Assembly: GCA_947594025.1 (NCBI GenBank)
Contig: CANQDZ010000014.1
Span: 1-34,227, forward strand
Source of the DNA: Candidatus Gastranaerophilales bacterium
Lineage (GTDB): Bacteria > Cyanobacteriota > Vampirovibrionia > Gastranaerophilales > Gastranaerophilaceae
Length of the DNA stretch: 34,227 nucleotides
Reading direction: 5' to 3'
The translations under genes and the position numbers were made by a program. How positions within the stretch are numbered: the first letter of the stretch is position 1; each line of letters starts with the position of its first letter. Below the pieces are notes generated by a model. That model made no database searches. It saw only the letters and a program-made list of their open reading frames with translations, and was not told where the DNA came from. Positions 1-34,227 of the stretch are shown one piece after another.

Positions 1-354
1 GTTCACCCTGGTGCCTGCCTGCTTGCCCTGTACGCGATTGCGGCTAAAAATCAGGATAATTATTGGGGTATGGCAAATTTAATTTATGATAACAGACCTT
101 CAAACGAAGAGGAAATTTGGAAGCTTGCAAAAGACAAGGGTTTTGATGTCGAAAAACTGAAAAAAGATGCATATTCGAAAGAAACATACGACGAACTGCT
201 TTTGCAAATTGAATATGCAATCAATAATAAAATTGACGCTACGCCTTCATTTATAATAGATGATATTTTATATAAAGGTGCTATGCCCTATGATGAACTG
301 TTGAAAAAAACAAAACAAGCTTACAACAGGCATTTGCGTGATGACGAAAAATAA
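1..354 (+). CDS. DsbA-family thioredoxin-fold protein, C-terminal part (5' end outside window)
   Basis: The reading frame is open from base 1 without a start codon, so this is the last ~117 residues of a longer protein; an internal ATG at 70 is not the true start. The visible part begins HPGACLLALYAIAAKNQ and fits the helical insert and C-terminal half of DsbA/VKOR-linked thioredoxin folds: a His-rich helix start, a Q-x-x-x-Y-W-G-M stretch, then A-T-P-S-F-I-I-D with the cis-proline characteristic of thioredoxins and a following G-x-x-P-Y-D-E-L helix. The CxxC active site would lie upstream, outside the window. Likely role: oxidation or isomerisation of disulfides in exported proteins. Its last 14 bases overlap the downstream queH gene, so the two are probably translated together. 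Confidence 0.7.
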   Translation, partial: VHPGACLLALYAIAAKNQDNYWGMANLIYDNRPSNEEEIWKLAKDKGFDVEKLKKDAYSKETYDELLLQIEYAINNKIDATPSFIIDDILYKGAMPYDELLKKTKQAYNRHLRDDEK

Positions 355-874
355 AGTTTTACTTCATACATGTTGTGCGGTATGTTTTTCTTATCCTTTC
401 AATAAGTTGTCTTTGGAAGGATATGAAGTTATTCCGTATTTTTACAATCCAAACATTTATCCTATTGCAGAACAACAAAGACGCCTTGATGAATTAATCA
501 AGGTGGCACCCGATACTATTTTTGAAAAGAGTTCTCTTGACGATTTTTATAAAATTTCTAAAGGGCTTGAAAATGAACCCGAAAGGGGTAAAAGATGTCT
601 GAAATGCTTTAAATTAAGGCTTCAAAAAACAGCTCAAAAGGCCGTTGAACTTGGGATTTCAAATATCGCAACAACGCTTACAGTAAGTCCTCATAAAATT
701 TCATCCGACATATTTATGGCAGGCGAAGAAGCTGCCTTGGAATATGGGCTTACCTTTTTAAAGTATGATTTTAAAAAAGAAAACGGCTTTAAAATCACAC
801 AACAAATTGCACGTGAAAAAAATCTTTACAGACAACAATATTGCGGTTGTGAATATTCAATAAGAAAATTATAA
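341..874 (+). CDS. queH: Epoxyqueuosine reductase QueH
   Basis: QueH (former DUF208) performs the last step of queuosine synthesis, reducing epoxyqueuosine to queuosine in tRNA wobble positions without cobalamin. The 177-residue protein has the family Cys pattern: H-T-C-C-A-V-C near residues 9-15, R-C-L-K-C in the middle and Y-C-G-C-E-Y-S close to the C terminus; these hold the Fe-S cluster and redox cysteines. The ATG at 341 is preceded directly by an in-frame GTG at 338, which could also serve as start. The start lies inside the end of the preceding DsbA-like gene, suggesting translational coupling. The stop codon overlaps the stop of the opposite-strand gene that ends at 869. Confidence 0.93.
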   Translation: MTKNKVLLHTCCAVCFSYPFNKLSLEGYEVIPYFYNPNIYPIAEQQRRLDELIKVAPDTIFEKSSLDDFYKISKGLENEPERGKRCLKCFKLRLQKTAQKAVELGISNIATTLTVSPHKISSDIFMAGEEAALEYGLTFLKYDFKKENGFKITQQIAREKNLYRQQYCGCEYSIRKL

Positions 875-3049
875 AACACTTGTTGCTGAAGCTTCAGCTT
901 CATCTGCTTTTATTAAGGCTCTGTCAATATTTGCTTTTTGCTCCGCAGTAATTTCAGATGCACTAACTTGAGCGGGCTTTGAAGAAGGCACATATTTTCT
1001 TTTAGGCTCGGCAGCAGGTTGGCTGTTTGAGTGTTTCTGGAGCGCAGGTGCGCTTTGAGGCGCATTATTATTTAGCGGATAATTAAATACGTTGTAATTT
1101 TGAACATTGTTTGTATAATTTGGAATTTGTGCGCTTTGAGGCGCCATATTCATTCTTTGTCTTAGCGCAGGGCTGACTGTATTATTTGCATTATTTGGAA
1201 TTTGCGCCTGCTGTTGAGCTTGAGCGTTTTGAGCAAGCATATCCATTAACATTTGAGGATTATTTGAAACTTGTTGTAATAACTCGGGGTCATTTTGTAA
1301 TTTTTGTAAAACCTCAGGGTTTTCCATAAGCTTTTGAGTAAGCTCCTGTTCGCTCATTGGAATTGTGGCTTGCGGATTTTGTTTTTGGACTTTTTTAAGT
1401 TCTTTTTGTTGTTCCTTTTCAGCTTTTTTAGCTTTTGCTTCTTCTTTTTCTTTCTTGTATTCCGTTGTTTCGCCAAACACTTTTGAAGCAGCAGCTCTTA
1501 TGGGCTTAATTAGCATAGGAGATAAAACAAATAACATTGTGATAAGTCTTAATGCACCACCTGCAAAGCCTCTGATTTTTGTTTGTCCCGGTCCTTTTTC
1601 AAGACCGAATGCCATTATTTGCCCCGGAATTCTGGCTAATTTTTGCCATATAGGAGATTTTCCGTAAGTATTTCTCTTTAGCTCTTTAAATTCCTTTATA
1701 ATTGCTTGTTTATCGATATTGCTTGTTGCTTCCGCGAATTTTTGATTTAAATTTTTTAATTGTGTTCTGTAACCTTTAACGTCATTAACTCCGAGGTTTT
1801 TAAGAGAAGCCAAACCATACATTAAACTTGCGTTAACCGGCAGCATCATATATGCACCAATATCCGTTGTGATTTCGTCGCCTGCAGTTGCAATCTTTTC
1901 ACCTTTTGGAGCTTTTTGAATTTTGTTCATGATACCGACATAAATAGTAAGGGCCATTATAAGACCCATTTTTGAACGGCTTATAACACCGTTTGTAGGA
2001 GCCTCAACCGCCTTAAGCAAGAATTTTTGAAGACCCCTTCCTAAAGGAGTTTTAGCACCTTGTCCGTCAAGTATCATCATGTTTTTAACGGCAGTAAGCA
2101 TATCAACTTCATGTGTAAGTCCCAGATTAACCCTTTGCATAAAGTCTTTGTTTCTTGCGCCGTTCATAATTTCAGATATTTTTCCTTCTTTGTTAATACC
2201 AAAGAAGTCTTTAAATATGGGCATAAATTTATCTTTAACCATAAATTTAAGCTCCATATCTTTTGGATTATCGTTATAGTTTTTAAGAAGCTTAATTAAA
2301 TCGTCGGCTTCGCCTTCATGACCTGCCTGTTTAATTAAATCTCTAAGACCTTCTTCACCTTTAAAGCGTGTTCCGCCTTTTTTTACATAGCCGATTTTAG
2401 GGGCTATTTTATCCAAAAAGAAATTTTTAAGGGATAAAATGGGCTTTTTCAAAATATTTGCTGTTTTGCCAATAATTTCTTTAGACTCATTTGCTGCTTC
2501 GCCGTCTTTTAACATTTGTTGAAGGGCATCGGTAATCTCATCGCATGCCTCAAATTTGCTTCCCCTTAGCTGAGATTTAGCCACAGTCAGCTCGGCTGTC
2601 ATAAGATTTGGTCTCATGCCTGAAGAATCTTTTGCGAAAAGTTTACCCAAAGATGATTTTTTAAATTTTTCACCAACATTTTTTTTGAAAAAGTCAGACA
2701 CCTTTGATAAAGCTTTAGCACCTTTTGTATCTTTTAGGGCATTATATAAGTCATCTAATTTTTCACCCATTTTAAAGATTTGGTTATTTTTTACGGAACG
2801 TCTTAAAAGTGCGCTAAGACCAAATACAAGACCTATGGAGCCGAGAACGCTAAGAGCAATCTGCCATGGTTTCATACCGTCTGTTTCAAGAATACCGCTT
2901 GAAATACTGCCAACCATGCTGTCTTGAACTTGTTCTTTCGGGTCATAGTTTTGAACATCGGGGGGTAATTTGGCATTAACATTTTGCGGTACAACATCTT
3001 TTACCGCACCATATGATAATCTTTTGTTTGGATCCACTGAATTAATCAT
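869..3049 (-). CDS. Unrecognised membrane-associated protein with STI1-like repeats and Q/N-rich tail
   Basis: I do not recognise this 726-residue protein as a whole. The start at 3049 is chosen because AAGGA lies 5 bases upstream; the longer open frame (to 3106) has no such site. Visible parts: a short N-terminal segment with L-S-Y-G-A (residues 11-15); a clear transmembrane helix at about 62-82; a long Lys-rich alpha-helical middle; one or two further hydrophobic stretches, the last (L-I-T-M-L-F-V-L-S-P-M-L) before a charged coiled coil rich in K/E/A; then three ~10-residue repeats of the type N-P-E-V-L-Q-K-L near 575-605; then a Q/N/P-rich low-complexity tail. The repeats resemble STI1 motifs of co-chaperones and ubiquilins. 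A scaffold or chaperone-like role at the membrane is only inference. Its 3' end meets queH tail to tail with a 6-base overlap. Confidence 0.75.
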   Translation of the reverse strand: MINSVDPNKRLSYGAVKDVVPQNVNAKLPPDVQNYDPKEQVQDSMVGSISSGILETDGMKPWQIALSVLGSIGLVFGLSALLRRSVKNNQIFKMGEKLDDLYNALKDTKGAKALSKVSDFFKKNVGEKFKKSSLGKLFAKDSSGMRPNLMTAELTVAKSQLRGSKFEACDEITDALQQMLKDGEAANESKEIIGKTANILKKPILSLKNFFLDKIAPKIGYVKKGGTRFKGEEGLRDLIKQAGHEGEADDLIKLLKNYNDNPKDMELKFMVKDKFMPIFKDFFGINKEGKISEIMNGARNKDFMQRVNLGLTHEVDMLTAVKNMMILDGQGAKTPLGRGLQKFLLKAVEAPTNGVISRSKMGLIMALTIYVGIMNKIQKAPKGEKIATAGDEITTDIGAYMMLPVNASLMYGLASLKNLGVNDVKGYRTQLKNLNQKFAEATSNIDKQAIIKEFKELKRNTYGKSPIWQKLARIPGQIMAFGLEKGPGQTKIRGFAGGALRLITMLFVLSPMLIKPIRAAASKVFGETTEYKKEKEEAKAKKAEKEQQKELKKVQKQNPQATIPMSEQELTQKLMENPEVLQKLQNDPELLQQVSNNPQMLMDMLAQNAQAQQQAQIPNNANNTVSPALRQRMNMAPQSAQIPNYTNNVQNYNVFNYPLNNNAPQSAPALQKHSNSQPAAEPKRKYVPSSKPAQVSASEITAEQKANIDRALIKADEAEASATSVL

Positions 3050-3245
3050 AATATTCCTTATATAAATTAAGTTTTTCATTGCAAAAAAATTGCCCGATAC
3101 GAACAATTCAATCGATTTTTTTTAATATTTTTTAAAAAACTTAATATGATTTTTCAGGAAAAAATTCCCCAATCCGATTGCACTGGCAGGTTTACAAAAA
3201 TTGCGGTTTTAAGAATTTAAAAATTATTCTAAATATCTAATACCT

Positions 3246-3274
3246 TTGGACTATATTTTTGTTATGTTTATGAT
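3246..3274 (+). promoter_or_regulatory. Sigma70-type promoter for the GH57 gene
   Basis: TTGGAC at 3246-3251, a 17-base spacer and TATGAT at 3269-3274 give a good housekeeping promoter about 38 bases upstream of the branching-enzyme start, which has its own strong GGAGG ribosome site. Confidence 0.5.
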
Positions 3275-3311
3275 ATAAGTAATATAGATTATTATAAGCT
3301 TTGGAGGCAAT

Positions 3312-5039
3312 ATGACTAACTCAGTCGGACAATTTGTATTTATGTTACACTCACACCTGCCGTTTTATCGTAAAGCCGGCATGTGGCCGTTCGGTGAAGA
3401 ATGTTTATACGAATGTATGGCAGAAACATATGTTCCGCTACTAAATATGATATCCGAATTATATGACGAAGGAATTAAGGCAAAATTAACAGTCGGTATC
3501 ACGCCTATTCTTGCTGAACAACTTAATGATGAGCACTTAAAACAAGGATTTATTGATTATTTAGACAGACAAATTAAAGCTGTTTCAGAAGATTTGGAAA
3601 GGTACCCTGACCCTGAAGTAGCACACAGTCAACACTTAAAGTATTTGGCAAAATACTATTTTGATTGGTTTAACCACATTAAAAACCTTTTTGTCAACAA
3701 ATTTGGAAAAGACCTTATTGCAGGTTTTAAAAAATACCAAGAATTAGGATGTATTGAAATTACAACATCAGGTGCAACACACGGTTTTTCACCCCTTCTT
3801 GCAACTGATAACAACTTAAATGCTCAATTTAAAGTTGGTTCGGATACAACTAAAAGACTTTTTGGCAAAAAAGCAAAGGGATGCTGGCTTCCTGAATGCG
3901 CTTACCGTCAAGGTTATGAATTCATCGGAAAAGACGGAAAGAAAAAATGGCGTCCCGCAATTGAAGTAACTCTGCAAAACAATGACATTGAATACTTCTT
4001 TACGGAATCACATGTTATTGAAGGCGGCAATTCAATTGGAAACAGAAGGAGCATCGGTGTTTACGGAAACATTGAATATATTCCTCTGCCTGAAAGAAAA
4101 GCAACAGGATATGACACATATTCAGCATATTGGTTGCCGGATGCGCAGGTTGCAGTTATGGGAAGAAACGACAGAGCAGGTTTTCAGGTTTGGTCAGCTG
4201 CCGACGGATACCCCGGAGACGGTTGTTACAGAGAATTTCACAGAAAAGATTGCAACTCAGGCATGCATTATTGGAGAATTACTTCTTCAACAACCGATTT
4301 AGGCGACAAGATGTTGTATGACCCCGTTCTTGCAATGAGTCAGGTTAACTCAAATTCAGACCACTATACAACTTTAATTTATCACTTGTTAAATGATTAT
4401 AAAATGGCGCATAACGGAAAAGAAGGTCTTGTTATGGTTTCGTTTGATACGGAATTATACGGACACTGGTGGTTTGAAGGTGTTGAATTTATTAAACAGG
4501 TTATTAAAAAATTCCACCAATATTTACCTGAAGTGCAGATGATGACGGCAGGTGAATACCTAAAAGAACATCCCCCGGTAGAAGCTATTCAAATTCCTGA
4601 ATCTTCTTGGGGACAAGGCGGACACTTCTGGGTATGGCAAAACCACTTAACAGAGTGGATGTGGCCGATTATCCATGCGGCAGAAAAACGAATTACAAAT
4701 GTTGTTGCAAAATACGAAAAACAACCTGACAATAAGTTGTTACTAAGAGCTTTAAATCAATTGGCACGTGAAAACTTATTGCTTCAAAGTTCAGATTGGC
4801 CGTTCTTGATTACAACATGGCAAGCAAAAGATTATGCAACGGACAGATTTAGAGAACACGTTGCCCGCTTTGAAAAAATCGCTGATATGATTGAAGCAAA
4901 TTCAATTGATGAAAAGGCACTTCAAGAAATTGAGTCAATTGATAATTGTTTCAGCGAAATTGATTACAGAATTTATTTACCTATTGAAGAAGGCAAAATT
5001 CCTCAGCAAGAAAGCAAACTTGCTCCGCTTTACAAGTAG
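3312..5039 (+). CDS. GH57 1,4-alpha-glucan branching enzyme
   Basis: A 575-residue cytoplasmic glycoside hydrolase family 57 protein, most like the GH57 glycogen branching enzymes that cut alpha-1,4 glucan and re-attach it as alpha-1,6 branches. All five GH57 regions are visible: H-S-H-L-P-F (13-18), G-A-T-H-G-F (154-159), G-C-W-L-P-E-C-A-Y with nucleophile Glu195, F-D-T-E-L-Y-G-H-W-W with the acid/base Asp379, and a Trp-rich W-G-Q-G-G-H-F-W...W-M-W-P region near 433-452. Length suits the family. Start ATG follows GGAGG by a few bases. It stands alone, with its own promoter and terminator; no other glycogen genes are next to it. An amylase or 4-alpha-glucanotransferase activity cannot be excluded, since GH57 enzymes share the fold. 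Confidence 0.9.
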   Translation: MTNSVGQFVFMLHSHLPFYRKAGMWPFGEECLYECMAETYVPLLNMISELYDEGIKAKLTVGITPILAEQLNDEHLKQGFIDYLDRQIKAVSEDLERYPDPEVAHSQHLKYLAKYYFDWFNHIKNLFVNKFGKDLIAGFKKYQELGCIEITTSGATHGFSPLLATDNNLNAQFKVGSDTTKRLFGKKAKGCWLPECAYRQGYEFIGKDGKKKWRPAIEVTLQNNDIEYFFTESHVIEGGNSIGNRRSIGVYGNIEYIPLPERKATGYDTYSAYWLPDAQVAVMGRNDRAGFQVWSAADGYPGDGCYREFHRKDCNSGMHYWRITSSTTDLGDKMLYDPVLAMSQVNSNSDHYTTLIYHLLNDYKMAHNGKEGLVMVSFDTELYGHWWFEGVEFIKQVIKKFHQYLPEVQMMTAGEYLKEHPPVEAIQIPESSWGQGGHFWVWQNHLTEWMWPIIHAAEKRITNVVAKYEKQPDNKLLLRALNQLARENLLLQSSDWPFLITTWQAKDYATDRFREHVARFEKIADMIEANSIDEKALQEIESIDNCFSEIDYRIYLPIEEGKIPQQESKLAPLYK

Positions 5040-5055
5040 ATATAAAAAACATAAC

Positions 5056-5084
5056 AAAAAGGCTCCTTAATAAGGGGCCTTTTT
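5056..5084. terminator. Bidirectional intrinsic terminator
   Basis: A hairpin AAAAAGGCTCC / GGGGCCTTTTT (one G-U pair) with an A-tract on one side and a T-tract on the other. It sits between the convergent GH57 gene and rsmI and can stop transcription from both directions; it touches the rsmI stop codon. Confidence 0.85.
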
Positions 5085-5883
5085 AAATCAAACTCTTAAC
5101 TAAATTTTTATTATATCCCTTAATTTCGAATAAAATATTTGAGATATCTTTATTTGTAAGTTTAAGCTTTTTTAGCTTTTCAATATCTTCCCTAATTTGG
5201 GCTTCGTCCGTTTTTTCTTTATTTGCCCTTACAAGAACGACAAACTCGCCCTTGATTTTATCTTTTGAAGAATAATATTTTAAAATTTCATCAACTCTGC
5301 CTGAATTTATTTCTTCAAACTTTTTGGTAAGTTCACGTCCGACGGCAATATCTAAAGAGGGATTAACCTCTGAAATTGCCTTAAGTGTTTTTAAAATTCT
5401 GTTTGGACTTTCGTAAAAGACAAAATTCTCGCATTTATTTTTTGATACAATTTCTTTTATTTGAGTGTCATTTTTTGGCAAGAAACCTATAAATTTAAAG
5501 TCTTCACCTTCCCTTTCAATCGCGCTTAATAACCCTATAACCGCACAGGCACCGACAATCGGAGTGACCTTGAAGCCTTGTTTTTTAACTTCCTTAACTA
5601 ATATGTTTCCGGGGTCAGAAATTAAAGGAGTTCCCGCATCTGATACAAGAGCTACATTTTTGCCTTGTTTTAAGTATTCTAAAAACAAGTCGACTCTACG
5701 GTTTTCACTGTACTTGTGATAGGAAATAAGGCGGGTTTTAATATCGTATTTTTCGCACAAAGTGCTTGTGTTTCTCGTATCTTCGCAGGCGATTACATCA
5801 ACGTTTTTTAAAATTTCAACCGCCCTAAAAGTTATATCGGACAAATTGCCTATCGGGGTTGCGACAACAAATAGTTCTGCCAT
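5083..5883 (-). CDS. rsmI: 16S rRNA (cytidine1402-2'-O)-methyltransferase RsmI
   Basis: RsmI adds a 2'-O-methyl group to C1402 of 16S rRNA in the decoding centre. The 266-residue protein starts with the family signature A-T-P-I-G-N-L-S-D-I-T-F-R-A (residues 8-21), and carries C-E-D-T-R-N-T and L-V-S-D-A-G-T-P-L-I-S-D-P-G typical of this tetrapyrrole-methylase-fold enzyme. It is the last gene of a speB-cysS-rsmI operon: its ATG shares one base with the cysS stop (TAATG), a classic coupling arrangement. Transcription should end at the hairpin right after its stop. Confidence 0.96.
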   Translation of the reverse strand: MAELFVVATPIGNLSDITFRAVEILKNVDVIACEDTRNTSTLCEKYDIKTRLISYHKYSENRRVDLFLEYLKQGKNVALVSDAGTPLISDPGNILVKEVKKQGFKVTPIVGACAVIGLLSAIEREGEDFKFIGFLPKNDTQIKEIVSKNKCENFVFYESPNRILKTLKAISEVNPSLDIAVGRELTKKFEEINSGRVDEILKYYSSKDKIKGEFVVLVRANKEKTDEAQIREDIEKLKKLKLTNKDISNILFEIKGYNKNLVKSLI

Positions 5884-7244
5884 TACTTAACTTCCCAGCT
5901 TGTACCTTCTTTTGTATCTTTCAATATAACGTTTGACTCGTTTAAGATATCTCTTATTTCATCGGATAGAGCCCAGTTTTTTTCATCTCTTGCTTGTTTT
6001 CTTATTTTAATAACTTGAGCCATAATCTCATCAGGAAGTGCATTCTCATCCAATTCAAACCTTTTTGCAATTTTTGTCACGCAATCTTTTGTAAGCTCTT
6101 TTTTTGCAAGAGTTAAATCAAAGCCCAAGATGTCTGCAAGATAACTTAAGGTATCGTTGTCCCCTGTTTTAATCAGTGAAAATAAAACGGCAAGCGCTTT
6201 TGATGTATTTAAATCGTCATCCATTGCAGCTTTAAATTCTTCAACTGCCTTTTGGTTTATATTTCCGTCTTTACTGCCTTTTGACGCGGCATTGATAAGC
6301 CTTGTAACACCTGCTTTTGCTGCGTTAAGCGCTTCATCGTTAAATTCAACGGGCATTCTGTAATGATTTGTTATAATAAAAAATCTTATGGTGTTACTGT
6401 CATAAGCAGATGTTAAATCATCAATTGTTTTAAAATTATGCAAAGATTTTGACATCTTTTCTTTGTTAACCGTTACAAATCCGTTGTGCAAAAAGTATTT
6501 TACAAATTTACAACCGTTTGCGCATTCGCTTTGTGCAATTTCATTTTCATGGTGAGGAAAAATTAAATCCGCGCCGCCTGCGTGAATATCAATGGTATCG
6601 CCTAAGTGTTTTTTGCTCATTGCGGAGCATTCAATGTGCCAGCCGGGGCGACCCTTTCCCCATGGCGAATTATAGCCGTGCACTTCATCTTTTTTCCATA
6701 GGGCAAAATCCAAAGGACATTTTTTCTTGTCGTTTTCTTCAACACGGGCGCCTGACATAAGTTCGTCAATAGGCTGCCAAGAAAGTTTTCCGTATTCTTT
6801 GTATTTTTTTACATCAAAATATACATCACCGTCAAGCTCATACGCATAGCCTTTTTCTATCAACACCTTGACCATTTTAATCATTTCGCCCAGTGTTTTT
6901 GTTGCTCTTGGCTCAACATCGGGAGTTAAAACGTTCAAACTTTTCATGGAATTTGAAAAAGATTTATAATACCTTTCAGCTATTTCGTCAGGGCTGGCAC
7001 CTTCCGTATCGGCTTTTTTCAAGATTTTATCATCAACGTCCGTAACGTTTCTGCAATACGTAACGTCATATCCTAAAAATTTAAGGTATCTGTATAAAAT
7101 ATCCCAGGTAATATAACATCTTGCATGACCCAGGTGCGCTTTATCATAAACGGTTGGTCCGCACACATACATTTTTACTTTGTTGCCTTCTAAGGGCGTA
7201 AATTCTTCAAGTTTTCTTGAAAGTGTATTGTAAAGTTTAAGCAT
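5883..7244 (-). CDS. cysS: Cysteinyl-tRNA synthetase
   Basis: Class I aminoacyl-tRNA synthetase charging tRNA-Cys. At 453 residues it has the usual length. Visible motifs: C-G-P-T-V-Y-D at 28-34, the HIGH box as H-L-G-H (37-40), the KMSKS loop (263-267), and the zinc ligands Cys28, Cys206, His231 and Glu235 with the same spacing as in the E. coli enzyme. The gene lies 21 bases after speB and overlaps rsmI by one base, so the three form an operon. Nothing unusual is seen in the sequence. Confidence 0.98.
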   Translation of the reverse strand: MLKLYNTLSRKLEEFTPLEGNKVKMYVCGPTVYDKAHLGHARCYITWDILYRYLKFLGYDVTYCRNVTDVDDKILKKADTEGASPDEIAERYYKSFSNSMKSLNVLTPDVEPRATKTLGEMIKMVKVLIEKGYAYELDGDVYFDVKKYKEYGKLSWQPIDELMSGARVEENDKKKCPLDFALWKKDEVHGYNSPWGKGRPGWHIECSAMSKKHLGDTIDIHAGGADLIFPHHENEIAQSECANGCKFVKYFLHNGFVTVNKEKMSKSLHNFKTIDDLTSAYDSNTIRFFIITNHYRMPVEFNDEALNAAKAGVTRLINAASKGSKDGNINQKAVEEFKAAMDDDLNTSKALAVLFSLIKTGDNDTLSYLADILGFDLTLAKKELTKDCVTKIAKRFELDENALPDEIMAQVIKIRKQARDEKNWALSDEIRDILNESNVILKDTKEGTSWEVK

Positions 7245-7265
7245 AATTTGATTTTAGCATAAAAA

Positions 7266-8102
7266 TTATAAAAGCATTAAAACTTCACGAATAAGAGTGC
7301 AGGCTGCGGCTGTTGAAACCTTGCCGGGGTCAATATCGGGAGCAAGCTCTACAATATCTGCGCCTATAATGTTAAAGTTTCTAAGTTCATATAACCAGAG
7401 CAAAAGTTCGTTGTACGTAAAACCGCCTGCTTCCGGAGTGCCTGTTCCTCTCATTAAAGATGAATCAAGAACATCCAAATCTATTGTTAAAAATATATTT
7501 TTATCTTTAAATCTGTTTAATTCTTCAGGTTTTTTTAAAAGTGTATTATATTTTTTCATCATATCAAATTCGCGCTTTTCACCTGAACGAATACCAATTT
7601 GAGCAATATTTTCAAAACCGATTATGTCGGCAATTTTCTTCATAACACCCGAGTGAGTCAAGCTTTCGCCTAAATATTCATCTCTAAGGTCTGTGTGTGC
7701 ATCAAATTGAATAACTGCGAGATTTTCAAATTTATCACATACAGCCTCGATTTCGCCGTATGTAACAAGATGTTCTCCGCCTATTCCTAAAACTTTTTTG
7801 CCTTTTTTGTATATAAAATCAACGTTTTCTTTTATAATATCAAGTTGTCTTTTGGGATTTCCAAAAGGCAAATCCAAATCACCCGCATCATAAAACAGGG
7901 TATCTTCCATATCTTTTTCAAAAGTCGGAGAATATGTTTCAATGCCAATGCTTTCAAGCCTGATTGATTGAGGGGCAAACCTTGAACCGGGACGATTGCT
8001 AACGGTTGAATCCATCGGCATCCCAAGCATTACAATTTTGCTTTCATCAAAATTTTCAATTGAACCTATAAAATTTTTAGATAAGAACGGTCCCTTAAGC
8101 AT
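7266..8102 (-). CDS. speB: Agmatinase / arginase-family ureohydrolase
   Basis: A binuclear manganese ureohydrolase of 278 residues. The metal ligands are all present: G-G-E-H with His111, F-D-A-H-T-D with Asp134/His136/Asp138, and T-I-D-L-D with Asp208/Asp210. Overall it looks most like agmatinase (agmatine to putrescine and urea), the polyamine step used by bacteria that decarboxylate arginine; another guanidino substrate is possible. It is the first gene of the speB-cysS-rsmI operon. No Shine-Dalgarno site precedes the ATG; instead an extended -10 box ends only 6 bases before it, which suggests a leaderless mRNA. Confidence 0.88.
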   Translation of the reverse strand: MLKGPFLSKNFIGSIENFDESKIVMLGMPMDSTVSNRPGSRFAPQSIRLESIGIETYSPTFEKDMEDTLFYDAGDLDLPFGNPKRQLDIIKENVDFIYKKGKKVLGIGGEHLVTYGEIEAVCDKFENLAVIQFDAHTDLRDEYLGESLTHSGVMKKIADIIGFENIAQIGIRSGEKREFDMMKKYNTLLKKPEELNRFKDKNIFLTIDLDVLDSSLMRGTGTPEAGGFTYNELLLWLYELRNFNIIGADIVELAPDIDPGKVSTAAACTLIREVLMLL

Positions 8103-8108
8103 AAAAAA

Positions 8109-8137
8109 ATCATACCATGTTCATATTTTCAAAACAA
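8109..8137 (-). promoter_or_regulatory. Promoter of speB operon, start codon at predicted transcription start
   Basis: Read on the minus strand: TTGTTT (8137-8132), 17-base spacer ending in TGG, TATGAT (8114-8109), then 6 T's and the ATG. The TG before the -10 makes it an extended -10 promoter. Transcription should begin at or within a base or two of the ATG at 8102. The -35 box overlaps the -35 region of the divergent promoter for the gene at 8177. Confidence 0.55.
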
Positions 8138-8156
8138 TAAAAATTTGTAGTATAAT
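8128..8156 (+). promoter_or_regulatory. Promoter of the bifunctional-nuclease-family gene
   Basis: TTCAAA (8128-8133), 17-base spacer, perfect TATAAT (8151-8156), about 20 bases before the ATG, which has its own AGAGGG ribosome site. The -35 boxes of this promoter and the divergent speB promoter overlap, so RNA polymerase binding at one should exclude the other. Confidence 0.5.
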
Positions 8157-8176
8157 TTAATTAAGAGGGAAACAAA

Positions 8177-8683
8177 ATGCTCGAAATGAAAGTAATGGGA
8201 ATAGCACTTGATACAAGAACAGGTTCGCCTATTGTTGTATTAAATGACAAAGATAACAGAATTGCGCTGCCTATATGGATAGGCTCAGCGGAAGCAAGTT
8301 CAATAATCAGAAAAATTGAAAACATACCGCCTTCAAGACCGATGACGCATGATTTGTTTATAGATATATTTAATCAAACAGGCTATACATTGACTCACGT
8401 TGAGATAAATGATGTAACGGAAGAAACTTATTATTCTTCACTTATTCTCAAAAAAGGGGGGGGGACAATAAGAATTGATTCAAGACCATCTGATGCAATT
8501 GCAATTGCCATAAGGGCGGATGTTCCGATTTGTGTTTCACCTGAGGTTATATCAAAGGGCGGGATAACAACGAATTCTCAAAGAGATGAAGAAGAAATGC
8601 TTGAGTTTAAAAACTTTATTAAAGACGTTAAACCCTCAGATTTTGGAAAAATGATAAATAAAAATTTTGAATCCGACCAATAG
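8177..8683 (+). CDS. Bifunctional nuclease-family protein (DUF151/BFN)
   Basis: A 168-residue protein of the BFN family (DUF151), found widely in bacteria, cyanobacteria and plants; some members have RNase and DNase activity, but most are untested. Signature features: the start with V-M-G-I-A-L-D, L-P-I-W-I-G-S-A-E-A-S-S-I (near 32-44), and the core I-D-S-R-P-S-D-A-I-A-I-A-I-R. The middle contains K-K-G-G-G encoded by A6 followed by G9 (8450-8464), a striking homopolymer in such AT-rich DNA and a potential frameshift hotspot. AGAGGG lies upstream of the ATG. It is transcribed divergently from speB. Confidence 0.92.
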   Translation: MLEMKVMGIALDTRTGSPIVVLNDKDNRIALPIWIGSAEASSIIRKIENIPPSRPMTHDLFIDIFNQTGYTLTHVEINDVTEETYYSSLILKKGGGTIRIDSRPSDAIAIAIRADVPICVSPEVISKGGITTNSQRDEEEMLEFKNFIKDVKPSDFGKMINKNFESDQ

Positions 8684-8796
8684 CGTCTGATAAAAAGTTA
8701 TCGTCTCGGCAGGAGAAACTGATTTTGCTTCTTAAATAGTCTTTGCGTATGGAATATAATCCGATATGTTCGTTGCATTTATTTTTATTTTTCATA
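8684..8796. other. Intergenic stretch, no gene recognised
   Basis: Between the BFN gene and the next promoter lies sequence of more balanced base composition than its surroundings, with a small hairpin (GATAA-AAAG-TTATC at about 8689-8702) followed by CGTCTCGGCAGGAG. I see no T-tract, so it is not a standard terminator, and I do not recognise a riboswitch class. An 84-residue minus-strand frame across it ends in both flanking genes and looks non-coding. Confidence 0.3.
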
Positions 8797-8802
8797 TATA
8801 AT
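8773..8802 (+). promoter_or_regulatory. Promoter of the DUF1858 gene
   Basis: TTGCAT (8773-8778), 18-base spacer, TATAAT (8797-8802), 32 bases before the ATG at 8835. Confidence 0.5.
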
Positions 8803-8834
8803 TTATTTAAGAAAAACAAACGGAAAGGCAAGAA

Positions 8835-9041
8835 ATGGGAAAAGTAACTAAAGATATGGGTCTTTTGGAAATCGTTCAACAATACCCTGAAAGCTTAGAA
8901 GTATTTGCAAAATATGGTTTAGGTTGTATCGGTTGTGCAGCGGCGCGTTTTGAAAACCTTGAAGCAGGCGCAAAAGTTCACGGGGTTGACCCTGATGTTA
9001 TGGTTGACGAAATCAACGCTCTTATAGAAGAAAATAACTAG
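8835..9041 (+). CDS. DUF1858 redox-disulfide domain protein
   Basis: A 68-residue protein of the DUF1858 type, also described as a 'hybrid cluster protein-associated redox disulfide domain'. The signature is a short helical protein with Y-G-L-G-C-I-G-C-A-A-A: Cys31 and Cys34 form a CxxC that can be a thiol-disulfide pair. In anaerobes such domains occur alone or next to hybrid-cluster proteins and are thought to take part in redox or nitrosative-stress chemistry; no such partner is next to it here. The start follows GGAAAGG. It precedes the tRNA-Leu gene, with a small hairpin (9098-9114) in between. Confidence 0.9.
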   Translation: MGKVTKDMGLLEIVQQYPESLEVFAKYGLGCIGCAAARFENLEAGAKVHGVDPDVMVDEINALIEENN

Positions 9042-9128
9042 ACAAAAGTTATTTTTATATTACAATTGAATAAAAGATATTCCAAGACAGCATAAGATGT
9101 GCCTCTATGGCACAAATTATACTAATAT

Positions 9129-9217
9129 GCTCCAGTGGCGGAATAGGTAGACGCGTTGGACTTAAAATCCAATTAGGCTCACCCCTAGTGCCAGTTCAAG
9201 TCTGGCCTGGAGCACCA
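9129..9217 (+). tRNA. tRNA-Leu (anticodon TAA)
   Basis: An 89-base class II tRNA with encoded CCA. Acceptor stem GCTCCAG (9129-9135) pairs with CTGGAGC (9207-9213), followed by ACCA. The anticodon stem TTGGA/TCCAA encloses loop CTTAAAA, anticodon TAA at 9163-9165. A long variable arm, as expected for Leu, and the T-arm GCCAG-TTCAAGT-CTGGC (9190-9206) are all present. A -10-like TATACT lies a few bases upstream (9117-9122). A strong terminator follows directly. Confidence 0.97.
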
Positions 9218-9220
9218 CTT

Positions 9221-9251
9221 AAAAAAGACCTGAAATTTTCAGGTCTTTTTT
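9221..9251. terminator. Bidirectional intrinsic terminator after tRNA-Leu
   Basis: AAAAAAGACCTGAA (9221-9234) pairs perfectly with TTCAGGTCTTTTTT (9238-9251), leaving a 3-base loop. It ends the tRNA transcript and, from the other side, the three-gene minus-strand operon whose last stop is at 9269. Confidence 0.9.
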
Positions 9252-9268
9252 AAAGGAAAAACTTTTAA

Positions 9269-11500
9269 TTATTCTTCGTTTGACTCTTCAAGTCTTTTTA
9301 TTTCTTTTACGTATTTAGTTATAAGTTCTTCAAGCACGCTGATTTGTTTTTGAATATTCAGATAATAAATTTTTGTTTCAACAGCATTTTTGCTGCTTTT
9401 TACTTTCCTTAGTTTTTCAACCAAGTTTTGTTCAGTATCATCTTTTTCGTACTCTTGAAGCTCCGTTTGAAGTGTTTGAAGTCGTTTTTCTATATCTCCT
9501 ATTTTAGACATTCTGAAGTTGCAATCTTCTTTTTTATCTTTCAATTTTTCCATTTGGTCTTCAAGGTATCTGCATTCTACAATCGGATTTTCAAGCATTT
9601 CATCAATTTGGCTTTGAATTGATTTCTTAGCTTCCCTAACAATAAAGTCGGGTTTTGTACCCTTTGGTAATTTTGCGGAAGAAACCAGCGTATCCGGTAT
9701 TTGCAAGCCTTCCAAGTATGCCATTTTACCTGTTAACAAATCATATTTTGCAAGTATTCTTGATTCTTGTTTTTTATCTATGGACATATCTTCACGAGTA
9801 TACATTATGCCGTATTGCAGCTGTTTAATTTGCGCTTGAATTTCATTTTTTTCTTTCTGAATTTCGTCTTTTTGTGCAACTTTTTCTTTTAATGCATAAA
9901 TTTCTCTTTTAAGAGAATGAATATCTTGAAGTTTTTTTGTTATTTCACTAATTTCCGCATTGTAATCCTCGGGAAGGGTAATTCTTGCCTTTAGTTCCTC
10001 AAGAGCTTTTTTCTTTTCGTTATACACTTCCGTGATTTCGTTATATTCTTTTTCGGCTATTTCTCTTTGTTCTGCGGCATTACTATGTTTTTCAATTCTT
10101 TCTTCAACCTTTTTCAAATCTTCTTTTAGTTTCATTATTTTTTTTGGATGAAGTCCGCATGTTTCAAGAGATTTTCTGATTTCTTCAGCCTTTTTATATC
10201 TGTTTTCCTGAATACTTTGAGATTGTTTAGCCGCGCTTAATTTTTTAGATGCAGCTTGTCTTCGTTTTGCATAAGCTTCCACAACTGTATTAAGAGCAAA
10301 GTATTCTGAAAGATTAAGATATTCTTCGTCATTTGCATACTTGTCTGCAATTTTATAAAGCTCCGATAATTCCTCTTGTTTTTTCTCTATTCTTCTCTGC
10401 ATTGCGCAAAGACGTTCTTCTTTTGTTAAAGTTTTAGGAATATCTTTAAACAAATCATCGGACGCTGAAAGTTCTCTAACTTCAAGCTCTATTTGCCCTT
10501 TTGATTCTTCTCTTATTACGTTTACAACATCATCGGGATAATCGTCGTATCCGTTTATTGCTTTTTCTTTAATCCTTCTTGAGACTTCATCAAGATAGTT
10601 TTGTAAATTAACAGGCATATCGGGATGACCTTCAAGCCATTCGTCGTACGGAATGCTGCTTCTGCTTGAATTACATTTTGCACACATTGCTATGTAATTG
10701 CCTGTGTTATTTTCACCGCCTCTTGATTTTGGGATAACGTGTTCGGTTGTGGACAATGAAGGATTTAATAATCTTCTTGCGATTTCTTCTTGTCCTCTCC
10801 TTGCATATTTAATTAAAAACGCGCTTGCACTGTCAACAGAACTCGGCATTTTAAATGCCGCAGTCATGATTGTTTCATAGCCTTTTTCGTCAGTTGAATT
10901 TTTACAAATTTCATTCAAGTCTGACAAGAACGATTTTCTTTTAAAGAAGCTGTCATCCTTAAATTCGCGAACATTTTCAGCGCTTCTTTCAAGGTATTTT
11001 ACATATATCTTACGAACGTCGTCATTATTAATTAAAGAGGACATCCCTTTTAATTCTTCAATAATTCCTGACTGTTCTTCTATAAGTTTTTCCCTGTGTT
11101 CAACACTTATTTTTCTTGTTAATTCAGAAATATTTAATTTTGGATATTGCTCGGCGTATTTTGAGATTTCAAAGGCAACTTCTTTTTCAACAGGTTTGTA
11201 ATATTTTTCATACCTGTTTAAAGTGCCTGCTAAATCTCTACCTGTTCTGTTTTCAACTTCATTGATAAATTTTTCAAGCTGAGCGTTTGTTACCATATCA
11301 GTCCCGCAGCAAGGACAAGGGATATTGTATAGACCCTTAACCCTAAATGCGTCTGCCTTGCAGGGGTGACCCGCGAATGATGTTTCTTCGGATTTTTCAA
11401 AAACATCATTTTTTAGCGAATTAATCATGTAACCATGAGGTTTTGCCGTTAATGGTCGATAGTTAAGGTTTTTTATATTTTGAATAAGATTAATTCTCAT
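9269..11500 (-). CDS. HNH-nuclease domain protein with zinc knuckle and long coiled coil; S-F-x-G N terminus
   Basis: A 743-residue protein, third gene of the 9.3-17.1 kb operon. Residues 1-44 form an extension with S-F-A-G at 41-44. Next is a Cys-rich P-C-P-C-C-G (61-66), possibly one half of a zinc site. An HNH endonuclease motif follows at 252-281: E-H-V-I-P-K-S-R-G-G, Asn268, then C-x-x-C-N (273-277) and R280, fitting the ββα-metal fold with its structural CxxC. From about 360 to the C terminus the protein is almost entirely charged heptad-like helix, interrupted by a few Pro/Gly, so an elongated coiled coil is likely. The ATG is preceded by AGGAG and overlaps the helicase gene by 11 bases. 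Cutting of DNA or RNA is plausible from the motif; target and biological role are unknown. I know of no named family with this domain order. Confidence 0.85.
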   Translation of the reverse strand: MRINLIQNIKNLNYRPLTAKPHGYMINSLKNDVFEKSEETSFAGHPCKADAFRVKGLYNIPCPCCGTDMVTNAQLEKFINEVENRTGRDLAGTLNRYEKYYKPVEKEVAFEISKYAEQYPKLNISELTRKISVEHREKLIEEQSGIIEELKGMSSLINNDDVRKIYVKYLERSAENVREFKDDSFFKRKSFLSDLNEICKNSTDEKGYETIMTAAFKMPSSVDSASAFLIKYARRGQEEIARRLLNPSLSTTEHVIPKSRGGENNTGNYIAMCAKCNSSRSSIPYDEWLEGHPDMPVNLQNYLDEVSRRIKEKAINGYDDYPDDVVNVIREESKGQIELEVRELSASDDLFKDIPKTLTKEERLCAMQRRIEKKQEELSELYKIADKYANDEEYLNLSEYFALNTVVEAYAKRRQAASKKLSAAKQSQSIQENRYKKAEEIRKSLETCGLHPKKIMKLKEDLKKVEERIEKHSNAAEQREIAEKEYNEITEVYNEKKKALEELKARITLPEDYNAEISEITKKLQDIHSLKREIYALKEKVAQKDEIQKEKNEIQAQIKQLQYGIMYTREDMSIDKKQESRILAKYDLLTGKMAYLEGLQIPDTLVSSAKLPKGTKPDFIVREAKKSIQSQIDEMLENPIVECRYLEDQMEKLKDKKEDCNFRMSKIGDIEKRLQTLQTELQEYEKDDTEQNLVEKLRKVKSSKNAVETKIYYLNIQKQISVLEELITKYVKEIKRLEESNEE

Positions 11501-14186
11501 TGGCTCCTACTGCATTAATGTCATATATGGGTGGTCTTGCGATTAAATCAATTGCATCGTATGATGTATCAATCAAATCTTTATAGTAGCTTGTGTCTTC
11601 AAAGTCGCCTGATTCAATTGCAAATTCGCAGATATTTATAATTTGTTTTAATACATCCACGCTTTTTGCAATTTTAGCATATACGGCGCCGTCTTCAAAT
11701 CCTCTTTCAACGCTTGGAGAAATTCCGTTTTTCGCATTCTTCTTTCCGATAATTTCTCTTTGCAGCGTTTTAAAGTTTTGAATGCTTTTTTCATCATCTT
11801 CTAAGTTTGATTTTGCCCAAGCGTATGTAAGTGCCGCTTCAAAAACGCCTGTCGCTTCGGTTGTTCTGACTTTCGTTCTCATTAATTGTTCAAGCGATTC
11901 GGTTTCATCATCATATTCAAGCGCCGCATCAAGTACATCAATTAGTGCTGATTGTCTGTTCTCATCGGAAGTTGTTCTTTTTAAGTAGTTCAAGAACATC
12001 ATATCTTCGATTTCTTTATTTTCGCTTTCTTTCTCGGCACCCATTGAAGCCGCAAATGCCGCAAGCTCGGGAGCATTTAATTTTTTTAGATTTTTAGAAT
12101 AAATGGAGTCAATAAGAGTAAGCTCGTTATAGCCATGGGCTTTTGCAAGCATTTGTCCTTTTTGTGTGGGCTTGAAACCATATTGCGTTTCTGTTAGGAA
12201 CCCTTTTTCTAAAAGCACGTCTCTGTATTTTATAAATTCATATTTAAGTCTTCTTGCTTCCTTCTCGGGGTTTTCTGATTGAAAAACCTTAAGAGTATTT
12301 TGTTCAAAGTATTCAAGAAGGTCATCGTTTTCTACCTTTTTGTAGTATGCCGGCAAAAATGAATAACTTGGACTAAACGCACTTTCTGCGTTGTCGGGTG
12401 ATTTTAATATAAGGTCTTTTGCAATTTCGACATCTCTTTTTCCGATATCGTATAAAACAACGTTTCCGATTGTATCAATACCTCTTCGTCCCGCCCTCCC
12501 TGACATTTGGTGAAATTCATTTGAGGTTAAAGGTACATATTCTATAAAACCTTCTTTATTTTTTGTCGGTTTATCAATTGATGTGACAACAACCGTTTTT
12601 GCGGGCATATTAATACCGGCTGAAAGAGTAGATGTTGCAAAAACGGTCTTTACTAATTTTTTAGAGAACAATTCTTCAACAAGCTTTTTGTATGCGGGAA
12701 GTAAGCCTGCATGATGAGAAGCCACACCTTGAATTAATTCGTTTTCATTAAATTCTTTGCCGAGATAAACGCCATTTGCCTTGTATTCATCAATTATTTT
12801 CTTAATTTCTTCTTTTTCTTCTTTAGTTGTTAAATTTAATCCGCTATTTGCAAGAATTTCCGTTGCCTGATTGCACCCTCTTCTTGAGAAGATAAATACA
12901 AGAGCGGGCAGCTTGTCTTCTTTTTTAAGCGCACCAATAAGATTTCTGTAGTTATTTTTTTCACTTTTGCTGCGCTTAATACCGCAAAAATCCCTTATAC
13001 TTCTTGTATCGGAATCAAGCAAAAGTTGAGCAAGTTCTTGTGATTGGAGAGGAGTCAATCTGAATTTTTTTTGCAATAATCCTGAGAATTTTTGATGAGA
13101 TACCGCTTGATGATTAACCATATCAAGAAGCTCATCAATTACCATTTTTTGTTCTTCATAAGTTGCATGATAATCATCATCATGATTTGTTCTCTTTTGA
13201 ACGAGCATATCTATTGCACGGATTTGTCTTTGTGAGAGATTGTCATTTTCGAAGTTATCTTTAATGCTTATAATATTTACATCGCCTCTTATAAGCTCCT
13301 CAAAGTGATTTTTGCTTTTTTCCACATAGTTATAATAAACAAGAGGAACATGCCTGTCCCTTGGAGCCGCTTCAACTAATGTCGCAGGCAAAGATGTAAC
13401 GCTTTTAATCCATTCCGTAAATTCTTCACCGTTGCCGATTGTAGCGCTTAACGGCACAATTTGAACATCCGGAGGAGTAAGCATAACACTTTCTTCCCAA
13501 GTTTTACCCCTTTCACTCTCACTGATATAGTGAGCTTCATCAAATATAACTGATTTTACATTGTTAAATTTTTTGTAATCACCTTTAGAATAAGCATCAA
13601 GCGCCATGTTTCTGTAAATTTCGGTTGTCATAATAACAATTGGCGCCTCTCCGTTAAGCTTTATGTCGCCTGTTAAAAGACCTACGTTTTCGCTTCCGTA
13701 CAGTTTGCTGAATTCTCTGTATTTATCGTTAGATAAAGCCTTCAATGGTGTTGTATATATGGTCTTTTTATTTTCGCTCATGTTTTTTGTTATTGCATAG
13801 TTTGCAATAGCGGTTTTACCTGTGCCTGTCGGCGCTATACATATTGTGTTGTTACCGTCGTATATGCTTTTTGCGCAAGCAAGCTGGGTTTTATCCGGAA
13901 GCGCCTGAATCATGTTGCCTTTTTTAGTTTTAATTACGGGCAATTTAAAATAGTTTCTATCAATAGTATCTTCAAACGTCGCTTTCTTTGGTGATATTTT
14001 CCCGTATAAAGGAAGGTCGCCTCCCGAGATTTTATCACCCCTGAATGAAAGTGATGTCATATTCATATAATTAAGTACGTCGCAAGCGCCAATTCCGTGC
14101 GAGGTTATTGGCGATGTTGCACAACTTGTTTTCTGTTCTCGGTGCTTACCTGGATTTAACTTAATTCCGATGCCGTTAATTTTCAT
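11490..14186 (-). CDS. Ski2-like DExH-box helicase with S-F-x-G N-terminal extension
   Basis: An 898-residue superfamily 2 helicase of the Ski2/Mtr4/HelY group. Motifs: A-P-T-G-T-G-K-T (118-125), T-T-P-L-K-A-L-S-N (Ia), D-E-A-H (216-219), S-A-T (247-249), F-I-F-S-R-R-G-C-N (IV), S-T-L-S-A-G-I-N-M-P and Q-M-S-G-R-A-G-R-R-G (VI, 560-569); all look intact, so it should be an active ATPase. Relatives unwind RNA, often with nucleases. Ahead of the core is a ~60-residue extension absent from typical family members, ending M-T-S-L-S-F-R-G-D-K (S-F-R-G at 47-50). The C-terminal ~300 residues are helical and less conserved. It overlaps the upstream protease-like gene by 11 bases and the downstream HNH gene by 11 bases, so all three are co-translated; a helicase-nuclease-protease machine is inference from this. 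Confidence 0.92.
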   Translation of the reverse strand: MKINGIGIKLNPGKHREQKTSCATSPITSHGIGACDVLNYMNMTSLSFRGDKISGGDLPLYGKISPKKATFEDTIDRNYFKLPVIKTKKGNMIQALPDKTQLACAKSIYDGNNTICIAPTGTGKTAIANYAITKNMSENKKTIYTTPLKALSNDKYREFSKLYGSENVGLLTGDIKLNGEAPIVIMTTEIYRNMALDAYSKGDYKKFNNVKSVIFDEAHYISESERGKTWEESVMLTPPDVQIVPLSATIGNGEEFTEWIKSVTSLPATLVEAAPRDRHVPLVYYNYVEKSKNHFEELIRGDVNIISIKDNFENDNLSQRQIRAIDMLVQKRTNHDDDYHATYEEQKMVIDELLDMVNHQAVSHQKFSGLLQKKFRLTPLQSQELAQLLLDSDTRSIRDFCGIKRSKSEKNNYRNLIGALKKEDKLPALVFIFSRRGCNQATEILANSGLNLTTKEEKEEIKKIIDEYKANGVYLGKEFNENELIQGVASHHAGLLPAYKKLVEELFSKKLVKTVFATSTLSAGINMPAKTVVVTSIDKPTKNKEGFIEYVPLTSNEFHQMSGRAGRRGIDTIGNVVLYDIGKRDVEIAKDLILKSPDNAESAFSPSYSFLPAYYKKVENDDLLEYFEQNTLKVFQSENPEKEARRLKYEFIKYRDVLLEKGFLTETQYGFKPTQKGQMLAKAHGYNELTLIDSIYSKNLKKLNAPELAAFAASMGAEKESENKEIEDMMFLNYLKRTTSDENRQSALIDVLDAALEYDDETESLEQLMRTKVRTTEATGVFEAALTYAWAKSNLEDDEKSIQNFKTLQREIIGKKNAKNGISPSVERGFEDGAVYAKIAKSVDVLKQIINICEFAIESGDFEDTSYYKDLIDTSYDAIDLIARPPIYDINAVGANEN

Positions 14187-17115
14187 GAACCATTTCGCCT
14201 TTTTTGGTCTTTTCCATTATGCTTCTGATTTCAGATTCAAGCTTTTTAAGCTCCTCTTGTTTTTCGGGAGTTTGTTTGCTTATCCATTCTTCAAGCTCTG
14301 CTTCAAACTGTTCGGAAGGAATTAAGCATTCTCCGGTGCCGACCTTATCTTTGTATTTGTTTGCAAATTCTTTGATGAATGATGAATAAGCCCATACAAT
14401 TTTGTCTGAAATTACACTTGTGTTATTTGCAAACAATTCCATATCTTTATCAAATTTTTCTCTCATTTGAGGTGAAATATCCATTTCGCCTAACAGAGTA
14501 TCCTGTATGGAAATTTTGCCCACATTTGGTCCGAGACACATATGTTGTATTGCCTCTTTAGACCTTTGTGTCATAGATTTCATATCGGCTGTGATGCCTC
14601 TGCTTCCGTCAAAACCGTATAACAGTTTTTCTGAAGAATTACCGCCAAAGTCTACTACCAACTCACCCAAAACGTCATATAATGTGTAAATAATAGACTC
14701 GGGTTCTTTAAAGTATACCGCACCGCCGTAAGTGCTTCTCGGATCAAGGGTGATAAAGTCAATTTTCAGGCTTTTCTGCCAGCTTTTACCTTCTTTGTTT
14801 AGAAGTTTATCCATAACATAGCCGGTAACGGCGTGACCGCCTTCATGTGCGCTTATTATTTCACTTGACGGGTCTTCCATTCTTTCGTAAGAAGGTCTTC
14901 CTGTTGTTATTTGAAGAAAAGCTTCAATGAAGTCTTCTTTTTGAATTTTTTCTTTACCTCTTTCGTTTGCAACATTCTGCGCTTTATCCAAAAACGCCAA
15001 CAATTGAACAAGAGGGAAATATGATGTTGTTTCTGCTGCGCTTTGAATTACCTTGTCAATTTCTTCTTTAGTTTCACCGTCTATTTTAATTCCTTTTTTG
15101 TTAATGTAATATTCAAGGATTTCTTTTCTTGAATCGGTGTTAAAAGCAGGCGATTCAACTTCGATTTCGTCAATAAATTTGAATGATTTCATCATTGATT
15201 CGCCGACAACACTCGGGTCTGACATAGAACCCATAACCAGAATATTAAGTCCTTGTTTTTGGGCATTTGTCATTTCTCTTAAAAGCTGAGACATTGCTTT
15301 CTGGTGATATTCGCTGACTTGTTCGCCGACTGAAAAATATTCAAAGTTTTCTATGAATAAGACAGCCGCTTTTGATTCATTTGTTTCAGCTTGAGATTTG
15401 GCTAAGCTGAATAGTTTTTTCATTGAAGCTTCGGGGGTTAAATTACCTCCGCCAAACAAGTCAACATCTTTTGTACCAAAATCAAGTGCGTTTATTTCAA
15501 TGTAAGGAATTTTTGCCTCCCCTGCGACAACTTGTGCCATGTGGCGTCTGCCTGCACCGGGATAACCGTCTTGAGAATATACAATATATCCTTTTGTTCC
15601 TATTGTTTTTTCTTTAATTTGTCTGATAATGGATTTTGCTTCTTCTTTAGTTCCCTTTGCGCCAACCATATCATCCAATTTTTTACCCGTATCAAATTGC
15701 ATAACTATTGAGCTGTCAGCATCAACAGGTTTAAATATTTCTTTTGCTTCCTGAACGTAGTGCACAACATCATCTGCGGTTATTTTGTCTTTTTTATCAA
15801 TGTAATAAGAAGCAACCAAGCCCATAACTTTTTGCGCTTTTTCCGGATAATTGCCCGCCAGTGTTGCTGCAACTTCAACGCATTTATCAATAGCCTCAGG
15901 TTCAAATTCTTTATTTATTTTTTTGGTTAAAACTTTTGCTTCGTCTCTAAATACTTGTTTGGCTTTATCCGTGTTTAAGATTGGAACCGTAACTTCACCA
16001 TAATCTGCAAACGGTTCGTCTTCGCCTTGGTGGTCAACGGTTTGATAATACAAGTCTTTTTCACTTACAATTACAAATTTTGAATCTTTTGGCGGTTTTT
16101 TAAACGTTTCCTCCAAGCTTGGACTAAAGTTAAATTGGTCTTTGCCCGTAGGAACAATAAATACATGGCTTTTTGAAGTGTCAGCCGACGCACGTCTTAT
16201 TTTGTGAGAAATATAATCATTTGTTGCATTGTTGTTAAATGAGATAATTTCAACATTTTCAGAATCCAGTTTGCCAAATTTTTCACCATCGTTAATAACG
16301 TGTTTAAAGCTGTCAATTAAATACTGCGGATTAACATTTTTATCGTGCAGGATAAACATATTGGTTCCGACAGCCAAATTTCTCCAAAGATTTCTGGCTT
16401 TGTCATCATAGAATTTTAAATGCGGTGAATCTTCCAGTTTTGTATGGTCTAACATAAGTGTTTCTTGAAGTTTTCTTCTGAAAGGAAGAGCAACTCGTTT
16501 GGTATATTCATCATCATCGGAATATAACGAAGCATTTAGTATATGGGTGTCTGAAAACGGTATATTGTCATCAAATTTATCTTGGTCCCAGATTGCATAC
16601 ATTGTGGTTAAGTGGTCAGGGTTCATTGAGGGTTTAGAGATTGTTTTCTTTTTACCTTCCGCTGCCATCATGTCATTTAAGATTTTTATCTCATCTTTAA
16701 TGATTGGCTTAATTTTTTTTCTTTTTTCGACGGATTTGAACATTTTCGTATCAAATATGGATTCCATGAAATATCTCATATCTGAAGATTGTTCCGCACC
16801 GTAATAAGTTGCTCCGGAATCCAAGTCTTCAATATATTTATCCAGAACCTCTAAGCAAGCCAAAAGTGTATGTTCTTCTTTTATTTCTTTTGAGCCGTAT
16901 TGCCTTGCTATCTCGGCGCTTCTGTCTAAAACTTTTGATGCACTGATTTTTGCAGAGTCTCCTATCTCTTTTAATTTTGTTTTGCTGGTTTTTCTTCCTT
17001 TAAAGCTTACCGTATCGCATCCCATTATAGGTGCAGTTACATTTGCTGAATTTGCCTGCGCAAAATTTATGCCTCTTTTTATAGAAACATTAGTTAAACT
17101 AACCGGTTTAATCAC
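14176..17115 (-). CDS. Clp/FtsH-like protein: degenerate AAA modules plus intact M41 zinc peptidase
   Basis: A 979-residue protein, first gene of the operon. Order: N-terminal extension with V-S-F-K-G (S37-G40); a Clp-N-like helical region (about 55-100, with G-S-K-E-I-K-E-E-H-T-L-L-A); a region resembling a ClpA/B first ATPase module whose P-loop and Walker B are lost (about 240-460); an FtsH-like AAA module (475-740) with degraded Walker A (G-Y-P-G-A-G-R-R, 517-524, for GPPGTGKT) and Walker B (V-L-F-I-E-N, 585-590, for IIFIDE); and an M41 peptidase domain with intact H-E-G-G-H (757-761) and a probable third zinc ligand Asp844 in G-I-T-A-D. FtsH's membrane helices are absent, so it should be soluble. 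ATP hydrolysis looks unlikely while proteolysis looks possible. Start is GTG with AAGGA 8 bases upstream; the nearby ATG at 17123 runs into TGA after three codons. Confidence 0.85.
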   Translation of the reverse strand: MIKPVSLTNVSIKRGINFAQANSANVTAPIMGCDTVSFKGRKTSKTKLKEIGDSAKISASKVLDRSAEIARQYGSKEIKEEHTLLACLEVLDKYIEDLDSGATYYGAEQSSDMRYFMESIFDTKMFKSVEKRKKIKPIIKDEIKILNDMMAAEGKKKTISKPSMNPDHLTTMYAIWDQDKFDDNIPFSDTHILNASLYSDDDEYTKRVALPFRRKLQETLMLDHTKLEDSPHLKFYDDKARNLWRNLAVGTNMFILHDKNVNPQYLIDSFKHVINDGEKFGKLDSENVEIISFNNNATNDYISHKIRRASADTSKSHVFIVPTGKDQFNFSPSLEETFKKPPKDSKFVIVSEKDLYYQTVDHQGEDEPFADYGEVTVPILNTDKAKQVFRDEAKVLTKKINKEFEPEAIDKCVEVAATLAGNYPEKAQKVMGLVASYYIDKKDKITADDVVHYVQEAKEIFKPVDADSSIVMQFDTGKKLDDMVGAKGTKEEAKSIIRQIKEKTIGTKGYIVYSQDGYPGAGRRHMAQVVAGEAKIPYIEINALDFGTKDVDLFGGGNLTPEASMKKLFSLAKSQAETNESKAAVLFIENFEYFSVGEQVSEYHQKAMSQLLREMTNAQKQGLNILVMGSMSDPSVVGESMMKSFKFIDEIEVESPAFNTDSRKEILEYYINKKGIKIDGETKEEIDKVIQSAAETTSYFPLVQLLAFLDKAQNVANERGKEKIQKEDFIEAFLQITTGRPSYERMEDPSSEIISAHEGGHAVTGYVMDKLLNKEGKSWQKSLKIDFITLDPRSTYGGAVYFKEPESIIYTLYDVLGELVVDFGGNSSEKLLYGFDGSRGITADMKSMTQRSKEAIQHMCLGPNVGKISIQDTLLGEMDISPQMREKFDKDMELFANNTSVISDKIVWAYSSFIKEFANKYKDKVGTGECLIPSEQFEAELEEWISKQTPEKQEELKKLESEIRSIMEKTKKGEMVHEN

Positions 17116-17225
17116 TTCTTCATTCCTTCACTAAAAACTAAAATCTATGTAGCTAAAATGCATGTAAAATATTTTTTTTGCGGAATTTGTTAAAAAGAAG
17201 TAATTAAATTTACAATTAGATACAT

Positions 17226-17822
17226 TTAAAATAAATAGAATTCGGTAGAAAACTTTAACTTATCGCTTCTGGTTGAGTTTTTGTAATATTTTGAACCGCC
17301 TGAAACGCCGACTGACCCGTTTTTAAGAAATTTAGGTTTGTATTTTAAACCAAGCTCCTGTGTAAAATAGTCCCCTTTTGTATCTAAATAATTATTAAGC
17401 TCTACCGATAAGTGGTTGTTGTAATTATATTTCGGAGTAAAAAATAATTCTCTTGTCGCGTTTGAGGCATTCTGCTGAGTGTAAGAAGAATAAGTGCCTA
17501 CGGAAAAACCAATGCCCTTTTTATCATAATTTAGTGAACTTCTCTGCTCTAAGCCTTCAAGCAGGTATTTGCTGTCCGTTGTTTGTGCCGATTTTGAGGT
17601 AAAAGAAAAATCTCCTTCTCTGAATTCGTTATTTTCAACAGGCTGAAATTGGCTGATGCCCGCCCTTTTTATTCTTTCACCGCCCTTCACGTTGTATTCT
17701 TGCACGTTAAAGTCGTTTAAATATTTATCAAGGCTTATTTCATCTAAACATGAGTTTTCCGCAAAACATACACCGTTTAGGATTAAAAACATAAATATTT
17801 TGAAAAACAAAACCTTTTTCAT
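17226..17822 (-). CDS. Outer-membrane beta-barrel-like protein with signal peptide
   Basis: I do not recognise the family. The 198-residue product begins with a clear signal peptide (M-K-K-V-L-F-F-K-I-F-M-F..., cleavage likely after C-F-A near residue 21). After an ~75-residue N-terminal part, the rest shows alternating polar/hydrophobic beta strands with many Tyr, Asn, Ser and Gly, and ends in F-Y-L-F, an aromatic C-terminal residue as recognised by the Bam machinery. An outer-membrane barrel or barrel fragment is likely; it is short for a full porin. Start at 17822 is chosen for the signal peptide; the open frame extends upstream to 17876. TATAAT ends 7 bases before this ATG, so the mRNA may be leaderless. 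Confidence 0.75.
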   Translation of the reverse strand: MKKVLFFKIFMFLILNGVCFAENSCLDEISLDKYLNDFNVQEYNVKGGERIKRAGISQFQPVENNEFREGDFSFTSKSAQTTDSKYLLEGLEQRSSLNYDKKGIGFSVGTYSSYTQQNASNATRELFFTPKYNYNNHLSVELNNYLDTKGDYFTQELGLKYKPKFLKNGSVGVSGGSKYYKNSTRSDKLKFSTEFYLF

Positions 17823-17829
17823 ACTCAAA

Positions 17830-17835
17830 ATTATA
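17830..17835 (-). promoter_or_regulatory. -10 box abutting the outer-membrane protein start
   Basis: On the minus strand a perfect TATAAT lies 7 bases before the ATG at 17822. No convincing -35 box or Shine-Dalgarno site is visible; transcription would begin at about the ATG. Confidence 0.4.
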
Positions 17836-18005
17836 CTATACATTTTAATTTTATAGAATGTAAAAAAATTTATCATCTCTTAATAAAAATATAAATTAGT
17901 TCTTCATGTTCATTCAAAAAAGGCATTTATTAAGAATGTAAATTTATTTTTTTCAAGATTATCAACGGGCATGCTTTGAATTTAAAAAATAGAAAAATTC
18001 AAGTC

Positions 18006-18035
18006 TTGAATTGGCTGTATTCAAACAGTTATAAT
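18006..18035 (+). promoter_or_regulatory. Promoter of a probable small RNA
   Basis: TTGAAT (18006-18011), 18-base spacer, perfect TATAAT (18030-18035). The promoter points into a region without any plus-strand reading frame, and a terminator follows about 150 bases later. Confidence 0.6.
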
Positions 18036-18041
18036 CAGCTA

Positions 18042-18200
18042 AGTCAAGTGGTTAAGTTACGCATGTCTGAAGGGAGTGGTGGCTAAAACTTAAAGATAAG
18101 GAATGAAAAAGACTATTTTAAAGGTACGATGTTACCAAACTGGGAAGAAAAAGGTTTATAACCAAAACAATGAATTTACCACACGGATGTGTGGTTTTTT
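18042..18200 (+). ncRNA. Probable free-standing small RNA (~159 nt), family unknown
   Basis: The gap 17877-18205 between two minus-strand genes contains no credible reading frame, but does hold a strong plus-strand promoter and a strong plus-strand terminator that define a transcript of about 159 nt. Inside, TTAAGTT (18052-18058) can pair with AACTTAA (18087-18093), GGTT-TAT-AACC forms a small hairpin (18153-18163), and purine-rich single-stranded segments lie between. The size would suit 6S RNA, but I cannot find its long rod with a central bubble, and it does not match SRP RNA, tmRNA or a riboswitch known to me. No gene follows on this strand, which argues against a cis-acting leader. Confidence 0.55.
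18178..18200 (+). terminator. Intrinsic terminator of the small RNA
   Basis: ACCACAC (18178-18184), loop GGAT, GTGTGGT (18189-18195), followed by a run of six T's. The T-run is only on the plus-strand side, giving the direction. Confidence 0.85.
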
Positions 18201-18205
18201 GTTTA

Positions 18206-18793
18206 TTAATTTATCCATTTTTTAAAGAATTTAATACCGGCTTTTGAGCTTTTTTCCGGATGAAATTGAGTTGCAACCACGTTTTTATATTCAACGGAAG
18301 AACAAAAATCTATGTGGTAGTTAGCTGTTGAACTTATTATTTTATCGTCATCGGGCACAACATAATATGAGTTTACAAAATAAAAGTAATCGTCTTCCAA
18401 AAAGGAATTATTATCCGTTGTTTTGATTTCGTTCCAGCCGATTTGAGGAGTTTTCCCCGTTTGGAACTTTTTAACTTCTCCTTTAAATATTGAAAGTCCT
18501 TCTGCGTTAGGTGCTTCTTCACTTTTTTCAAAAAGAACTTGAAGCCCCAAGCAAATACCTAAAAATGGTATACCTTTTGAGATTGCGGATTTTATGGGCT
18601 CAATTACATTTTTTGATTTCAATTTTTGCATAGCTTGCTCAAAATGCCCCTGACCGGGGAAAATAAGCCTGTCTGCGGATAAGATTTTTTTTTCGTCTGA
18701 GGTTATTTCGTATTGAATGTCAAAGGAAGATAGCATATTTCCTATGCTTTTAATATTTCCTGCGCCATAATCTATAATAACAACCTTATTCAA
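18206..18793 (-). CDS. hisH: Imidazole glycerol phosphate synthase glutaminase subunit HisH
   Basis: HisH supplies ammonia from glutamine to HisF in histidine synthesis. The 195-residue class I amidotransferase has the oxyanion strand region, G-I-C-L-G-L-Q with nucleophile Cys81, and F-H-P-E-K-S with His178 and Glu180 completing the triad. Start M-N-K-V-V-I-I-D-Y-G-A-G-N is typical. It overlaps the upstream aminotransferase gene by 8 bases. hisF is not in this window, so histidine genes are dispersed here. A HisH paralog used for sugar modification (as in some surface polysaccharide loci) is possible but nothing nearby suggests it. Confidence 0.93.
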   Translation of the reverse strand: MNKVVIIDYGAGNIKSIGNMLSSFDIQYEITSDEKKILSADRLIFPGQGHFEQAMQKLKSKNVIEPIKSAISKGIPFLGICLGLQVLFEKSEEAPNAEGLSIFKGEVKKFQTGKTPQIGWNEIKTTDNNSFLEDDYFYFVNSYYVVPDDDKIISSTANYHIDFCSSVEYKNVVATQFHPEKSSKAGIKFFKKWIN

Positions 18794-20027
18794 ATCTGTG
18801 GTTATCCTGTTTCATTCTTTCGATAACTTCTTCGAGACTTTTTTCATCAGTCGTGATTGAAAGTCTTATGTAACCTTCGCCAAGTGCGCCAAATGCGCTT
18901 CCGGGAACGGCAACTATACCTGATTGTTCAAGAAGTGCATCACAAAAATCCTTACTTGTTGCATATTTAGAAGGTATTTTAATCCACAAATAGAAGCCTG
19001 TTTTTGGCATATCGACACTCCAGCCAAGCTCTTTTAATCCGTCAACAAACTTGGAAATTTTCTTTTTAAATTTAGCATTTGCCTGTTTAATGTACTCGTC
19101 GCCTTCTTTTGAATTAATAAGTTCGGCACCCGCTTTTTGAAGCGCCTTAAATATGCCCGTATCAATTGTTGATTTTAACTTGCCAAGCATACCTACAATT
19201 TCGGAATTACCGCAAGCGTAACCCAAACGCCAGCCGGTCATGGCATAAGGCTTAGAAAAACTGTAAAATTCTATTGCAACATCTCTTGCACCTTCAATGT
19301 TAAATATGCTTAGGGGTTTATCTTTTTCGTCAAAATATATATCGCAATATGCATTATCGGAAATCAGAATAATTTCGTTTCTTGTACAAAAATCAACACA
19401 GTGTTCTAAATATTCTCTTGTACAAGTTTTGCCCAGCGGGTTATTCGGATAATTTATGATTAAAGCTTTAATTTTTTCTTTTTTGTAACCCTCTTTTACA
19501 AGCTTGTCTAAAAGTTCATCAAGGTTTGGCATATAGTTATTTTCTTCAGTTAGAGGAACACTTAAGCCCCTGCCGCCTGAAACTTTAATCATCTCTTTAT
19601 AAGAAGCGTAACCCGGGTCGGGAATAAGAATTATATCTTTATCTTCTTCAATTACGGTAGGATTAATAAGCTCTCTTATAAGATTTGCAATACCTTCTTT
19701 TGAACCTATGAGAGAAAAAATTTCAGTTTTTGGGTTGAAGTCAACTCCAAATCTTGTCTTCATTCTTTTAGCAATCGCTTCCAAAAAATACGTCTCTCCC
19801 TTTGGAGTTGAATAGTTATGTATTGAAGGGTCGCTTAAACATTCCTTTAATTTGTTGATTACAAACTCGGGAACCATATCAATCGGAGCACCCATGGACA
19901 TTGCTATAGGCTTTCTGTTTTTTGCGGTTAGTTCGGGAGTTAACTCAATCATTCTTGATTTAATTCGAAACATAATATAGGTTTCAAGTGATTGAACATA
20001 GTTGTTAAATTTTTTCTTAATATCCAT
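18786..20027 (-). CDS. Class I/II PLP aminotransferase, LL-diaminopimelate aminotransferase-like
   Basis: A 413-residue fold-type I PLP enzyme. Visible: N-Y-P-N-N-P-L-G (192-199, cofactor Asn), S-D-N-A-Y (Asp224), and S-F-S-K-P-Y-A-M-T-G-W-R-L-G-Y with the Schiff-base Lys259. The overall pattern is like the aspartate/DapL-type aminotransferases used for lysine and cell-wall diaminopimelate; aspartate, alanine or histidinol-phosphate activity cannot be excluded, and its overlap with hisH leaves a histidine-pathway role open. A GAGGTC ribosome site precedes the ATG. Confidence 0.8.
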   Translation of the reverse strand: MDIKKKFNNYVQSLETYIMFRIKSRMIELTPELTAKNRKPIAMSMGAPIDMVPEFVINKLKECLSDPSIHNYSTPKGETYFLEAIAKRMKTRFGVDFNPKTEIFSLIGSKEGIANLIRELINPTVIEEDKDIILIPDPGYASYKEMIKVSGGRGLSVPLTEENNYMPNLDELLDKLVKEGYKKEKIKALIINYPNNPLGKTCTREYLEHCVDFCTRNEIILISDNAYCDIYFDEKDKPLSIFNIEGARDVAIEFYSFSKPYAMTGWRLGYACGNSEIVGMLGKLKSTIDTGIFKALQKAGAELINSKEGDEYIKQANAKFKKKISKFVDGLKELGWSVDMPKTGFYLWIKIPSKYATSKDFCDALLEQSGIVAVPGSAFGALGEGYIRLSITTDEKSLEEVIERMKQDNHRFE

Positions 20028-20070
20028 ATTGACCTCGGTCTTCAGCTATTAACACACAAGATTATACACA

Positions 20071-20103
20071 AAAAAATGAGGTTATTCAACAACCTCATTT
20101 TTT
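20071..20103. terminator. Intrinsic terminator, symmetric
   Basis: AAAAAATGAGGTT (20071-20083) pairs perfectly with AACCTCATTTTTT (20091-20103), loop of 7. It lies downstream of the small minus-strand gene 20139-20342 and before the aminotransferase gene, so it separates the two transcripts. Confidence 0.85.
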
Positions 20104-20138
20104 AACTTCCTAATCCTAATCCCTATCCCTGAGCCTGT

Positions 20139-20342
20139 TTAGTTATTGCTAACCAACATTCTGAAAGCAACAAGACCTCTTGCAGATATTCTTGCGCAAG
20201 TTTTCCTTTGCTCCTTGACTATATTAAAAATTCTTATGATACGCTCAATTTCTTGGCGTCCGTCTCTGTTTGATATATCGTAAACATTCTTAATCGGGTC
20301 TGTAGTAATATCAAAAATTGCTTTTATTTCTGCTTCGTTCAT
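20139..20342 (-). CDS. Small protein of unknown function (67 aa)
   Basis: I do not recognise this gene. The product is helical, charged in its first half (M-N-E-A-E-I-K-A-I-F-D...) and basic in the second (R-K-T-C-A-R-I-S-A-R-G-L-V-A-F-R-M-L). It stands alone, ends just before a strong terminator and has about 220 bases of non-coding DNA in front, all of which favour a real gene. The ribosome site (AGAGA) is weak. A perfect 14-base palindrome lies about 80 bases upstream. A nucleic-acid-binding or regulatory role is possible but unsupported. Confidence 0.6.
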   Translation of the reverse strand: MNEAEIKAIFDITTDPIKNVYDISNRDGRQEIERIIRIFNIVKEQRKTCARISARGLVAFRMLVSNN

Positions 20343-20423
20343 GTGTTCGTCTTCTCTCTGTAAACTGTTTATCCTCGTACATTAATAAAGTATTTTTCGC
20401 AAAAATAATTGCCTTTTGTTTAC

Positions 20424-20437
20424 ATATGTTAACATAT
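20424..20437. promoter_or_regulatory. 14-base perfect palindrome, possible operator
   Basis: ATATGTTAACATAT is its own reverse complement and lies about 80 bases before the start of the 67-aa gene, close to where a promoter would be. Dimeric regulators bind such sites; AT-rich DNA also makes short palindromes by chance. Confidence 0.3.
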
Positions 20438-20443
20438 TAATCA

Positions 20444-20465
20444 AATGCCTATAAACAGGCGTTTT
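20444..20465 (+). terminator. Weak hairpin, possible terminator
   Basis: TGCCT-ATAAAC-AGGCG hairpin extended by an A-tract and a T-tract (GTTTTTG). It lies about 100 bases beyond the radical-SAM stop and could serve either direction; the T-run is longer on the plus strand. Confidence 0.35.
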
Positions 20466-20564
20466 TGGGCTTATACGAAAATTTATTTATAACCAAAAAT
20501 AATCATCCGGAATATTCCATGGAATTTTAATGCTTATTCAGCATGGTTTTGAGGCTTCAAGACG

Positions 20565-21467
20565 TTAAATATTACATTTATCCCCTTGAAAAATATCTTT
20601 TTCCCACATGATTTTATCTATTAAGTTTTGAGTATGGAATTTGTGGTTTATCCACTTGGGTTCAACCGTAAGCGAACGAAGCCCGCTGCCTGCAACTCTG
20701 TGAATTGCGGTTTTTGGACTTAAGTATTCAAAGCTTTCGCACACCAAATTTGCATATTCTTCTTCGGTTAATAGTTTTATTTTATCTCTGTATGCTTCAA
20801 GCCTGCTTCCTTTTAAAAGAGTAAGACAGTGGAATTTAACCCCGTCAACTTCAAGCTCACCCAATCTTTTTGCGGTTTCCAGCATCATCGTTCTTGTTTC
20901 ATACGGAAGACCCAAAATCAAATGAACGCACACTTCAATTCCTCTTTTTTTTGCTCTAAAGTATGCATCTTCAAATGTTTTATAGTCATGACCTCTGTTT
21001 ATAAGCTTAAGAGTTTCATCATGAATTGTTTGAAGCCCGAATTCAAGCTGCGGATGAGGATAATCACTTATTAAATCGAGTTTTTCATCTTCCGTGCAAT
21101 CGGGTCTTGTACCAATTGAAATACCAACAACCGACTCATCACAAAAGGCACTGTCATATATTTTTTTAAGTTCATTTAGAGGCTTATACGTATTTGTAAA
21201 AGCTTGAAAATATGCAAGAAACTTATTTGCCTTATGTCTTTCTTTAAGATATGAAATGCCTTTTTGAACCTGACTTTCAATATCGAGAGAGACATCGTGC
21301 CCCATAGAAAAACTGCCCGTCTCATCACAAAATATACAGCCTCCCGTTGAAATTGTTCCGTCTCTGTTAGGGCAAGAAAAACCGCCGTCAATCGTGATTT
21401 TAAATACACGCTCGCCAAAAGTTTCTTTTAAATAGTCGCTGTATGGATAATATCTTTTATCCCGCAT
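20565..21467 (-). CDS. TIGR01212-family radical SAM protein (YhcC-like)
   Basis: A 300-residue radical SAM enzyme of the TIGR01212/YhcC type. N terminus Y-Y-P-Y-S-D-Y-L-K-E-T-F-G-E-R, then D-G-G-F-S-C-P-N-R-D-G with the cluster-binding cysteines in C-P-N-R-D-G...G-G-C-I-F-C (about residues 32-47), spaced wider than the standard CxxxCxxC, which is the hallmark of this group. The reaction is not firmly established. It is joined to clpP upstream by a one-base TAATG overlap, so the two are co-translated. The start has no separate ribosome site. Confidence 0.9.
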   Translation of the reverse strand: MRDKRYYPYSDYLKETFGERVFKITIDGGFSCPNRDGTISTGGCIFCDETGSFSMGHDVSLDIESQVQKGISYLKERHKANKFLAYFQAFTNTYKPLNELKKIYDSAFCDESVVGISIGTRPDCTEDEKLDLISDYPHPQLEFGLQTIHDETLKLINRGHDYKTFEDAYFRAKKRGIEVCVHLILGLPYETRTMMLETAKRLGELEVDGVKFHCLTLLKGSRLEAYRDKIKLLTEEEYANLVCESFEYLSPKTAIHRVAGSGLRSLTVEPKWINHKFHTQNLIDKIMWEKDIFQGDKCNI

Positions 21468-22066
21468 TATACTTTTTCAATAATTTTATCTATAAGACCG
21501 TATTCCAGAGCTTGCTGAGCTGTCATAAAATTGTCGCGTTCGGTGTCTTTTCTGATTGTTTCAATTTTTTTGCCCGTATGAAGCGCTAAAAGTTCATTTA
21601 ATTGTTGTCTCATACGCAAGATTTCTTTTGCTTCAATTTCGATATCCGTTGCCTGACCCTGCGCACCGCCTAAAGGCTGATGAATCATAATTCTTGAATT
21701 TGGAAGTGCCATTCTTTTGCCTTTTGTGCCGCCTGAAAGCAAAAATGCGCCCATAGACGCTGCATCGCCCAAACAGATTGTAGATACAGGAGCTTTTATG
21801 AGTTTCATCGTGTCATATATTGCCATGCCTGCCGTTATAACACCGCCGGGAGAATTAATATATAACATAATGTCTTTTTCGCTGTTTTCACTATCCAATA
21901 ATAAAAGTTGTGCAACTATTGAGTTTGCAAGTTCGTCATCTATTTCCGAGCCCAGAAATATAATTCTTTCTCTTAAAAGTCTTGAAAATATATCAAAATG
22001 TCTTTCGCCTCTGCTTGAAGACTCAATTACCGTCGGCACATAATCTACAATTTTAAATTCATTCAT
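21467..22066 (-). CDS. clpP: ATP-dependent Clp protease proteolytic subunit
   Basis: The serine peptidase that forms the tetradecameric ClpP chamber working with ClpX/ClpA/ClpC. The 199-residue protein has Y-I-N-S-P-G-G (69-75), catalytic Ser104 in G-D-A-A-S-M-G-A-F, His129 in M-I-H-Q-P-L-G-G and Asp178 in E-R-D-N-F-M. The ATG follows AAAGGA. It is the first gene of a two-gene operon with the radical-SAM gene. No Clp ATPase gene is adjacent. Confidence 0.97.
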
Positions 22067-22091
22067 ATTTTGTTTCCTTTATTCCTTTTTT

Positions 22092-22121
22092 ATTATACAA
22101 TATAAAACGTTTTTGAGTAAA
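22092..22121 (-). promoter_or_regulatory. Promoter of clpP
   Basis: On the minus strand TTTACT (22121-22116), 18-base spacer, TATAAT (22097-22092), about 26 bases ahead of the clpP ATG. It lies within the 65-base divergent region shared with the oxidoreductase gene at 22132. Confidence 0.5.
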
Positions 22122-22131
22122 GGAATTATAT

Positions 22132-23505
22132 ATGTACAATGTAGCAATAATCGGGGCAGGCCCTGCGGGTATATTTACCGCTTTGGAATTAGTTAAAAAG
22201 AAGCCTGATTGGAAAATAATTTTATTTGAAAAGGGCGACAAAATAGAAAAAAGACAATGCTTCTTAAGAAACGGAAGCGAAAAGTGCATAAACTGTAAAA
22301 CATGCGGTCTTTTATGCGGATGGGGCGGTGCAGGCGCATTTTCTGACGGAAAATTAACCCTGACTCCGGAAGTTGGCGGACACTTAACGGATTACATGCC
22401 TTATAAAGATGTTGAAGAATTAATTAAATATTGCGATGATATTTACTTAGAACATGGCGCAACTCAGGACGTTTTTGGTTTAAATAAAGAAACATTTGCA
22501 GACATTGCACACAAGGCAACCCTTGCGGAATTAAAGCTTGTATATTCGCCCGTTCGTCACTTGGGAACAGAGCGTTCTCTTGACGTTTTAAGGCACATGC
22601 AGGATTATCTTGCGGATAAAATAGAGATTGTAAATAATAAATCAGTTAAAAGTTTTATCATTGAAAACAAAACGATTAAAGGCGTTGAAGCAAGCGACGG
22701 ACAAGCTTATTATGCCGATTACGTAGTTGTTGCACCGGGCAGAGAAGGTGCGGATTGGCTATCTCATGAATTTGCAAAACATAAAGTCGGAATGATAAAT
22801 AATGCGGTGGATGTCGGGGTCAGGGTTGAACTTCCCGCGCCCGTTATGGAGCCTATAACTTCCAAGCTTTATGAATCAAAACTTATTTATCACTCACCCA
22901 CATTTGGTGATGAAGTAAGAACATTCTGTATGAACCCGAATGGCGAAGTCGTATCTGAAAACTACAACGGAATTATGACGGTAAACGGGCACAGTTATGC
23001 GGATATTAAAACTCCAAACACAAACTTTGCACTTTTGGTAAGCAAAAAATTCACGGAGCCCTTTAAAGAGCCTATTGCATACGGACAGCATATTGCAAGT
23101 TTGGCAAATATGCTTGGGGGCGGAATTTTGGTTCAAAGGCTTGGTGATTTGCTTGAAGGAAGAAGGTCAACGGCGGAAAGAATAAAATCAAGCATAATCA
23201 CCCCTTCTCTCCAAAGTGCAACTCCGGGTGATTTAAGTCTTGTTTTACCTTACAGACAATTAACAAGCATAGTTGAAATGTTATATGCTCTTGATAAAAT
23301 CGCACCCGGCGTCGCTTCAAGATATACGCTGTTGTACGGCGTTGAAGTTAAATTCTACTCGGCGCGTGTAGACCTCGACAAACATTTTGAAACAAAAGAT
23401 ATCAAAAATCTGTTTACTATAGGCGACGGCGCAGGGGTCACAAGAGGTTTGATGCAAGCATCGGCATCAGGTGTACATTGCGCAAGATATATTTCAGCTA
23501 AATAG
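22132..23505 (+). CDS. FAD-dependent oxidoreductase (COG2509-like)
   Basis: A 457-residue flavoprotein. The dinucleotide fold G-A-G-P-A-G (9-14) is followed by F-E-K-G (FAD ribose), and a Cys-rich segment C-I-N-C-K-T-C-G-L-L-C-G-W-G-G-A-G-A-F-S-D-G-K (about 53-75). The C terminus has L-F-T-I-G-D-G-A-G-V-T-R-G-L-M-Q-A, the second FAD contact. This matches uncharacterised dehydrogenases of COG2509 that are common in anaerobes. The substrate is unknown; the cysteines could hold a metal or disulfide. Start ATG follows AAAGGA. It is a single gene between a divergent clpP promoter and a terminator. Confidence 0.88.
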   Translation: MYNVAIIGAGPAGIFTALELVKKKPDWKIILFEKGDKIEKRQCFLRNGSEKCINCKTCGLLCGWGGAGAFSDGKLTLTPEVGGHLTDYMPYKDVEELIKYCDDIYLEHGATQDVFGLNKETFADIAHKATLAELKLVYSPVRHLGTERSLDVLRHMQDYLADKIEIVNNKSVKSFIIENKTIKGVEASDGQAYYADYVVVAPGREGADWLSHEFAKHKVGMINNAVDVGVRVELPAPVMEPITSKLYESKLIYHSPTFGDEVRTFCMNPNGEVVSENYNGIMTVNGHSYADIKTPNTNFALLVSKKFTEPFKEPIAYGQHIASLANMLGGGILVQRLGDLLEGRRSTAERIKSSIITPSLQSATPGDLSLVLPYRQLTSIVEMLYALDKIAPGVASRYTLLYGVEVKFYSARVDLDKHFETKDIKNLFTIGDGAGVTRGLMQASASGVHCARYISAK

Positions 23506-23523
23506 TCAATAAATAAAATAGAA

Positions 23524-23550
23524 AAAACCGCTTTTTTTAGAAGCGGTTTT
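23524..23550. terminator. Bidirectional intrinsic terminator
   Basis: AAAACCGCTT (23524-23533) pairs with AAGCGGTTTT (23541-23550), loop of 7. It separates the convergent oxidoreductase and annexin-like genes. Confidence 0.85.
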
Positions 23551-23571
23551 AACTTACTTATTATTTGTATC

Positions 23572-24717
23572 TTACATTACTTCGTTGTACAAATCATCAA
23601 TTTTATCTTGGTATCCGTTTGATAATTCTTTATCCATTTTTTCTTTTAATAAATGTTTGTCGGCATACGGACTATTGTCATAATATTCGATTACTTTTTT
23701 TCTGATTTCAGGATCAAGTTGCATAATCTCTAATAATTTTTGTTCATCCGTGCCTGCCTTGTACATTGCATCGTATAATTCGCCTGCTAATTCTTGAATA
23801 ATTGCTGCTTTTTCTTCATCGCTTGCATAAGCATATTTTTCGCTTGTTTGATTGTTAGCATTTTCAAGTCTGGCTAAAAGTTGTTTTTGGGCACTGTATG
23901 AAAAGTCTCCTCTAATATCTTTTTCGAGCGCTTTGCCGTATTTTTCTTCGTACGCATCCATTACTTCAAGGATTTCAGCGTCGTTAAGAGTGTCATCGCC
24001 CTTTTGATAACCTAAGTATTTCATTACTGTTTCTTCATCAGTGCCTCCGCCTTTCATTGCTTCATGCAAAGATGTTGCAACCGCATAGGCATCAAATCCG
24101 TCTCTTACACCATATTTGTTTTGGATTTCCGCATTTTGGATTGTTGTATTTTGGCTTACTGTGTTTTCGCTGCTTGTTTCACCGGCGGTTCCTGCTGCAT
24201 TATTTGTTTCTGTTGAGCTGTTGTATGTTGAGCTGTTGTATGTTGAGCTGTTGTATGTTGAGCTGTTAGATGTTGAACTGTTAGATGTTGAACCTGCAGA
24301 GTCCGCTGCTTGTGTTTCTGAATTTGATTCCGTATTTGATAATGAAATGTTAGCATCAGCCATAGCTTTGTCAAATGCGGCTTTATATTTTTCGTAAGCA
24401 TCAAGGTTTAGTTCGTTTGCTGATGTAGTATCGTCATCTACGCTTTTAATTTCCGTTGCTTCTTCGTCTTCTGTCATGGCATCGGTATATATATCGTACT
24501 CGTTATTTAATTCTTCTTGAGATTTAATAACATATGTAGCATCTTGTTGAGCTACTTCAACAACTTCGGAATTATCAGAATCTAAAAAGATTGAAAAATC
24601 GTTAATTTTTTGGGGTGATACAACGTTAAACGTGTTTGTCGCGCCTTCTGCGTTTTTTGTAGTTACTCTGTAGGTTGTATAACCTAAGAAACTTTTTCTG
24701 ACGATTTGACTGCTCAT
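23572..24717 (-). CDS. Annexin-like repeat protein with S-F-x-G N terminus and Ser/Thr/Asn linker
   Basis: A 381-residue protein; start at 24717 is chosen for its GAGGTG ribosome site (the frame is open to 24729). Residues 9-12 are S-F-L-G. An acidic region (about 60-105) is followed by a Ser/Thr/Asn/Tyr-rich linker built of 5-residue repeats (Y-N-S-S-T) at about 145-170. The C-terminal half has two annexin-like repeats. The first (about 210-283) carries M-K-G-G-G-T-D-E and later A-L-E-K-D-I-R-G-D-F-S, the pattern of the annexin type II calcium site and its helix D/E. The second (about 308-377) carries A-M-Y-K-A-G-T-D-E-Q-K-L-L-E-I-M and a D-K-E-L-S end. Annexins bind phospholipid membranes in a calcium-dependent way; here this is inference from the motifs. 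There is no signal peptide or membrane helix. Confidence 0.8.
   Translation of the reverse strand: MSSQIVRKSFLGYTTYRVTTKNAEGATNTFNVVSPQKINDFSIFLDSDNSEVVEVAQQDATYVIKSQEELNNEYDIYTDAMTEDEEATEIKSVDDDTTSANELNLDAYEKYKAAFDKAMADANISLSNTESNSETQAADSAGSTSNSSTSNSSTYNSSTYNSSTYNSSTETNNAAGTAGETSSENTVSQNTTIQNAEIQNKYGVRDGFDAYAVATSLHEAMKGGGTDEETVMKYLGYQKGDDTLNDAEILEVMDAYEEKYGKALEKDIRGDFSYSAQKQLLARLENANNQTSEKYAYASDEEKAAIIQELAGELYDAMYKAGTDEQKLLEIMQLDPEIRKKVIEYYDNSPYADKHLLKEKMDKELSNGYQDKIDDLYNEVM
24211..24300. repeat. 15-base tandem repeat inside the annexin-like gene
   Basis: Three identical copies of TGTTGAGCTGTTGTA (24211-24255) followed by three progressively diverged copies to 24300. In the gene's frame each unit encodes five residues (Y-N-S-S-T type), so copy-number change would lengthen or shorten the linker without a frameshift. 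Confidence 0.95.
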
Positions 24718-24739
24718 AAGACACCTCATTTTTAAGATT

Positions 24740-24775
24740 AGTAAGTAAATTTAAGTAAGTTTTTTGGAAGTAAGT
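24740..24775. promoter_or_regulatory. Three spaced AGTAAGT repeats upstream of the annexin-like gene
   Basis: AGTAAGT occurs at 24740-24746, 24754-24760 and 24769-24775, about 14-15 bases apart, 23 to 58 bases upstream of the start at 24717. On the gene's strand the unit reads ACTTACT. Regular spacing hints at an operator array, but the protein that would bind is unknown. Confidence 0.35.
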
Positions 24776-24876
24776 TATATACATATTATATAAGTTTTAT
24801 TTACTCGAAAAATTGCCATGTTTTTTGCGTTTAGTTTACATTTCTTAATAAATATTCTCTTTAGCCTTTAATATTG

Positions 24877-24905
24877 TTGTTTAGAAAGCATAACCATGGT
24901 AAAAT
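24877..24905 (+). promoter_or_regulatory. Promoter of the DUF2344-RNase E/G operon
   Basis: TTGTTT (24877-24882), 17-base spacer ending in CATGG, extended -10 TGGTAAAAT (TAAAAT at 24900-24905). The spacing and spacer end are strikingly like the speB promoter. The ATG at 24915 is 9 bases after the -10 box, so the 5' untranslated region would be almost absent. Confidence 0.5.
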
Positions 24906-24914
24906 CATGACATC

Positions 24915-25154
24915 ATGAAGGATTTGAGTCCATTAAGTACAGACTATATGAAAGGCGTCAAAATTGACGAACTTATAAGAGAGGAAAGAGAAGCCAAGCT
25001 TTGCGACGCAAAAATAAAACTTGGGCAATATTTGTTATTATATAATTCTTTAATGGATGAATCTTTAGACGAAGAAACAAAAGAATTATTAATGAAGAAA
25101 AGAAATAAAAAACTTCAAATTTTAAGAGATGCCTACAGAAAATTATCAATATAG
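24915..25154 (+). CDS. Small helical protein of unknown function (79 aa)
   Basis: I do not recognise this protein. It is highly charged and helical (R-E-E-R-E-A-K-L...M-K-K-R-N-K-K-L-Q), without Cys pairs or membrane segments. It is the first gene of the operon and overlaps the DUF2344 gene by 26 bases, so it is probably real and co-expressed with the RNase E/G genes. No Shine-Dalgarno site precedes the ATG, fitting the leaderless promoter arrangement. Confidence 0.6.
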   Translation: MKDLSPLSTDYMKGVKIDELIREEREAKLCDAKIKLGQYLLLYNSLMDESLDEETKELLMKKRNKKLQILRDAYRKLSI

Positions 25155-25815
25155 AATTAAGATAACGAAATTAAACGAATTAAAATTTATATCTAATTTG
25201 GATTTTCAAAATTTAGTATTAAAGTCGCTGAGGAGAGCTGAGTGTAAATTGGCGCTCACGGAAGGTTTTTCGCCAAGTCCGAAAATATGTTTTGCGCCCG
25301 CATTACCTCTTTTTATTGAGAGTGAAACCGAATTTGCAAATTTTGCCTGCACCGAACAAATAAGCAGCGATTTCAAAGAAAAATTTCAAAAAAGTACAAG
25401 CAAGAATTTAATTTTAAAGGATATATACTGTTATCCTTTAACCGACAGAAAACTTGAGTCCCTTGATATATTGCTGCAGTGGGCAGAATATGAGGCAGAA
25501 GTATTTGAGAGCAAAAAAAATATTTGCGATTTTCAGAAAATAAGATATAATGTAGAAAAGTGTTTATCTCAAAATGACTTGTTCATAAAAAAGATAAATA
25601 AAAAAGGTATTGAAAAAAATATTGATTTTAAGGCATCCGTCAAAGATATAAGATTGGATGAAAACAACAAAATCATATTCACTCTAAAAACAGGACAGGG
25701 TGATGTTCCTGCGCTTAGGGCAGATGAGTTTTTAAAAAACATTTTTGAAGATGATTATAAGTTCTTTAAAATCAAAAGAACAAAGTTTTTCGATAAAGAT
25801 TTAAAAGTTTTATAA
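25129..25815 (+). CDS. DUF2344/TIGR03936 protein
   Basis: A 228-residue member of DUF2344 (TIGR03936), recognised by Y-R-I-K-I-T-K-L-N-E-L-K-F-I-S-N-L-D (about 7-24), the L-R-R-A segment and L-T-E-G-F-S-P-S-P-K-I-C-F-A-P-A-L-P. In many bacteria this domain is fused to, or encoded next to, a radical SAM protein (TIGR03960) and lies just before the RNase E/G gene. Here the RNase neighbour is kept, but the radical SAM partner is missing from the window's operon. Function is not established; the linkage suggests RNA or ribosome-related work. It overlaps the preceding small gene by 26 bases and is followed 11 bases later by the RNase gene. Confidence 0.88.
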   Translation: MPTENYQYRIKITKLNELKFISNLDFQNLVLKSLRRAECKLALTEGFSPSPKICFAPALPLFIESETEFANFACTEQISSDFKEKFQKSTSKNLILKDIYCYPLTDRKLESLDILLQWAEYEAEVFESKKNICDFQKIRYNVEKCLSQNDLFIKKINKKGIEKNIDFKASVKDIRLDENNKIIFTLKTGQGDVPALRADEFLKNIFEDDYKFFKIKRTKFFDKDLKVL

Positions 25816-25826
25816 AGGAAAAGGTT

Positions 25827-27578
25827 ATGACAAAGAAAATTGTTATTTCAGAAAAAGATAACATTGCAGCAGTGTTAGAAAATGACAGAGCCAGCGAATT
25901 TTTTATAAACAGAGGCGAAGTTTTAATAGGTGATGTTTACGTAGGAAAAGTGGATAACGTACTTCCCTCAATTGAGGCGGCATTTGTAGATGTCGGCTTA
26001 GATAAAATGGCATTTATTCACACTGATGACATTATGGGAAAAGGGGAGCTTAAAGACAGAGTTAAGCCAAAACAAAAACTTATTGTTCAGGTAATTAAAG
26101 AACCGACAGGACACAAAGGTCCCAGAATAACAACAGCTCTCAGCCTTCCGGGTCGTTTCTTGGTTTTACTTCCGGATGAAACGGGAATAAATGTCTCAAG
26201 AAAAATTACGTCATCAAAAGAAAGGGCGAGATTAAAATCAATAGTAAGTCTTTTAAAACCCGTTGGCGTTGGTGTTATTGTAAGAACTGAAGCGGAAGGT
26301 CAATCGGAAGGTGAAATTCAGGAAGACATAGAAATGCTTCTTGAAAAATGGCAAGGAATTATAAATTCTGCAGACACCATTGACCGACCCGCATTATTGT
26401 ATAGAGATCAGGACTTACTATACAGAGTTGTAAGGGAAGCATGCGACACCGAAGTGGATGAAATCTTGGTTGATAGCACATACTCCTTGCACAGATGCCA
26501 ACAACTTTTACAGCACTGGAATATGGCAAGCCAAATAAAGGTAAATTTACACAAAGATTCTGAACCAATTCTTGTTAAAACAAAAGTAAATAAAGAAATA
26601 TATAATGCACTTCAAACAAAGGTTAATCTTCCTCTTGGCGGATACTTGTTTATTGAACAAACGGAAGCACTCACCGTTATTGACGTTAACAGCGGTAAGT
26701 TCGTGTCATCTTCAAGCCAAGCGGAAACAATATTGAAAACCAACTTGCAGGCGGCGGATGAAATTGCACGTCAGCTAAAATTAAGAAATATCGGCGGTAT
26801 GGTTGTTGTGGACTTTATTGATATGACAAGCAGAGCCGATAAATTAGCGCTATTGGAACATTTTGAACTTGCCCTTGAAAAAGATAAAGCAAAACCGCAG
26901 ATAGGACAATTATCCGACTTGGGCCTTGTTGAACTTACACGTCACAGACAAGGTCAAAGCTTAAGTGAAATATTTACTAAAAAATGCGACAAATGTGAAG
27001 GCAACGGCGTAATTATTGAAGATTTAAAATTTGCGTCATCAAACGCTCAAGGCGACCAAAGAGCAAAAATGAATAAAATCAAAGGTCAATTTGCTCCTCA
27101 ATTCAATAATCAAAACAAAAAATTTAATAAAAATAATAAAAATAAAAATAAAAAATTCCAAAATGATGAACATAATCAACAAAAACTTAAAGAAACTGCC
27201 GTTGTTGAGGAAAATATAACTCCTGTTGCAGAACAGCCTAAAAATCTTCGAACGGATGAAGTCAAGTCAGAAAAAGTTGAACAAATGCAAAATAAAAAAC
27301 CTGTAAGGAGAGGAAGGAAGAAGGCGTCTGCCTCTAAACAAGCTGAACAAGCTATTCAGGCTGAACAAGCTAAACAACAAGTTGAACAAGCTAAACAAGC
27401 TGAACAAGCTATTCAGGCTGAACAAAAAACAAAAGCCAAAACAAAGGGCAGAAAAGCAAAGTCTAAAGCTAATGTTGAAGAAAAAACAGAAACACCGACC
27501 CTAAAAGAAGAAAAACAGAATAAAAAACCCGTAAGGAGAGGCAGAAAAAGAAAGGCGGAAGAAGTTGCAAGCGTTTAA
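25827..27578 (+). CDS. Ribonuclease E/G family protein
   Basis: A 583-residue Rne/Rng-type endoribonuclease for mRNA decay and rRNA processing. An S1 RNA-binding domain sits near 36-105 (V-D-V-G-L-D-K-M-A-F-I-H), then the 5'-sensor/RNase H part and the catalytic DNase-I-like region with T-V-I-D-V-N-S-G (Asp286) and G-G-M-V-V-V-D-F-I-D-M (Asp329), the zinc-link K-K-C-D-K-C (Cys387, Cys390). The C-terminal ~180 residues are low-complexity: Asn/Lys-rich, then a Q/A/E/K repeat and two copies of N-K-K-P-V-R-R-G-R-K (489-498 and 565-574). The tail is probably unstructured and a docking or RNA-binding platform, as in other RNase E proteins. AAAGGAAAAGG precedes the ATG. Confidence 0.93.
   Translation: MTKKIVISEKDNIAAVLENDRASEFFINRGEVLIGDVYVGKVDNVLPSIEAAFVDVGLDKMAFIHTDDIMGKGELKDRVKPKQKLIVQVIKEPTGHKGPRITTALSLPGRFLVLLPDETGINVSRKITSSKERARLKSIVSLLKPVGVGVIVRTEAEGQSEGEIQEDIEMLLEKWQGIINSADTIDRPALLYRDQDLLYRVVREACDTEVDEILVDSTYSLHRCQQLLQHWNMASQIKVNLHKDSEPILVKTKVNKEIYNALQTKVNLPLGGYLFIEQTEALTVIDVNSGKFVSSSSQAETILKTNLQAADEIARQLKLRNIGGMVVVDFIDMTSRADKLALLEHFELALEKDKAKPQIGQLSDLGLVELTRHRQGQSLSEIFTKKCDKCEGNGVIIEDLKFASSNAQGDQRAKMNKIKGQFAPQFNNQNKKFNKNNKNKNKKFQNDEHNQQKLKETAVVEENITPVAEQPKNLRTDEVKSEKVEQMQNKKPVRRGRKKASASKQAEQAIQAEQAKQQVEQAKQAEQAIQAEQKTKAKTKGRKAKSKANVEEKTETPTLKEEKQNKKPVRRGRKRKAEEVASV
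27334..27425. repeat. 35-base direct repeat in the RNase E/G tail
   Basis: An identical 35-base segment occurs at 27334-27368 and 27391-27425, 57 bases apart start to start (19 codons, so in frame). Both encode the Q-A-E-Q-A-I-Q-A-E-Q segment. It marks recent duplication of the disordered tail. Confidence 0.9.
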
Positions 27579-28035
27579 AAAGATTTTATTTTTGACAATT
27601 ATGGCTTTTTGCTTGGCTCAAATTCCCGCTTTGTGCGAAGAAAACGCACCTCAGCTATTTCCTTCAGAGCAAGCGGAAATTGAACAAAATGCCGATAACG
27701 GTACGGATTTTGCGGAGGAATCAAGTGTTACAACAACACCTATGACGGGCGAGATTGACGCAATGGTTTCAAAATCACCATACGAAAACAACTTCCAAGA
27801 AAACACACCAAAACAAAATGAATTTACTCGAGCAGTTTTTATGTTTTTAAAAACAATGCTTGCGGTAGGAATTTGCTCCGTCATTATATTTTTACTTCTT
27901 CTTTTTGTACGTAAATTTTACGGAACAATGCCGAATAAAACACCTGATGAAACCAAAGTGGAAAACAATTTAAAGTCGACACAAAATGAAAATGAAGCAC
28001 TTCAAATTTTCTTTAATAAGACGAAAAATCTGTAG
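27565..28035 (+). CDS. Exported or membrane protein with signal peptide and one transmembrane helix
   Basis: Not recognised as a family. The 156-residue product starts at a TTG (27565), inside the last codons of the RNase gene; this start gives a complete signal peptide (M-Q-A-F-K-K-I-L-F-L-T-I-M-A-F-C-L-A..., cleavage near P-A-L-C), whereas the next ATG (27601) would cut into it. After an acidic spacer, one strong transmembrane helix lies at about 99-116 (T-M-L-A-V-G-I-C-S-V-I-I-F-L-L-L-L-F), then a short charged cytoplasmic tail. It ends the operon and overlaps the opposite-strand gene tail to tail by 23 bases. A FliO-like arrangement is conceivable but no flagellar genes are near. Confidence 0.65.
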   Translation: MQAFKKILFLTIMAFCLAQIPALCEENAPQLFPSEQAEIEQNADNGTDFAEESSVTTTPMTGEIDAMVSKSPYENNFQENTPKQNEFTRAVFMFLKTMLAVGICSVIIFLLLLFVRKFYGTMPNKTPDETKVENNLKSTQNENEALQIFFNKTKNL

Positions 28036-28267
28036 GTTTTGGAATTCCGTGAATTTTAATTAAAGATTTAACAATTTTTGGCATCTGGCACACGAATGAA
28101 TAATTTTCTAAAGAAATTGAACACTTTTCGCAATTGCATTTAACCGAGTAGCATTCATATGCCTGCTGCGTCCAATTCTGGGTTATGGATTCCGAAAGTT
28201 CTCCGTTAGTCTGTGGCGAAAATAAATTAATATCGGGATCTACGTTTGTGTAATCATACAAAGCCAT
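28013..28267 (-). CDS. Small Cys-containing protein of unknown function (84 aa)
   Basis: Not recognised. The product begins M-A-L-Y-D-Y-T-N-V-D-P-D-I-N-L-F-S-P and contains C-Y-S-V-K-C-N-C-E-K-C, four cysteines within ten residues, and a fifth further on (F-V-C-Q-M-P). A zinc or Fe-S site is possible. A GAGG ribosome site stands 6 bases before the ATG at 28267; the frame continues to 28309 without such a site. It is a lone minus-strand gene between two plus-strand operons. Confidence 0.6.
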   Translation of the reverse strand: MALYDYTNVDPDINLFSPQTNGELSESITQNWTQQAYECYSVKCNCEKCSISLENYSFVCQMPKIVKSLIKIHGIPKPTDFSSY

Positions 28268-28432
28268 AAAAAACCTCAATTTTATTTCACTGTAAATATA
28301 ATATACCAATTTTCACCACAATTTAATCGGTCTTAAGATTGAATTTATTTGCCCTTCATTTTAGAAAAATCATATAAATATATCAGAGATTTTGTGAGTT
28401 TTAAGTTTATAATGTGAATATAATTAAGTAAC

Positions 28433-28460
28433 TTGCTTTTTTTATGAAATTAGTTATAAA
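28433..28460 (+). promoter_or_regulatory. Promoter of the TPR gene pair
   Basis: TTGCTT (28433-28438), 16-base spacer, TATAAA (28455-28460), followed by a TAGGAG ribosome site and the ATG at 28482. Confidence 0.45.
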
Positions 28461-28481
28461 ATAGACATGTAGGAGATTTCA

Positions 28482-29264
28482 ATGAAAAGAATACTGGCTT
28501 TATTGATATTATTAATGACGGTAGCAATTGTACCGGCATACGCAACAGACAAAATAAAAGTTTCACCCGAGGTATATGCGGGTATCAAAAAATACAAGCA
28601 GGGAAATTATGCAAGCTGTATTCAACAGATGAGAGTCGCAATTGAAAAAATGAAAGATGACCCTTCGATACCTTATTATTACATGGGTAATTCTTTTGTT
28701 AAGCTTGGAAGGGTGGATGATGCAAAAGAAGCTTACCAAAAAGTTGTTGATACAAATAAAAGCACAGGACTTGTTAATTTATCAAAAAATGCAATTACAT
28801 ACTTAAACGAAATTGATTCTGTCACAAAATCCGACAATCTTGGTGAATTTATTGAATCAAAAAAATTCTTGCATAAAGAAGTTCTTAAAGACCTTGAGAG
28901 CAAAGATATTGAACGCGTACAGGGAGAAATCAACTCAAAACCCAATAAAGAAGATACTATTGACTTTAATAAATACAGATATTTAAATGATGCAAGTCAA
29001 AATATGCCGACAGATGAAGAAATAGCCGCTGCGGTTAAAGTTTTGGCTCGCGTCGGATATAACCCGTATGCGCAAAACTTCAACAATCCTAATTATATGG
29101 CAATGGCATCACTTATGAATGACCAAGATATTACAAATAACAGTTTTTCAAGCATGCTGCCCTATTTTATGGCACGGCAAAACGGCAGCATTGAAAACAA
29201 TCAAGCACTAAACCAACAAATTTTACAAAATATGATGTTAAGAGGAATGACATCAGGACTATAA
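28482..29264 (+). CDS. Exported TPR-repeat protein
   Basis: A 260-residue protein with a signal peptide (M-K-R-I-L-A-L-L-I-L-L-M-T-V..., cleavage after A-Y-A near 21). Residues about 30-115 form two tetratricopeptide-like helix pairs (Y-K-Q-G-N-Y-A-S-C-I-Q-Q-M and Y-Y-M-G-N-S-F-V-K-L-G-R-V-D-D-A-K-E-A-Y). The C-terminal part is Asn/Gln/Met-rich and ends in M-M-L-R-G-M-T-S-G-L. A periplasmic scaffold is likely; partner unknown. The next gene begins 3 bases after its stop, so they form an operon. Confidence 0.8.
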   Translation: MKRILALLILLMTVAIVPAYATDKIKVSPEVYAGIKKYKQGNYASCIQQMRVAIEKMKDDPSIPYYYMGNSFVKLGRVDDAKEAYQKVVDTNKSTGLVNLSKNAITYLNEIDSVTKSDNLGEFIESKKFLHKEVLKDLESKDIERVQGEINSKPNKEDTIDFNKYRYLNDASQNMPTDEEIAAAVKVLARVGYNPYAQNFNNPNYMAMASLMNDQDITNNSFSSMLPYFMARQNGSIENNQALNQQILQNMMLRGMTSGL

Positions 29265-29267
29265 ACT

Positions 29268-29870
29268 TTGGAAGATTTAATATTAAAAGCCAAAGAGTTA
29301 TTTGATAAGAAAGAATATGAATCGGCTAAAGATATTTTTCTAAAAGAGAATAAACTGTACGAAGCCGGTTTATGTTTTTTGTTGTGTAACGATATAAAAA
29401 ATGCAAGAGCCTGCTGGAAAAAAGATAAAGAAAATGTTTTTGCGTCAAGCTGGGGCTTAAATGTATTGGATTACATTCAGCGCAAAGTAAAAAGACTTCC
29501 GAGTTTTCTTCAAATAAGAGCGTTTTATGAGTTATATATAAACCTTCTTATTGAAAATAATCTTATAGAATACGCTCAAAATTTAATTAATGTATATTAT
29601 GAGCTTACAAAATCCAACCCCGAAACTCTTAAGTTTGTAGCAAGAGTATTAAATGCGAAGGGTTATGATGATCTTTCTCTTGAATTTATAAAAAGAATTA
29701 AAGACTTTGGTTATATTGACCCTGAGGCTTTCTTTATATCTGCCGAGATAAATTATGAAAGAGAAAAATATTCAGACTCTCTTGATGATTTAAAAAGAAT
29801 ATTGGATTTTTTGCCTGGGTATTATCCTGCAGTAACCTTAAAGCAGAAGATTTTGGATTTCTATCGGTAA
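29268..29870 (+). CDS. Cytoplasmic TPR-like helical protein
   Basis: A 200-residue alpha-helical protein with repeats of the TPR/SEL1 kind (A-K-E-L-F-D-K-K-E-Y-E-S-A-K-D-I-F near the N terminus; Y-E-R-E-K-Y-S-D-S-L-D-D-L-K-R-I-L near the C terminus). No signal peptide, in contrast to its upstream neighbour. The start is TTG at 29268, 3 bases after the preceding stop, with AGGA 9 bases ahead. Function unknown; an adaptor role is suggested only by fold. Its end overlaps nagZ by 10 bases, tail to tail. Confidence 0.7.
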   Translation: MEDLILKAKELFDKKEYESAKDIFLKENKLYEAGLCFLLCNDIKNARACWKKDKENVFASSWGLNVLDYIQRKVKRLPSFLQIRAFYELYINLLIENNLIEYAQNLINVYYELTKSNPETLKFVARVLNAKGYDDLSLEFIKRIKDFGYIDPEAFFISAEINYEREKYSDSLDDLKRILDFLPGYYPAVTLKQKILDFYR

Positions 29871-30904
29871 AGAGCTTCTTTTAATTTAATTATTCTGTTG
29901 TATGAAGCTTCAAGCTGTTCTTTTTTAATCTTCCCTTCTTTTACGGCATTTTTTATAATTTGGTGTATTTCATCGATTGAAACGGTATCGTTGAAATTAG
30001 AAAAAAGCAAAATATCAATATCTGCGTTAATCGCATTTATAACAATATCGTTCAAAGAATAATTATTTTTAATAGCTCCCATATCATAATCGTCTGAAAT
30101 TACAACTCCGTCAAAATATTCTCTAAGCATACCAACTGTATTTTTAGAAAGTGATGCAGGGTATTTGGTATCGAAATTTTTATTAAACACATGAGATACC
30201 ATAACGGTTTGCAAATCATTTTGAGTTGAAAGCTTTTTATATGGTATAAGTTCATCTTCATTCCAGGTGTCCGTCACATCAACAAAGCCAAGATGCGTGT
30301 CCCCTTTGGCACTTCCGTGCCCCGGGAAATGTTTTAAGGAGGTTACAATTTTACTTTCATAATAAGCCCTAAGTGCTTCTTTTGAGTATTGAACAACTAT
30401 ATCAGGGTCAGATGAATATGACCTTCCATTTTTATTTATAATTGAATTTTCGTCAATTATTAAATCAACGCAAGGCGCAAAATTCATATTAAACCCGTAA
30501 AATTTAAGTTCTTGCGCCATAATTTTATACTGTGCGTAAGCGCTTTGCACACTTTCGTTTGCAAGTTCTTTTGAGGTTTTATAATCCCTAAATCCGTTTT
30601 TAGAGCTCAATCTTTGAACATATCCGCCTTCCTGATCGACGGATATAAAAAGCGGAATACCTTTTATTGAGTTAAGTTTTCTCGTTTTATCAAGAAGGTC
30701 AAAGCCTCCCTCTATATCTCTTTGAAAGAATATAACACCGCCAATTTTACCCTTTTGGGCATATTTTATAATGCTTTTATATTCTTTTTTAGGTCCGAGT
30801 CCGACAAGAATTTTTTGTCCGATTATTTTATCCAATTCATCAGAATAAGCATTTTGGCAAAGCAAAAGCATAATAAATGATAAAATAATCTTTTTTATTT
30901 TCAT
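29861..30904 (-). CDS. nagZ: Beta-N-acetylhexosaminidase, GH3 family (NagZ-like), exported
   Basis: A 347-residue GH3 enzyme that removes N-acetylglucosamine from muropeptides during wall recycling. Visible: S-V-D-Q-E-G-G (substrate), K-H-F-P-G-H-G-S-A-K-G-D-T-H (catalytic Asp-His loop of the NagZ type) and V-I-S-D-D-Y-D-M-G-A (nucleophile Asp). Unlike classical cytoplasmic NagZ it has a signal peptide (M-K-I-K-K-I-I-L-S-F-I-M-L-L-L-C), so it should act in the periplasm or at the lipoprotein-like boundary (L-L-L-C-Q-N is lipobox-like). The start at 30904 is picked for AAAGGA 8 bases upstream and the signal peptide; the frame extends to 31015. Confidence 0.9.
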   Translation of the reverse strand: MKIKKIILSFIMLLLCQNAYSDELDKIIGQKILVGLGPKKEYKSIIKYAQKGKIGGVIFFQRDIEGGFDLLDKTRKLNSIKGIPLFISVDQEGGYVQRLSSKNGFRDYKTSKELANESVQSAYAQYKIMAQELKFYGFNMNFAPCVDLIIDENSIINKNGRSYSSDPDIVVQYSKEALRAYYESKIVTSLKHFPGHGSAKGDTHLGFVDVTDTWNEDELIPYKKLSTQNDLQTVMVSHVFNKNFDTKYPASLSKNTVGMLREYFDGVVISDDYDMGAIKNNYSLNDIVINAINADIDILLFSNFNDTVSIDEIHQIIKNAVKEGKIKKEQLEASYNRIIKLKEALYR

Positions 30905-30949
30905 ATCTTTTCCTTTTATTAAAATTCTACAATAAAAATATTTTTGTAC

Positions 30950-30955
30950 TATAAT
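30950..30955 (+). promoter_or_regulatory. -10 box abutting birA
   Basis: A perfect TATAAT ends 8 bases before the ATG at 30964. The -35 side is weak (TCTACA-like). No ribosome site precedes birA; a leaderless mRNA starting at about 30962-30964 would begin the birA-oad operon. Confidence 0.45.
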
Positions 30956-30963
30956 AAATGTGT

Positions 30964-31527
30964 ATGCACCATATTGAGTACATGGAAAATCTATCATCAA
31001 CAAATGCTTGGGCAAAAGAGCATTTAGACAAGCTTAATCACCTTCAGGTAATAAGCACCGATTTCCAGCCGAATGGGCATGGGCAATTTGAAAGAAAGTG
31101 GTATTCAAGCAATAAAAATGGAGGAAACTGCTATATTTCCATTGTATTGAAGCCCGATTCAACCCAAAACATTGACAAACTCACAAGATACACAAGCTTA
31201 AAAGTGGCGCAAACCCTTCAGGGTTACGGATTAAAACCAAAATTTAAATATCCTAATGACGTGCTTATAGGCGGCAAAAAAATTGCAGGAATTCTTGCAG
31301 AAAGCGTTCTTATAGGACAAACATTAAAGGGTATAGTTATAGGAGTCGGCGTTAATTTAAATCTTGAACCTTGCGAATTATCAAATATTGATATTCAAGC
31401 AACATCAATATTTGCGGAAACCGATAAAAATGTTGATAAAAAGGAATTTATAAATAAATTTATGGATAACTTTGAGTCAGACCTAAACAATTTAGAGAAA
31501 TACGAAGGAGAAATTCTATGTTATTAG
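30964..31527 (+). CDS. birA: Biotin-[carboxyl-carrier-protein] ligase, no DNA-binding domain
   Basis: Attaches biotin to a specific lysine of carrier domains. The 187-residue protein has only the catalytic domain: L-S-S-T-N-A-W-A (about 10-17), the biotin loop Q-P-N-G-H-G-Q-F-E-R-K-W, which departs from the usual G-R-G-R-x-G-R-x-W, and K-Y-P-N-D-V-L-I-G-G-K-K-I-A-G-I-L with the catalytic Lys. No N-terminal HTH, so it is not a biotin repressor. Start 30964 is preferred to 30958 because the -10 box ends at 30955; both are in frame. The end overlaps oadG by 10 bases, so the ligase is co-translated with the biotin enzyme downstream. Confidence 0.9.
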   Translation: MHHIEYMENLSSTNAWAKEHLDKLNHLQVISTDFQPNGHGQFERKWYSSNKNGGNCYISIVLKPDSTQNIDKLTRYTSLKVAQTLQGYGLKPKFKYPNDVLIGGKKIAGILAESVLIGQTLKGIVIGVGVNLNLEPCELSNIDIQATSIFAETDKNVDKKEFINKFMDNFESDLNNLEKYEGEILCY

Positions 31528-31763
31528 ACACACAATCATTACAACAAGGTCTTGTAGTCACAATTGTTGGTATGGGCGTTGTATTATCATTCCTTACTAT
31601 TTTGATTTTAACAATGCATATAATGAGCGCTTGCGTTCGTTATTTAAATAAAATTTTCCCTGAAGCGGCAGATATTGCACCGGTAAAGGCTAAGGCTTCA
31701 TCCGTGTCAAATGATGATGTTGCGGTTGCAATAGCTGTTGCATGTATTAAGGATCGTTTTTAA
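31518..31763 (+). CDS. oadG: Oxaloacetate decarboxylase gamma subunit (OadG-like)
   Basis: An 81-residue membrane subunit of the sodium-pumping decarboxylase. One transmembrane helix (G-L-V-V-T-I-V-G-M-G-V-V-L-S-F-L, about 11-32) is followed by a short polar tail; OadG subunits anchor the alpha subunit to the beta subunit. Annotation rests on the size, topology and location directly before oadA and oadB. The start overlaps birA by 10 bases with GAAGGAGAA ahead of it as ribosome site. Confidence 0.8.
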   Translation: MLLDTQSLQQGLVVTIVGMGVVLSFLTILILTMHIMSACVRYLNKIFPEAADIAPVKAKASSVSNDDVAVAIAVACIKDRF

Positions 31764-31786
31764 TAATTAAATAAAGGATAAAGAAT

Positions 31787-33595
31787 ATGGCAAAAAAACA
31801 AATCAAAGTAATGGACACATCTTTTAGGGATGGTTTTCAATCTATTTATGGGGCAAAAGTGCTTGTTGATGACTTTATTCCGGCACTCCAAGCAGCGGTT
31901 GATGCAGGTTTAAACCACTTTGAAACAGCAGGCGGCGCAAGATTTCAAGCTCCTATCTTCTTTTGCAACGAAAATGCATTTGAAACAATGGATAAAATAA
32001 GAGCGGCAGTCGGTCCCGATGTTAAATTACAATCATTGGCACGCGGCGTAAACGTTGTAGGTTTAAATTCTCAACCGCGCGACGTAATCGACCTTCACGC
32101 AAAAATGTTTGCAAAACACGGCGTAAATGTTATTAGAAACTTTGACGCTTTAAATGATGTAAACAACCTTATTGATTCTGCAAACTCAATTAAAAAACAC
32201 GGGCTTCAACATGAAGTTACAATTACAATGATGGAGCTTCCTTACGGTTGTGAAGGTGCACATGATGTTCCGTTTTATGAAAGAGTTTTGAGAAACATCT
32301 TAAATTCAGGACTTCCTTTTGATTCTTTAGCATTTAAAGATGCATCAGGAACCTCAAATCCCAGAAAAGTATATGAAACGGTAAAAATGGCAAGAGAAAT
32401 CTTAGGTGCCGATTTTCATATCAGATTTCACAGCCACGAAACTGCAGGAACAGGCTTAGCTGCCTACCTTGCAGCACTTGATGGGGGTGCGGACGGTATT
32501 GACCTTGCCATGAAACCTGTATCAGGCGGTACTGGTCAACCTGATATCATTTCTATGTGGCACGCATTAAAAGGTACCGATTACGATTTAGGACTTGATA
32601 TTAAAAAGATTATGGATACGGAAGAAATCTTTAAAGAATGTATGAAGGATTATCCGATATCTCCTATTTCTTTAGCGGTTAACCCAATCTTAATTCAGGC
32701 ACCGCTGCCGGGCGGAGCAACGGCTACGACGGTTAACCAATTAAAAGATATGGGTATGCTTGATAAATTCCCTAAAGTAATCGCAAACATGAAAGAAGTT
32801 GTTGAACGCGGCGGATTTGCAACATCAGTCACCCCCGTTTCACAATTCTATGCTCAACAATCTTTCTTAAATGCAATTACCGAAAAACCTTGGGATAAGG
32901 CAAATCCGGGTTATGCAAAAATGGTTTTGGGTTATTTTGGAAAAACTCCATGCGAACCTGACCCTGAAATTATTAAATGGGCAGAAGAAAAAATGAATAT
33001 GACCCCAACGACGGAACATGTTGTTGACTTAAACGAAAAAGATTCTGAAAAAGGACTTAAAGCTGCGGAAGAAAGACTTAAAGCCGCAGGTTTACCCGTA
33101 ACTGACGAAAATTTATTTATCGCAGCTGCCTGCAAAGACGGCAATGTTGATAAAGGTATTGACTTCTTGCTTGGCAAAGGCACAATATCAGTTAATAAAG
33201 TAAAAGCCGATAAACAAACGGCATCTGCTTCAGGAGATAAAGCTGACGGCTACACGGTTAGTGTTAACAATAAAAAATACAGTGTTAAGCTTGAAGGCAA
33301 CAAAGCTATCGTTAACGGAAAACCGTACGATATTTCAATCAAAGAAGGTATTGAGGCTAAAGCAACGGAAACATCAGGCGATGCTACTCCAATTAAGGCG
33401 GCGCTGCCCGGAAACGTATTAAAATTAAACGTTTCCGAAGGCGATGTTATAAGTGAAGGTGATGTTCTTCTTGTTGTGGAAGCTATGAAAATGGAAACAG
33501 AAATTAAATCACCTAAATCGGGTAAAGTGGTATCTGTTGAAGTTGCGGTGGGCGATCAAATCAAAACCGGACAAGTAATGGTAACTTTGGGATAA
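31787..33595 (+). CDS. oadA: Oxaloacetate decarboxylase alpha subunit (carboxyltransferase with biotin carrier)
   Basis: A 602-residue carboxyltransferase. The N-terminal TIM barrel shows D-T-S-F-R-D-G-F-Q-S (10-19), catalytic-metal region and H-S-H-E-T-A-G-T-G. The conserved PYC_OADA domain follows. The C-terminal biotinyl domain carries V-V-E-A-M-K-M-E-T-E with Lys568 as the biotin site, 35 residues from the end as usual. It moves the carboxyl group of oxaloacetate to biotin, after which OadB drives Na+ export. A pyruvate carboxylase B subunit or a methylmalonyl-CoA decarboxylase relation is possible by sequence, but the adjacent oadG and oadB favour the sodium pump. AAAGGATAAAG precedes the ATG. 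Confidence 0.93.
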   Translation: MAKKQIKVMDTSFRDGFQSIYGAKVLVDDFIPALQAAVDAGLNHFETAGGARFQAPIFFCNENAFETMDKIRAAVGPDVKLQSLARGVNVVGLNSQPRDVIDLHAKMFAKHGVNVIRNFDALNDVNNLIDSANSIKKHGLQHEVTITMMELPYGCEGAHDVPFYERVLRNILNSGLPFDSLAFKDASGTSNPRKVYETVKMAREILGADFHIRFHSHETAGTGLAAYLAALDGGADGIDLAMKPVSGGTGQPDIISMWHALKGTDYDLGLDIKKIMDTEEIFKECMKDYPISPISLAVNPILIQAPLPGGATATTVNQLKDMGMLDKFPKVIANMKEVVERGGFATSVTPVSQFYAQQSFLNAITEKPWDKANPGYAKMVLGYFGKTPCEPDPEIIKWAEEKMNMTPTTEHVVDLNEKDSEKGLKAAEERLKAAGLPVTDENLFIAAACKDGNVDKGIDFLLGKGTISVNKVKADKQTASASGDKADGYTVSVNNKKYSVKLEGNKAIVNGKPYDISIKEGIEAKATETSGDATPIKAALPGNVLKLNVSEGDVISEGDVLLVVEAMKMETEIKSPKSGKVVSVEVAVGDQIKTGQVMVTLG

Positions 33596-33604
33596 GGAGG
33601 AGGA

Positions 33605-34227
33605 ATGTTAAACGAAATTATTTCAGGACTTCAATCCCTTTGGGCATCAACAGGTATTGCAAACTTCATTGCAAGCCCTGATTACAGTTTAGTTAACGCG
33701 GTTATAGACGCAAAAGCCACAGGCGACATAGGTGCACAATATGGTGCAATGGCGCAACAAATATTACATCAGGAAGGTTCAATTATTATGATATTTGTTT
33801 GCTTATTCCTATTGTGGCTGGGCATTAAAAAGCAATTTGAACCGCTGCTTCTTGTTCCTATCGCATTTGGCGGACTTCTTGCAAATATTCCGGTTGCAGA
33901 TATTGCGGGTCCAAACGGCTTTTTGGGTATTGTGTACGAAGCAGGTATCCACCAAGGATTGTTCCCGTTATTTATATTTATGGGTGTAGGCGCCATGACA
34001 GACTTTGGACCTTTGATTGCAAACCCGAAAATGGCTCTTTTGGGAGGTGCCGCTCAATTTGGTATATTTGGTGCATTACTTTTAGCGCTTTGCGTATTTC
34101 ATTTTACGCTTCCGGAGGCAGGTTCAATAGGTATCATAGGTGGTGCAGACGGTCCCACATCAATATTCGTAACTACAAAACTTGCCCCGCATCTTTTAGG
34201 TGCAATCGCAGTTGCGGCGTATTCATA
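33605..34227 (+). CDS. oadB: Sodium-ion-translocating decarboxylase beta subunit OadB (3' end outside window)
   Basis: The first ~207 residues of the integral membrane subunit that decarboxylates carboxybiotin and exports Na+. The frame is still open at the last base. N terminus [13 protein letters not shown]; several transmembrane segments ([14 protein letters not shown] near 60-73; [11 protein letters not shown] near 153-163) and the family motif [13 protein letters not shown], whose Asp is needed for ion and biotin handling in characterised OadB. It follows oadA by 9 bases with AAGGAGGA as ribosome site. Confidence 0.95.

What the first reader, a model, noticed from the sequence alone, without database searches (positions are those of the whole stretch)
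9269..17115. Three-gene operon: M41 protease on a dead AAA scaffold, Ski2 helicase and HNH/coiled-coil nuclease
Three large genes on the minus strand share reading-frame overlaps of exactly 11 bases at both junctions, so they are co-transcribed and probably made in fixed proportion. They join a protease-like, a helicase and a nuclease activity, a mix more usual in RNA decay or genome defence than in housekeeping operons. I know of no described system with this set. The flanks are ordinary genes (tRNA-Leu, an outer-membrane protein) and I see no mobile-element marks, so a core function of this lineage is as likely as defence.
Basis: partly seen in the sequence, partly recalled or inferred. Interest (0 to 1): 0.9.

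Follow-up and report, generated by a model that had tools for sequence, protein, structure and literature searches.

The report
Leader-tagged protease, helicase, nuclease operon
A gut relative of cyanobacteria has three joined genes for an odd protease whose motor is dead, an RNA-type helicase and a nuclease; the three are usually not together in relatives, but all carry the same kind of short front tag that the lineage also puts on many unrelated proteins, which hints at an undescribed protein-sorting signal.

Summary
In detail: three minus-strand genes (HNH/coiled coil, Ski2-type helicase, M41 protease) overlap by 11 bases at both junctions. The window is from a Gastranaerophilaceae MAG (gut, non-photosynthetic cyanobacterial class). 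The "fixed three-gene system" is not: the trio is adjacent only in this genus (2 of 2 species). Elsewhere the M41 gene stands alone (48 of 146 family genomes), while a helicase-HNH pair recurs in four genera. The 11-base overlaps are an ordinary class here and become 29 and 14 bases in the sister species.

The M41 protein is unusual. It has an Hsp100/Clp-like N domain and D1, then an FtsH-type AAA, then M41. Both AAA modules are dead (Walker-A Lys replaced by Arg in 97/97 orthologs), yet all zinc and catalytic residues are kept (97/97). It was found only in this family.

All three proteins start with an acid-poor, Asn-rich, disordered leader ending in F-x-G/A. The same leader sits on unrelated proteins (adenylate kinase, phosphoglucomutase, nucleotidyltransferase, a kinase-like protein). 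Untagged core copies of FtsH, Ski2 and adenylate kinase lack it. Every near-complete family genome sampled encodes a type III export gate, so the leader could be an export signal; this is unproven. Defence is not supported.

The parts
14176..17115 (-). M41 zinc protease gene (979 aa): leader + Hsp100-like N and D1 + FtsH-type dead AAA + M41
16996..17115 (-). N-terminal leader of the M41 protein (residues 1-40), ending ...CDTVSFKG; disordered in the model (pLDDT about 27)
15682..16983 (-). Hsp100/Clp-like N domain plus degenerate D1 AAA of the M41 protein (residues 45-478)
   Evidence: AlphaFold pLDDT 91.8; all 50 listed Foldseek hits are ClpA/B/C or Hsp104; collinear hhalign match to own ClpC
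14896..15681 (-). FtsH-type AAA module (about residues 479-740): Walker A GxGR, Walker B I-E-N
14179..14877 (-). M41 peptidase domain (from about residue 747): H757-E758-x-x-H761 and D844 kept in 97/97 orthologs
14176..14186 (-). 11-nt overlap M41/helicase, ATGAAAATTAA
11490..14186 (-). Ski2/Mtr4-type DExH helicase (898 aa) with DSHCT domain and intact motifs
14037..14186 (-). N-terminal leader of the helicase (residues 1-50), ending ...TSLSFRG
11490..11500 (-). 11-nt overlap helicase/HNH, ATGAGAATTAA
9269..11500 (-). HNH endonuclease gene (743 aa) with C-terminal coiled coil
11369..11500 (-). N-terminal leader of the HNH protein (residues 1-44), ending ...NDVFEKSEETSFAG; F42 invariant in 15 aligned relatives
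10661..10753 (-). HNH motif (residues 250-280) with two of four invariant cysteines
9219..9253 (.). perfect 17-bp inverted repeat between tRNA-Leu and the operon end, probable shared terminator
9129..9217 (+). tRNA-Leu(TAA), flank; its link to the bifunctional-nuclease gene 8177-8683 is shared with g21, g26, g36 and g37, which lack this operon there

Best explanation
The operon is a genus-level joining of two modules made of 'extra-copy' proteins that carry one lineage-specific N-terminal leader. Module 1 is a translationally coupled helicase-nuclease pair: a Ski2-type DExH helicase unwinds or feeds structured nucleic acid (RNA more likely than DNA, from its nearest solved relatives Ski2 and Mtr4) to an HNH/coiled-coil nuclease. 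Module 2 is a soluble M41 zinc protease on two ATPase-dead AAA modules (Clp/Hsp100-like D1 and FtsH-like), so it should cut peptides or loosely folded proteins without ATP, the AAA parts serving as ring scaffold or substrate platform. The disordered F-x-G/A leader sorts these copies away from the untagged housekeeping FtsH, Ski2 and similar proteins. Shown: gene identities, dead AAA with intact protease site, pairing history, leader on unrelated proteins. Inferred: RNA substrate, ATP-independent cleavage, joint action, sorting role of the leader.
For: Helicase: nearest PDB chains yeast Ski2/Mtr4, E about 1e-67; DSHCT. HNH-paired helicases of g1, g39, g21 and g15 lie on one side of a 100/100 branch among labelled rows; the pair overlaps by 1-14 nt in the g1, g21 and g39 loci read. 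M41: HExxH and D844 97/97, Walker A Lys to Arg 97/97, Walker B second acidic residue never kept (N in 88/97); Foldseek FtsH/AFG3L2 6e-20 and Hsp104/ClpB/ClpC 4e-10 for the N half. No transmembrane segment in any of the three. Leader: F invariant in 95/97 M41 and 15/15 HNH proteins, leader disordered, N doubled and D+E 2.6-6.3% against 13% in background N-termini. DTVSFxG-type DNA pattern: 65 hits against 10 for the reversed control in 40 family genomes, most at residues 30-80 of an ORF; outside the family about 104 against 88, no clear excess (my sums over). Untagged core copies: Ski2, FtsH, adenylate kinase beside a tagged one.
Against: No experiment. M41 is not linked to the helicase or HNH outside this genus; M41-helicase co-occurrence is only moderate (15 both, 8 helicase only, 33 M41 only of 146; Fisher p 6e-4, not corrected for kinship). 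The leader is defined by a loose motif; searches find it on only 1-2% of sampled proteins, with false positives. Some Ski2 homologs (g32, parts of g21, g26 and g36) show a weak or altered F-x-G. A shared leader does not prove a shared destination.
Confidence: 0.5

Rival explanations
1. The leader is a type III export signal and the three products are substrates of a type III (flagellar-like or injectisome-like) export gate that all these bacteria keep; they act outside the cell.
For: An FHIPEP gate (FlhA/SctV) in 39 of 40 family genomes and 34 of 34 near-complete ones, own genome included, beside FliE-, FliF- and FliH-type genes. Own FHIPEP is below both the FlhA and SctV equivalog cut-offs, and several genomes hold it plus a second, clearly FlhA-like gate. 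The leader is N-terminal, disordered, acid-poor and Asn-rich, as type III signals often are (general knowledge). Tagged metabolic enzymes (phosphoglucomutase, nucleotidyltransferase) recall the secreted glycogen enzymes of Chlamydia (PMC4829429, title and abstract seen; details from memory).
Against: No secretin, needle or chaperone was looked for or shown; published work reads these genes as partial flagella (PMC5877343). The F-x-G motif is not a known type III feature.
Confidence: 0.3
2. Anti-phage defence: helicase-nuclease pair with a protease partner, Hachiman-like in working.
For: Best PADLOC hits of the helicase are HamB models (E 2.7e-28); helicase plus nuclease is a common defence make-up.
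Against: Only the generic helicase core matches; no HamA; HNH and M41 give no convincing defence family. Presence is genus-constant and vertical for the helicase; flanks are housekeeping; no repeats or mobile marks; M41 absent from viral contigs scanned.
Confidence: 0.12
3. Cytoplasmic RNA decay or surveillance unit: helicase feeds RNA to the HNH nuclease, M41 removes bound or stalled proteins; the leader is only an assembly tag.
For: Ski2/Mtr4 kinship, coupled pair, vertical inheritance.
Against: A core untagged Ski2-type helicase already exists; HNH enzymes mostly cut DNA; the leader on adenylate kinase and sugar enzymes does not fit an RNA-decay tag.
Confidence: 0.25
4. The three genes are unrelated neighbours brought together by chance next to tRNA-Leu in the ancestor of this genus.
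For: M41 stands alone elsewhere; the spot downstream of tRNA-Leu is variable among genera.
Against: Trio and overlaps kept in both sampled species of the genus at only 43-63% protein identity; helicase-HNH coupling recurs.
Confidence: 0.25

Closest known systems
FtsH / AFG3L2 (AAA-M41 proteases)
   Same: AAA followed by M41; HExxH and the third zinc ligand kept
   Different: Walker A and B lost in every ortholog, no membrane anchor, an added Hsp100-like half; FtsH equivalog score 91 against cut-off 600
Chloroplast FtsHi / Ycf2-FtsHi motor
   Same: Degenerate FtsH paralogs used as scaffold; Foldseek and sequence hits
   Different: From general knowledge FtsHi lost the protease and keeps ATPase subunits in the complex; here the reverse, protease kept and ATPase lost
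ClpC / ClpB / Hsp104
   Same: N domain plus D1 fold of the N half, collinear weak profile match to own ClpC
   Different: No Walker motifs in D1; joined to FtsH-type AAA and M41 instead of D2 and ClpP
Ski2 / Mtr4 (eukaryotic exosome helicases)
   Same: DExH core and DSHCT, E about 1e-67
   Different: Partner is an HNH/coiled-coil protein, not an exosome; N-terminal leader; arch domain not tested
Hachiman (HamA-HamB)
   Same: Helicase plus nuclease, HamB models score best in PADLOC
   Different: No HamA; only the helicase core is shared; distribution is vertical
Type III secretion signals
   Same: N-terminal, disordered, acid-poor; export gate present in the family
   Different: Leader has a fixed F-x-G/A end; export not shown; no injectisome parts verified

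Membership tests
FtsH family (ATP-dependent zinc metalloprotease) | Walker A GxxGxGKT and Walker B DE | tested here: not met
   R in place of Lys in 97/97; second Walker B acidic residue never present
FtsH family (ATP-dependent zinc metalloprotease) | M41 HExxH plus distal Asp zinc ligand | tested here: met
   H757, E758, H761, D844 in 97/97
FtsH family (ATP-dependent zinc metalloprotease) | Membrane anchor and curated FtsH score | tested here: not met
   No hydrophobic segment; TIGR01241 91 against 600 bits
Hsp100 / Clp | N domain and D1 fold | tested here: met
   Foldseek E 4e-10, all 50 listed hits Hsp100; hhalign 9e-4 and 3e-3 against 0.59 shuffled
Hsp100 / Clp | Active D1/D2 ATPase, ClpP docking | tested here: not met
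   No Walker A in the D1-like region; D2 absent
Ski2-like DExH helicases | DExH core motifs plus DSHCT domain | tested here: met
   Pfam DEAD, Helicase_C and DSHCT above cut-offs; PDB Ski2 7e-68
HNH endonucleases | H-N-H motif with Cys pairs | tested here: met
   Pfam above cut-offs; H254, N268, N277 and four Cys invariant in 15 relatives
Hachiman defence | HamA (DUF1837) beside HamB | tested here: not met
   No HamA hit among the three proteins; partner is HNH
Defence island genes | Patchy presence, mobile context | tested here: not met
   Helicase genus-constant and vertical, no repeats, housekeeping flanks; M41 is patchier
Type III secretion substrates | N-terminal uncleaved signal recognised by the apparatus | not testable with these tools
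   Composition and disorder fit, export not testable
Encapsulin cargo | Encapsulin shell in the genome | tested here: not met
   PF04454 in 0 of 40 family genomes

The most novel reading that the evidence does not exclude
Gastranaerophilaceae use an undescribed N-terminal F-x-G/A leader to send a defined set of duplicate enzymes, among them this dead-motor Clp-FtsH chimera protease, a Ski2 helicase and HNH nucleases, to one destination, most likely out of the cell through a divergent type III gate that all members keep even when they lack a second, flagellar one.
Probability: 0.27. Interest if true: 0.86.

Novelty: new variant of a known kind. Interest (0 to 1): 0.62.

Why it matters
The protease reverses the usual order of decay in AAA proteases: motor lost, protease kept, across 97 orthologs, on a Clp-FtsH hybrid scaffold, which makes ATP-independent action of an M41 enzyme directly testable. 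The shared leader would be a sorting code in a widespread but uncultured gut lineage whose way of dealing with its surroundings is nearly unknown; its list of tagged proteins would then be a list of what the lineage sends there.

Tried and rejected
Fixed-stoichiometry reading of the 11-nt overlaps: rejected, since 11 nt is common here and not kept in the sister species. Integration at tRNA-Leu: no direct repeats or attachment-site copy; the flank is ancestral and the operon lies beside it only in g1. Encapsulin targeting: excluded in 40 genomes. Phage origin: M41 pattern hits in viral contigs were not relatives; helicase hits in phages are partial, at most 48% coverage and 38% identity. A simple F-x-G count over all proteins was too loose to show an excess by position; requiring a polar upstream stretch gave a modest N-terminal excess; the DTVSFxG DNA pattern with its reversed control gave a clear one. 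The HNH alignment was too divergent for a viral scan. No paper describing such a leader was found.

Full report
What is there. The three ORFs, their strand, lengths and 11-nt overlaps are as reported. Domains: HNH plus coiled coil; DExH helicase with DSHCT; AAA plus Peptidase_M41. The genome is a 1.51-Mb MAG, 98.9% complete, of Gastranaerophilaceae: relatives of the M41 protein among named genomes are almost all Candidatus Gastranaerophilales, the nearest (63%) being 'Cyanobacteria bacterium SIG30'. A few hits are labelled Clostridia or Acinetobacter, probably misnamed MAGs.

Is it one system? In 146 family genomes a full M41 ortholog (E <= 1e-50, or cut by a contig end) is in 48 genomes of 16 genera (tallied). 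In 20 genomes read with wide flanks it has no helicase or HNH neighbour except in the sister species G002, which keeps the trio and the same flanks at 43-63% protein identity. The leader-bearing helicase (E <= 1e-80) is in 23 genomes of 8 genera. It is coupled to an HNH gene in g1, g21, g39 and, with a shorter HNH, g15, and stands alone in g16, g26, g32 and g36. In a careful ML tree the HNH-paired helicases are one side of a 100/100 branch, the unpaired g26/g32/g36 helicases form another clade, and the untagged core Ski2 copies a third. So the pair is the older unit, and M41 joined it in genus g1, next to the ancestral bifunctional-nuclease/tRNA-Leu flank.

The protease. Across 97 orthologs the zinc site is invariant (H757, E758, H761, D844), while Walker A has Arg for Lys in all and Walker B ends in Asn in 88 and never in Glu. 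The C-terminal part matches FtsH and AFG3L2 and the chloroplast Ycf2-FtsHi motor in sequence and fold. The N half, modelled at pLDDT 91.8 from 65 sequences, gives only Clp/Hsp100 proteins among the 50 listed fold matches, best E 4e-10, with a weak but collinear profile match to the own ClpC N repeat and D1 lid (E 9e-4 and 3e-3, shuffled control 0.59). There is no transmembrane segment. I read it as a soluble Clp-FtsH chimera with two dead AAA modules and a probably live protease; activity itself is inferred. It was seen only in this family: none of the other 109 phylum genomes had it at 1e-60, and viral contigs had none.

The leader. Each of the three proteins starts with 40-50 disordered residues ending in F-x-G (SFKG, SFRG, SFAG). 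The leader does not otherwise align, yet its Phe is kept in 95 of 97 M41 proteins and 15 of 15 HNH relatives. Leader N-termini have twice the Asn and a half to a fifth of the acidic residues of other N-termini. A DNA pattern for D-T-V/I-S/T-F-x-G gave 65 hits against 10 for its reversed control in 40 family genomes (sums over); about 36 of the 42 hits placed in ORFs lie 30-80 residues from the start (some loci overlap). In the phylum sample I sum about 117 against 21 within the family and 104 against 88 outside it, so it is a family trait. Tagged proteins include nucleotidyltransferase, phosphoglucomutase, adenylate kinase, HAD hydrolase, a kinase-like protein and HNH proteins; most have no Pfam family. 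Genomes with a tagged adenylate kinase also keep an untagged one; the same holds for Ski2 and FtsH in the own genome. The start Met-Lys/Arg-Ile-Asn of this leader is also why both overlaps are 11 nt.

What the leader may do. Encapsulin cargo is excluded. A type III export gate is present in 34 of 34 near-complete family genomes; in the own genome it lies beside FliE-, FliF- and FliH-type genes and falls below the cut-offs for both flagellar FlhA and SctV, while some relatives hold a second, clearly FlhA-like gate. Published work speaks of partial flagella in these bacteria (PMC5877343) or of flagella (PMC3787301). Export by this gate is my most novel reading; it is not shown.

Mechanism and rivals. 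Best supported: a coupled helicase-nuclease pair plus an ATP-independent M41 protease, extra copies sorted by a common leader. Defence is weak: only the helicase core resembles HamB, and the helicase follows descent. A purely chance joining cannot be excluded for M41.

Limits.

Noticed in passing
L256:4917-15625 (G028 contig C7): Tandem array of about 13 paralogous genes of about 260 aa, most with a DTVSFxG-type leader, same strand, no Pfam family in the one tested.
   Followed up: partly
L319:13997-19825 (own genome, contig C15): FliE-, FliF-, FliH- and FHIPEP-type genes in a row with a 323-aa gene of no known family; FHIPEP in 39 of 40 family genomes, some with two or more.
   Followed up: partly
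L102:6002-9808 (own genome): 1268-aa leader-bearing protein (ISFTG) without a Pfam hit; by eye glycoside-hydrolase-13-like stretches.
   Followed up: no
L086:5098-6909 (own genome): 603-aa leader-bearing nucleotidyltransferase with three F-x-G repeats (VFKG, INFKG, ISFTG), next to the core Ski2 helicase gene.
   Followed up: partly
G136:C11:7579-9081, G042:C3:159840-161255, G016:C21:32367-33719 and others: A second, shorter (about 750 aa) FtsH-like subfamily, 25-29% identical to the window protein, in g5, g16 and g20.
   Followed up: no
L227, L231, L233, L234, L245, L247, L255: Seven related leader proteins of about 400 aa from different genera, no Pfam family in the one tested; by eye a possible RelA/SpoT-like stretch.
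   Followed up: no
L138, L139, L144: In g26 the long HNH protein lies next to a conserved row of two TPR-like genes and a 460-aa gene, away from the helicase.
   Followed up: no
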